Positions 1-64,000 of a stretch of DNA of 64,000 nucleotides are shown in pieces. How positions within the stretch are numbered: the first letter of the stretch is position 1; the number at the start of each line of letters is the position of its first letter. Source of the stretch: Mesodorylaimus sp. YZB2_4 (lineage: Eukaryota; Nematoda; Enoplea; Dorylaimida; Dorylaimidae); assembly GCA_030248295.1 (NCBI GenBank), contig JASANH010001196.1:163655-227654 (forward strand). The letters run 5' to 3'. The translations under genes and the position numbers were made by a program. The notes under the pieces were generated by a model. It did no database searches. It saw nothing but the letters and a program-made list of their open reading frames with translations, and was not told the origin of the DNA.

Positions 1-618
1 AGGTCTATTGTTTGTCCCAATGACGAAAATCAATGAGGCGGAGTCCTGTTGTCTCTCTTTCGAATGGTCTGCTCAAATCTCATTCTCCATGTGCATGCAT
101 CATACCGTTTAGGCTATTATCTCAAGCCTCAAGCTGAGCGCATTCCGTGATCGCAAAGATATAGAAGCATATTTTCACAAAAAGGGCACACAGTGTACCA
201 TATATTTCTAATACAAAAGAGTTAAAAAAATCGAAGTTTTTAAACGGGTTAAACCGACAGAGGATTGATTTTACGGGCAATGCTCTGGAGTGCCATCTGT
301 TGCTATCTAACTCCTTATTCAAACATGATGCGATCTACAAGCTACAGGGTGATTTAGCAATTGTTTGCGGTGTTGCCAGGTCTGCAACGCGAAAATGCCC
401 TAAAACCAAACTTCCAGCAAAAAATGCAAAGAAGGCCCTTTGAAACAACTCCAGACGCCTAACAAAATTCAAAATAAGCCATGGTGGCGCATCGTATCAG
501 TGTTCAGAGGCGCCAAAAACTACCGAAGATGCTTCGTCGAGATCTCCACCAGGCCCTGACAGCTTAACCCACAGGCCCTGACCCCGGCCCAGGCCCCAGC
601 CCAGGCCCTGACAGCTTA
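1..618. other. Intergenic, no gene recognised
   Basis: I see no coding exon or RNA gene here. The only structure is a low-complexity stretch at 555-610 rich in the words caggcc and ccctgac, leading into the hairpin listed next. Confidence 0.4.
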
Positions 619-654
619 ATCAGTGTTGCCAGGCCCGCGCCTGGCAACACTGAT
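619..654. repeat. Perfect 16-bp hairpin palindrome
   Basis: Arms 619-634 and 639-654 are exact reverse complements (16 bp) around a 4-base spacer. The arm begins ATCAGTGTTGCC. It follows a tract containing partial direct copies of the same words, so it may be a decayed foldback repeat. It is too short for a pre-miRNA and is not followed by a T-run, so I assign no function. Confidence 0.75.
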
Positions 655-814
655 TGTTAGAAATCGGCTATAAGGAGGGGGTTCTGGCCATACGACGTCG
701 TTTTAGAAAGGGGATATGAAAAACGATTTGTACTACAGGGGGAAGGGGTTCAAAAAGCATTCGACGTCGTATTTGTATGGCCCCTATGACCTAAATCCTA
801 GTAGCAGCGCCAGG

Positions 815-1150
815 TCGCGGTGGTGCAGTGGTTCGGCATTCGTCTCTCCGTATTTCTTGGTGGCGAGTGTCTGGATTCGCCCAGGGTTCGATTCCCGTTG
901 ACGGAGGTCGGTTTGCGAGCCACAAACCCTCGCTGACCTTGCACGCCAGGCCGTGGGTGACTCACCCGGTACCGCGAGTGGAGAGACGGAAGCCAAACGA
1001 ATAGACAGTCTCGGTTGTCGAACACCGACAGGGTTCACAGCCCGCCGGGCATCGTCCGAGTCGGTGTGCAGTCGATGTGCTCATGCTGGAGACGAACGGA
1101 GGGACGCTGCTGTGCTCCTCCCCCACGCGCACATTTCCCCCGGGAGGAAC
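815..1150 (+). mobile_element. tRNA-derived SINE, family B, copy 1
   Basis: A tRNA-like head carries an A-box-like segment (GTGGTGCAGTGGTTCGGC, about 820) and a B box (GGGTTCGATTCC, about 881). It is followed by a non-tRNA body with the marker words GAGGTCGG, GCGAGCC, GACCTTGCACGCCAGGCC and GACTCACCCGGTACC. The same arrangement recurs near 2.0, 13.0, 14.7, 29.5, 47.7 and 63.1 kb in either orientation. That is how an RNA polymerase III-driven short interspersed element behaves. It has no coding capacity. Confidence 0.85.
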
Positions 1151-1397
1151 ACAGCCGCATGAGATTTTCCCTGGGAAAGACAAAGCGGTGTCCAGTCTTC
1201 CCCCTCGTGCATTTGTTCTACTCCCCTGATTGTTCATTCTGGAGATATTTGAATTTTTATCCTTCCGAAAATCTTGAAGAATTTGAGTACCGAAAAGGAA
1301 TGGATCTGGACACTTTCAAGCGTACATGGCCTGTTCGACAAAAAAAACTTGTCCGGATGATACAAAGGATAAGAAAAAGGCGCTTATAATTGCACTC

Positions 1398-1845
1398 ACA
1401 AGGGAACATCGCCAACCGTCAAGTCGAACTTTGGAAAACGATCAACTGTAACATGTTCCTGGGTGCAAAAGAAAGCTCTGTGCAAAACATTAGGGGCGTC
1501 TGTCCAACTGGTCAGAAGTGATGAGCGTGTAAAGTCCTGAATTTTTGTGTGGTAAGGAAGCCGAGCGTTGAGGAAAAGATGCAGAGTTCTTTTAAAACTC
1601 GGTTTTTGGGTTTCGAGTTTTGAGGTCAAGCTTCCATAACTCTGGTTCCCGGTTTTTCCCTGAAAAAACCCGAAAAACCCAGCAGAATTGAAAAATCTCG
1701 CTGTACTCTAAGCGCTGACCACCGCTGACCAAGTGGCCAGACGGCTCTAATATTTTGCACAGAGCTTTCTTTTGCACCTTGGAGCATGCTACAATTTTTG
1801 GTTTTCCAAAGTTCGACTCAACGGCTGGCGATGTTCACTTGTAAA
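1398..1845. mobile_element. Foldback MITE with about 110-bp inverted repeats
   Basis: The left end (1401-1500, beginning GGGAACATCGCC) reappears reverse-complemented at the right end (1735-1842, ending GGCGATGTTC). Both arms contain a shared AAAGAAAGCTCTGTGCAAAA block. The centre is short and encodes nothing recognisable. A partial third copy lies at about 60703-60900. This is a non-autonomous DNA element. A target duplication is not obvious. Confidence 0.7.
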
Positions 1846-2029
1846 TTCATTTTTGTTGACCGATTTTTTTATTTTATCATCTTTGTGCTGTAAGCTCATT
1901 TGGTTGTTTTCATCGTTGTTTCCCGAGCCGATCCGGCACGATATGCATATTGCATTTTTTTATCCCATGGTGCTACTCTAGAATTCAAGATTTGTCAATT
2001 TACAATTGACGCTGGATGCAATTGGCCGA

Positions 2030-2725
2030 TCAAAGCACAGCCAGCCTGGTCAACGCATGGCTGGTTTGTTGCGGGTTCGATCCCCAGTAGTGGAATTCAG
2101 TTTGCGAACCATAAACCCTCATTGACCGTACGCGAGGCCGTGGGTGACTAAACTGGTACCGCCGAGGTGCTGAGTAAGAGTGAAGCCAAACAAGGACACA
2201 GTCTGGGCTGTCCAACACTGATTGGATTCAAAGCCCGCCATCTGGCAAGGATGTCCTCGTGTGGAGGTGCTCCTATTGGGGACGCACAGAGGAAAGGGAA
2301 AGCTGCTGTAATGCCCGTACCTATCTAGGGCCGTTACGGAAAAACCAAAACTTCCCCCCGAAGTCCGTTTATTCGACCGCTCTCCGCCAGAGTGCCCTCC
2401 GAAGAGCCCCCAACAACACTCCTTACATATAGGCGCAGCGCAGCAAGAGCACTTCAGTAACATCCGCACAGTCAACAACAAACCCGTGCGCACATTCCCG
2501 AGTGGTCAATAAACGACCACTCCGTATCTAAAGGATAAATACACAAGCAAATGCACACAAAGGTGGGCAGAGAGGCTAATGCCTGATATCTTCAACTTCC
2601 ACGTCCTCACGACCGTTACACTGGCTGTGAGAACTTGTCACCTCACAGCCAACTTGACATGACTGCTGGACGGCTATAGGCAAAACGGGTTGGAAGTCCC
2701 TTCGGGAACTGGGGTGGCAAACGAG
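2030..2725 (+). mobile_element. tRNA-derived SINE, family B, copy 2 (interrupted)
   Basis: The head and body match the family up to about 2310 (GGTTCGATCCCCAGTAGTGG, then GTACGCGAGGCCGTGGGTGAC). The typical 3' end (CATGACTGC, then GGCAAAACGGGTTGG) resumes only at about 2655-2720. About 340 bp of unrelated sequence separates the parts, so the copy was split by an insertion or rearranged. Confidence 0.65.
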
Positions 2726-3409
2726 GAAACTGACTCTGATAATCAAAGCGCTGATATCGACTTTGTCACACATGCACAATTTAAGAGAAAAAATTTCAAT
2801 CAGAAAGTCAGCATTTAGTTGCTTCCTACGCGTCAAGAAATTCGAATTTGCTTGATCAATCAGGTCCAACTTTTCTAGATCTCTTTTTTGAGGATGCTTT
2901 TATTGGGGTCTTCTAACTTTTGCAATGGGATGTCGTTGCTTGAAATCCACGTTATGTGCGCCACCAGGGGACTGTTTCACCACGGGTTCTACCTATCTGG
3001 GTTTCACCAAAAACCATACCCCTACCATTATCCATTGGTAGTCTGCCCACGGATTCACCCTAGATAATCTACCTGTGCGGCTCACCAAACCTAGAGTATG
3101 CCGAGCAACCCAGAAAAATGGATAAAATCGTGCAGCATTATTTATAAATTTTCGGACTTCCGGCTCGTTTATTGAGCCTGAGCTGTTCGTAAAGGCAAAC
3201 CTGACCTGGCACTCGAAAAACCCGACCCTAGTTAGCAAAATGTGCGCTGGTCAGCTAGCAAAACACAAGCCCTTTGAGGGAGCGCTAGTCCCATGGAGGG
3301 CAGCTAGCCATTCTCGGGACCAGAAGTTTGGGCATAAGTTTCCCCCTGAGGGAAATGGGCCGATCCTGGAGCACGCTTATGCGAACAAACTTGCAGTTGC
3401 TTAGAGCAT
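2726..3409. other. No gene recognised
   Basis: No exon with convincing splice borders and no RNA gene was found between the interrupted SINE and the U2 repeat unit. Confidence 0.35.
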
Positions 3410-3639
3410 ACTCGAACATGATTTTAAGGAGTTCCTCGCATCGCTGTTGAATAAGGTCACTGTAGACAGTTCAATCCATCAGGGGTTGGGGGTGCTGCTA
3501 TCTTAAACAAGGGAAGGGCGATGTTAGGATCATACAAATAAAGCATTGGAATTTGCAAAGGCGTAGAATAGTTCCCTTATAACGCAAGGAGCATAGATAC
3601 TGTAAAGAGGTTTCGGTGAGCATTTGCTTCCCCCTTAGG

Positions 3640-3830
3640 GGAATGGGCCGATCCTGGAGGTACTGCAATACCAGGCCAACCCGCGGCGAGGGCGGAGCGA
3701 GCCCCAACACCTCGCCAGGGTTCCAAAAATCAGGTTAATCTCAAAGTGACCACGTGGGCCACATATCAGAGATTAAGCTGATAAGAACAGATACTACACT
3801 TTGATCTTAGCCTAAAGGCCGAGAAGCGAT
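3640..3830 (-). ncRNA. U2: U2 spliceosomal snRNA, copy 1
   Basis: Read on the minus strand, the RNA starts at 3830 with ATCGCTTCTCGGCCTTTAGG. It carries the branch-point recognition segment GTGTAGTATCTGTTCTTATC, then an Sm-type site (GATTTTTGGAA), and ends in the stem IV hairpin GGCCTGGTATTGCAGTACC / CCAGGATCGGCC. The length of about 190 nt is normal for animal U2. U2 snRNP base-pairs with the intron branch point in the nuclear spliceosome. Both flanks are shared with the second complete copy 1849 bp away, so the locus is a short tandem array. The exact 3' end is estimated from stem IV. Confidence 0.95.
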
Positions 3831-4000
3831 AAGTCTTACCTGTCGACTGCCACACTATGTAGGACCGTGAAACATCAGGCCGAATGGTTGTCGCGGGAGA
3901 CGTCGGACGTGTATCGATTGACGCTCGCTCTGCGGCGCGTCATACACCCATTGTGTACATGTTCGATGCAGTTTCGTTTTGTTCGTCAGTGTCGCGTGCA
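3831..4000 (-). promoter_or_regulatory. Conserved U2 upstream (snRNA promoter) region
   Basis: The roughly 170 bp upstream of U2 copy 1 is strongly similar to the same interval upstream of copy 3 (5680-5850). Shared blocks include GACTGCCACACTATGTA and GAAACATCAGGCCGA. Animal snRNA genes use a proximal sequence element about 50-70 bp upstream of the start, and the blocks at 3846-3880 lie at the right distance. The function is inferred from position and conservation only. Confidence 0.55.
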
Positions 4001-4467
4001 GGCGTACTGTAAGTGCAGTACGCTGGGCAGCGGCCGCCATGTTCGGATGGGGCTGTGGAGTGTTCGTCCGCATCGTCCACCGCTTTTGTGTGGACCGCGA
4101 TATCGTTTAATCAGTGGGAGTGCGAAGGCGGACATAAAATGTGGTGTAAGAATCCCAAATCTTCGACGATGCACAATCTCACCAATTCTTCTTGTAACTA
4201 GACGTAGAGGCTGGTTGGTTTTCCATTACGAACTAATGTATCTCACTTAACAGGTCGCGCGCTTCTGGATTTCTTCCTGCAAACTTCACCACTAATTCGC
4301 CTGTGTCATAGGCGGAATAGCCCCACACTGGAGAAGATGCCGCGAGGAGCGGATGTCCAGGCAGGTCACCTAGTCGAAAGTGCCTGAGACATAAACCCCA
4401 GGGGTTTCATCCTCACCTGGAGGAGCGTATTGAGCGGCCAACGAAGGCAACTAATGGGCTGTATGCG

Positions 4468-4541
4468 GCGGCCAGACACGAGCAGGAACAATGTGGTTGC
4501 CACATTGTTCCTGTTCCTGCTCCTGTCTGGCAACCACATAC
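4468..4541. repeat. Imperfect hairpin, about 74 bp
   Basis: GCCAGACACGAGCAGGAACA is followed by a short loop near 4501 and the complementary arm, which carries an extra CCTGTT step. The core arms CAGGAACAATGTGG / CCACATTGTTCCTG are exact. It could be a foldback repeat or a structured transcript. I see no flanking promoter. Confidence 0.6.
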
Positions 4542-4890
4542 TGCTCCGTGTGTAAGGCGGCTAGTTAACGCAACCAGACACACTACCTTCTCCACAGGCC
4601 AAACACACCTATTACACCTGCAATAGGCGTTGTTAGCTGAAGGGCGAAGGTTGCATGTGCTTGTGCATGTGCATGTGCTATCTTAAACAAGGGAAGGGCG
4701 ATGTCAGGATCATACAAATAAAGCATTGGAATTTGCAAAGGCGTAGAAGAGTTCCCTCATAACGCAAGAAGCATTTGTCTACTCGCCGTTCAGTGCACTG
4801 ATAAGTGTTTGGGCAGAGATAAATTAGCATAGCATAGCATAGCATAGATACTGTAAAGAGGTTTCGGTAAGCATTTGCTTCCCCCTTAGG

Positions 4891-5017
4891 GGAATGGGCC
4901 GATCCTGGAGGTACTGCAATACCAGGCCAACCCGCGGCGAGGGCGGAGCAAGCCCCAACACCTCGCCAAGGTTCCAAAAATCAGGTTAATCTCAAAGTGA
5001 CCACGTGGGCCACATAT
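4891..5017 (-). pseudogene. U2 snRNA, 5'-truncated copy 2
   Basis: This copy matches the 3' two-thirds of the other U2 genes, including the Sm-type site and stem IV. Homology stops at 5017, so about the first 64 nt (stem I, branch-point recognition region and promoter) are missing. The 3' flank (4680-4870) is still shared with the other units, apart from an AGCAT microsatellite insertion near 4830. It cannot make functional U2. Confidence 0.9.
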
Positions 5018-5489
5018 TTCTAAAGTGCTGACCCAGTGCAGTATAAAAATGTGTTCATTTGGGATACCTCGTTTCCAAGCATTGGGTCCAGTTTGGTTGG
5101 AGATTTTAGCCTCTCACCTTTGAGCCTGCACTCGTTGACGGCATAAATTTAGTGTGCTACTCACCATGAAACGATGGGCAATCAAACCATACAGGGTGCA
5201 CTATTGCAGGGAGGTCAAGTTGAAGAAAAGTTTTCACTCATACTCGAACATGATCATACTCGAACATGATTTTAAGGAGTTCCTCGCATCGCTGTTGAAT
5301 AAGGTCACTGCAGACAGTTCAATCCATCAGTGGTTGGGGGGTGCTGCTATCTTAAACAAGGGAAGGGCGATGTCAGGATCATACAAATAAAGCATTGGAA
5401 TTTGCAAAGGCGTAGAAGAGTTCCCTCATATCGCAGGAAGCATAGATCCTGTAGAGAGGGTTCGTTGAGCATTAGCTTCCCCCTGAGGG

Positions 5490-5679
5490 GAATGGGCCGA
5501 TCCTGGAGGTACTGCAATACCAGGCCAACCCGCGGCGAGGGCGGAGCAAGCCCCAACACCTCGCCAAGGTTCCAAAAATCAGGTTAATCTCAAAGTGACC
5601 ACGTGGGCCACATATCAGAGATTAAGCTGATAAGAACAGATACTACACTTTGATCTTAGCCTAAAGGCCGAGAAGCGAT
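5490..5679 (-). ncRNA. U2: U2 spliceosomal snRNA, copy 3
   Basis: This is nearly identical to copy 1 over its full length. It starts at 5679 and keeps the branch-point pairing element, Sm-type site and stem IV. The upstream 170 bp and downstream 230 bp are also shared with copy 1, giving a conserved block of about 600 bp (5258-5860 versus 3410-4000) inside a 1.85-kb repeat unit. Confidence 0.95.
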
Positions 5680-5850
5680 GCCAGACTTTGCTCGACTGCC
5701 ACACTATGTACGACCGAGAAACATCAGGCCGACTGGTCGTCGAGGGAGACGTCGGGCGCGTATCGACTGACCCTGGCTCTGTGGCGCTTGGCGTGGCCGT
5801 TGTGTGCACGTTCGTCGCAGTCGTGCGTCTTCTCTGTGCAAACAGAGAAC
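5680..5850 (-). promoter_or_regulatory. Conserved U2 upstream region of copy 3
   Basis: Counterpart of the 3831-4000 region, with the same blocks at the same spacing from the RNA start. It diverges beyond about 5850. Confidence 0.5.
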
Positions 5851-6433
5851 CCACGCTAGGCTGATGTGCGTGGGATCCTCTGTCGATGAGCGGCACACTG
5901 GCGCAACAAGTTTTGAGTATTAGTGCTCTCGGATAGGCGCGAGGGTGCGCTCCCAGGGTTATGCCTCTACACGGAGCGATTTCTTTCTTCCTTATGATCG
6001 CTTCTGTTTTGGCCATTGTTCACTTGAGTGGATTCGATACTCTTGTGGGCAATGTAAGCTTGCCGTCCTGTGTAACTTCGGCTGGCAGATCAATATTATC
6101 CATCAATTTCAACCAAAGCTAAAAAAATACAAGAATAATTTATGAGGTCTTCAACATAGAAATGAATGCAGTAGTACAAAATTATGAAACACTGGCTAGG
6201 TTTTCAAAAGTTTGTAAAAAAACAAGAAACTTTGTGGGAAAATGTCTGGCAAGGGTTCAAACTCCCACAAGTATTTGCGCACAGCTGCTGTATTTTAGAG
6301 GTTCGTCTGCAAGAAGCGGGAGAGCAGACCCTGGAGCAAACCTTGCGCCAGGGTGCTGCTCATCGACAGAGTATCCCACGCCACTTCCAATGTACGCGTG
6401 GGTTCTCTGTTGCCCAGAGAACGTGCGTCGACT
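5815..6433. mobile_element. Inverted-repeat element, about 0.6 kb
   Basis: The segment 5815-5907 (CAGAGAACCCACG, CGTGGGAT, TCTGTCGATGAGC) recurs reverse-complemented at 6338-6430. The two arms face each other around about 430 bp without a recognised gene. It is probably a decayed DNA transposon or foldback repeat. Confidence 0.5.
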
Positions 6434-7367
6434 AGTATGCATGGCTGTGTATACTGTACAGTATGTGATAAAGCAGACTAACAGAAGGGGACACTGGACA
6501 CTCGAGCGACCAGGGCCTTCGATTAGGGCAGTAATCTCATAACTTAATGAACATCAGCTCGCAGTGGTTTCAAAAAGGCTGGTCCGACAAACGCTGACCC
6601 CAAGTGGAAAAGTGGTTTTTTGGGTTAGGTTCAAAAAACGTCAACCTCCACGACATAAAACCACTCTGCCTGGAAATGACCCAGCCCAACCCAGAAAACC
6701 CCAAAAATGGTTGATTTTTAAGACCCAGTGTCAGACCTGGAGCTTTTCAACCCACCTTACTGGTCCATGCGGTCCATCAGCATGTGCTCAATAGTACCGG
6801 CACCACATATGTACAGTAGTAACACTCATTGTCATTTCGGAGACCCCATAGTCACCTCCCCTCACCATTTGCCCATGTGTCTTCAACCTCCTTCCTTCTG
6901 ACGTCCCTTTTGGATGGTCCTTTAAGAAAACAAATATTGGGAAGCGCTAAAGCTTTAAGATTTTTAAATTCAATGTTTCGATTGGAACTCGATATTTTAT
7001 TATTGCAGTGTTTTTGCATACATCACTCAGGCAGGTGCTATTGTAGTCGTCGGACGTGAAAATCAATCAATCTGCTAGAAACCGGCGACAGGCAAGCGAG
7101 TTGTAAAAATCAGTTTCAGATATGCTCAATGAGCTGTAAAAACTCGTTCACCTGAAACTATATTTTACGCAGCTGAGCAGGACCGTGATACTGTAGTTCA
7201 GTCGTTATTTGCCAAAAGGAATGAAGAAATCTCGCAAAATTTTTCGATTTAACAATATCTGCCAAATTTTTTAGCTTTTGTCCAGCACCTTCGTATTTAA
7301 AAAAAATACATTTCCTTTTATGGGAAGATTTATATAATACGGCGATTCCGATTTGAAATAGTACGAA
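6434..7367. other. No gene recognised
   Basis: Between the inverted-repeat element and the THAP gene I find no exon with good borders. The promoter of the THAP gene should lie in the last few hundred bases but shows no motif I can name. Confidence 0.35.
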
Positions 7368-10300
7368 ATGCCAACATCTTGTTTCGTGAAACAATGTTCA
7401 AGTATGTATGGAAAAAAGAACGTCAGTTTTCATCGAGTGCCGAGGCGTCAACCGAATCGTGAAGTTTGGATCCGAAATATAAATCGTCCATCAAAAAATT
7501 GGGACAATGTCTACGTTTGTTCAAGGCATTTCATCGACGGCATGCCCACCCCAGCAAATCCCTATCCAGTTTTACATATGAATGGATATCATCTTATCAA
7601 AAAGGAAGAAATCCCTGAAACGGCCCCAATGTATAAAAAATTATTCGATCTGTCTTCCAAAGACGATGAATTAGATCCTAAACCTAAACGACCTAGAATT
7701 GCCAAGGACCCGTCACCGAGTGTGTCGCAATCGGACCCATCACCGATGCACTGGGCTTGGTTCGAAGGCAACGATGCCCGCACGAGACATTACACTGGCA
7801 TGGTTTCGTTCGATCAATTAGCACAAGTTTTTAAAAAAGAAATCGCTCAAAATGCCGCCAAATTGTTGCTGATGGCCAAGCAAGAGGCCGGCGAAGTAAA
7901 AAGGTAAGCGCGACTTCATATTGACTAGATCCACCCTCTATCGCCATCAGGTGTCTATTTCTGAAACTGAATGTCATTGGCAGGTAATGTTACACTTTTC
8001 ATCAGCGCAAACGTTTGTGTGGGCGTGACGGGAGCCAGCATCGACTGATCCAACCGATTTGCTTCGCTGCTGCGAAAAATAAAACATTGATGGGATGACG
8101 TTTTTGGCAGTGCGTCCTCACCAACGCTCTGTTTCCTCGCTGTCACTCTGTCAGGCCACTCCAAAGAACAAAGCGAACTAGGCGCATAAAGCGAGATGAA
8201 ATGCTGCTGTGAGAGAAAAACGGAAATTTTCACCACCATAGTATGGCACACCATGTCATTTTGCAGAGATAAGCGCAAAAAAATTTAGTTGCAGATCCAG
8301 CAGTCGGATCGGATCCACCCTTCGTATTGGCGGATCGGTCGATAGGAGTGAGTTTTTTGGTCCCGCGCCCGCCCGCAGCTGCCTGATTGTGAGTGGGGTG
8401 TGTGTTGCCACCCGCAATCAAGAAAAGCCATGCCCACTCGCCCCATCGTAAAACAGCTCCAGGCTTGCCCAAAAAGTCTTAAAAACACAATATCAACGTT
8501 AGCTCACTGGAATGCAGTAGTATTCTCCCAGATTACATGGGCTTGATTCCACCCAGCGGTTACTTCTCAAGCACATGGCATCGACTGATCCGACCTTAGG
8601 CCTGGATCCTGATCCAATGCAGGGCTGGCCCGATTCCAGTCCGATCTGACCGATACGCTTCAAAAAATTAAAGATTGATGAGGATGATGTGTTTGGCAAC
8701 GAGTCCTCACCAACCTGCGAGGAAACCGGCTGATCCAGGATGCGGACTGTATTGGGAGCCTATCCTCCCATGGGATCGGTTCGGGGAGATAGGTGGATCA
8801 GTGAATTGGGGACGCAGGGAGGGAGTACTTTTCGAGCGGGACCCGCTTGGCTCCCGCAGCCCGAGAGTTTCATTCTCACTCCCGCCCGCCTCTCCAAAAG
8901 ATGACTCCCTCCCAGCTAAACTCTGGCGGGACCCATGGACATTGCCTCATATGCGCCAATGTGGGCTAGGCGGGTTGGATGTGGGAAAACGATCATAAGA
9001 ACTCGTCTGTTTTGCTCAGCACATAATTTCTTTTCTACCAGTCACTCAAAATCTGATCTTGTGCCATTCGAGAGATAATCGTGCTGAAAAATGGGGGCTC
9101 TAAACCAGCCCATTTCCAGCATTGTTTTTCCCAAATTCATCGTTCCAAAAGTCGCATGAAATCGCAAAACTAAAATTTCTGCAGCACACATCGATTTCTG
9201 GTTTTCTAAAGCTTTATGGGTGAGATAAATGCTGTATGTACTGTATACTGTATTTGACAATTTTTGAAATCTTTTAAATGCTTACATAGACTTATTGTGA
9301 CCGTACATAGACTTGAAATGCTTACATAGAAATATTCAGTCGACTGAAAAATGTTATTTTTGATGTGATACTTCTTTTACTGTAGATCTTTAGAGTTGCA
9401 TAAAGTCAGATTCCGGAATATCTGCATCGGGATTGGGATCCAGGCTGAGGGTCGGATCGGTCGATGCTGGAATCTGAGTGCGCCAATTTTTTGTAAGATT
9501 AGCCTATCGACTCGATTTGCCACTTTCAGTACAGACGGAAAAAACTGTCAACGCTAACGGCTAGTAGCGGGAATCTAAATCCAGATCAGACTGATTGTAA
9601 GAATCCAAAAAATGTTGAGCAAGATTCTGGAAAGGTTGCGAAATAAAGTACATAAAACTGGAACGCTAAGCGCCAATAGTGGTTGCGGGAGCTAAAGGCG
9701 CCAATCAGCGCTAACCAAATTAACGCTCGTTGCGATTAGCGGTTTCACATGCAATCTGTCGTGTTTCCGCTAGTGAGCGCTAATACCTTTGCAAATTCGA
9801 TTTGCTTGCCATAGCTGGGATGGTTTTGACTGAGTGAGCGGGGTCGACATTAGTCATGCATGCAGTTTACCTTATGCGGCGGACAAAGTGACCACCTGTC
9901 GCGAAGTAGTTAGCGCTCACTAGCGGAAACACGACAGATTGCATGTGAAACCGCTAATCGCAACGAGCGTTAATTTGGTTAGCGCTGATTAGCGTTCCTC
10001 GACCCATTAGCTCCCGCAATCACTGTCAGCGGTTAGCGTTCCAGTTTTATGTACTTTATTTCGCAACCTTTTCAGAATCTTGCTCAACATTTTTTGGATT
10101 CTTACAATCAGTCTGATCTGGATTTAGATTCCCGCTACCAGCCTTTAGCGTTGACAGTTTTTCCCGTCTGTACTGAAAGTGGCAAATCGAGTCGACAGGC
10201 TAATCTTACAAAAAATTGGCGCACTCGGATCCCAGCGTCGACCGATCCGACCCTCAGCCTGGATCCCGATCCCGATGCAGATATTCCGGAATCTGACTTT

Positions 10301-12608
10301 ATGCAACTCTAAAGATCTACAGTAAAAGAAGTATCACATCAAAAATAACATTTTTCAGTCGATTGAATCGCTATGTAAGCATTGCAAGTCTATGTACGGT
10401 CTTAATAAGTCTATGTAAGCATTTAAAAGATATCAAAAATTGTCAAATACAGTATACAGTACATACAGCACTTATATCACCCATAAAGCTTTAGAAAACC
10501 AGAAATCGATGTATGCTGCAGAAATTTTAGTTTTGCGATTTCATGCGATGATCCTAACCGATCCCAAGCCAGAAACTGTGTACAAAATTCTGCGCAATCT
10601 TGTTCCGCGCTGATTGAAAAAATTCCGATTTCAGATTGTTTTTACATTTCCTATTTTCAAAAGTACCATAAACGACAGGTCTCTTTTCTTTCTTTAGACA
10701 AACGAAAGCATATTTTTAGACAAAGAAAACTTGTTGTAACCAGTCGCTTTCACAGGTTTCTACCAGCCTGATAGAATGAATTCAAAGAAGGTTTTCGAGG
10801 ATTAAGAACAGAATTCTTAGAGATTTGAAGAAGATTTTGCACACATTTTTTGCTACCAAACTGGATACATAAGTAATTTTCAATCCTGAAGCTTAATTAC
10901 TCAACACTGCATGCTACATATCCTAACGCAAAATCCACGCTGTGAAAAATTTTTTACTGGGCTACACTGAATATCCTACTTATCCCTTCAGGCCCAATAA
11001 GCGATTTAGGCATGGGGATTCTGCATGAATAAATACAAAAGCACGCTAGCTAGGCTAGTCTGTTTTCGTAGTCTGTAGCAGCGCTGGGGGTGGAAGAAAA
11101 GCTCGTCGTAGCATAGCGGTTATCAACGTCTGCCTCTCACGCTGGGTGCGCACTTAGAGGGAAGGGTTCGACTCCCGCCTGGGTGAAATTGATTGTCAAT
11201 ACGCAGCCATGGCTCCTAACCCTCGAGTCAGCTGCGTAGTTCTTGGCCAGGGGTAAAGCATGACATGGCATGAGCTGGCTTGGCTTATCTATATCTGGCC
11301 TGTATCAGAACTCTTTTTTTTTAGATCAAGTTTCAAGTCATATATAATAATCGATAATTGGGAAAATATCAAAAAAACTGTATGACTGAAAAGTGTGCTT
11401 CAGTGAGGTAAAAAGGCCCATACGCAAAACACAGAAAAATCCTGATCCCAATTGGGATCGCCCTGATCCTGATCCCAACTTATCCGTAAGCTCCTTATTG
11501 ATTTCTTATATTTCCCATTGCATCTGATTTCTCTCTGACCTCTGACACCAATTCGATAATTCACGTGCATGATGTCATAGAGACCATGATTATGGGAGAG
11601 AACCCAAATTTCAGAGGAGTGCGTACCAAATTTGAGGATTCAGGGGAGGCTTTTAAAAGATTAGGAGGGCGCTGGGAACCCTGATTTCCGCAGAAAGTTA
11701 ACATACGCGTGTTTTTCAAGCGGGTAATGCGCGGGAAATTTAAAATGCCGATCCGGCCGATCCACCCCCGGATTGGTCGATGCTGGCTTGGATCCTACGT
11801 GGTTTACTAGTGGTTTAACAGCGTCACAAATGGACATCCTGCGCCAGATTTCTAGTGTCAGCTTTTCAGGCTTGACCCACGCGATGAATTTTTGCTTACA
11901 TTAATTAAAATTCGTCTTAATTACGACAACACTCAATTAGCCAAATCGTACGATACCAGCGATTCGCACATTTCTCTTTTGTTAAGCGTTTGGATTCCAT
12001 TCTTAGCCAATAAATGGCGATCGTGGATGATGTGGTTGGTTCGTGAGGATCAACGTCGAATTACATGCTCTTTTTCATTTCCACGCTGCATCGGCATCGA
12101 TTGCTTCGAGATCAATATCGAAAAACCAACTGGAACTAAGCAAGAACAACTTGTTTATTTGAATCGATATAAAAATCGATATACGATCAAATTTCTAGTT
12201 TGTTTTTCTTTGGATGGTACAATCCTGTACATATCGCCCGCGTACGGTGGTCGAACATCCAATGTGCACATCGTCAAAGAGTCACGCGATGGTATTTTAT
12301 ATAATTTAGTTCATGGCGATATATTATTGGCCGATACTAGCTTTCCTGTCAAGGAATTCCTATTATCGCCCTTTAGTACTGAAGTATTGATGCCAAAATT
12401 TTTGAATTTGTCGCGATTTTCTCGTTCAGATCTCGAGTACGCTAGGAAATCGGCATCGGCTCGTGTTTTGGAAAGTGTGGTTGGAAAATTACGAAAGTTT
12501 CGTATGTTACACGATGATTGCAGTTTAAATTTATTGCGTTATATGGACGATGTTAGCACAATTTGTTGCGCTATGGTGAACATGAATTCGACTGTGTGCA
12601 TTGTGTGA
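7368..12608 (+). CDS. THAP + HTH + DDE_Tnp_4 transposase-like protein, two exons
   Basis: Exons are 7368-7903 and 11870-12608. The first ends in phase 2 at AG/GTAAGC and the second begins after TTTTCAG with one completing base. Together they make 1275 nt, 424 aa. Residues 1-80 are a THAP zinc finger: M-P-x2-C5-x4-C10, a Trp in VWIRN, then C-x2-H in VCSRHF. Residues about 180-225 resemble the HTH that precedes DDE_Tnp_4 domains (LDPRDEFLLTLIKIRL). The rest is an RNase-H-like DDE_Tnp_4 domain: first Asp in GIDCFEI, second in LLADTSF, and a probable Glu in ARVLESVVGKLR. Such genes act as DNA transposases or domesticated DNA-binding proteins. No TIRs bracketing the gene were found, so domestication is possible. 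The 3966-bp intron holds a 1.4-kb near-palindrome and a SINE. Confidence 0.82.
9152..10548. mobile_element. Long near-palindromic element in the THAP gene intron
   Basis: The arms 9152-9783 and 9910-10548 are reverse complements with few mismatches and small indels, around a 126-bp spacer. The outer ends read TCGCATGAAATCGCAAAAC and its complement. No open frame of transposase type lies inside. It is best read as a foldback/MITE-type element. Transcribed as part of the intron it would form a hairpin of about 630 bp. Confidence 0.85.
11098..11290 (+). mobile_element. tRNA-derived SINE, family A, copy 1
   Basis: The tRNA-like head has an anticodon-arm-like CTGCCTCTCACGCTGGG and a B box GGGTTCGACTCCCGCC. 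It is followed by a short body and a simple tail TGACATGGCATGAG. The same structure occurs at 18.6, 22.6, 23.5 and 25.3 kb. This family is distinct from family B in body sequence and in its ATGAC-repeat tail. Confidence 0.8.
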
Positions 12609-12944
12609 AGTGTGCTGGCATATAACTGTGTCGATATATCGTGCCCGAACATCTGGTTTATGGCTTCCATCCTGGCAGTGAAGTAAAGTAGTGGACAACA
12701 GGGACAATAATCGAACAGATATCATTGCATATAAAAATAAGGATCAAACAGTTTTTACGAGCTGGCATCGGTCAAATAGATGAAACCTCTCAGAATTTTC
12801 ACGCCTGAACAAATGTCTCCATGGCCTGATCACAGAAGTTCGCACCCAAAAACCCCGGTCCAGCTAAGCCGGAAGAAGATATCTGAAACTATATTTTACC
12901 AATCTCTGAACGATGCTAATAAGGTAAAACAAACTTTACTATTC

Positions 12945-13422
12945 GTAGGCCAAAGCCCGTTTTTGCCTGCAGCCGGCCAGGAGTCAAACCTTTTAAGCGG
13001 GGACCTTCCCTCTGCGTGTCTCCACTAGGAGCACCCACACGAGGGCATTCTGGACAGGACACCGACTTCCTCGGACGATGGCGGGCGGGCTTTGAACCCT
13101 GTCGGTGTTGGACCACCGAGACTGTCTACTCGTTTGGCTTCCGTCTCTCCACTCGGAGCACCTCCACGCGAGGGCATCTTGGTCAGGACACCGACTTCCT
13201 CGGACGATGGCGGGCGGGCCTAACCCCGGTACTGACACAACGTCTCTCCACTCGGAGCACCTCTACGGTACTGCGTGGGCCTGGTGTGCAAGTTCAGAGA
13301 GGGTGTACGGTTCGCAAACCGACCTCCCTCACCGGGGATCGAACCCGGGACGAGTCCAGAGACTCGCTCCCTAGCGATACAGGGAGACGAATGCTGAACC
13401 GCTGCACCAATGTGGCCTAAAA
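12945..13422 (-). mobile_element. tRNA-derived SINE, family B, copy 3 (internally duplicated)
   Basis: On the minus strand the head lies at about 13418-13330 (B box GGGTTCGA at about 13337-13344). The block CCGACTTCCTCGGACGATGG occurs twice, at about 13063 and 13190, so the body is partly duplicated. No coding function. Confidence 0.75.
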
Positions 13423-13724
13423 CTGAAACTGACTTCAGGTGCTAAAAAGACACCTGCCTAGTTTTTACGTCAAAATGAGGAATGAGTTTCTCTTTGTTAG
13501 CCAAAATGGATGGTCTTGCTTTGGGTCCCAACGTGTCAGCCTAAACCAAAGATCCCCCAGCTCAGCAGAAAAACCAGCAACAATGCTCCACAAAGTGTAA
13601 AATATACCTACAGTATTCACGGGTGCTCCTAGCTGGATGCCAGCAGCCAGGGTCGACCGTACCGCCGTACCACGGATGGTACGAGTATGACACGGAAATT
13701 GTGCTGGTACGGCCTACCAACTTT

Positions 13725-14427
13725 TTTTTCGATCTCTCATTTAAAGATCATTGTCATCTGATTGCGGCTGCGGCTCGGCGTATGGTTGGTGCGTTTAGGA
13801 AGAAATTTGGGAAATTCGCCACCCATGTTTTACAAACAGTTTACACATCCTGCGTACTTCCAAAATTGGAATACGGCTGCTCTGCGTGGGATCCTATTCA
13901 ATCACAATCAATCAAAGACCTTGAACGCTCTCAAAAGTTTGCAGCCCAATGTATAAAGAACGACTGGCATTCCGATTACTCCCGCATTCTTCAAGATTTG
14001 AATTGGTCAAGTCTCGAGCGTCGCCGTCAACAACTGAAACTCGTTCAATTTTACAAGTTCTATCACGGTTACCATGCTTATCCAAATGCCCGTTTTGCTC
14101 ACACCGACCAATCCGGACTACGCCGCAGTCACCGCATTGGATTGCCGCCACACCATCTCAACAATTCTCGACCTCGAACTGAATCGTTTAAACAGGCATT
14201 TGAATACTCATCGATTGTTCTATGGAACTCAATACCAAACGAAGTCGCCTGGACTTATTATGTGACAAGTTTTAAGACAAACGTTCTGAATTACATTCCT
14301 TGACCCCGTTATGATTAGTTTTACTCGACATGAGCTGTTTATTTTCTTTCGTTTTTGTGTCCTTCTGCTTTATCAGTGCACGATCTGTGCTTCGCAGTCG
14401 AAGTCATACAATACAATACAATACAAT
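13725..14427 (+). mobile_element. LINE 3' end (reverse transcriptase C-terminus)
   Basis: An open frame to 14303 encodes the post-palm region of a non-LTR retrotransposon reverse transcriptase, with the landmark VLPKLEYGCSAWDP and the downstream pattern LERSQK, SLERRRQQLKLVQFYK and SIVLWNSIPNE. The 5' part, including the catalytic YADD region, is missing, as expected of a 5'-truncated insertion. About 100 bp after the stop is the simple tail (ATACA)n at 14406-14427, typical of CR1/jockey-like LINE ends. The element is dead. Confidence 0.85.
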
Positions 14428-14691
14428 TTTGATTTGAGTGATAGTTTAGTGTTAAGGTAAACTTTGTGCTTCAGAGGGACCAGTTGGACGTTTTTATATT
14501 CTCCAACAATCAGAAAGCCTTCGATCAGTATCAAAGAAGCTTTTCAGAAAAATCTAAATTTTTTTGAAATCAGCCAGGACGGAATTTTCGATTGGTAAGG
14601 GGTACGGTTACGGGCTGCACCGGGCCTCAGGTATGGTATCGTCAAAATAGGCGATACTCTCGACCATGGGCCAGCAGGCTTTGTTGGAAGC

Positions 14692-15110
14692 GGCCGTGGT
14701 GGCGCAGTGGTTCGGCATTCGTCTCTTCTTATTTCTTGGGGGGGCGAGTGGCTGGACTCGTCCCGGGTTCGATCCCCAGTGATGGTGGTCGGTTTGAGAA
14801 CTATGAAGCCTCACTGACCTTGCACGCCAAGCCGTGGGTGACTCACCCGGTACCCTAGAGGCTCCGAGTGGAGAGACGGAAGCCAAACGGGGAGATAGTC
14901 TCGGCTGTCGAACACCGACAGGGTTCAAAGCAGACATGCCAAGCTCTGAGGAAGTCGGTGTCCAGTCCAGGATGCCCTCGCGTGGAGGTGATCCTAGTGG
15001 AGACAAGCAGAGGGATCACCTCACGGCCTCGCTTATCACATCATGACTGCTGGCTGGCTATAAGCAAAACGGGTTGGAAGTTCTGTGGGGAAGTGAGGCG
15101 GCACGGGGTC
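14692..15110 (+). mobile_element. tRNA-derived SINE, family B, copy 4
   Basis: This is the most complete copy. The tRNA-like head (GTGGTGGCGCAGTGGTTCGG; B box GGGTTCGATCCCC) leads into the shared body and ends with CATGACTGC, GCAAAACGGGTTGGAAG and a purine-rich stretch. Confidence 0.85.
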
Positions 15111-16012
15111 CAACCAACAAACATTACAAAGAAGATATTTGTTGGGTGTTAGAAACGAACTCAAAGACTACAAATGATTTTGAATCAAAGGAATAACAAA
15201 ATTTCAATTTCCCGTGCATTTCTACCGCTCAACGCAAATTTTGAATTTCCCGCTCTCCGCTTATGACAGTCAAAGAAACATGAAAAGAATGAAGATGAGA
15301 AGCCTGCGCGCGTGTGGGGGCCTTCTATGTAAAACTGTCGTAAGCAGCAAACTAAAAAAGCGGGACATTCAAACTTCCCGTTATATGAGTCTATCAGTCT
15401 ATCACATTATCAGTCAGCCCACCTAGTCTGGTTCGGGAACTCGAAGTCCGATGTACCTACAACAACACAACCTTTGAAAAATTGCGCTCACCACAGCATT
15501 TTAGAAATGCGCGGGAAATTCAAATCTCAGCTTCTAACTCCAAAAGAATCAGGGTATCCTTTAGCAATATTTGTCCAAACTTAAGTCACATTCACGTATT
15601 TCTCACCCATCAAAACCATTTTACAGCCACTCACTTCTGACAAACCATGACAAATCATAGCACAATTGCAGTCAGTACTTCAACACCATACTACCAGTAC
15701 CAGTAACATTCATTCCATCCGTCTCGAGAAAACCCAAATTAAATTCCCATTGCATTTAAAAATCCACAAAAACTTTCTACACATCTGATCAATACTGGCC
15801 ACAAAACGTATCCATTCACTGGTAAAAAAACCTGTTGCATTTCATACTGTTAAAACTGAACAAACCAAAATGCACAAAAACTGGTCCCAGCCCCGCAAAT
15901 ACTGCCATATTTTTGGTATTTACAACTCGAGACCAGTTGAGCAAAACTAATGCACGCCCGTAACTTTTTAAACAAAGCATATTCGACTGTTGCACAATGT
16001 TCTTCCTTTGCA
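15111..16012. other. Downstream flank of the CEP350-like gene, no gene recognised
   Basis: AT-rich sequence with no supported exon. The polyadenylation region of the CEP350-like gene must lie toward its right end, just below 16013 on the minus strand, but I see no single clear AATAAA. Confidence 0.35.
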
Positions 16013-19000
16013 TTACCCCCTCCTCACCATTTTATCAATCGATTCTTCCAGCACCATACTCCAAATATTATCGGCCAATTGCAATTTGACTTTCACTTCT
16101 TCTTCGTCATAAATCGTCCATTCTTGCTCTTCTTCATAAATCTCAGCCAACAACATTTCATCCACTCCATCTAATTTTCTTCTCGAAACCATTTTTTGAC
16201 GTAAATTTCGTCTCCTATTTTTTTCTGGTTCCAATTTTAAATGCATCGAAACCCCATCTTTGACTACTCGTTGTAATTCTTGTAAATTTCTCGGTCTTAT
16301 TTTCGCGTACGATGAGAATCGAAGTCTCGGTGGTTTCTTCCATTTCGGATATTCCGTACTGCCATTCGTTATCGTCCAATTGTCCCCTTTCTCTTCATTA
16401 TAAATATCATCTACGATTTCTCGGCATAATTCGAAGAGAAAATCACGAAAATTTTTATCCGATTCCCGATTAAGACTTAATTCGAATTCTTTCGAATCTT
16501 CATTTTCCTTGCCGACAATGTACAAGTCCAGTGGTTTCTTCGACTCGCTCAATGGTTCTCCCATTCTTCGTTGTTCATTCAATGTTTCTACGCACACGTT
16601 CACAATCGAATCGATCGATTCTTTCGTGCAAGGAATCGCGCTAAATATTTCAGTTGTGAATTTCGATAAATCCAAACGTGCCGAACGCGGTGAACCGAGT
16701 TTTTTCGATGTACCACTCAATTTCTCATCCGAATCCCCCGTACTCAAGCCGAAATCATCGTCCATCCATTGTTCATCCGCCGAAACTAAATCTTCATCGT
16801 CCGATTTCGCTGTGGCCTAGAAAGACAGATGCGAGGCATTAGAAAAATGTCGGTGACAAACCTGCGGGTTCAAATCCCTGGGTATCCAAGTGTTTTTGAC
16901 TGAAAATGAGGCCTCTATCTGATGACAGTCCCCCTATTCAGGACCACTAATCTGTTACCCACTCAGTGTGGGTTCAAATCCTACAGAGTCCAACGAGTTT
17001 GGACATTTCTTATTCTTTTTCCCCAAACCCTGCTCAAATAATCCACCGATCCAAGGTAGTCAGATCGAGGCTCAAGGTCGGATCGGCGATGCTGTTCTGC
17101 TTGTTTTCTCATCCATGCTTTCCAACTCACTAGTGGCGGGTGTACCAACTCAGTTTTTCAACACTTGAAGAATTCCCTCCCCGCCCATTCGAGCCTTTTC
17201 AACTCACCGATTTAATCAAATCCACTTCATTTCGTTTCATCGGCTCTCGAAAAGCTTCATTGAATCGATCCGAAGGTGGTGTCCGCGGCGATTTGATCGA
17301 TCTCGGACTACTATTCGTCGACGGTGATCCATCTTCGATTTCGCCCGAATCCATCTCAGAAACCAATCGACGAATACTATCCAATTTCTTCTCACTAATA
17401 ATCACCTCATCATCTCTTTTCTCCACAACCAAATTCGTCGGCCGTTTTATAGCGAATAAAATGGATTTAATGGCTTCATCCAAAATGCTGGTCACCGAAT
17501 CGTTGACAATCTTGTCCACCATTCGATTCTTGCTCTCTTCATTCATCCATTTCTCACTCGTCCTCTCGTGGCCCAATTTCGACACCCGATCAGCCCACGT
17601 CTTCACACAATGCTCGATCGTATCGAATAGCATGGCATTCATGATCAAATCGATGGCTTTCGTTCCTCGTTCTTTCACCACCTCCTTCTTCCATCCATCT
17701 TCGCTCGGTCTTGGTGTGCTCGATGCTGACGAAATTTGCGAGTTCATCGATGCCTCATCACTAATAGCACATGCCGTCGATCCGGCGCTAGTCGAATCTT
17801 TCTCTTCTTTTCGTTCACTCGATATTGAACCCGTCGTCTTGCTCGATCTGGCCGACAAGTCCGCCGCCGTAGCCGCTTGTTCCGTCTCGATCTCGGATGA
17901 CGCATCATCCGACACTCGCTTCGTCGAATCCACTTCGATTATTTCCTTCGACGTCGATGACTCTCCGAACATTTCAGTTTTCCTTTCCATTCCATCTTCG
18001 TCATTTTTCTTCCTTCCATCATTCGTCGCATCGAAAACGCCATCGAATCCATCAAAACTATCTTTTTTCGATTCCTCCGATTTCGGTTCTACCCCAAACA
18101 TTTCTTTTTCCGTTTCCAATTCTAAATTTTCCTTAAAAATATTCTTCCTCCATTCTCCCTTGTCAATACTCCCTGGCTCTTCCTTTTTCGTCTCCGCTCG
18201 ACGATTCCTCCATGTCGATTGCCGGGACGAAACGGACGCAGTTTCGACTTCTTCATCCAACGCTTCCGACACTTCGTCCACAGTTTCATCCTCGACGTTT
18301 TCTTGCTTAGCTGGCGTCGGTTTCTCCGTCGCTTTCGGGGCTACGGGTGATGGACGAGCAGGCTCGACATTAGGCACCGAATTCGAGGCCACTGTTCTCG
18401 GTGTGCTTCCAACCGAGTGCGCCGACGATGTCGATTCCGATTTATCAGTTGATGGAGTTTCTGAAAGACATTTTTAACCTTTTAAAATTCTCATCAAAGT
18501 TTCTTTAGTAAGATGGAAAATTTTGAAACCTCATTCAAAGCCTACTGTATCGCCTGGAAACTTGCATACTGAACGAGCCACCCTCTCTCACCCCAGCCCC
18601 CACTCTGGCCTAGCGGGTCAAGGCGTCTGCCTCTCACGCTGGGTGCGCACTTAGAGGGGAGGGTTCGACTCCCGCCTGGGTAAAAAATGATTGCTAAATA
18701 TGTGCTCCTTGGCCCTCGAGCTCGCTGTGTGGGCTTGGCTATTGGTTAAGTACGACATGACATGACTGGCACTTACCCGCACTGGCCGTCTGCGCAGACT
18801 CGGTCGTCCGCTTGTCCAGCTCACTCGACACACCCGTCACTGAGCTATCGCCCCTCGCGCCGCTCGTTCTAGCGAATCTGGCCGACCTCGGACTCGACGC
18901 AGTTGATCGTCGTCCCGGACTGCTCGGCATTTCCGTATCCGATGATAATCGAGGACTCAACATTTTCGGCGGCGTGGCTGGCCTGGTTTTCGTGTTCACT

Positions 19001-22000
19001 CGCTCCAATTCTTTCAGCTGCTTTTCCGTGTTTTCTATGTAATTATCGTAGGCCTAGAACAGGACTGCTTATCAACCTGTCCAACGGTTAGTGGCCATCA
19101 CAGATGGACAGCAATAATGGAAGTACACATTTCTGTGCACTCGATCGGTCACTCAATTTTCTTGTTGACCACTGGGCAACCCTAACGTACAGCTGGTCAG
19201 TATCATTATATGTTGCTCTGCGTGTACCAATATACTGTACCCAAATCTGCATTGACCAGCGATCACTACACCTAAAACACCCACCAGTCAGCTTTGACAT
19301 AACATCAGTTGAGCTGCTCTGACCAGTGGTCATAATTATCACTGCCATTCCCATATGTCATGACACGGCCCATCTATATGTTGCGTCTCGCAAGTATTCT
19401 AACCTTTCTATCTACCTCTGACTCATACCTTCTCCCACCACCACTTATCATCTGTCTGAATCTGTCCTGTTAGTGCCAAGTAAAAGATCGAGCGGTTGCG
19501 CCTAACATTCATCGTAAATGGGCTCTCTCCGACAATAGAGGCCAAGAGTACGGACTAACCCTCAGCGATTACCGCAGCCCCCCGACATCCCAAGAACCCT
19601 GCCCCATCACACAGAATCGCAACAACTTACATTCAACTGATTCCGCAACGATTTCTCAGTCGATTCCAAACTGGCTTTGACTCGGCGTTTGTATTCGTGC
19701 TTCAGTTTTTCAGCCACTCGTCGACGTTCTTCCAAATTGCTTCGAAGAGCCTGAACACGCGATTCGTGCTCGCTCATGTCTAGAATAGATATCTCTACGT
19801 GAGACCACGGTAGGCATCCTCACTTTTCTAGTGACCAGTGGTCAAGTGTCTGGACAGGAGACTGGCTGGTAGAGGAATGATCAGACACACCTGGTCAACA
19901 CAGCCAGTCAAGAAAACTGGTTGATACACCCAACCAGTGGCCTTAAATAGATACATACTCACATAATCAATGGGATCAATGGCCAGTGATCAGTTATCAA
20001 AAATCGATAATGCTCATATGACCAGTAAAGTGGTCAAGAAATCGGAATACCTGGCCAGGAACACCGGTCAGCTGACCAATGGTCAAGGCTACACTCAACG
20101 TGACCAGTAGTCATAAGCCAGCAATCCAGCAGCACTGCCATCCAATCACCTGCACCTTCCACAGCACCCTACCCAAGCACCCCACACAGAACTCACCGGA
20201 CATAGAAAACGAAAAATTATCATCCACCACCAATTTCCCCAAATCCAAATGATGCTTTCTCAAAGCAGCCACGAATTTCACCGACTCTTTGGTTGTGGCG
20301 GACGACGTGGACGGTTCTTCATCCGTCTCAGACGAGTGTCTCCTCGAGCTCGAACTCGTCTTCTTCGTGGCCGACGTAGCATAGCTCTCCGTCCGAACCT
20401 CATCCGTCCCCACACCCATCGAGGCCGATTTCACAGTTTCGATTTCACTAGATGTTGCTCCCGACCGCCGACCCTGCTCAGAATCAGTTGGCAAGGCCTC
20501 TTCCACAATCGAACTCGTCTTGTACGTAACAGATGGCATCGATGTCGAGATTTCTAAAAATAAGTTCTTTGCACACACTAACAAATCGAAAAAATTTATC
20601 ACCTTTCGTCTGTGTGCCCACTTCCGATTTAATGACCGACGTTTGACTACTCCGACTGGCACTTTCCACCGTGGCTATACTCCGTCGCGTACTCGCTACC
20701 GATCCACTCACCACTTCAGGCACTGATGAATACGCGTACGATTTCCTCGACTCGGACGACTGGAATAAAGTGCCTGGCGATTCATCCGAGCTGACCATCT
20801 CCACTTTCGATGTCGACGCACCACTGGCCACATTCTTCGTCTCTCCTTCCCCCGCCATCATCGGCCTGCTGACCACATTCGGTGACGACACGACGGCACT
20901 GGACAACGACGATGTGGCACTGGTGCTTGGCGATGCTGACGACGATCTACTAGTTTTCCGTTTCCTTCCATGTTTCAACACAGCCAACGTGGCCGCCGTT
21001 GCCGCACTGGCCGCCACTTCGGCCGCATATTTAGTAGCATCGACGAAGGGTGGCACTCGCTCGTCGACGCCGCTACGCCTGGCCACAGTCTCCTCGTGTC
21101 GTCTTTGCTGTTCCAATAATTGCCTATTCGTGCTCATTATCGTTTCCATAAGTCGCCTTTGATTATCAGTCATTTCATTGGCTAATCTCAATTCTTGCGC
21201 GGCCGTCGTTCGATCCATTTCGGCGCGAAGTCGCTCCAAATCGGCATTCATACGAATTTCCCGTTGATGTTGTTCCCAACGACGAGCCGCCAGTTCAGCC
21301 TGAAATATCGAATCGTGATCACAAACTAATCATCTGTCGATATACTCCAGAACCAAGCAGGCACAGCATTCTGCCATACTTGGAGGGTTGGACTATCGTT
21401 CAATTTGGGCACCACGCATGAATGCGCCGCTTACTGTTCAAAGCGAGCATTTCCAAGGCGTGCCATCATCTACCGATCCTCCCGTCACTCCCCAGCGATC
21501 CCCTGCGAACTGCCGCTTCTCACAAACGCACGTACCTCCATCATATAATTCGACGCAGCCGCGTTCTGTTCGGCCAACACGAACGAGCTGATGTCCTTGG
21601 CCGCCTCGATTTGTTCCACCGAATATTGCAAGGCTTGCATGTAATTCAGACCAGCACGGAGACGCAAATTGGACGCTCTCGCTGGTGAGATTCTTCCAGA
21701 CGTGGACTAAAACCAAGCAGAACCACTCTTACAGGCACCTTCAGTACGACGACCCATTGTGACTTCTATGACGATAGGCGCGGGGCTACGGCGACCGCCT
21801 GCCACTCGAGAGGCCCTCTGAAATCCCCGTTATCAACTCCATTCCAAAAACTGGTCTGCATGGTACAAGCATACAGGGGAGGGGCTCCTGCTTCATCCAT
21901 CGCCACCCGGTGTCTACTATTCGTGGGAGCACCCATCTCAGCTGGCACCACATCGTGCTCACCTCTCCATTCGTTTCCTCAATGCCCCCGGGCGATCGAT

Positions 22001-25000
22001 CCAGCCCGATCGATACTGATCGCGGTCGTTCGACATCAGGCGGACTCGTGCCATCGTCGGAACACCGTCTCGAAGACAATGTCAAACTACTCACAGCACT
22101 CAGGCCACTTTCGCTGACCGGTGACCTGAGCAAGGCTGACAATCGATCCTCATCCTCACCGCTCGTACTTATCACACCGGCCCTCCTGGCGTCCGCTGCC
22201 GAAGCCACTGGCAATTCAGGCGATCTTGGACGCTGATCGGGCTCTCCATTCCATTGAGCGCCACCTTCATTGCCCGCATCGCCCAACCTACCATTCCTGC
22301 CACGCTCTTCCACCCGAGGCCTCGTCTCGTTGCTGACACCAGGCACGTACAACGTGGTTACACGTAAATCTGAAAAAAGACTCTTGTCGATACCCCAAAA
22401 ACCAAACATAGCGTGCGTTTACCATATTCGGAGGGTTGGACTATCATTACTTTCTCGGCACGATGCATGAGTGCATCGCTTACTGTCAAAGCGAGCATTT
22501 CCAAGGCGTGCCATCATACCCCAACCCCTACTACACTATGATTCCCGCCCGAACCCGCCCCTACATGTCGTTCATGTCATACTTCATCCATAGCCAAGCA
22601 CCATACAGCGCACACGAGGGCCGAAGAGCATATATTTGACGATCATTTTTTACCGAGGCGGGAGTCGAACTCTCCTCTAAGTGCGCACTCAGCGTGAGCT
22701 TAACCCGCTAGGCCACGACATCACTTACACGGATGCTTCCTCAGAATCGTATTAATAATATTGTACTCGTCCGCCCGTCGTCCTTCTCCATTAATCATCG
22801 AGGTCGACCCCCGACCATGCCCGCCATTTACTTCGCCCAAGGCCCGATCAGCACTCGTACTCGCCACCACTCGCCCCATTTGACTGGCTCCATTTTCACC
22901 AATCGACACAGGCAAAACGTCCGGTTGCATTTGCGAGCCTAAACTTGCAATAAAATACACATTCCTTCATAAAAACACCCAAAACTTTTTACTTGTTTCA
23001 ATTTGATTTAATGCTGCACCATTCGATCGAGTGAGCAATCCATTATGATTTTGTTCATCATCAAATTTATACTTGGCCCTAAAATAATGAAAAGTGATCT
23101 CAGAAAGTTTTGAGAACATTAAATTGTGATGTGGGTGTCTTGCCTTCAAAACCAAAACTTGAACCCTCGGTGGGAATCGAACCCGCGTAAGTCCACAATG
23201 GAGTCATGTGACGAGTCTGTTGCGAGCATAGCACTCGGTATAGCAAATACACGAGCCTAATACACCCTGCTCTGTGTGTGTGTGGTGTGGATACTCGGCA
23301 AACCCACTAATCACCAAGACAAGACCTGGCGACAAACTACAGCATATTTGCCCAATGCACTCTTTCTATTCCAACACGACTCCCTGATCAGACACCCTGA
23401 CTGACTGACATTACAAGGCAGAGCCAGCCCGCCTGCTGGCCATCTATCACATCTGCATTACTGCCTTGGCCACTAGGTCAGGTCGTGTGCCTCTCACGCT
23501 GTGTGCGCACTTGCAGGGAGAGGGTTCGACTCCCGCCTCGGTAAAAAATAATTGCTAAATATGTGCTCCTTGGCCCTCGGATGCGCTGTGTGTGCTTGGC
23601 TATGGATAAAGTATAGTAATGACCAACAAGCTGACTCAAAACATCAACCCTGACCAGGAATCGAACCCCCGGAGGCGCCCTCGCTTACGAGTCCACTAAC
23701 CTATCCACACATCACAAGCCAGGACCCACAAAAATCTTTAGCCTTGAGCGGGATTCGAACCCTTGATACCCTGTGCACTCACCTAATCGCATGCACCCTC
23801 CGTTCATAATCGTCCTCCTTGCTGGTCCCTTCCTTGGCCATCTTCTCCCGCACCACGGGCATCGAACCCCCACCAACCAAAGCAGCCACAGGCAGTGGTT
23901 TGCGTAGTTTCTGTTCCTCCAACACTTCCCGCATCCTTTTCTCCTGTTCCATTTTCGCCGCTTTCATTCTTTCCACAGCTCGTTTTCGTTTTTCTTGCTC
24001 ATCAATTTTTCTTTTTTGCATATATTCTTGAATTTCTTCTTCTCCATACGCATGATTCGTTCTTTTCTTATCGATAGCCACATCCACTGACTTCTCCGAT
24101 TCTTGTCGCCTTTCTTTTCTTTTTCTTTCAATAAATGCTCTAATCAACGACGAATCATAATGCCTGGGTTTACGATTTTGACCAATCGATTCATTCTTTA
24201 TTTCAATTTGATTCGATTTCTTCGTCGGCAGCCGTCTGATCAATCGATTACGAGGAGGCGAAACTATACGTTTTTGTTGTTTTCTGGGCGATGGTGACAA
24301 CGATTTCGATTTTTCTTCTTCCATCGATTCTTCATCACTATTTCGTCTTTTTTCTGCACTCCTCTTCGATGATGATCCTGTTTTCGATTCATTTTCACTG
24401 CTCTCACCCGAATCATTATCGATCGATAATCGTTGACGATTCTGATCAGACGAATCGATTGAATGTCCATTTTGGATCGTTTCTTTTTCTAATTTCGATG
24501 GTGGCGATGTGGATGAGAATGCGGAAACAGACGAACGTGACGATGACGGATGAGTCATTCGACCTGGAGATGACTGGCGATCAATCGATTCCGTGAGCGA
24601 TTGATTAGGTCCGTTATCATGTTCGCTGGCTGTGGCCGTTGATGAGCCTAAAACAGAAATTATTTTATGTGAGTGCTAGGCTGCAATGTTGGACGTTGGC
24701 GCACATAAGATATCTTATGGCATCAGGGTACAACCCATTGAAATCTATTCTTCCGTTGTATCACCCCCAATAGTCACAGTGGGATCCCCACAGTCGGTCG
24801 GAATACAATTTATCCGACACCCACCGGCCTGATGCGAGAGGCGGTTCGGCAGGGCAGGGCAGGCAGGATTCTTTCAGGAAAGGCAGGGCAGGCAATCGAT
24901 TCTTTCAAAATTGCACCCAGTTATCCATTTTCTACAGAAAATTAAGCTTATTCAAACATACTCGCTCTTCCACCCCCGCTAACACCTGTCCAAACTAAAC

Positions 25001-28000
25001 ACACACCCCAGCCAGTACACAGTCCCCACCTGCTCCAGTCGATAATGCCTCCTAGCTGAGATAGTCAAAACGTAAGCAAGCCATATTTTATGACTTCGTG
25101 CGAACATTATTCATTGCCACCTTAATGACGCGCCCGGCTCGAGTCGAGTCGAGTCAAGGGACGCATTAGAAAATGAGTATTATTAGGCACGAGAACAAGG
25201 ACATCCGAAGGCCGGTGGGAAATGTCCGCCGGTACCGTACGCTTACACCATGGGTATCACGTGCTTGGCGATCCGAACCACGAGTGAAGGACATGTCATG
25301 TCATACTTTATACATAGCCAATCACTATACAGCGCACTCAAGGAGCGCATAGATTGACAATCATTTTTACCCAGGCGGGAGTCGAACCCTCCCCCTCAGC
25401 GCACACCCAGCGTGAGAGGCAGACTCCTTAACCTGCTAGACCACCATCCAGGTAAAGAGTACAACACTTAGGGTCCCCAGACGGTCTCCCATCTCAGAAC
25501 TAACCAAGCTCGACAGAGTCTTGCGACCACATCCGCAGTTGAAACATCAACCAGTAGGCCTTCTAACCAGAGGCCGTATTCCAGAAAGCTCGCTGGAAAA
25601 TAGTGACATGAAAGGAAAATTCCAGCGAGGTGACTGTGACTTATTTCACTGAGCTCGCTATGAAAGTCAATTTAGGTGACTGTAGAAAGGCCTAACTTTT
25701 TGCGCCTATTCCAGAAACAAAATAGGGTCGTTGTGATTTTCTGGTGACAAGGCTCGCATATTCCAGCGACTTCTGCGTGCATTTTGCTATCACCTACGGT
25801 TTGTACATAGATACCCACGCAGAGTGCAACCCCGCAATAGTGATTTTAGGGGTATTCGAAGCGGCTGTAGAGAGATGAGTGTGAATGTCAGGTAAAAGTA
25901 GAGAAAATAAATTGCAGGTCATGATTTCTTCTATCTCCCCCCCCCCCCCCCTTCTCACGTTTATTCCTTCCTACTCCTGCATTTCTTACATTCATTTTTC
26001 TAAAAATTTTGCACCTTCCTACATGACTTCCTTCCCTTTTTGATGACGCTTCTAGGAGAGCTCCAAGTGCCAAACAAAAGTACGAGTGTTCCATCTCAAG
26101 AGGAGTTTAGCCAACCCCTCGAAACTTCTCCTATGAGGTATGATGGAATCTACGGAATGTTATGCTTGTGGAGCTGGGTGGGAGATTGAAGCTTCGCTTA
26201 TCACGTGTAAATTGTCATCGAAGGTTGAAGTTCCTCCTCTTTTTGAAGTGCAGAGGATCTGTCTATTGCCTGGACTGTTCACCACCTACTACAGTGTGTG
26301 GATGTAAAACGATCAGTCTTTCATTTATTCTACAGTCAGATCCAAACTCGTGTTAAAGACGCACTTGCTACATCGATAACATGTGCTCAATCAATTGGGC
26401 AGTTATCCACTTTTGAAATTGTCTGAAGTGTTTATCTGTGGTCCTAAAATTCCCGCACCTCCTTACTTTCATTGGAAGCCTGAAAAAATCCTCCCTAGCA
26501 TTGACCGCCATATCTCTGCTCTGCCATTGGGACAACTCACAGCAAAACTCTACTGTTTATATTGGGTAAAAGCTCGCTGGAAAACAGTTTCAGGCGATCG
26601 AGAGAACCTGACGATTTTTCCCAGCCGCCTTCGATAGTTCGCTGGACTATCCAAGCGACAAAGTTTTATGGAATAGCGTTTAGGTATTTTTTTGTGCAGT
26701 GACTGTGTTATCGGGCTCAGTGACTGGAACTATGTGACTGTAATTGTTTCTGTAATAGCAAACGCAGCCATCTCACTAGAATCAAGTCACATCACTGAAA
26801 AATCTCGCTGGAAAACGCTTCTGGAATACGGCCTCAGAGGATAGCATAGATCTATCGACCGCCAGGAATGCAGGTTAGAATATTTCAGCTGGGGAAAAGG
26901 CTGTCCAGAATTCCCATTCTAATGCCGACTGGCTAGACACGACCCCCTCATAGAAAAACGGTGGAGTTTTATCTGCGCCTCGTTGTCCACCCGCCCTGAG
27001 CGCCTGCGGATTCCGACGAGGATATTTATAAAAGGCCCGAATCAAAACATGCACCACCTGCAACTTACCGCGACTTGTACGCTGTCCATTTGACTCGTTG
27101 CCACTCGTCATTGCGCCAAACCGGGACACGGCATGGCGTCGTCCATCATCCACTTTCTCTCCGCTATTTGAGCGTTTCTTCAAATGATTGAAAACGCGCG
27201 GTTTACGAATTATAATATCCGAATCAGTCGTTGCCGATGTCGAAGCAGCGTCAATTTTTCTCATTGAACTTCGTCGACGAATCGAAGGAGATCGTTTATC
27301 AATACTGATCGATTTGGAGATCACAGCAGTCGATATTGGCATTGATTCGGGTCTTCGTGATCGCCAATCAGGTGGCGAGGATTGAACAGCACCGAAATGT
27401 CGCATAGGAGAAATCGATACGTCTAATCGATCAGATCGATTTCGTGATCTACTAATCGATATACCATGAGCAATTCGATTATTGGATAGTGAAGGTCGGG
27501 TTGCATGTTCGGGTCCATCCAAGGGTGCACTATCCCTTGCTCTTCGTTCATCTAATCTCGATCGATCACCACCGATCGATGCTCGTCGTAATGACGACCA
27601 ATCGATATTGCAAACTGGTGGTCGGGTACCGAGTATTTCTCCCACTGTGTACATCCGTGCTTGCTCTGCGATGGATGGTTTCGATCGTGATGGAGTGTCC
27701 GATGAATAGTTCGCGTGACTGGATGATGACGGAGAGTCGCGTTGCATCGAAGAAGGAACGGGATGGGATGACTGGTATCCATTTCGGGTATAGGGCTCCG
27801 ATGAACGACCATCGAATTGAACATGGGTCGCTTTTGAAAATTTTCGATCTAAATATGGAAATTATTAAGCAAGGTTTTATATCGATCACTTTGAAGTTTA
27901 AATAGCATCACACCTTTTTTAGGCCTTGTTGTCCCTTCTCCAGTCAAGAAAGTCTATGCACTTACCGTGATCATGTAATAACCGGCGTTCCAAGGCGCTC

Positions 28001-28448
28001 ATTTCATTAAAATGTGGATTACCCGTCTAAAAGGGCAAACCAATTATGAATTATGCACCCGCAAAATTTACCTTGACGCAATTAGTAAAGGCCTCACTTG
28101 TTTTTCATCCTCCGATGCCAATTGAGTTGGGAAATACGCAGTTTTTCGAGCTTGAGCTAATCGTTCATCAACGGCTGCCATTTGCTTCTTTAAAAAAGCC
28201 GTCATGTCCAGCACCTCACGAATATCTAAAAGGACTGATATTTTACAAAAAATGAATTACATTAATTGTAGGCCTACAGTACTTTTATAGAAGCTTGTAG
28301 GCCAACTGTATTTTGTAAAAGTTGAGACACGATAGCATTGGTTTTTGACAGATAACAAAATTTAATTAAAGAAAAACCCAACATGATCTCTCGATGAGCA
28401 AAACTTCAAAGTCCTACCTGAATCTTGAACTGACCTCGACTGTTTCAT
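16013..28448 (-). CDS. CEP350: CEP350/CAP350-like centrosomal protein, 15 exons
   Basis: Minus-strand exons: 28448-28418, 28225-28098, 28026-27966, 27848-27069, 24647-23783, 23078-22993, 22938-22729, 22369-21963, 21706-21536, 21299-20603, 20553-20197, 19779-19631, 19053-18777, 18460-17208, 16816-16013. All phases agree: 6276 nt, 2091 aa. Family marks are a coiled-coil block joining two exons (NLEERRRVAEKLKHEY, then AYDNYIENTEKQLKEL) and the C-terminal domain, with DGVDEMLLAEIYEEEQEW and VKLQLADNIW. Between them are Ser/Thr-rich disordered stretches and a basic helix (EEEIQEYMQKRKIDEQEKRK). CEP350 proteins anchor microtubules and partners at centrioles. No CAP-Gly domain was found, although vertebrate CEP350 has one near the C-terminus, and the protein is about two-thirds of the human length. 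A small extra exon near 21740-21772 is possible. Identity rests on remembered family motifs. Confidence 0.85.
18603..18768 (+). mobile_element. tRNA-derived SINE, family A, copy 2 (in CEP350 intron)
   Basis: Head CTGGCCTAGCGGGTCAAGGC, B box GGGTTCGACTCCCGCC, tail ACATGACATGA. The tail ends a few bases from the splice donor of CEP350 exon 19053-18777 and runs opposite to the gene. Confidence 0.85.
21376..21474. repeat. Dispersed about 100-bp intron repeat, copy 1
   Basis: This segment (GGAGGGTTGGACTATC, then AAAGCGAGCATTTCCAAGGC and GTGCCATCAT) recurs at 22427-22524. Both copies sit in CEP350 introns in the same orientation. No function is assigned. Confidence 0.75.
22427..22524. repeat. Dispersed about 100-bp intron repeat, copy 2
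   Basis: Partner of 21376-21474, with the same start and end words and a few substitutions and indels. Confidence 0.75.
22575..22722 (-). mobile_element. tRNA-derived SINE, family A, copy 3 (at a CEP350 splice donor)
   Basis: Reverse-complement family A element with B box CGAACTCTC and head GTGGCCTAGCGGGTTAAGC. On the minus strand it begins within a few bases after the GTAAGT donor (22728-22723) of CEP350 exon 22938-22729. Confidence 0.8.
23168..23260 (-). repeat. tRNA-like fragment
   Basis: On the minus strand there is a T-arm/B-box sequence GCGGGTTCGATTCCCACCG, preceded by sequence that does not fold into a convincing full tRNA. Similar isolated T-arm sequences occur at 23650, 23745, 35295 and 41035. 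They are probably SINE or tRNA remnants. Confidence 0.45.
23460..23612 (+). mobile_element. tRNA-derived SINE, family A, copy 4 (in CEP350 intron)
   Basis: Head CTTGGCCACTAGGTCAGG, CCTCTCACGCTGTG, B box GGGTTCGACTCCCGCC, then the body word TGCTCCTTGGCCCTCG. It lies in the intron between the CEP350 exons at 23783 and 23078, opposite to the gene. Confidence 0.8.
25297..25455 (-). mobile_element. tRNA-derived SINE, family A, copy 5 (in CEP350 intron)
   Basis: Minus-strand family A element: B box GGGTTCGACTCCCGCC, CCTCTCACGCTGGG head, ATGACATGAC tail. It follows directly downstream of a 5S-rRNA-derived segment on the same strand. Confidence 0.8.
25458..25516 (-). repeat. 5S rRNA-derived fragment
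   Basis: The minus strand reads GGTTAGTTCTGAGATGGGAG, then ACCGTCTGGGGACCC and TAAGTGTTGTACTC. This matches the 3' half of eukaryotic 5S rRNA (TTAGTACTTGGATGGGAGACCGCCTGGG in the usual form). The 5' half with the internal control region is replaced by unrelated sequence, so it is not a functional 5S gene. It abuts a tRNA-SINE. Confidence 0.75.
25571..26834. mobile_element. TIR DNA transposon with AGGC ends (in CEP350 intron)
   Basis: The element starts AGGCCGTATTCCAGAA and ends with the reverse complement TTCTGGAATACGGCCT, flanked by CAG on both sides (25568-25570 and 26835-26837). It is 1264 bp and encodes no recognised transposase. GCTGGAAAA-type words recur inside both ends. It shares terminal AGGC and a 3-bp target duplication with elements at 31139 and 55150. 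PIF/Harbinger is one family with 3-bp duplications; the assignment is tentative. Confidence 0.85.
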
Positions 28449-29340
28449 TTTAGTCCCATGTAGTTGCAAACTCTCAAAACAGCCAAATAAGCCTACATAA
28501 GGTACGAGTAAAAAATGGGCAGGCCTGTTAGTTGGATAAAAGCCAATTATGTACAGCGATAACTGGTCATTATTACATTGAAATGACAAGAAACGAGAAA
28601 AGAAAGAAAAGCTGTTTCCACGGGAACGACGCCGAGTATATGTTGTCTGCTAGTAGGCGGTAAATACAGCTAACCTGAGCATCACGCGCGAGTTTTAAAC
28701 AAACCATGTTTAAAAATCGTACTTTTGACGTGCCAGTAACTTCACACTTGCCATTTCATGTTATGCAAACAGCTGATAACTATCTGGTAATGAGATGATT
28801 GTGGTCCAATAAAGAGTAGAAAGGGTATGCTTAAGGACAGAGCTCAAACGAAATCAATTTCGGCATTTGTCTCCACAACTGCACAGTAACTTTACATTGT
28901 GCCGAGGCTCAGGCAGTCGCGCACATACTCGCGCCGTAGTGCCCGGCCCCGTCCCCGGCAACCCGGCGCAAGTCTGAACGCGCCATCAGCCTGCCAGTCC
29001 AGAAGCCCTGGGTTCGAACCTTGGACACCCGATTTCTTCTTCTGTGTGAGTTAAGAACTGATCATAAGTCGTGTACTGTCTGCCAGTGTAAGGCTAACAT
29101 TTCAAAAGGTTTTAAAAGCATGAATGCTACAGGAACCACTTCGGCTACTGTGCCTCCATACCAAGGCACACCAGAAGCCCAACACACCCCGCCAACAAAA
29201 ACAACAAAAAAAAAAAAAAAAGAAAACAGAACCCCAAACCCCCCCCCCCCCCCCCACCCCCACCCCCCCACTGTGCTACCCTGCGCTGAGGGCCTGAATT
29301 CGGCACGTGACGTAGATGATTTTGGATGTGTTATCTAATG
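28449..29340. other. Upstream region of the CEP350-like gene, no other gene
   Basis: The interval should hold the promoter and any 5' untranslated exon of the CEP350-like gene. I see no TATA box or other nameable motif. A poly-A run followed by a 20-30 base poly-C tract occupies about 29206-29272. Confidence 0.35.
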
Positions 29341-29537
29341 TTCAACATGGTATCGGTCACCCGTAGCCAGTATGGCGGGCGCAGTTACGGGCGAGTGTTC
29401 GACTCGCGGTCCGGGTGAATCATGCAGTAAAATGTGACCCTTCACCCTCGAGTGCGCATAAGCGTGTGGTGATGTGGTAAAACAGGAACATGAACATTCA
29501 TATGCAAATTCGTGGTACCTATCAAATGTCAAAAATG

Positions 29538-30055
29538 TAGCGGTTGCGGCGGTGCAGCGGTTTGGCATTCGTCTCTCCGTATTGCTTGGAAGCGTGGCTG
29601 GACGGCCCTGGTTCGATCTCCAGTGATGGAGGTCGTTTTGCGAGCCATAAGCCCCCGCTGACCATGAAAACCAGGCCGTGGGTGGCACACACGCCCTACC
29701 GCCCAGGTGGAGAGACAGAAGCAAAGCGTGGAGACAGGTTTCGACAGGGTTTTAGTTAAAAGCCCTCGCCATTGTGTAACCCTCATGCCTGGTAGGCCAT
29801 GGCGAGTGGGAGAGAGTAATCGATACTCTCCGCTGGCTGGGGGACGTCAACCCCTCGGGTTGATGTTTCAGCCGTAGGCATAGTCGCAAGACTATCCTGC
29901 TGAAGTCGGAGTATTTGTCCCGCCGACTTCGGTCGGCCACTTCCCTCCTACGCCTACCAGGACTGGTTACATTTGTCCGAGGAAGACGGTCCAGTCCAGG
30001 ACGCCCTCGTGTGGCGATGCTCCCCGCTCAGACAGGCTGAGGGACGCTGCTGTGT
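29538..30055 (+). mobile_element. tRNA-derived SINE, family B, copy 5, split by an insertion
   Basis: The family B head and body run from 29538 to about 29757 (ending TTTCGACAGGGTTTTAG). The body resumes at about 29976 (GAAGACGGTCCAGTCCAGGA). The roughly 215 bp between contains GGTTGATGTTTCAGCCGTAG and CCGCCGACTTCGG hairpin words and appears to be a nested small element. Confidence 0.7.
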
Positions 30056-30776
30056 GTGCAAAAAGATTTAAAAGGCTTTGAAGTCAAAAAAATTGACCAT
30101 CATCTTCATAAAAATTTATTGCCTGTCTTTCTTTTGGCTCCGTCCTAAACAATGGGCTTTTTTGTTTAAGTTTTTTCCTTGACATTTTAGACTTCTTTCT
30201 TTCATCTTAATTAGTGTCTGTCCCAGTTAGTGCGCTTCAGTTGCCTTGGATCACAGTAAAACACGAAGATGAACAATTTTGACATTAATCAACAGTACTG
30301 TAGACTTTGAACTACTAAAACATGATTTCGACTTTGTTTGACATAGTGCACATTGGCATCAATCGCGACATTAGCTACAGCAGAAAATGATCCCTCCTCC
30401 TTTCACGCTGATGAATTTCTATGCCTCCCAGTGTGCCTTGTCATCTCCATCCCTGCCGCGGTCGTTCGTCCTCGCCACTCATCGCCCAGGACAGGGGAAG
30501 CTAAGCCTAGCTATGCCTTATTCTCTTAGGTTGCTGTCCATCAGCGTCTTTTTATCGGAGTTTGAGCTTTACAACATAATCCTGAACGACAACCCCTGAT
30601 GTTAGCATAGCTGCCTGCCAAGCGGATCATATTTCTCATCAGTAAACTCGTCAAATGGCACTGTTTCGCTGACATCACGCAGTGCATCACGGACATAAAG
30701 ACCTTATCATATTAATTAATGTAATGGTGGCTAGATCAATTCGTGGAAAGCGTCTTCAGCCAGTCAGCGAAGAAGA
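30056..30776. other. No gene recognised
   Basis: AT-rich stretch between the SINE and the receptor gene. A possible acceptor (GTCTTCAG) lies about 20 bp before the receptor ATG. Confidence 0.35.
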
Positions 30777-33045
30777 ATGTCAAATAATACGACCAGAACC
30801 ACGATCGAGGTCTACCCAGCAGAGATCGTCTTCACAGGCACCTATTTTGTGCTGGCTGGATGTTTCGGCATTGCATCGAACACAGTGACCATATTAGCGG
30901 TTCGACGAAACAAGAAGCTGCACACTCCTCGTTTCGTTCTTCTCCTTGCCCACGCGATTTGCGGCTTTTTGATGGGCGTAGGATTTGTAACGGATGGGGT
31001 GCAAAGGCTGGGATTTTTCTTCAATGTCCTGGATATCAAGTACAGTCGATTGGTCTGCTATATTATATGTATTCCGAGAACGATCAGTGTTGCACCGAGT
31101 GCCATCTTCACTTGCATCATTGGCCTGGATCGACTTTAAGGCTCGTTTATACTCGCTACGCTGCGGCTGGCGTAGCGCGCACAGCGTCGCCGAGCGCAGC
31201 AGGGAGATGTTTATACTTCAGCGCGTAGGTCCGGGCGTAGAGACCTGCGCGCGTAGAAGTCGGAATACTGCGGCGGAGCAGAGTTGTCTGCTGAAAACGG
31301 GAAACCCCTTTTTTCGCCTTGTGTGCGCGATTTTCTACTGAAGCCGGGGATGAGCTCGAATGAGTGTCTACCTACAATTCCAACATGCCCCATTCGTACA
31401 GCACGGACAACGGACTATATCGGACAGCTTTTCATTTAACTTTTTCTATTGTCATTTTAACGTCGCTACTAAAATTGGAGAGTATCATACGGATTTTACA
31501 ATTTACCAGATTGCGATCAGTTATGCGCAATCTCGAACCCAAACACAGAGTTTTTGAACATCAATCACCATTGCCGTCACTCTCTTCCACAAAAGTGTCT
31601 GGAGTGCCATTTCTATGGGCAAGACGTCGGAAAGGCTTGGATTTACGGCACGAGTTATCACTCCTTCACTCCTTACAGTTAGGAAACAACAGTGTAATCG
31701 ATCGCTTCAATGCTGGGTGAAGGTAGTTGAAATCTAAAAGCATGGAAGAAGCGATGCAATTGCTAAACTAAGCACTTTGCAGGAAGTGTCCTCCTGCTCT
31801 GATTCTATTACTCAGGAGTTTTCAGTACAGTATTGCAATATCATACAGGATTTTTCTGCAGTGCCTACAGTATGTTAAACTGGCATCTCATTCTTATTCT
31901 GCGTTTGCCATGGATAGAGTCCGTCGACAGCATACCTATATGACAAATACATACAGCATGGCGCAGCAAAAATTGAAGCTTACCTTCGATGATCTAAATT
32001 TAAAATTTTAGAAATCATGAGCGTTCTCGCAGCAGCCGCTCTTGAAATTTCAAATTTTGCAATTCCTCAATTCTCCTGTTGAAAAAGAGAGTAAAAATTA
32101 TATTTTGCCACGCTTTCAGCAGATTAAAATATGCTATGAAACTTATATCTATTCTAGAATAGTTAAAAACAGATAAACTAAGTCGCTGAAATTAAAAAAT
32201 GAGATACCCAAGTCAAGAATTCTCATAGAGGAGACCGCCAGTACGCGAGCGCGTATTTTTTGCACTAACTTTTTTCTTACTTGTTAGTGCAAAAAGTACG
32301 ACTGGGGGGCCCTGCGGCAGCACCCCAAACCGAACCGTTTATACTTCGTCTGCCGCTGCATCGCTACGACATTCGGTGGCAGTTCGCATAGTCGTAGTAC
32401 AGTACCCCGTGAAACTATACTTTACCCTGTGTGCTACGCGCTACGCCAGCAGCAGCGTAGCGAGTATAAACGAGCCTTTACGGCATCGCTTTGCCAACAA
32501 AATACCAGAAACACGGGAAAAAGTTCGTCACTATCTCGCTGCTGGTTGTGGCATGCGTGGCTGTGTCCAATGTGCTGTCAGCTGGTCTATCAGCCCCGGC
32601 TCCAATCACTGGCTTGATCATGTGCTTTAATCCACTCTCAGCTTTTCATCCACTTTTCGTCAAATATTTCGCCAATCACAACCTGACTTTCTGTTTGCTA
32701 TCAGTGTTTGTCTACGCATCGATTATCGTCATTGTAAAGTGCCGTCAAATCAAAAGCGATTCAAAATCTGATCGATTTCTGCAGACCCAATTATCGATTC
32801 TGCCCGTAGTCCAAACAATCATGGTCGCTTATGCAATCTTTGGTGTTTGCCCTGAAATTATGGCCGCTGTCAGTTCCATGATCCACAACGGAATATATCA
32901 ACCCAAAGTCGTCTCTTACGCATCCATGTTGAAAGCCACCAGCACATGCACCGATTTCTTCATTCTGGTTACGAAAAGCAATGAGTTCAAGATGACAGTC
33001 AAGGGCATGGTGGCCAGGGGCACTGTTTCTGTATCAGCCAGTTGA
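30777..33045 (+). pseudogene. Srsx-like nematode serpentine receptor, split by a transposon
   Basis: The two coding parts are 30777-31138 and 32481-33045. The first encodes about 120 aa with TM1 (FVLAGCFGIASNTVTILAV), the first-loop motif RRNKKLHTPRFVLL, TM2 and TM3, ending in the conserved GLDRL. A 1339-bp element then interrupts the frame. Removing it with one TTA copy continues directly as YGIALPTKYQK, through TM4 to TM7, to the stop at 33045, about 307 aa in all, the usual size for this family. The GLDRL-xxxALPTKY junction is the family's DRY-like end of TM3. Such receptors are chemosensory GPCRs of nematode neurons. With the element present, translation stops at the first base triplet of the insertion. 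No splice sites lie at the element borders. The frame is otherwise intact, so the insertion is young or a polymorphism. Confidence 0.85.
31139..32477. mobile_element. TIR DNA transposon with AGGC ends, inserted in a receptor gene
   Basis: The ends are AGGCTCGTTTATACTCGC (31139) and its complement GCGAGTATAAACGAGCCT (to 32477). Perfect pairing continues for about 27 bp. TTA is duplicated on both sides (31136-31138 and 32478-32480). Subterminal parts are GC-rich with CGTAGCG words. The AT-rich centre has no recognised gene, so this is a non-autonomous element. The duplication TTA fits the TWA preference of PIF/Harbinger elements. Confidence 0.9.
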
Positions 33046-33652
33046 GTTCCATGTTTTTATTTGGTCACTACGGTACTTGTGATTTTGTTGCAGACGTGGA
33101 CAAATGCGCCTGGACGGACAGGAATTTTTTGGAAATTGCCAGCTTGACAGGCTTTCTGTAAGGTTCGAGCCATGAACATGGGCAATCAAGCTTCAAATTT
33201 TTATGTGAATTCGATGCACCCTTGAGTGGCTTTCTAAATATCCCATTCTGTGCGCCTTGCACGCCTGGTAGTGGGTGACTCACCCTTCATCCCTCGAGGG
33301 GGTATGGAAATGTCATTCGGGCCAAGACTTCTGAGCAGTGCTGGGCAGTCTATTACTTCATGGAGCAATCTGTCGTTGAATCCTGATTTGTCATGGGCAT
33401 ACAGCACTGATGTGTTTAGCCAGGCTGTGATTAGCGACAGTGTTCTTAGTCGTATGTTTCCTGTGTGCCTTGCCTTCAGTATTTACGCAAGAAATAAACA
33501 GTTTGAGAATTATAAAATTATCTGCAACAACACGGCTCTTTCGGTTTTTAAAGGATTCTTTGCGCTCCAAGGTCAGGCTCCCTTACGTGGTTGACTAAGT
33601 CATTGCTGATGTCGTGCCCGTACAGTTGCCAGTACACTAATTGTAAGGTGCG
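33046..33652. other. No gene recognised
   Basis: Between the receptor pseudogene and the duplicated PAN exon. A partial SINE-B word (GTGGGTGACTCACCC) occurs near 33272, probably a remnant. Confidence 0.3.
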
Positions 33653-33788
33653 AGCTTACCACTGTCGGGTGTTGACCCCCCTAAGACTATTCCAGGAGTT
33701 GATTGAACATTTCTTGCATCAGATTTTGGTAATTTCAAGGAAGGGCATTTTTGCTGCCAGTAGTTCTCTTTTCTGCCTCCTGAAATCG
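33653..33788 (-). pseudogene. Duplicated exon piece of the PAN-domain gene
   Basis: About 135 bp matches 35386-35526, the 3' part of exon 7 of the PAN gene, with only about six differences and no indels. On the minus strand it is framed by GATTTCAG/GAGGCAG (acceptor-like) and GACAGTG/GTAAGC (the true donor of exon 7), and its frame is open throughout. It lies downstream of the gene's stop, so it is either an orphan exon copy or a potential alternative last-exon cassette. Confidence 0.8.
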
Positions 33789-34300
33789 AAAGACCTGCAT
33801 CCTGTTATCCCTCTTTAGATCTTACTGGCCTCAATCGCAGGATCTAGGCGCTAGTAGAGCCTGATGGGCATACTCAGCAGAGAATTATACTTTGCTAGGC
33901 CCTCCCATGCCCTCAGGCTGCAAATTTCAATAACGACACAATCAACAGGTCATCTCTCAAATGCTAAATTCCGAAAGTAAATTCCCAAGGCACCTGCCCT
34001 GTTGCACACCATTGTCAGACTGATAAGAGCATTTTAAAATGCCAAAAGTGAAAAAAACTACAGTAGAAAAAATTTTTAGTGTTATGCTTGGATCACAAGT
34101 ACTGTACATACAGCGGGAAGGTCAAAATAAGTTATACATATATGGTCAGTGAGCATGAGGATGATGCCATTCAGCAATGTCATTGAGAATACAGCCGTTT
34201 TCGTGAACAAAAAGCAACAAAAACTTCCTTTGAAGCTTTGCAGCGCGAACATGTGTTTTTAAAATACTTCTTAAGCCTGTGGTTTCAGCAATGTGTATCG

Positions 34301-34371
34301 GACCCGTGGTGTAGTGGTTATCACGTGAGTTTAACACACTCAAGGTCCCCAGTTCAATCCTGGGCGGGTTC
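34301..34371 (+). tRNA. tRNA-Val (AAC)
   Basis: A cloverleaf can be drawn by eye. The acceptor stem pairs GACCCGT with GCGGGTT (two G-T pairs). The D arm holds TGGTGTAGTGGTTATCAC. The anticodon stem TGAGT/ACTCA encloses the loop TTAACAC with anticodon AAC. The T arm is CCCAG-TTCAATC-CTGGG. Both internal promoter boxes are intact and no intron is present. It is not followed by SINE body sequence, so it is judged a real tRNA gene. The discriminator base C is unusual and lowers confidence slightly. Confidence 0.85.
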
Positions 34372-34717
34372 ATGTGTTTTTGTTTTCTATTATTTGGACG
34401 GACGGGTGAATGGGAATCAATTCTCCGTTGTGGTACGAGCAGGAGATTAGCTTTGGATCCATTCTCGAGGGTTAGTTTTAAATATCAGAGTCCTTTCGTC
34501 ATTTTCATCACATTGGTATGTCAGCACCCTGAAGATGAGCTGAAGGCCTGGAAATCCAGCAGACAGGTGTTTTTGCACAAGATGTTATTTGCTCGCATTT
34601 CTAAAGTATTTCTACAACTTCTACAAATATCAAATTGATGCTTACACTTGATTTACACAATCAACAACACCATATTAGGACAAAAAAGATCACTTTCAAA
34701 CTTTTAAATAAAAAGAC

Positions 34718-37700
34718 TCAAAGCCTATCACATTGAATTCCATCAAAGTACACACTGGCCACATTATAGCTGATCAAGTTTGTCAGAGGATAGTCCACAC
34801 TACTGTCCAAAAATAGTTCACAATATTTATAGCGTCCCAAAAAATTCAAGATATTTGCCGATTTGCATCTTTTTTGAGCACAATTTTGGAAACACACTAA
34901 TGGATCGCCCACAACGATTCTTTCAATCATGCGACGTCCATTGAACTCTGTCTCGTAGAATGCACTGTAATGACATGGCCCGAAACCTGTGGCCACTGGA
35001 GGCGAAACTTGCGGGTGGGGTGTGGGAGTGTGGGGCACTGGCGAGGTGACTGGGTCGAAACGGATAGTACGAGCGGAACCTGCTACTAGAACCAATGGAC
35101 CACGGGATGAGGAGGATCCTGGCCAAAGGGCTGGCGTTGGCATAGGACTCGATGGGGTCGGTGTTGAGTTGGCTGTTGGAGTAGTCGAATCAAATTTGGC
35201 TCCTGGAAAAAGTACCTGATTAATGGACAAAATTGTTCCTACTAAAAACTGGTTTTTGCAGAAGATTAGGAGGCAAAGTTCAAAAAGCAGAGGAGCCACT
35301 GGGGATCGAACCCATACATTCCGTATTAAGTCCAGGAGAAGGATCAAAAACAAAACAGGAAAATGAAAAACTAACGGAGAAACTAAGGTTCGAGCTTACC
35401 ACTGTCGGGTGTTGACCCCCCTAAGACTATTCCAGGAGTTGATTGAACATTTCTTGCGCCAGATTTTGGCAATTTCAAGGAAGCGCATTTTTGCTGCCAA
35501 TAGTTCTCTTTTCTGCCTCCTGAAATCACACTGTAGTCACTCTTTTTGTTCATCCAGCATTCACTGCCCTTACCCACGTCGCTGCACAAGTAATCCATAT
35601 AAGTATGTGGCACTGAGGACACCACCCTTTCGAAGTTGTTGGGTTCTTGAATTCGATTCTTGCGATTCATCAGGCACGTTTTCACATCAGCGTAGTATTG
35701 TATAGACAGGCATACGACCCCGTACCTTGCCACACTATCAGCGCACAGGCACTTGCATTCGTCCGCTGTGACACCAGGTTCGATAGCACTGGCCATGCCA
35801 CTCAGCACGTATTCATTGATTTCCACAAAACAATCGTCCGTTTTATCTGTTTTGGAAAAAAGTTTCTTTGATTTCAACAGCTTGAGAACTCAGATATATT
35901 CTGTTAGCCGTGAGCAGAAATGATGCATTCACGATTTATATGTCCTGTTGGTGCGCTCACTTACCTCCTGGTGCTGGCAGTGGAGCAACTGTAACTTTAT
36001 CGGACTTGTCATCAGCCACTTTGATGGTAGCTTCGATGATGGATATTGCTGTCGTGTTACCACGATTAAAGGGTGAGTCTGGCTTGGTTTGTTTGCATTC
36101 GGAATCGACGTATTTCTTCACGGAATCGCCTAAAATACGATGTCATTTTGGACCTCGTAATCCGGATATGCCAACCCGCTACACAGACGTGTTAACAGTG
36201 TGTGGAATACACATTTGTATGCGTACACTATCTAGCGCGCATGTGTCGTTCCCACGGGATAACATGTACGCGTGCTGCATCCACGCCTGCAATGTATGCG
36301 CACATGACGATGCCTCATCACCATATACATGCATATCTGAACAGCATGCATGTATGCACTGTATTTAGGAGCAAGATATCGCTACATGGAAGTGCACCAC
36401 TAGTATGCGGGCAGTGTATTGGAAACTACACTACGCATGACTAGTCTATGGATGCACACCTGCACACAGTGTGAACCTACCTTGGCAAGTCACTCCCACA
36501 TACGTGATTGCATAACCCTTGTTCCCGCCATTCTCATGTTCAGACGCTGGTCGAAACAAGTCTGGTCGATTCAATCGATCATCCACATTCAAAACGCAAT
36601 CGCGTTCTGATCGATAATACATTACTGACTTGCAGATGAAATCATACCGTCCTGATGTACCGCTCGTTGCGCAAATACACTTGCACTGGTCCAAACTGAC
36701 ATTATGCTCCAGTCCTCCAGCAACTCCAGTCATTACGTAACCTTCCACTTCTTCAAAGCAAGCGCTGGTATCGTTCGGTAGTTTGCCAATGTCGATTGAT
36801 GGTGCTGAGATGGACGGGGCAACCTGGCCAATGCCTGGAATAGGAAAATGAAATTCTTCGATTAGCCGTGCATGAAAACGATAGTGCACGGCTAACAAAA
36901 TATCTTTTGATTCACACAAACTGTTTTTATGTATGTTACTCCGATTATAGACTAAATCTGCGAAGAAATAACATCAAATTGCTTGAAAATAGTGCCTTAC
37001 CTTTTTTAGGCAGAAACTTGTTGCAGTATCCAGTTATCAGTTCAGTTACAGCCGATGCTTCTTGACATGTAAAATCGTAATAAGATGTTTTCTGCGAAGT
37101 TATGTCCATGAAATCGGTGTTATTTTCTAATCGATCATGACTCGTCGCTGGTCTGGCCTCCGAGTTGAGTACGCACTCATTTCGATCGCCATAATATTGA
37201 AAACTACGACATCGAACATTCTTCGATGAAGATGCAGACCACGTGCTGGCGCATTTGCATTTGCATTCGTCCAATTTTAGATTTTGTTCAATGGCGAACG
37301 ACGAGTGTAAAAGTACTTTTTGTTCGTATTCCACAAAACAGGCGCGTTCATTGCCATTTTGTTGATTGCTGCCTGAAAAAAGTCGGGGAGGTATGAGAGA
37401 ACTTAAAAAATAATGCTAGATTCGTAATTTTCATTCTGTATGCGCTTAAAATATGCGTCAGTTGGGTACAGTTTGATTATCTCCATAAATTGACTGGGAT
37501 TAGGAGAAAAAAATTTTAAAAGATTTCTTGTCGGTTTAATAGCAGGAATCAATCAACAGCTCTTGAAGGGTTTAACAAATGAAAAATACTGCAAAATTAT
37601 CACTTAAAAATTTTTATCTTCCTTTTTCCCAGTACGCAAGTTTTGAATTTCCCCGCCCGCGCGCCGCTTATTACATAAGACCTTTTTCGGCTGCTGACTT

Positions 37701-40700
37701 GGAAATCACAAAAAATATCACAGTAACTTCTTCACTACGTGCCGATCTAACTTGCAGTAGAGTATTTGTTTTTAGTGAAACCTGAAAAGCTTGAAAATTT
37801 TCCCGCGATTTTCTGAGTAAGTAGCCCAAACAGCTGTCATGTCATAAACGGCGCGTGGGCGGGAAATTCAAAAGTTGCGTCCTGGGGCAGTTCTTAGCCG
37901 CTACTTTCTTTCTATTTTCACAATTAGAAATCGACTTTCAACCGGGTAAACTAACCGATGCAATTTTTTATGCTCTATCCGAAAAACCATGTCTGGTTGT
38001 ATGATCTGTTTTTAAGATTTTAAAAAATGGTTTTTCTGAAAATTCCCTGTAGTTGTCTGCAGGTTTTTGCATATTTTGCTATCAAATGTAAAGCTAAGAC
38101 GATGGGGGCATTGTAAGCTAGATGGATCGGGCATATTTTAAGCTGGTCGAACCCCGTCTCCCAGATTGCATAACGAACCAGGAGGTCTGAAAGTCGTCGC
38201 CTTGGAGGGCACCTTCTCACCTAAGATCTCGAGATAGGTGAGAGTTGGAAACATTTTGCGACAGGCGTTCGACTCCTCATTCATTTGCGAACACGCTGAT
38301 GTTTGGTCGATCAAGAAAGACCGAAAAATCAGTGAGTTATGGCCAATATCGCATAAACACTTTCGAGAAAAAGTTTTTTGTTATAATCCCATGAAAACCG
38401 AGGTTGCACAAAAAAGCACTGTTTCGTCACTGTCACCACTCATGGCTGCATCGAATTCACACATAAAAATATGGCAGAGAGGGGACAAAAGTTGAAGCTT
38501 GACCGTCCTCGGGTCGACCCTAAGAGAAAATCTTGTCCTCTGCCATTGCAGTGCGCCTGGTATGCAGCGCAGAGTGTGCACTGTGCAGAGTCAGCATCAG
38601 CATCAGCACTGCAGCAACATTTGTGCAGCGACAGAGGGATATTTGAAAATCTTGTCCTTTGCCATTGCAGTGCGCCAGGTCTGCAGCGCAGAGTGTACAC
38701 TGTGCAGAGTCAGCATCAGCATCAGCACTGCAGCAACATTTGTGCAGCGACAGAGGGATATTTGGAAATCTTGTCCTTTGCCATTGCAGTGCGCCAGGTC
38801 TGCAGCGCAGAGTGTACACTGTGCAGAGTCAGCATCAGCATCAGCACTGCAGCAACATTTGTGCAGCGACAGAGAAATATTTGAAAATCTTGTCCTCTGC
38901 CATTGCAGTGCGCCTGGTATGCAGCGCAGAGTGTGCACTGTGCAGAGTCAGCATCAGCATCAGCACTGCAGCAACATTTGTGCAGCGACAGAGGGATATT
39001 TTAAAAGATGCGCTATGAAGGGAAGGTTTTAGGTTGTTTCTGATAAACGGAATAATATAATCCGAAAGCGCCACATTCTTGTTCGTATTCGAGTAAAATA
39101 TAGTTTCCGATTGAAGTTTCCTCGTTGGCAGCATTGGATAATTATCCCCAATCCTTTCGCAAGCTCGCGCAGTATTCCTAACCCAGAAGCTGAGAATATG
39201 CCTAGGTTGCCTTGATGGTCGGATCAATATTTTCCAGATGCATTAGATGTTATCATCATTTTCCATTCTCCATCGTGATCTGTGCGTCAGGCGCGTTTAC
39301 GTGCTAATTATACCCTACGATCCTAAGATCACACACATTTCAATCAGGCTCGCCCACGGATGGCGACTTGTGTCACCTCCGTCGGGATTCTGATAATGCG
39401 CTTAGATAGTTTAGCTTTCGCTCAGGCTTTTCTTTAATCTCCACCCCTTGCTTATGTCTGGAAATTTATTAGAGCGTGTAGATTTTTATGCTTGATGCTA
39501 GGTCAGTCGTGCGCAATATTATTCATGGAAATTAACCAGCATCGGCGTCTTGACGCTCACGCCAAACTTTGACGCAGCAACTTGCTGACAAGGCACAACA
39601 TGACCATCCGATTTGTCTGACTATTTCTTGGCATTTTACATAGTGTCCTTTATTTCTGGTGGTCGACTTGGCTATCTTTAGGTAAGAACCCTGACTTTTG
39701 CCCTCTTATATTCTTCTTTGACAAAAACAGGGTGAATCAATATGAACGATATCGCCCATTTCCCAGCGCCAGTTTCCAGCATTTCTGCATTTGGCAATGA
39801 TACAGCTCAGTCCATGCCACACCTCCCCCTCATCCTGACTGGAACACTGTCCCTGCAGACAGTGGTAACATTGATCAGTGTTTGCATGAACCTGACACTT
39901 TTCTGTGCTCAACTTCGATTCACCAATTGGCCGTTCTATCAACGCCTGCTGTTCTTCAACATCACCGTGGCATGCACGACGGCTGACCTGATCCATACTG
40001 GTCAAACGGGTTACCAACTTTGGAAATTCCTTTGTCTGGGCGATGGGCGACTGGAAGGCTCTCAGGTCTATTCGGATAAACTGGGCGATATCTCGATCAC
40101 GGGCATCGCAGTGGGAATCGACATGCTTGCTATACAAAATCTGCTGGCTTTAAAAAAATGCGATAGTAAATTGAACAAAATTAGCGCCCATAGTCCTAGT
40201 CAAATCGATGGCAAGAAACGGATCCTAATTATCCTAGCTACAATAATAGCCGCCTGGGCTTCGGCTTCTATTTTTATTATTCTCGAATTAAATCCACAGT
40301 CGCAAATTTACGACGAGGAGAATATGAGTAACACGACTGCCTATGTGGGCTTGAGTCTTGGCTTATTCATTGAGCTCAATGTGATCACTGTTCTTCAAAT
40401 AACTCGCAGAGTCCTGCATCGTCTACAAGCCGATTTCGAGATACGTCGGGCGCAACAAAGCTTGGCCATACGGGCACATATTAAAGAGACCATGGGACTG
40501 ACTTCCATTATTTTCCGATTAGTGATCACTCACATGATCACGTGGATAGCATCGATCACTGTTGGATTCGGAATCAATCGATATTTGAAATCCATTATTA
40601 TAGAATCGACAGAAATGCAAGAACGTGAGGATATCAAAAATCTAGTAGTAGCTTATACCAGTGTCGTCGACACGATTAACCTTAGTTTTACCCTTTTCTA

Positions 40701-43376
40701 TCCAATCATCCTAATTCTAATGGAACCACGCTTATTTCATCGTTTTATCGCAATTTTTCGAAGCTCAAGCCCGAATCCAGGACCCGCGACAACAGTCAAC
40801 GTGCACCATGGACCAGGCACCAGTGCCGGTGGAGCAGTAGCCACGACTGCAGGAGCACAAGCTCATCTTAGCGCTATCGAAAATCACTGGGAAAGAGTGG
40901 CCATGGCTAGATTTGATAAAAAAGTGCCAACAATTGTGGTGGCTGGAGCGAAACAAGCCAGAACGACCAAAAACAAAGTGGCTCCCTTGACAGCAGCGAC
41001 AAAATAAACAAAAGTCAAAATCTGTTTGATTCGGTGGGAATCGAACCCAGATTTTTATTCTGTAGCTCCAGGGGCGGCTACTCTTGCCCCACTCTGCACA
41101 TACAGGACTTGCTGAAGCTGGTTGCGGGCTCGGGCTTGGACCTTCTAAACTGAGCTTGTAGGCACGCTACCATTGCCACTTTAGTTCTATTGAGGTCCTC
41201 GCTGCTACAAACTGTACACGCTGGCACATTCGCATAGCGCTGTCTTAACGACAGCAGCAAAATCGGATCTACTCTTAATCACAATCAGTGCTCTAAAATT
41301 TTTGATTATGCCCGCTCAAACGGGAATTACCCTCGAATAAGCCCCCCTCTTAGATGGAGTAAGCTCCATGGGTTTTATTTAAGAAAGTGTGCCACGTGTT
41401 GTATACGTTTTTCTGATATTCGTTTTTTTTCTGTGACTGAGTAAATGCAGATATGCAGTGCAATAAACCAATTCACAGTTTTTGACAATTTTAACTTTTA
41501 AATTCCCCGCGAACGTCGCTAAAGCACTTAATAGCTAAAAAAAAGTTACCCTCGTTGTCATGTGCGAGAATGAACTGGCGAATAAAGTACAGTATGCATA
41601 GAAAGGGCCAAACATATCACAGGACAACGAGACGATGTTTATACTGCATTTGCTATAAGCGGTGTCAGTGAAGTGCTGCACGTCCCTTTTCAACTTTGTG
41701 GGAAATTGTGAGCTAGTCCATAGCTACTGTGTTTGCAAGTTTTCTGAAACCCCTGATTAATTCGCAGTCAAATAAATAGTTTCTGTACTCACCTGATAAT
41801 CTCGTCGAAACTCCATTATCAAATGAATTCAGGGCATTGGGGCTGACTGTTGTTGCTGATGGTTGCTCAGGCGAATCAATTGTGTCGTTTCTACTGATTT
41901 TTCCTAAAATTCTGTACGTTACAGCGGTCCTATTGCGGGTAGCCTGCATCAGAAACATGTTTCTAACGAAATCTCGTTATGTTTTTATACTCTGGCAGTT
42001 GGGGCGGGGTAGGTAGCCGGATAATAGCTATGTAGCCATGAGCTGAAAGGTCAGCATGACACGCCCCCTCCCCCGAAATTCTGTGAGCTGATCATTGTAA
42101 AATCATATCGAATAGGCTGCTGATCTGTCGATCATTTCAGTGTCCATGTAATTATGTTATAAAATTGAAAACTCTATGTGCATGATATCATGCACAAAAT
42201 GACACTATTCAGTCAGTGGTAAGCAATCAGATCCATGAAAATCTCTTCACTGAATGCAGATTCCCGGAAGAAAAAGATCAGCTAAGGTCCTTTCGAGCTT
42301 CCTGGATCAGGAAAACATTTGTGCAGCATCTCGTCTGGTCTGGCTCACTAATGACTTGACAGAACTGAAGAATCAACAAAAATATTTTTGTTTTCCTGTA
42401 AAACGGGAAATCCCCCACGCACCTTTTTCCATCACCAAAAAGTAAAAATAGCAGATCTCAAAATCGATCATGGCATTACCCAAAATTTTTTGACTATTCA
42501 CAGATTTCATGCCCACTGCATTTGATTTCATGCAAAATCAAGCCAGTTGCTAATCGATGCTAAGAAATTACCCTATCGATAAGATTGATCTGAAATACAA
42601 GCTACAAGGTACCAGCTTACCTTCAGGACACTTGATGCAATAAATGGCTGTGATCAGTTCAGTGTAATAGCTCTCTCGAACTCGTTCCGCAGGCCCCGAA
42701 TCTTGGCATCTCATAACATTTGCGTAAGCTAATTCGCACGTCTTTTGTCTGCCATTAAATGCAGCTGATCGACAAAATTCTGTTTCGTAGCAAAATTTAG
42801 CACATTCTGATGCAGAATCAATATTTGGCTGGACACCATAAAACAAGAAATCCTTGCTTTGACTGCTCGACATCGATTGAGCAACATATTCCACACCGCC
42901 GGGACAAACTGAAACAAAACAAAATAAGTCTCCAGCTGGTCATCCACACTGTGAAATGCCAGACGGGAAGTGAAGAAAGGTGTACAGAGATCGTTTTCAC
43001 GAAAATTGGCTGGAAAAAGAGAGCTGACTGTGAAACCCCAGTAATGTCACCCAAAGTTTTAGCAAAAGGTGAAGATATGCAGTGAACCCAACAAACGATG
43101 ATGAACTAATTTTACACCCACTGATTATGAATTCCATGCTCACTGATTTCGAGCATTACGCCTCATCACTGACAAAGAAAGTGCTATAATTCAATCAGAA
43201 ATCAGTCTTTCAGAAAATCGGGAATCAGAAATCAGAAACCACGCACATAAATTAACGACTGCTTTTAATTTATCAGGCTGGCTGATAAAACAATCGGAAA
43301 CAGACTCACCGAATCGATCAGCTCTGACAGAGCAAAATAAAGCGACCAAGGAAAGCACCAGGAATCTTCCTTGCAT
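34718..43376 (-). CDS. Secreted multi-PAN/apple-domain protein, 8 exons
   Basis: Exons: 43376-43310, 42908-42621, 41903-41793, 37372-37001, 36834-36481, 36129-35965, 35846-35400, 35202-34718. They total 2289 nt, 762 aa, ending in TGA. Exon 1 encodes a signal peptide (MQGRFLVLSLVALFCSVRA). Exons 2, 4, 5, 7 and 8 each carry one PAN/apple-like module, recognisable by patterns such as ECAKFCYETEFCRSAAFNG, DECKCKCA and QCKCICATS with paired Cys. Exons 3 and 6 are Ser/Thr/Pro linkers, and exon 8 starts with a Pro/Thr/Ser-rich linker. PAN modules bind protein or carbohydrate, and in nematodes they are common in cuticle and apical matrix proteins. All seven introns are phase 1, so every internal exon is a shuffling unit. 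No transmembrane segment is seen. Intron 3 contains a receptor gene on the other strand. I do not recognise a specific ortholog. Confidence 0.85.
38527..39002. repeat. 119-bp tandem repeat, four copies
   Basis: The unit starts near 38531, 38650, 38769 and 38888 (word CTTGTCCT spaced exactly 119 bp) and contains GCAGAGTCAGCATCAGCATC and CACTGCAGCAACATTTGTGC. The copies differ at only a few sites. The array is open in frames on both strands because of its composition, but it sits in an intron of the PAN gene and has no start context or splice borders, so it is not called coding. Confidence 0.92.
39742..41007 (+). CDS. Nematode-type seven-transmembrane receptor, single exon, nested
   Basis: 421 aa, one uninterrupted frame from ATG 39742. 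Hydrophobic segments lie at about residues 28-52, 67-93, 112-135, 160-180, 198-220, 254-280 and 302-328, giving seven TMs. The loop before TM6 (RRAQQSLAIRAHIKETMGL) resembles the YQ-x-KEN-type loop of nematode Sra/Srab/Sre chemoreceptors. No DRY motif follows TM3. The tail is long and Ala/Gly-rich. Just before the ATG is an acceptor-like CTTTGACAAAAACAG, so a 5' intron or trans-splice site is possible. The gene lies wholly inside intron 3 of the PAN gene on the opposite strand. Sub-family is uncertain. Confidence 0.8.
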   Translation: MNDIAHFPAPVSSISAFGNDTAQSMPHLPLILTGTLSLQTVVTLISVCMNLTLFCAQLRFTNWPFYQRLLFFNITVACTTADLIHTGQTGYQLWKFLCLGDGRLEGSQVYSDKLGDISITGIAVGIDMLAIQNLLALKKCDSKLNKISAHSPSQIDGKKRILIILATIIAAWASASIFIILELNPQSQIYDEENMSNTTAYVGLSLGLFIELNVITVLQITRRVLHRLQADFEIRRAQQSLAIRAHIKETMGLTSIIFRLVITHMITWIASITVGFGINRYLKSIIIESTEMQEREDIKNLVVAYTSVVDTINLSFTLFYPIILILMEPRLFHRFIAIFRSSSPNPGPATTVNVHHGPGTSAGGAVATTAGAQAHLSAIENHWERVAMARFDKKVPTIVVAGAKQARTTKNKVAPLTAATK

Positions 43377-45053
43377 AGTTGGGTGGTGCAAATGCTACAA
43401 ATCTTCCTGAAACGATTCCTATGCTCACGATTTTTGGAGGGCGCAGGGATGTATACCAGATACCGCAAGAGTAAAAACAGGTAGGTTACGTATTTGACTT
43501 TTGCACCCTCCTTTGTAGGACACTGTCAGTAGCTAGACTCCAGGTCTAGCTAGTCGAAGACTCAATGACCTAGTCAACTGTCTGTCTGACCCTTAGTCAC
43601 CTCATCCGTTCCCTTTCACAGCATTCTTGATCCGAGTACCATACTCCAGCTATCACCCGCCGGGTTCACCCTTCGTATCATACATTCCCTTACACCAATT
43701 TGTCAAACAAAACGGTTCAATTTTTCAACAAAAAAATCCAATCGCATCATATTTTTATATTCTCGTCACTTGCATAACTTTACCGGCCACTTTTCCCGTT
43801 TGGCCAACAATTCACCAAGTGAACACTCATTTTGTCAAACCCTCATTTGATCATACGACCTCATCGGCTCTTACATCCACAATCACCCGCACCAGGCACC
43901 AGTCCAACCATTAGACCATTCATCCCTAAAATACGACCTCCCCGTTTCAAAACGCCCGCCCCGACCCTGGCACAAACGGCACCTCCGTTCGCTCGTCCAA
44001 TCATGAATCAATTTTAAACAGCTCAAAGATTCAACTGCGCCAAACCATACACGGCTGCACTCTAAACAAGCCATCAGTGCCGCTTGCCACTCGTCGCAGT
44101 GCGGCCCTGGCCGTCGGCAACACAAACGGCCTTGAATGGGAGGCCGACTGGATACCTAGCCGACAGTTTACCGAATAGGGACATGGAATAATTCTTTAAA
44201 TAGGCATATATTTACAAGGGATAAACTTATGGCCGTACATGGGGATCGGCGCGAATTTTATGCCCCCGCGCCTTGTTTGGTCTGGCAACTTGTACTAGGC
44301 GTGGCTTGCAACGTGCCAATGACGAGGGTGGCCGACCGGATGAACAAACGACGCAACAGTGACCTTGAAATCCTACATGGGCATGTGTAAAGTTCAGACG
44401 CGTGTCATTGTATCTGATTCAAGGACATATTGGGTCAATTCCTTGCACCTACACAAACTATGACATCACTTTTCTCACTCTTCTATTCAATGTTTTGACG
44501 AGCTAGGACAGTCTATTTCCTTGAAATGCGTACCAGTGCTCCAGTTTGGTAAGTGAGTGGGTCGACTGTGGGAGGGCAAACAGTGTGGCTGGTCAGAGAA
44601 ATTTCTTGAACTCGATGAAAATGACTCATGTTGTGTGGATGACCCAGAGTCGAAATCAAACTGGCAGGGGGAGGTTGGAAAAAGTTGCAGAAGACTGATT
44701 CATGTTGTAAAGGTTTAAAAAATGCAGCACGTTTTTAATCCGAATATTATTATATGAAGCGAATAGTTATCATGTCGTAAAGCATAAAATTCCGCAAAAA
44801 TAAAAAAGGACCCAATCAAAAACAGTCGGTTTGTATAACATTGCCAAAATAAGTAATAAAATATTATCATAAGGGCGCAAAAATAATGCACAGTACACAT
44901 ATACATGCATTGTAAAATAAAGAGATAAAAGCAAAAATACTTAAAAAAGCATAATACTAGAATAAAAATATCACCAGTTAAAATAAATACTCTGAATAAA
45001 CACATCACTTTTCTTCAGATCCATAAATTTCGATTGTCCCTTCGACAGAGGCG
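43377..45053. other. No gene recognised
   Basis: Contains the upstream region of the PAN gene (right of 43376) and the 3' flank of the BED-finger gene (left of 45054). CT-rich segments at 43600-44000 give long but featureless open frames, which I do not call. No RNA gene was seen. Confidence 0.35.
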
Positions 45054-48000
45054 TCAATTTCTCCGGAATATTCTTAGACTTCTATTTATCAGCTGAACAA
45101 AGTCAGTCATCAAACACCAAACAAAACTTCGTAAAGCTACAATTTTTGCTGATACGACCAATGCAAACCATGAAGATCCTAAAGCAGAACCTTGTTTCCA
45201 CACGATGGGGTCGACTTCGCCATCGAATATTTTCTTCATGGTTTTAATAAACAGATATTCGCCAAGTTCCTTTTTCCCATCATTATTCATATCATGAGTC
45301 ACTCCTTTGAACGATCCATCCTTTTCGTTTGTCAAGTTTTCCAATCCTTAAAATAAACATGAAAGTATGAGATTTCTCACAAGAATGCCGCCCAAGGGCT
45401 ATAAAATCTCTATATGCACACTCAGGATTGTGGAGGGGGGGGGAGCACTGCAATTTTAAAATTGTGTGGCTTAGGTTCTTGGAAGTTTTGAGCGGGACCA
45501 TCAAGCAAAGCCGTTCGACCCGAAAAGCAAAAGACGTTTTTCACCCCCCCCCTCCTTCGTTGATATCCCTTGCATCCACCTCGTGCTAACAAGCCCTTTT
45601 ACATTACTGATGACCAGCGCGATCACGCATGCCTGACGACTGATTTGCGACTGCAACGAAACGAGGTGTGCGTAGCAAACACGCAAAAACAAAGAGTTGC
45701 TGCTTAGAATGCGCCCTCGCTCCTTCTTCCGTTCTCCCAGTGGAATACACTACATAACTTCGAGACCTGTTGCTTGTTTGCATCCCATCCCTATCTCGGA
45801 GCGAAAATCGATTAAAATGGTGAGGGTGGGGCGAATTGTGAGAGGAAATTTGTGCTGAAACTGCATCTTGACTACTGTACTCGTACGTACGTCGCATAAC
45901 GTTGTTGTCCTAGCTGCGTGCATTTATGTATGTACATGTTCATCATGTTCATGTTTTACCGCATAACAAACTCTTATGCGCACTCGTGGGTGAAGAGACA
46001 AATTTTCCACAAAATGATGATTGATGTATGTGTACTGTACTGTATGTTGCATATCTGTGAAAGAGGAGTACGAGTGAGAATTTACATTTCTTATAGAACT
46101 ACAGTATTGTGATGTAGGCACTCAACGAATCGTTCTTACCGATATATCGGATCAGAAGAGCTTCAAAAGATTTAGCCGTGTCCTCATTTGGGCATAAGAA
46201 CGACGCAAAGGCAGCGCCACCGTTTCTGAATGCTTTTCTGATTCTAGTGGCTGTCTTCTCGTTCTGGAAAAGCAAACCGAATGACAGAGTTCGAAATTTT
46301 AAAACCATTTCGACATGCTCACATCCGTGCTGTCTCTGGCTTCCGCAAAACAATGAAACTCCCGATTCTTAGATCCCTTTCCAACGTAGATCATACTTTC
46401 CTTGCATTCCCGAGCTGTCCTTTTTTTTTCTTTCGCGTCTGAAAATTAATCATCTGAAAATTAGTGAGCCGGTATTCCTTCAAAGCTGGCGGATCTTTGA
46501 CCGCCTGACATAAATATACATACTAACACCCCACAATAACCCGGCGAGCACAGAATTTTAACTTTTCTTGGCAATCAATAACTGGGGCCAAAGCTCGACC
46601 GACAGTCAGTCCAGGCCTTGACGTCGATATAGGATGAAAGTCACAAAGCAATAGTAGCATAGGTTCGCCAGACTAGCAAAAACCTATTTTAAGTTTGAGA
46701 GATCGGGTGCTGATTTCCTTAAAATCTCCCATCGAGATCTTTAGTCAAGTTAAGTCAATCACCCTTTTTTTAAGAAAAACCTACAGTTGCCTGCATAAGA
46801 ATCAATAAGCCTACTAGTAGACCCCGGGGTCAACCCGACCCGATCCGATCCGGCCCGAAAGTCCCTGACCCGAAATTTCGGGTCGGGTTGACCCCAATTT
46901 TTCAGCGGTGGCTTAAGGTCCTTGAGATAGAATCGCAGGAAAAAACAAAGGCCCTTGAGGCAAAATTGCAGTATTTTTGACCAGAACTTCGCGCAAGTTC
47001 TCCCAACATATGATGAGTACAGTATGGTGTGAAGGTGGGTGACTAAGTGAAAATATTTTGATGGAGGAACCTTAATATATAAGGCACCCGAATTTTCATC
47101 TTTTGTTATTCCCGATTTTGACCCGCTCCGACCTGAAAGTACCTGACCCGATTCGGGGTCTACCTACCATTAGACTCATGATATTTTTTGCGATTTTCTT
47201 CAACGCCTTTAGCAGAGTAATATATGTAATAATAATACTTTTGCTCAATCGACTCTTGCGAATTGTTCAAAAACAAATAATAACCATGATCAGGCGCGGC
47301 TGAACACACTTGGTCCACTAAGTCACCAAACTTCGTTGGCCCTGAAAAACAGTAGCTTGATCAAAGCTCGAGTTAAAATCAAAGTCGGGACAGAACGCAC
47401 ATATCTTTCCTGCAGCAACATTTTCTTTGTGTTTATTTGTGCCGGCATGTTGCTTCAGATCACCTCGACCATTACTGCCTATCGATATATCTGACTGGCA
47501 CACAGCACAAACCGCATAGTGCTTATTCGTCGGATGTTTTCGCACCCAGTCCTTCAACGTTGGGTCCTGCAGCCATTCGTCTTCGAAACTCTTCATGGTA
47601 GCTGTGCTTTCTGTAAGGACATCGCTTTTCGTTATGCCCTGCTTTACTTATGCTCACAGGTTGAATCCCCAGTGATAGAGGTCGGTTTGCTAACCATAAA
47701 CCCTCGCTGACCTTGCACGCCAGGCCTTGGGTGACTCAACCAGTACCAACGAGGTGCTACGAGTGGGGAGACGGAGGCTAAACGAGTAGACACCCTCAGG
47801 GCTGACGGCACACCCGCCATTGCCCAGGAATTGTGTGTCTTGTGCAAGATGCTCTCGCGCGGAGGTGCTCCTGATGGAGACACGCAGAGGGAATCTGCTG
47901 AGTGTGCTGGTCCCCGCATAGCCTTCCTTAAAAAATTTGACTGCGGGCTGGCTATAGGCAAAAGCGGGCTTCGACTGAAAAAACTAAAAAAAAGTATATG

Positions 48001-49855
48001 CCGCCCATACGTACTCTGATAGCGATAAGGGTTCGCTATCGAGGCGTCTCCAACCCCTTGGAAAATGAGCTAAATGAGTTCTGAGCTCCTATCAGTTTGG
48101 AAAAAGTCATGTCTCATAGCATTGCTACCTAGGCGCTTAAGGACAGAATGTATGGTAAATTTTTGGGCAACAAGTAATCCGTGAGTGCGTGACAGCAGTC
48201 AGACAGTGCAAATTTATCTGGCTTTTCCAAAGAACCAAAGCAGTCAATAACAACGCTCTTACCTTTCTTAAGTTTCGGAAATAAATCTGAAAAAGTACCG
48301 AGTAAGTCGATAAAACACTTGAAACTAGCTACCTCTATACAGGCGACAAGGTCCGCAATTGGGAATATACCCGTGGGTAATATTCAGTGCAGCCCAATGG
48401 TTCAGATCAACTGTTTCAGGATAATTTTTTTAATTTAGCAAATCTTTCACAAAGTTTTCTCAACTAAGGCAGCTGAATACAAAAAAATTTTAAGCAAAGT
48501 CTTCCTTTCATCGAAAAATTTTTGTGGGAGGAAAAGTGTGAAGCTCAAAATAGCGGCAAACCATCACCAGGTTCACTGAAAGGAAGTTGGGACAGGCTAC
48601 ATTAATTACTTACCCTGGTCCATTTTTATTACAAGCGACTTGCTAAAGTAGGCTTCGAATGAATCAACCAAAACTTCGTGGAAAGCTTCGAATATTTGCA
48701 CACAGGTTGATTTTTCCTGCAGAGAAAACTCCGACTATTAGCATGAACTTTCGAGCAGTTTTGAGCTCACATAATAGTCCAGAGCAGGCATTCCTTCTTA
48801 AACCTTCAGATTTTTAACTACCTTCAGATCTTAATAGCAAACAGACAGTAACATCTTAATTAGCTACCTCTTTTTTTAAAACAGGTTCCAATTTCTTCCA
48901 CTGCTCCGAGTCCTTATCAAAATACTCATTATGCTGAAAAGATAAGAGCATTTAGCTCGTCTAACAGCTTGCAAGTACTATATGAAAAGTTATTAATTGT
49001 AAAAACTTTTATGCTTGTATTGTTCATATAAAACGTCAGCATTAACAGCAGCGTTTGACAAGTGCGAATTGTACAATATGTACAGATGCCGCAAAAGCTT
49101 TGCTACTCACTTCTTTTTTTTCTTTGACCGCTATTTTTATGAGATTCGATGCTCCTTGTTTAAACTGTTGCACAAGATCAAGCGAAAGACCTAGAAAGCA
49201 CTTTAATGTCGTTGAATTCTAGATTATTGCAGGAACAAAAGATAACGTTTTGCAAGCGTGAGGCGGTTTTTCTATACTGTACATCAACTGCGCACAGTGA
49301 TTCTCAGCACAAAAATGAACGAAAAGAGATAATGGAGATACCGGCATAAGTTGGTGTGTTTTTGAAATATTTAAGCGACGCAAGCAGCAGCTCGCATACC
49401 ATTTTCAGCGGCTTGTATGACTTCTTGCGGGATACGGCACTGCAGTCGATAACGTATCGCATTTGGGTCCCTTGTCTTGAACTTCGCATAGCAAAGTCCG
49501 AGGTCATGCTCGAGCTTGCGGAGCTTGCGGAGCTTGCGGAGCTTGCGGGTCTCGCTAGTGCTCGAGGGTGCTAAAGTCATGGCCGAAAACTGGTCGACGA
49601 CACCTAGATAAAAAGATGATTAGATCAGTAGGAGGATCCATCCGAGCTGCTATTGCAGACTGTGACTCCAACATCGTTTACCTGGTATTTCAGAATCTTC
49701 CGGCTTCTCTATTGTACAGTTTTGTTGTTGTTGTTTTGATAGTGAGAGACCGTTTTCAACCGCCATGAGAAGGCAATATGCAGAGATCATAAGTTTTCTC
49801 TTTTCTTCGTTTATTACTTCATCTGGAAGACGGAATATATTATCCAAAAACGTGC
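45054..49855 (-). CDS. BED-type zinc-finger protein of unknown function, 10 exons (5' end unresolved)
   Basis: Exons: 49855-49682, 49603-49400, 49190-49111, 48933-48868, 48716-48614, 48286-48263 (24 nt), 47610-47401, 47341-47310, 46263-46140, 45346-45054. All joins agree in phase and encode 435 aa to TGA. Residues about 225-290 form a BED-like finger: a KSFEDEWLQDPTLKDWVRKH lead-in, C-x2-C (VCAVCQ) and H-x4-H (KQHAGTNKHKE), as in hAT-derived and KIAA1586-type proteins. Exon 49603-49400 has a basic run (RKLRKLRKLRKL) from a 9-bp repeat. The last exon has one EF-hand-like loop (DMNNDGKKELGE), perhaps chance. No transposase core follows the finger, so this is more likely a domesticated or host gene. 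The exon border at 47310 is chosen for frame; a longer exon to 47168 would not join downstream. Confidence 0.65.
46818..47162. mobile_element. MITE with TAGACCCCG ends, intronic
   Basis: The left end TAGACCCCGGGGTCAACCCG and the right end, which ends CGGGGTCTA, are inverted. A second hairpin (GGGTCAACCCGACCCG with CGGGTCGGGTTGACCC) lies in the left third. About 345 bp, no coding. It sits in the BED gene intron between exons 47341-47310 and 46263-46140. Confidence 0.65.
47655..47985 (+). mobile_element. tRNA-derived SINE, family B, copy 6 (5'-truncated)
   Basis: Begins at the B box (GGTTGAATCCCCAGTGATAG) without the A-box half, then continues with the family body (GAGGTCGGTTTGC, CTTGCACGCCAGGCC) and the 3' words GGCTATAGGCAAAAGCGGG. 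It lies in the BED gene intron between exons 48286-48263 and 47610-47401. Confidence 0.8.
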
Positions 49856-50210
49856 CTGGGTCAATCTACGGTAAGCGTCATAGACACTACAGTAACTGCA
49901 ACGAGTAGTTTATATTTGCGACAGCAATATGCAGATTGGACAGTCGGACCATGGGAAGGTATTCGCATAGTACGTGCAGTATTCTCTTAAAGTTAATTCC
50001 ATATGACTAGTCCATTCTATATGCTGTATGCTCACGGTGGCATTTTCGCAAACAAACTTGTTGCAAGAAAAGAAGCATTCAGAAAATTTAAATATCTTAC
50101 TGTGAAAAAAAGTTAAATTCAAAAGGTACAGATCTCACGATCGCTACGACTGATGATTGAATGACAAGAATGGCAATATTTTGTGAAAAATCTCAGAACT
50201 TTTAGCCTCG

Positions 50211-50328
50211 CTTAAAGCCCTGTTAGCCTCGCTTAAAACCCTGTTGACCTCGCTTAAAGCCCCGTTAGCCTCGCTTAAAACCCTGTTAGCCTCGCTTAAA
50301 ACCCTGTTAGGCTCGCTTAAAACCTCTT
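50211..50328 (-). repeat. 21-bp repeat, possible heptad-coding exon
   Basis: Five to six copies of a 21-bp unit (GAGGCTAACAGGGTTTTAAGC on the minus strand, divided 3 by 3 gives EANRVLS) start right after an acceptor-like GTTTCTTAG. Every copy stays open in this one frame while others hit TAA. An intact seven-codon period suggests a coiled-coil exon, joinable in phase 1 to the candidate exon 52266-52198. No strong donor is visible at its end, so exon status is uncertain. Confidence 0.5.
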
Positions 50329-52197
50329 CTAAGAAACCGTTTTTCCTTCCTGGCCGTTAGTAATGACAAATTAGACAGTTACCAACTATATACATTGGTT
50401 GAAAGCAACAAGTTATATATATCTGATAAAACTACCAAGCTATACTGTATTTCATCCTTTTATGACAGGATACTTTTGAAATTTTAGAAATTATCAATTA
50501 TTCCTTATTCTAGTCCAGACGGCACTGGACAAAACTAACAGAAAAAACTGAAAAATATTTCTTGTGTAAAAGATACTTCTACCTAAAAAGATAAAAACAC
50601 GATACGAAAGGCAGCGTAATGTGCTACGGCCGCAGCGAACAAAGATGTCCAGTCACACACTATGTCTGATCATGATCTGTACTAATAGGTAATCGATAGA
50701 GTAGAAAAAACTTGAATTAGTTGACCTTATCGGCAAGGCAGTTTCATGGTCTATTCAGGCCCCATTTTTAGATAACTTAGCTATTGGCAATGTGCAGTAC
50801 TGCGCGTATACTTGCAGTCGTATTTTCTATTACACGATCAGTATCAGTGATTTTCAGATCTATGAACTATACAGAATACATAGCGACTGCTCATCATGAT
50901 CGTGATATACTGTATAATAATTGTAGAAAGCTGCGCAGGATTTTTTAGGCCTTTTTTAAAATTATAGTTAAATCAATTGTTCAGCTTCGAACGTCCTTTC
51001 GTCAAACAGTTTCTGCGCACATACTGCATGCGAGTTTGTGACTCGATTGCTACCACCAAGGTACATAGCTTTGCTACCAGCCTGGCTATGTTGGGATGCG
51101 CATGCACCGATGGTCCCTGATAACTAATCCGTTTTAAAATCCAAAACATTCTGGAGGTAGCATAACTCATGTAATTTGATTTTGTTCCTACCTCAACAGT
51201 ATGCTGTCAAACAGAGGCCTGATTTGCATATAGTCGGGTAAATAAGACATGAACATCATGCCCTACATGCTCACGATCAGAGGAGCAAAGTCTATGACAC
51301 AAATCGGGAAGGTCCCTCTTTGGGAAAGCAAAGTATAAAAAACGTGTATTCGCGCGTGAATGAAACTACAAGTTTAGCAGTTCAGTGAAGCCCACAAATG
51401 AGGTCCCGAATGCCAACCTAGCCCAGATATAGTAGTTTTCAAGAGAGACGACTGGTTGACGAAATATCACTCACAACTCATTGTTAGTTACAGCGGCTCT
51501 TCTTCGACAAAAGCAGAATCATACGATACTGTATATGTATTTCACAATCGATATTATTAATTAATTTACATGCTACAGTAATTGATTGCGAGCGGTCAAA
51601 AAGGATTTGTTAAAAACTATGCGAAGGCAGAATGCATGTTTTGTAAAATCCGCGACTGTTTTTCCTTTTTCCTTTTGTCCTCCTTGTTGTGAAGAAAAAT
51701 GATGTATCTTTTTTTACGCGAAGTTCCATGGTCATTTCAAATTAAAAAATGAGTAGTTTATATTTGTGAAGCTAATATGCAGATGATCGGAGTAGGGCAG
51801 TTGGAATGCATCGCACAAACTACTACCTGTACTGTATATAACTATTCCAAGTCACTATATGCCTACAGTGTCATTCTGGCAAACCATCTTGGGGCGGTAA
51901 AAGGATGGCATTGAAGGTCAGTTTTTTTATAAAAAGCGCTGAATTACGAGGTTTAGATCTTGTGACTAGCTCGAAAAATCATTGAATGACTAGAATAGTT
52001 ATATGCGTTTGTGAAAATTTTTTCAAAAATCCAGCCTGATTTTTACGACCTGGTTACCACTTCTAAGAAACCGTTTTTTATTTCCTATTTGTTGATTGTT
52101 GCAAGCGAAACAGTTTTCAGCTAAGCCAGCCTAATCTACTGAGCTCTAATTCTCAATCGTTTTATGACAAGATGCTTCCATAAATGTTTGTGCTTAC

Positions 52198-52389
52198 TGG
52201 TTTCCTTTGTCGTTTCTTCTGTCGTTGCTTCTGTCGTTGCTTCTGTCGTTTGATTCGATTCGGTCGCTGTTGAAATTGAGACAGATGATAAGATTGACCT
52301 TGCATGACTAGACAATCTCATAAATTTCAGTGCTTACCAGATCCCGACGATCCAGATCGACTTGTTTGTTTTGACTCGGTTGCTGACAT
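52198..52389 (-). CDS. Candidate 5' exons (start codon + Thr/Glu repeat)
   Basis: 52389-52338 starts ATG (MSATESKQTSRSGSSGS) and ends G/GTAAGC. 52266-52198 follows TTTCAACAG, encodes TESNQTTEATTEATTEET from a 12-bp repeat, and ends A/GTAAGC. Both are phase 1 at each end, as would be needed to join the 50328 heptad exon and perhaps the BED gene at 49855. The link is inference. Confidence 0.45.
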
Positions 52390-53365
52390 CGTGACAAACA
52401 AATAATAAAGAAATTAAAAAAATATTTTGCACGTAGAAGATATTTTCACCTAAGAAACAAAACACGGTGGTGAGGGCAGTGCATTTCGCCCAACTGTCGC
52501 CGCGAACGAAGATTTCATCGGAAAAAATATCTGATCGTATGCGCCTTATCGCAAGTAAGCGAAGAAGTCGAAAAATTTAAGCTGGTCACCCTCATCCTTG
52601 AATAACTATCCCGGTTTATTCAGACATTATTTAGATAATTTAGCTCTTGATAAAGTACAGTGCAGTACTGTGCGTATTCACTATGTAAACACCATGTGCA
52701 CACTACGTATGCAATTATACTTCATACTGTATCTATAGTGTATGTGTTTCATTATATCATCAGTATCTGTGATTTTTAGAACTGCATTGTGACTGATCAT
52801 CATGATCGTGATGCGAAGTAATCCCCTTCCGCATTCGAGTTCCCCTTCCGCAAGCGTTCGCCGCCCATGTGGGCGAGAAACTCTGTCAATACCTGTAACG
52901 TTGCTAGCCTGTAGCCTGTGGCTAAGGTACCCAGCCGACCATGCGCGAGTACCTATGATGCTTGATTATTGATCCGTATGAGAAATCGAAAATTAAAAGA
53001 AACTAACAACAAGTTCTCTGATCTTCCTTAACTCTTTGCCTTTGAGCAGAGACAGAGTTTGTGTAATCAGAAAAGCCTGACCGCCATGCCCTGCCACTGC
53101 TCACGATCAGAGAAGCAAAGTCTCTGCCCTATCTGAGCTGGGAATATCTCTCGTTGGCAAAGCAATTAGTCAACGTACTGTAGGTATGTATATTAGGTAC
53201 CCTCGCACGACTTAATCTTGAGGCTTTTCGTAGTGCCGTACCAGTGAAACCGACAAATAAAATTCAGAGGCCAGGCTTGCGCAGACCTTCATACATGTAG
53301 TATTTTCAAAGAGAAATGACTAGGTAGTAGGTTAGCTCTTCATCCACCAGAACGGACTCGTGCGA

Positions 53366-53703
53366 CATTTATATTTCATAGCTGATATTATCTGTTAATT
53401 TACATGCTTATTGCTTGCAAGCCGTCAAAAAGGGCTTGTCGAGATCAATGATAACAAGAAATTCAAGATTTAAAAAATAGAGCTGCAAAGGTTTGAAGAA
53501 AACAGGACGGCGCTTGCGATCCGATTAGAAGCAAATTCCAAAAGTGTGTAGTAATGAAAAGCGCCGTCATGTTTTTCTTAAAAGCTCTTACAGCTTTTAA
53601 TGAATGTGTAATCTCAAAATTCTTGTTAGCGTTAATCTTGAAAACCATTTTTGACGACTCACAAGCAATAAGCATGTAAATTAACTGATAATATCGAATC
53701 AAA
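53366..53703. repeat. Inverted repeat ending the segmental duplication
   Basis: The arm 53366-53480 (GATATTATCTGTTAATTTAC, ATGCTTATTGCTTGCAAGC) returns reverse-complemented at 53590-53703. It is effectively a third, inverted copy of the duplication end, which also matches 51545-51610. Confidence 0.8.
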
Positions 53704-54204
53704 TATACTTTTATGCCACCAAAATATGAATCCCCTTATGGTTCGCCATCGGCTGACGCAGCACACTGGGTGGGACAGGAAATTTTATCACTAATCGGCT
53801 GGTTATGAAAAAAGGTCAACTAGGTAAATTACGAAAGTCGCGTCGATGCTTGGAGCAGTACGTCTTGTCCAAAACACGAAGCGGAACCGACACAGGAAGG
53901 AGGAGACCAAACTGAACCTAGCAGTTTTCAAAAGAAATGACTAGTCGATGGTGATACAACATTTGGAGCCCCTCAGCTCTTCATCGACCAAATGGACGGT
54001 GTATTGGCGACAAGCATGCGCAGTGCAGACGTATTTGCACATAGTGCTCCACTACCAATTGATCGTGAGTGCAGCGCCTATTTTGCACAAGACATTGTGC
54101 TTCGCTTCGCACAGGTGGGATGACACGGGTGAACATGTCATTTAGACATCATGGCATTGATCTTGACGAACTAAAATGTGGTGAATCGTTGCTAGAAGCA
54201 AGAA

Positions 54205-54837
54205 CGTCGGCACCAGGCAGCGTTATAGTTTGGGCATTTTCAACTAGTATGTTACTGGTCAGTGAATCACCAACAATGATATTTTTCCGGAAAGCAGCTG
54301 CTGTTGTTTAAAAAGCACGATCTCAAATACATTAAAATTTTGCCAGCTTCATTTTTTTCTATAAAATGGCGGATGTGCATTGGTGGAGGAATAAACTATG
54401 CAAAGGTTCATACCTTGCCCCCCAGTACCTATCGACTACATTCTCTTTCAAAATTTTTCCATCCGTCGATAATATCTCCCGCAGATCCTGGTTTTGAGTA
54501 AACTAATATAATAATCTGATTCAATTTTTTTCTCTGAGTAGCATGTAGTAGAAAAATTCAGTACTTTTTCAAAATCAATGCGAACCATGACGAGTGATTT
54601 GATTTGATCCCGATTTTGAGATTTGATTTGTCGTCCGAGCTGCTTCGCGATTACTGGATCGTTTGTCGAACAAGTTTGAATTGATTCGTTGAAAGCCCCA
54701 TGTGCACGCGACTTTACGTACTGATAAGCGATTTCGGCCGATGGAAATTGGAAACCAAGCAAACGAATCTTTGCGGGATAAAAATGTGAGAGTATATGAT
54801 CTCTGCCTCTACATGAAATAACATCCGAAATTTTGAA
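54205..54837 (-). pseudogene. NADAR + SGNH fusion gene, decayed copy A
   Basis: This is a paralog of the 62264-61105 gene. NADAR residues are readable (FYPAKIRLLGFQFPSAEIAY, IAKQLGRQIKS), and the second exon (about 54505-54412) and the start of the SGNH exon (NIIVGDSLTSNILVENA) are present. However, the codon matching the ATG of copy B is ATT, and homology stops after TLPGA at about 54213, losing the Asn and Asp/His blocks. It should be a pseudogene. It does preserve one base (TTCCGGAAAAA) that copy B lacks. Confidence 0.8.
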
Positions 54838-54904
54838 AAGGCATGACACGTATCAGATCAAGGAAGATACTGTATGGCATACGCAACCGCGGTTTCTGAC
54901 AACT

Positions 54905-56580
54905 TACAGTGCATCTCTATACCGACAATGTTTTCCTCGCCAGTGAGGCCAGAGCAGCGACCCAGAGGGATACCCAGCTATGGAAAGATCGGTTAGACGA
55001 ATATCACCTACAGCTAAACGTCAAGAAAAGCTGGAGGGTGGCCCCAGACTGGTGGCACCGTCACCATCGATAACGAAGAGCTGAAGAAGACTGGAGAATT
55101 CTGGTACCTGGGTTCAAATTATCAGCTACGACGGAAGTGTTGCAGCTGAAGGCGAATTTACATTGCTGCGTCTGGTGCGTACGCCGCAAGAGCCGAGCCG
55201 AGACGACCGAGCTAACCGAGCCCCATGATTTTCACATTGAAAAGCTCGGCTTGCGTTCATGCGGTTGGCTCCGATTGCGGTCGGGTGGCTCGGTCGGTGC
55301 ATTCACATTGGCGTTGACCGACCGAGCGTCGTTTTTTGGTCTGCAACAAAGCGGGCTCGGTTTGAGAGATCGCCCGCGCTGGCCCCGCGCGAGAAGCGAG
55401 ACCATACTGTACACCCACCGCCGCCGCCAGCCAAAAAATTTTTTAACAGCCGCTGTCTTGAACCATTCTAAATGACTGACCATTGGCTGACGATAGCATC
55501 CTCGACTATCTTTTCTATGATCATAACGCAAATTCCCCTTTACTGCGCTCCTGCAGTGTTCAACACAGAGAGGATATCTATGCACCAAAGTGTCCTTTAT
55601 GAGCAGACTGACCTCCGGTAATTCAGTGCTCTCTCCCGAGTTTCCCAATCATTCTTAGCTCATGCACCCCTTGTGGAATATGCATTGTGGGCAATGCTTG
55701 ACACTTTTAGATCTTGATATATTGTACAGTGGCCGTGTACAGCCGAGGCTCGCCTCAGGCCCAAACTGGAGCAAGTTTTAGGCTGCGATATGCCCGATTC
55801 ATGCAAAACCATAATTACAGTGCATCCCCATTGGTAGCGGGGATGTAGTTTTTCTTGCTCTCAATTAACAATTTCACTTCCACGCGTCTCCAGCCAAAAT
55901 TGAATAAAAACTGATCAAAATACCGATATTTCCAAGTCCAAGCACAGGTGAGCTCGGTTGGAAAAGTTGAAAATTCTCAACTTCGACCGAGCCGAGCAAA
56001 CCGAGCGAACTGCACTGGACGCAAGTCAATGTGAATAGAGCATCGGCTGGCCGCTCCAGACGCACTGGACGCAAGACGCATTGGACGCGAGACGTAAGAG
56101 ACGCAGGACGCACTGGACGCATAGTCAATGTGAATACTACCTCGGATAGCCGGCTCGGTCGGCTCGGTTGCTCGGCTCGGTCGGATGGCTCGGTCGGATG
56201 GTGCGTCTCCAATGTGAATTCGCCTTGACGCCCGAGCAAGAATACAAGTAGCCTGGATGAAGTGGCGCCAGTTGACAGGTGCGACTGATGGATCATGGAC
56301 AAGTTCAAGGGAAAGATCTACAAAACGGTGGTCCACCCAGCATCGCCGTATGGGTCCAAATGCTGGCCTGCTTCATCCACCCAGGCCCTCAATGCTGTAG
56401 AGGCTCGACTAGCAGTTGATACTCGGCACGGAGCTGGCAGCTGGGTGCGTCACCCTTCAGGGAGACTTTTCAGCCATGTACTAGGTCGGAGGACTTGGGG
56501 CTCCCTGGGTTTCTTGCTGGCGTGGTGCAAAAGCTCCGCCGGTCACTGCCTTAAGTAACTCGTATTACAACATTATGCAG
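54905..56580 (+). mobile_element. RTE-like LINE fragment, split by a TIR transposon
   Basis: 54905-55149 encodes RT pieces (LYTDNVFLASEARAATQRDT, QLWKDRLDEYHLQLNVKK). 56226-56580 continues with RARIQVAWMKWRQLTG and KGKIYKTVVHPASPYGSKCW. These are the palm (YADD in active elements, here YTDN) and following region of RTE-type retrotransposons. Several frameshifts are present, so the element is dead. The frame runs straight across the transposon insertion when one TGA target copy is removed. Confidence 0.85.
55150..56225. mobile_element. TIR DNA transposon with AGGC ends, inserted in a LINE
   Basis: The left end is AGGCGAATTTACATTG and the right end CAATGTGAATTCGCCT, with target duplication TGA (55147-55149, 56226-56228). 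1076 bp. The subterminal regions hold repeated GGCTCGGTCGG and CTGGACGCA words on opposite strands, so much of the element can fold back. No transposase was recognised. Same terminal AGGC and 3-bp duplication as the elements at 25571 and 31139. Confidence 0.9.
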
Positions 56581-58147
56581 ATGCGGATGCTCCAGTGAAG
56601 CTTGGGTATCACGCAGTGGGATCGCATTATGACTTTTTGAATTCCATGTTCAATTTGAGATTTCGATCACCTCAGGGGAGGAGATTTGGATCCTACCGTG
56701 AAAGTGGGTCTCATGACATCCGACGTTGCCATCGAATCAAGAAGCGAAAGTTGACGATTTAAAAAAACAAAGTGCCGCACATCCCGCAAAGTCACCATGG
56801 TATTTGCAACAGCATCACTGAACCTGATAGGAGCAGAACAGCGCTCTCTGTTGCTGCAAGTGACGATGATGATGAATTCTAATTGCTACCTGTGAATCTT
56901 GATCATTTTTTGGAAAAAAACAGCATCAAATTTAGGGAATAGTCACACATTACCTTTTTGCGCCCGGAAGATGCAGAAAATGAAAAGGTTATATGTGGGA
57001 CATAGAACCTATGCGCTGGGAGTCAGTGGAAGGTAAAGGTCATATGTACGTTTGGTTAGCTAATTAACAGCCCGAGAGTAAATTTAATCGGCAAGTTAGG
57101 CCCCAAAAAACTTTTAAACCAGTTAGGAACTGGAATAATTAAATTTGAAGCCACGAGCATCTTTGTTTCTGTAGCGGCGGTCATTAAACTTTGGTTGCAA
57201 TTATCTCAAAATCAGGTTTTTGTCACATATGACCGTTATGCGTAGAGCCCCTCAATTAATAAGCGTAATAAACAAACGAAGGGGAGACTAAGGCTAAAAA
57301 AAGCATTTACAAAAATATCCTGCCTGCTTGTGGTATTTGTTCAAAATTTAGTTTTTGAGGCATTTTGAATCTCATGAGCGGTCCAAGCCATTTCAAGCAA
57401 AATTTTGCAAAATTGCATAAAGCAAACATAGCTTATCCCTGAAATCTCTCGCGTTTTCGTGCATTCGTTGTACAGGTGACTAAGTTGTACCCTTAGCATT
57501 GCGCGCCTGTGCGGCTGGGCCATCTATCGTCCGTTGATAAACATTCTGGCAAGCCTGAAGGGAGCTCACAATAATGGGGTGAAAAATCAAGACATAGAAA
57601 GTTCCATCATCTGTAGTATGCATATTTGATATTTCTGCTTCCCGATGACATCAATCGCAAGGTTGGCGCTGGTGGCGAATTTCAGATGTAGTGTTTTTAT
57701 CACACACAATGTCACAACTTTCTAGACCTAAGCCCCTTTTTAGGACTGGGGTGAAGTTAGTAATTCAAAAGGTGTGCGCAGGCTATGATTGATGTTAGAT
57801 TTCCTAGCATGCAAGCTGGATGTGCCAATAAAAACGGATTGGCATGTCCTTGGTTTGGCGATTCAATTCTGTAGCATTTTCCACATACATAAATCATGCG
57901 TGATATTCAAGACCAATCAGTCATTACTACTTATTTGCAACAAGAACACAAAAGTTTCGCTGATGTCGCTATTTGGATACTTTGACTTTCCAGGAAACTG
58001 CGCGTTTTGCTAGTCGTGAATTCAACATTTACATTTCTGATAAAGCTGGATAAATAAGCAGCTGGATGCTGTGTGTTACCTACTGTAGTCAGGTCCGGTT
58101 TCACAGGCAGACTATGGGAAGTGCTAAAACCCTTTTCAGTGTAAAAA
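56581..58147. other. No gene recognised
   Basis: No supported exon. The upstream exon(s) of the VWD gene should lie here or within 58148-58250. Confidence 0.3.
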
Positions 58148-58317
58148 ATGACGGTTGGTTCAATTGCGATCTGTTCGCTCGTGATTCTCTTACAGTATCA
58201 GCCTTTCTATACGATCAGGCGGGAGGAAATCTGTCATTGCCACCATGTACGCAAGTTAAATATAAGACAATCATTTAATTTGAATAAGTCAAGTTCCTGT
58301 TTCTTTTCTAAACCCAG

Positions 58318-59339
58318 ATGCCATGGGCTTGCCAGATTCATGCCGAGTCCAAGCACAAAGTTCAGACGATGTTGCGGGCGCTTTATGCGTCAACGACGAT
58401 TTTTCATGCGGCCAATACTGCCAGAAGGTGTATGGGAATGATTATAAATCCCACTCCTGCATCAACTTGCAGAGCAATAGTCTTAAACAATGCATATGTC
58501 GGACAGGTAAGAGCTTCACCCATCTACCTCAGAAGAATTTACGAGGACTTTTCATTTGCAGGATGTGCATTTGGAGGCATGTGGGGCGATCCGCACTTTT
58601 GGACATTCGATGGTATGTGGCTAGATTACCACAACACATGCATGCTTTCGTTAGCAAAATTGACCAAACGGCTGGGTGAAATGCCAGCATTCGAAATTAG
58701 AGCAGAGAATAAGCTTTTAAACCAAGAAAGGCCTGTGTCTGTGCCTGACAGGCTGCAAATTGATATATCGGAGTGGAATGTGACGATCGAGATTGGAGAT
58801 GCGCCAAAGGTATGTCATATCATTTTCAGAACCGTTTTGATTATGCTTTGGATTTAAACTCACAGGTCAATGGGGAAATAATGCCTTCGCCAGCATCGTT
58901 TTGTCACCGTTGGGGCCAACTAGAGTTCATCACGCTGACTGAAAGCTGGAGCCATTTTGGTCGATATGGCCTCATTCGCTCATACAAGGTGGCCACATCG
59001 GTCGGTCTAACTGTCCTCTTTGAGAGGTCGATAGAATCTGACCACCGTGATGCAAGGGGGATCTTCATTCAGATTCCCAAACATCCAGCCTTGAAGGGCA
59101 ATGTGGTCGGGCGAATGGGCGTCACGATGGAGATGTAAGCAATGACGACGTCGATGCCTTCGGGATTAAGCGGGCAGGACGCGATCTGATGGAGGCCTGG
59201 AGACTTGGTGATTCATATCGCCTTAAGCGCGGCAAGATTATGTCAGCGAAGTAAGTTATCGTGCAACTGTTTGGTATTATCCAGCTGTACTTCTAACATC
59301 TTTACTTCTAGAATGCAAGAATGCACGAAAAAGTATTAG
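58318..59339 (+). pseudogene. Six-cysteine module + von Willebrand type D domain gene, frameshifted
   Basis: Exons: 58318-58506, 58562-58809, 58866-59250, 59312-59339; the 5' end is missing. Exon 1 encodes a Cys-rich module with spacing C-x6-C-x3-C-x12-C-x10-C-x1-C, the order seen in CS-alpha-beta (defensin-like) folds. Exon 2 opens the VWD domain (GMWGDPHFWTFDGMWLDYHN), and exon 3 continues it (RYGLIRSYKVATSVGLTVLF). Near 59108 the frame shifts by one base: before it reads LKGNVVG, after it ANGRHDGDVSNDDVDAFG and LMEAWRLGDSYRL, the normal VWD ending. The exon is exactly one base short for its splice phases. VWD proteins are secreted and multimerise or bind lipid or matrix. An upstream ATG at 58148 opens a signal-peptide-like MTVGSIAICSLVILL, but I cannot join it in phase. 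Either a recent pseudogene or a sequence error. Confidence 0.7.
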
Positions 59340-59960
59340 CCATATCGCATCTGTTGGACAGGGGTTATCCAATCACCCAGCAATGCATGTTGTATGCTAC
59401 AGCTGATTATGAAGGACAAGGAATGTGCGCGCGGGTGAGAGTTCCCAGTGTCGAGACAAGTGGGGAAATGTAGTCCGGACACGGATACGCTGTTTATAAA
59501 GTTCCAGCTGCACCTGAGCGAGTGGTCAAGAATTGAAAATTGACCACAACTTGAATACTGTAGAACTCCTTTTCTTGCTCAAGCGTACCTGATAGTCAGC
59601 GCGGACATCCTTGTTTATGCGTAGGAGCAGACAGAAAGAGAGATGCGTGGACTGCAGATCGATTTCTCAGATGCATGAAAAGTTGGTCTATTTCGTTTGA
59701 AAAGAAGGAATATTTTATTGTGACAAATATTTCGCGATCGAGAAGGTTGGAAGTTTATTGCAAATATTTGAAATAATTTCGATGCAGACTGATAGACTGT
59801 TAGAACTGAAAAATTGAGTCCTACGTATTTGTTTTAGTTTCAGTTCGAAACGGTCTTTGTTTCGATTACAATCTGGTTTGCAGCTGTCTGATGTTTTCGA
59901 GGAAAGCCTGCAGGAAGAGTTGAGAAATTTGTATGATGAATTTGAGTGAACGACTCTGTG
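59340..59960. other. No gene recognised
   Basis: 3' flank of the VWD gene. The frame after the TAG at 59337 shows no domain I can name. Confidence 0.3.
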
Positions 59961-60198
59961 AACCAATATCCCAATCACCTTATCGATATCCTGATCACTA
60001 GTGATTTATAAACACTAGGTTGATGTCTTAGCCACTTGAGGAATTTCCTCTCTAGAGTAATTTCTGATCACCAGATTGTTATCCTAGTCAACAGATTGGT
60101 ACCAAATTGGTATCCCGATCACCAGATTGTTATCCCAATCAACAGATTTGTATCCCGGTCGCTAGATCAATATCCCGACCTCCAGACTGATACACCAA

Positions 60199-60509
60199 CC
60201 ACTGATCGATATACCAGTCACTGATCGATATACCAGTCACTGATCGATATACCAGTCACTGATCGATATACCAGTCACTGATCGATATACCAGTCACTGA
60301 TCGATATACCAGTCACTGATCGATATATCAGTCACTGATCGATATACCAGTCACTGATCGATATACCAGTCACTGATCGATATACCAGTCACTGATCGAT
60401 ATACCAGTCACTAATCGATATACCAGTCACTGATCGATATACCAGTCACTGATCGATATACCAGTCACTGATCGATATACCAGTCACTGATCGATATACC
60501 AGTCACTGA
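60199..60509. repeat. 19-bp satellite array
   Basis: About 16 head-to-tail, almost identical copies of CACTGATCGATATACCAGT. Degenerate relatives (GATCACTAGATCGATATCC-like words) extend outward to about 59960 and 60640. Each unit contains the palindrome ATCGAT. Confidence 0.95.
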
Positions 60510-60702
60510 TACATTTTCCAATCACTGATCAATTTTCCAATCACTGATCAATATCCCAATCACTGATCAATTTCCCAATCTCTGATCGATAGGCTGGTCA
60601 CCAGATCGATATCCTGATCACTAGATCGATACCCCTAGCTGACACCTGGGCCGTCCTACCCTTCAAAATATTCTGTGTTATGGCAGTCTGTCGAGCTAAC
60701 TA

Positions 60703-60905
60703 AGGGAACATCGCCGACTAACGAAAAATCGTAATATGTTCCCAGGTCCAAAAGAAAGCTCTGTGCAAAATATTAGAGGCGTCTGACCAGCTGGTCAGCA
60801 TGGGTCAGCGTCCAAAGTCCTGGACATTTACGCGGTAAGGAAGCCGAGGTAGGAGGAAAACGTGCAGAGTTTTCCAAACTCAGTTTTTGGGCTCCTGATT
60901 GCTTG
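60703..60905 (+). mobile_element. Partial copy of the 1.4-kb-position MITE
   Basis: Matches the left arm and centre of the element at 1398-1845 (AGGGAACATCGCC, AAAAGAAAGCTCTGTGCAAA, GGTAAGGAAGCCGAG, TCGCGG-free centre). The right inverted arm is missing. Confidence 0.65.
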
Positions 60906-61104
60906 TGGAATTGAGGAGATTGTTGTAGGTCTGGATATCAGTATGTTAGGCTCCAACTATCATTCTTACGCGATCTTTCACAGCCAAGTACAACGGTAAG
61001 ATGATAACTTATTGATAACAGAATATTTGCATCATACTCTAACACAAGGCGCTAAACCACAGCTAAGGCTCAAATCACAGCTAAACACAAACAGCCACAT
61101 TGTT

Positions 61105-62264
61105 TCAGGCATTTATGATTGCGGATATGAAGGCAGATATTGATCTTTGGCCAATTTCATTCAAGTGCAAACCATCTCGGCTTAGATGGGCATCAGTCAA
61201 AAGAGAGAACGAGTCGAAAACTAAAATTTTTCTCGCATCTTCTCCAATGACTGCTTTGGCTTCGTATAAGTCCGTGTGATTTCGCTGAACTTTTCTAAAG
61301 AAAATGCTAGAATGCAGAGGCGTTTTTGTCAGCAAGGATATTTACCGTCTCAAAAAATCATCCCCAGATCTTGGAAAAATGGAGAATACGCCGACGTGTA
61401 AATCAGGAATCGCTCTTATCATTGCCCGGGCTCCACTTATTATATTTTGCGCAATCTAGTAAAAATGCAGAAAAATGCATTGAAGTTGAAAAATGACTAA
61501 TTTTACTTACTTTTCCCGGTTTATTATAGACTTTTCCTTCTCGATCGACGAGATCATTCGTTCCAGCGACAATAAAGGCCCATTGGGTTCCTGGTCCGCA
61601 AACAACATGGGCGATGGTCATGACAAATTGGGCGTTTGCACCAGGTAGTGTTGCAGTCCGAGCATTTTCAACCAATATGTTCCTCGTCAGTGAATCACCA
61701 ACAATGACATTTTTTGGAAAGCAGCTAATGCTCGCCAAAAAGCACGATCTCAAATACATTAAAATTTTGCCGGCTTCATTATTTTCTATAAAATGGCAGA
61801 TGTACATGAGTGAAGGAATAAACCATGCAAAGTTTCATACCATTCCCCCAGTACTTATCGTTTACATTTTCTTGCAAAATTTTATTACCAGTCGATAATA
61901 AATAATCGCGCAGATCTCGGTTTTGACTGAACTGAAAAAGTAATATGATTAAACTTTTGTCTTCACCAAATAAAATATATGAGGTAAAATACAGTACTTT
62001 TTCAAAATCTATGCGAAGCATGACGAGTGATTTAATTTGATCCCAATTTCGTGATTTGATTCGTCGTCCGAGCTGCTTCGCGATTACTGGATCGTTTGTC
62101 GAACAAATTTGAACTGATTCGTTGAAAGCCCCGTGCGCACGCGACTTTACGTACTGATAAGCAATTTCGGCCGACGGAAATTGAAAACCAAACAAACGAA
62201 TCTTTGAAGGATAAAAATGAGACAAAATGTGGCATTTGCCTTTGAATAAAATAACATCCGACAT
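61105..62264 (-). CDS. NADAR + SGNH/GDSL hydrolase fusion protein, 5 exons, copy B
   Basis: Exons: 62264-61998, 61931-61841, about 61724-61511, 61455-61346, 61306-61105. Exons 1-2 encode a NADAR (YbiA/DUF1768) domain: FYPSKIRLFGFQFPSAEIAY, then KFSQN-type FSQNRDLRDYLLSTG and the terminal YWGNG. Exons 3-5 encode an SGNH hydrolase: block I VIVGDSLTRN (Ser), block III VAGTNDLVD (Asn), block V DGLHLNEIG (Asp, His), so all catalytic residues are present. NADAR enzymes cleave N-glycosidic bonds of riboflavin intermediates or remove ADP-ribose from guanine; SGNH enzymes are esterases. Exons sum to 884 nt, one base short, and copy A has one more base at the start of exon 3 (61712-61718), so a 1-nt frameshift or sequence error separates the domains. 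The two domains are otherwise clean. Confidence 0.78.
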
Positions 62265-63121
62265 TTTGAAAAGATATTTGATCGATAATCAGCGGTATCC
62301 GGCTGCACCTGTAATGGATAGGCATGAATGAATGAGATTGTGCATCAGAATAAAATATTGCAGCTGCGAGTGCAAGTTATGTAGTTGCATGCATATAAAA
62401 TATACTCTATGTATATCTCATGCAAATACAGTATGTAAGTTCAATGTATATGCAATACTTTGGACTTTAGATACATAACGATACTTTGGTCCGATGTCAG
62501 CTAGAACAGTCAGTTTCATGTGATGTCTTCATTACATAACCAGAATTCCGCACAATTGTGTAACTGACCAAATCAAACTAGACTGAACTGAATCACGGTT
62601 CAAGCAGGATCAGCCCATATCTCGTTTCCGAAGCAATATTACGAGGTCCCTTGGCCTCTGTTTCTCATGCATTATTGACAAAACTTTTCGAAATGGCTGA
62701 GTGGGATTACTGTTGATATGGTATCCAATCCGTATCGATATCATATCCGTATCTTTTATGATATCCATATCTACATCTATATTACAGTATGAATATCTTT
62801 TTACATCAAATATGTATATCAACAAAAAGATATAAATGTTAAAAAATCTCAGAAATTTGAAAATGGTTGTTCAATGCAAAAACTAACCTGGATTAGAGCA
62901 AAGTTCACCTGTATGTCGAATAGGTGCTAAGGGCATATCTGGTAAACGTCAGTCAAGACAGCCCTGGCGGGTGGGCTTTCGAGAAAAGAGCATGGAAGCA
63001 TATGTGGGGGGGGGGGGGGGGGGGGGATCTTTTCACATTAAAGAAAAATCAGAATTCGAATTATGAAAAATGCCATGGAGCTCAAAAATTTTTTTGCTGT
63101 TTCTTTTAGTTCAAAGCTATC
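62265..63121. other. No gene recognised
   Basis: Upstream of the NADAR-SGNH gene. AT-rich with GTATAT/CATATC words at 62390-62830 and a run of 20 or more G at about 63006-63026, which could form a G-quadruplex. No exon was found. Confidence 0.35.
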
Positions 63122-63453
63122 AGCCGCGGCGGTGCAGTGGGTCGGCATTCGTCTCCCCATATTGCTTGGAAGCGAGTGGCTGGACTCGTCCCATGTTCGA
63201 TTCCCAGTGATGGAGGTCGGTTCGCGAACTGTACACCCCCGCTGACCCTGCACGCCACGCCGTGGGTGACTCACCCGGTACCCTAGAGGTACCCCGGGTG
63301 GAGAGACGGACGCCAAACGAGGAGACAGTCTCGGCCGTCGAACACAGACAAGACCACCTCACGGCATCGCTCATGATCATATCATGACTGCTGGCCGGTT
63401 TTAAGCGAAACAGGTTGGCCTCGTGGGGGAACTGTGACAGTGCGGGGGCTGAT
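63122..63453 (+). mobile_element. tRNA-derived SINE, family B, copy 7
   Basis: Head GCGGCGGTGCAGTGGGTCGG, B box TGTTCGATTCCC, then the body (GGAGGTCGGTTCGCG, CGTGGGTGACTCACCCGG) and the 3' end CATGACTGCTGG, CGAAACAGGTTGG. Confidence 0.85.
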
Positions 63454-64000
63454 TTACATAAATTAAAAAATAATTGAAAGCTACCAATTCAAAGAGCACG
63501 AAAGAAGCGTCGACAGGTGACAAGTACAGTGTGCGAGCGTAGAATGCCTATGTACCTCAAACCAGAGGTGCAGATCTCAAACGATAAAATACAGCGATCA
63601 ACATCGCTGACTGGGTATCCAAGGTAGTGTAGACCCCCTAAAAAATTTTGTAAAGGGGGGACCCTTCTCTTTTTTTAGATCCCCCTGTCCGCACGGCAAG
63701 GGTGTGCAGGTTTGCTGTTTTTGACCCCCCCCCCCACTATTTTTGTCAGAAGATAATAACCTTTCTCCAGAGATCAGTTTTCGACAATTACTGCTTCTAA
63801 ATTTTTCCTTTCCACAAAATTTCGAGAAAAATCCCATACGAAAATATAACACGCGAAACACATTTTTCGACATGCTTGTGCACCTAATTGTGTACAGTAT
63901 AATTAGACTCTCATTTAACCCAGCCACAAGTACTGGCAGCTGGAAACAAAATATTATCAAGTGTGACACGGAACTGAATCCTCAGGGCTAGGTTAGCTAA
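63454..64000. other. No gene recognised
   Basis: Short C-runs (63725-63736) and no exon or RNA gene that I can support. Confidence 0.3.

Follow-up and report, generated by a model that had tools for sequence, protein, structure and literature searches.

A dispersed family of NADAR-SGNH hydrolase fusion genes in a Mesodorylaimus genome, with one branch carried by a Helitron-type element

The window analyzed here is a stretch of 64,000 nucleotides from the nematode Mesodorylaimus sp. YZB2_4 (JASANH010001196.1, positions 163,655 to 227,654), part of contig C174 in a 145-Mb genome. On its minus strand, from 62264 to 61105, five exons joined at GT-AG introns encode a 310-amino-acid protein in which a NADAR domain is followed by an SGNH-type hydrolase domain. 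The exons of this gene, together with a decayed duplicate of it, lie at the following window positions:

61998..62264, minus strand: exon 1 (267 nt), with the ATG and the greater part of NADAR, Glu33 (62168-62166), Lys40 (62147-62145) and Trp74 among its residues; donor GTACTG
61841..61931, minus strand: exon 2 (91 nt), with NADAR residues Glu110 (61871-61869), Asp114 and Trp117 (61850-61848); acceptor TTTTTCAG, donor GTATGA
61511..61785, minus strand: exon 3 (275 nt), with the C-terminal NADAR stretch (NNEAGKILMYLR) and the SGNH residues Gly149-Asp150-Ser151 (61699-61691), Gly168 and Asn196 (61558-61556)
61346..61455, minus strand: exon 4 (110 nt), the middle of the SGNH domain; acceptor TTTACTAG, donor GTAAAT
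61105..61294, minus strand: exon 5 (190 nt including the stop codon TGA), with SGNH residues Asp288 (61176-61174) and His291 (61167-61165)
54831 to ~54206, minus strand: decayed duplicate of the gene, reaching into the SGNH half as far as query residue 170

A sequence-only reading of the window had proposed that one exon chain joins NADAR to an SGNH hydrolase and that the Ser, Asn and Asp/His blocks are all in place, and on both points it was right (S151, N196 and D288/H291, plus G168). The splice junction it suggested, 61841/61724, was rejected: acceptor 61724 breaks the frame and a stop follows after 12 residues. The correct acceptor is 61785, after TTTTATAG, which restores both the NADAR C terminus and the SGNH frame. 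Removal of the introns raised the score against the NADAR profile PF08719 from 58.1 bits for the unspliced frame to 70.7 bits (cut-off 35.1; E = 2.2e-19), with the match reaching profile position 159 of 163. The NADAR half also scored 74.3 bits, just above the cut-off of 73.7, against NCBIfam ribofla_fusion (TIGR02464), a model of riboflavin-intermediate N-glycosidases. Translated by itself, exon 3 is open (residues 120-211) and contains the end of NADAR as well as the Ser, Gly and Asn blocks of SGNH, so that the fusion is independent of splicing. The window gene is a true fusion gene and not an accidental join.

Profile matches of the SGNH half fell under curated cut-offs for both Lipase_GDSL_2 (PF13472; 23.4 bits against 32.9, E ~1e-4) and Lipase_GDSL (PF00657; 19.8 bits against 23.6), and its putative place in the SGNH/GDSL superfamily, outside these two families, is assigned by blocks and their order only. 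The best profile match in the PDB was weak (4c1b, “ORF1-encoded protein”; E = 0.0076), as was that to platelet-activating factor acetylhydrolase (PAF-AH) chains (E = 0.069). A search of the whole genome with the PF13472 profile returned neither a match nor a candidate, probably because the SGNH half matches weakly and is split by introns.

Six NADAR residues (E33, K40, W74, E110, D114 and W117) are invariant across the three distinct intact proteins of the family described below (A, B and C; 3 of 3), as are, in order, SGNH residues G149-D150-S151, G168, N196, D288 and H291 (3 of 3). The catalytic residues of NADAR domains comprise a Glu and a Lys of the first helix, a Glu in the last strand (YbiA type), then an Asp and a Trp (PMC11543638), and SGNH blocks are described as Ser, Gly, Asn and His in that order (PMC4021074). 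In an alignment to PDB 8bau the six window residues correspond to E43, K50, W89, E125, D130 and W133 of a Phytophthora NADAR. That chain is probably the one of PMC11543638, with numbering offset by two, and we infer the residue equivalence from this alignment together with the residues named in the available text of that study. Glu at position 110 in the last strand, rather than Asp or His, marks the window NADAR as YbiA-type. From their residue sets, both domains are predicted to be catalytically active.

The fusion had been noted twice in the window, which was taken to argue against an accidental join. The conclusion stands, although the second copy was rejected as independent support because it is a decayed duplicate, in which ATA replaces ATG and the model contains two frameshifts. 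Its counterpart on contig C742 reaches residue 248 with one stop and one frameshift, and a piece of exon 5 lies 2.5 kb off. The intact gene has a near-identical allele on contig C621, with four non-synonymous and no synonymous differences. Compared with the C742 relic, the window gene showed 29, 33 and 67 differences at codon positions 1, 2 and 3 (of 248, 248 and 247 sites; P ~4e-5), with a dN/dS of 0.26 (NADAR 0.32, SGNH 0.22). Compared with the window relic, the corresponding differences were 24, 31 and 49 (P ~0.008), with a dN/dS of 0.38 (NADAR 0.34, SGNH 0.53); because the two relics are allelic, these two results amount to a single comparison. In the introns, the window gene and the relics differed by 21-22%. 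The reading frame of the window gene has therefore evolved under purifying selection, and since each comparison has a relic on one side, the intact gene is probably more constrained than these ratios suggest.

A genome search with the window protein gave 77 exon-level matches. From 23 genome pieces, 25 spliced-alignment models were built, of which 17 span both NADAR and SGNH and the other eight hold at most one domain. The architecture was thus found again in relatives, a finding that the sequence-only reading had named as one that would support it, with all of those relatives coming from the same genome. Four of the 17 two-domain models (L039, L042, L048 and L049) are free of stops and frameshifts up to the C terminus; L039 is the C621 allele, and L048 and L049 encode one protein. 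The remaining 13 are damaged or partial, some of them at contig edges, and in one (L047) the last piece of the model is sequence of a neighboring SET ORF and not of a fusion gene. This leaves three distinct intact proteins: A (the window gene and its C621 allele), B (C930; 55% identical to A) and C (C289, the same as C929; 39% identical to A). Pfam found both NADAR and Lipase_GDSL_2 in all three of the divergent members (best E values 4e-24 and 3.8e-5). All four introns of A coincide with those of B in alignment column and phase, and three of four coincide between A and C; the fourth lies three columns off, beside gaps, with equal phase. Intron 1 is common in column and phase to members of both B and C. 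Within types B and C, dN/dS was 0.28 for the B-type pair C930 and C250 (NADAR 0.09, SGNH 0.49, the exon 3/4 model of C250 looking misplaced) and 0.27-0.41 for three C-type pairs, 7 of 14 copies having been left out of these figures for their frameshifted models (A_win2, A_C742, B_C110, B_C354, B_C313, C_C722 and C_C316). NADAR-SGNH fusion genes are a dispersed family in this 145-Mb genome.

Branch C lies in a Helitron-type context. On C289, Helitron_like_N, parts of a Pif1 helicase and a UCH domain share one open frame of 2248 codons (the Rep and Pif1 helicase regions at 2315-2893 and 5000-6745), and Rep and Pif1 likewise share one frame of 2447 codons on C280. The C289 fusion gene follows ~1.5 kb downstream of the Rep-helicase frame on the same strand. 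Copies on C289, C929, C722 and C316 share stretches of up to 7.2 kb at ~90-99.8% identity. Five copies have a common 3′ end, which meets four different flanks. Helitrons end 3′ in CTRR and insert before a T; here the end is CTAA followed by T at three of the four distinct flanks and CCAA followed by T at the fourth. The hairpin at this 3′ end is weak (5 bp) and no stronger than in shuffled sequences (z 0.07). Of 14 C-type loci (assigned by similarity; all fetched but C936, C437 and C713), seven had a helicase or USP match within ~4 kb and the other seven had no such neighbor. The fusion genes of branch C, at least, are carried as cargo by a rolling-circle element of Helitron type.

Two further features were observed around these elements. 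Between the C289 fusion gene and the 3′ end of its element (L048:5122-7277), a ~1.75-kb segment, AT-rich by eye, is enclosed by ~200-bp inverted repeats whose arms are 98-100% alike. L048 and L049 have this segment in one orientation, whereas L051, L052, L057 and L058 have it in the other, which gives it the look of an invertible segment. Frames of Helitron type that include a UCH/USP-like part were also seen in L048:1-1746 and on C506, C767, C628, C203, C67, C851 and C611, several of them long and open (1252-2447 codons). Relative to the L048 query, the helicase part of the others was 43-45% identical and the UCH part, where matched, 26-30%; Pfam was run on the L048 and L051 frames only.

The context of branch B is of another kind. 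A large ORF with a SET domain, as found on C930, was matched within ~1 kb of five of eight B-type loci, and three of eight were without it; on C729 the SET ORF lies on the opposite strand, and on C313 the unit is broken up. The C930 ORF (L042:3452-5998, minus strand) is repeated in the genome, and is at least 849 amino acids long (open to 1021); its SET domain comes closest to KMT2/MLL chains. By eye, the ORF also contains a recombinase-like motif (RH...LLGH...Y); a reading of the ORF as a tyrosine recombinase was not adopted, since it came from this motif only and Pfam, PHROGs, NCBIfam and PDB searches gave no recombinase match. No clear ends of the B unit were found. Under random placement in 4-kb windows, the neighbor counts would have P ~1e-13 for 7 of 14 C-type loci and P ~1e-11 for 5 of 8 B-type loci, with the copies not independent; being copies of few elements, they indicate joint multiplication rather than repeated capture.

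Around the window gene, contig C174 gave no match to Helitron_like_N, Pif1/USP or the SET ORF, and by these matches the window copy is not inside a Helitron-type element. Over ~440 bp, its 5′ flank had no counterpart in the genome other than that at the C621 allele, and beyond this stretch a dispersed repeat begins. Other features noted in the window are a tandem array of a ~20-bp unit (ACTGATCGATATACCAGTC, by eye) 3′ of the fusion gene at 60180-60520, a DDE_Tnp_4 transposase frame at 11856-12605 and a THAP-domain frame at 7362-7904.

NADAR is not confined to the fusion family, as PF08719 matched at least 75 places in the genome. The best eight (L001-L008: two on C120 and one each on C51, C267, C1066, C509, C681 and C110) all looked LINE-like by eye (8 of 8), each with an apparent ORF1 carrying NADAR next to a frame that resembles an endonuclease. 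L005, the one among them run on Pfam, showed NADAR and Exo_endo_phos, with zf-CCHC at E = 0.53 only. A NADAR tree built from 12 chosen rows placed the fusion NADARs in one group (98/96), within which A branched outside B and C (87/88), and the LINE NADARs in another (100/99). Over aligned parts, the window NADAR shared 34-36% identity with four phage NADARs and 26-31% with five LINE NADARs. A recent origin of the fusion NADAR from the LINE ORF1 NADARs of this genome was rejected on account of these separate groups and identities; two mobile lineages of one genome thus probably gained NADAR separately. At C18:335727-338081, exon-level NADAR matches suggested a gene with apparently at least two NADAR domains in tandem, possibly SNA-3-like. 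The exact canonical SL1 leader was not found in the genome, and Rfam SL1 gave no match in a search run without a working control.

Searches outside this genome yielded no relative among 86 pattern stretches from viral contigs or 96 from bacterial and archaeal genomes. Among phages, 366 records matched, and in none of them did one place cover 80% of the query; the matched part lay within query residues 1-167 in the 20 listed records.

We favor, with modest confidence, the explanation that the fusion is an accessory hydrolase of mobile elements or a domesticated descendant of one. Because the family is dispersed, with one branch in a Helitron-type element and another beside a SET ORF, this is likelier than a house-keeping enzyme. 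The window gene is one intact member of a dispersed family of two-domain hydrolases, each combining a YbiA-type NADAR with an SGNH esterase, in which the fusion most likely serves a mobile element. As no such element was detected around it, the window copy itself may be a stranded or domesticated descendant kept by purifying selection. Support for this explanation comes from the 17 of 25 models that span both domains, the three intact proteins with their shared introns and catalytic residues, the Helitron-type context of C, the SET-ORF neighbors of B, selection on the frame and the affinity of the SGNH half to 4c1b. Counted against it are the unremarkable 3′ hairpin, the SGNH scores below Pfam cut-offs and the null PF13472 genome search, the excess of non-synonymous over synonymous differences between the window alleles (4 to 0), and the C-type (7 of 14) and B-type (3 of 8) loci lacking an element neighbor among copies that are not independent. 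Mobility of the window copy in particular is unsupported, given the lack of Rep, helicase or SET-ORF matches on its contig and its locus-specific flank of ~440 bp.

How the two domains would work can be proposed from their relatives. The likeliest NADAR chemistry is N-glycosidic release of ADP-ribose or of a riboflavin-type intermediate; by further extrapolation, the domain may, in transposition or in the response of the host, free nucleic acid (at guanine) or small conjugates of ADP-ribose. The SGNH half would most likely be a lipid- or acyl-directed esterase like that of LINE ORF1 proteins, and the two would work in parallel instead of successively on a shared substrate.

A less probable, though serious, explanation is that the host gene came first: NADAR-SGNH would be an old cellular enzyme (for example, one clearing ADP-ribosylated or riboflavin-type intermediates) of which Helitrons and another repeat captured copies, introns included, with the window holding the resident locus. 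Shared intron positions, four here, are what a captured host gene normally shows; the window gene occupies a single constrained locus with two alleles, and its NADAR half passes the ribofla_fusion cut-off. A resident host lineage also fits the branching of A outside B and C, though that tree is limited to its 12 chosen rows, and the damaged or partial state of 13 of 17 two-domain models is usual for mobile copies. In the available text on texim genes in fish Helitrons, the same two readings are left open (PMC4021074).

The sequence-only reading had envisaged a two-step enzyme in which NADAR and SGNH act in turn on the same ADP-ribose or nucleoside conjugate. This is compatible with either origin, and three divergent proteins keep the domains fused, each with full residue sets for both; even so, we consider it unlikely. 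No substrate link between NADAR and SGNH was found, and the nearest solved SGNH chains, 4c1b and PAF acetylhydrolases, are weak matches. In addition, as far as the available texts go, SGNH is reported without NADAR in LINEs, near Helitrons of fish and in retroelements of rotifers, and Gypsy and LINE elements carry NADAR with no SGNH (PMC12477816); the occurrence of each domain without the other in mobile elements implies that each has separate uses. That two neighboring genes were misread as one is highly improbable, since one open frame within exon 3 spans both the end of NADAR and the SGNH Ser/Gly/Asn blocks, and B and C members preserve intron places and order.

Returning to an accessory role on mobile elements, a more specific and rather speculative version is that Helitron-type elements carry an eraser kit against host ADP-ribose and ubiquitin marks, of which the window gene would be a host-tamed copy. 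The ubiquitin protease would sit in the Rep-helicase protein and the NADAR-SGNH enzyme would be separate, its NADAR stripping ADP-ribose from the single-stranded DNA intermediate and its SGNH half cleaving ester-linked marks. ADP-ribose-removing domains are known from bacterial antitoxins, from phages and, on their own, from a few retrotransposons. A fusion kept in three branches and present on a deubiquitinase-bearing DNA transposon would suggest that ADP-ribosylation is a barrier or signal for animal mobile elements, and the window protein offers a concrete handle on animal NADAR roles outside trans-splicing.

NADAR in retrotransposons and SGNH near Helitrons are already in print; for the fusion itself we found no report in the open-licence literature, which was covered in part, and it is apparently unreported there. 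Viral NADARs are known (PMC9503650), and most bacterial NADARs stand alone (PMC11125620); some are antitoxins. YbiA and DarT-associated NADARs share the catalytic Glu/Lys set and the YbiA-type Glu in the last strand (PMC11543638, PMC11125620), and removal of ADP-ribose from guanine in DNA has been shown for other NADARs (PMC11543638, PMC11125620). Among animal proteins, nematode SNA-3 has three NADAR domains and is needed for SL1 trans-splicing; it resembles the window gene in being an animal NADAR protein and differs in that the available text mentions no SGNH (PMC9303266).

The closest parallels are on mobile elements. YbiA-type NADARs have been described in the Gypsy Pol of Ectocarpus and in ORF1 of the Tx1 LINE of Crassostrea gigas (PMC12477816), the oyster case being like the NADAR ORF1s of L001-L008. 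These share with the fusion a YbiA-type NADAR on a mobile element; in the family described here, in contrast, NADAR is fused to SGNH, the genes bear introns and the C branch is in a Helitron-type DNA element. On the SGNH side, ORF1p of the LINE ZfL2-1 is an SGNH esterase with a coiled coil, for which lipid binding and esterase activity were shown (PMC3905857), and is probably the protein of PDB 4c1b. It shares the SGNH catalytic blocks, NADAR is not mentioned in the available text, and its activity was demonstrated, whereas that of the window protein is predicted from sequence. SGNH domains are also found in rotifer retroelements (PMC5408684). The texim SGNH hydrolase genes of fish, for which a relationship with CR1 and PAF-AH esterases is stated, bear introns and lie beside Helitron coding sequence (PMC4021074). 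They are thus like the fusion family as intron-bearing SGNH genes adjoining a Helitron and unlike it in their occurrence in fish and in the lack of any mention of NADAR in the text available. Helitrons and Helentrons carry accessory OTU, SET and VTD domains (PMC4067079, PMC9741609), that is, domains of deubiquitinase type and, in some, SET, as in this genome; here, however, the deubiquitinase is of UCH/USP type rather than OTU and is followed by the NADAR-SGNH gene.
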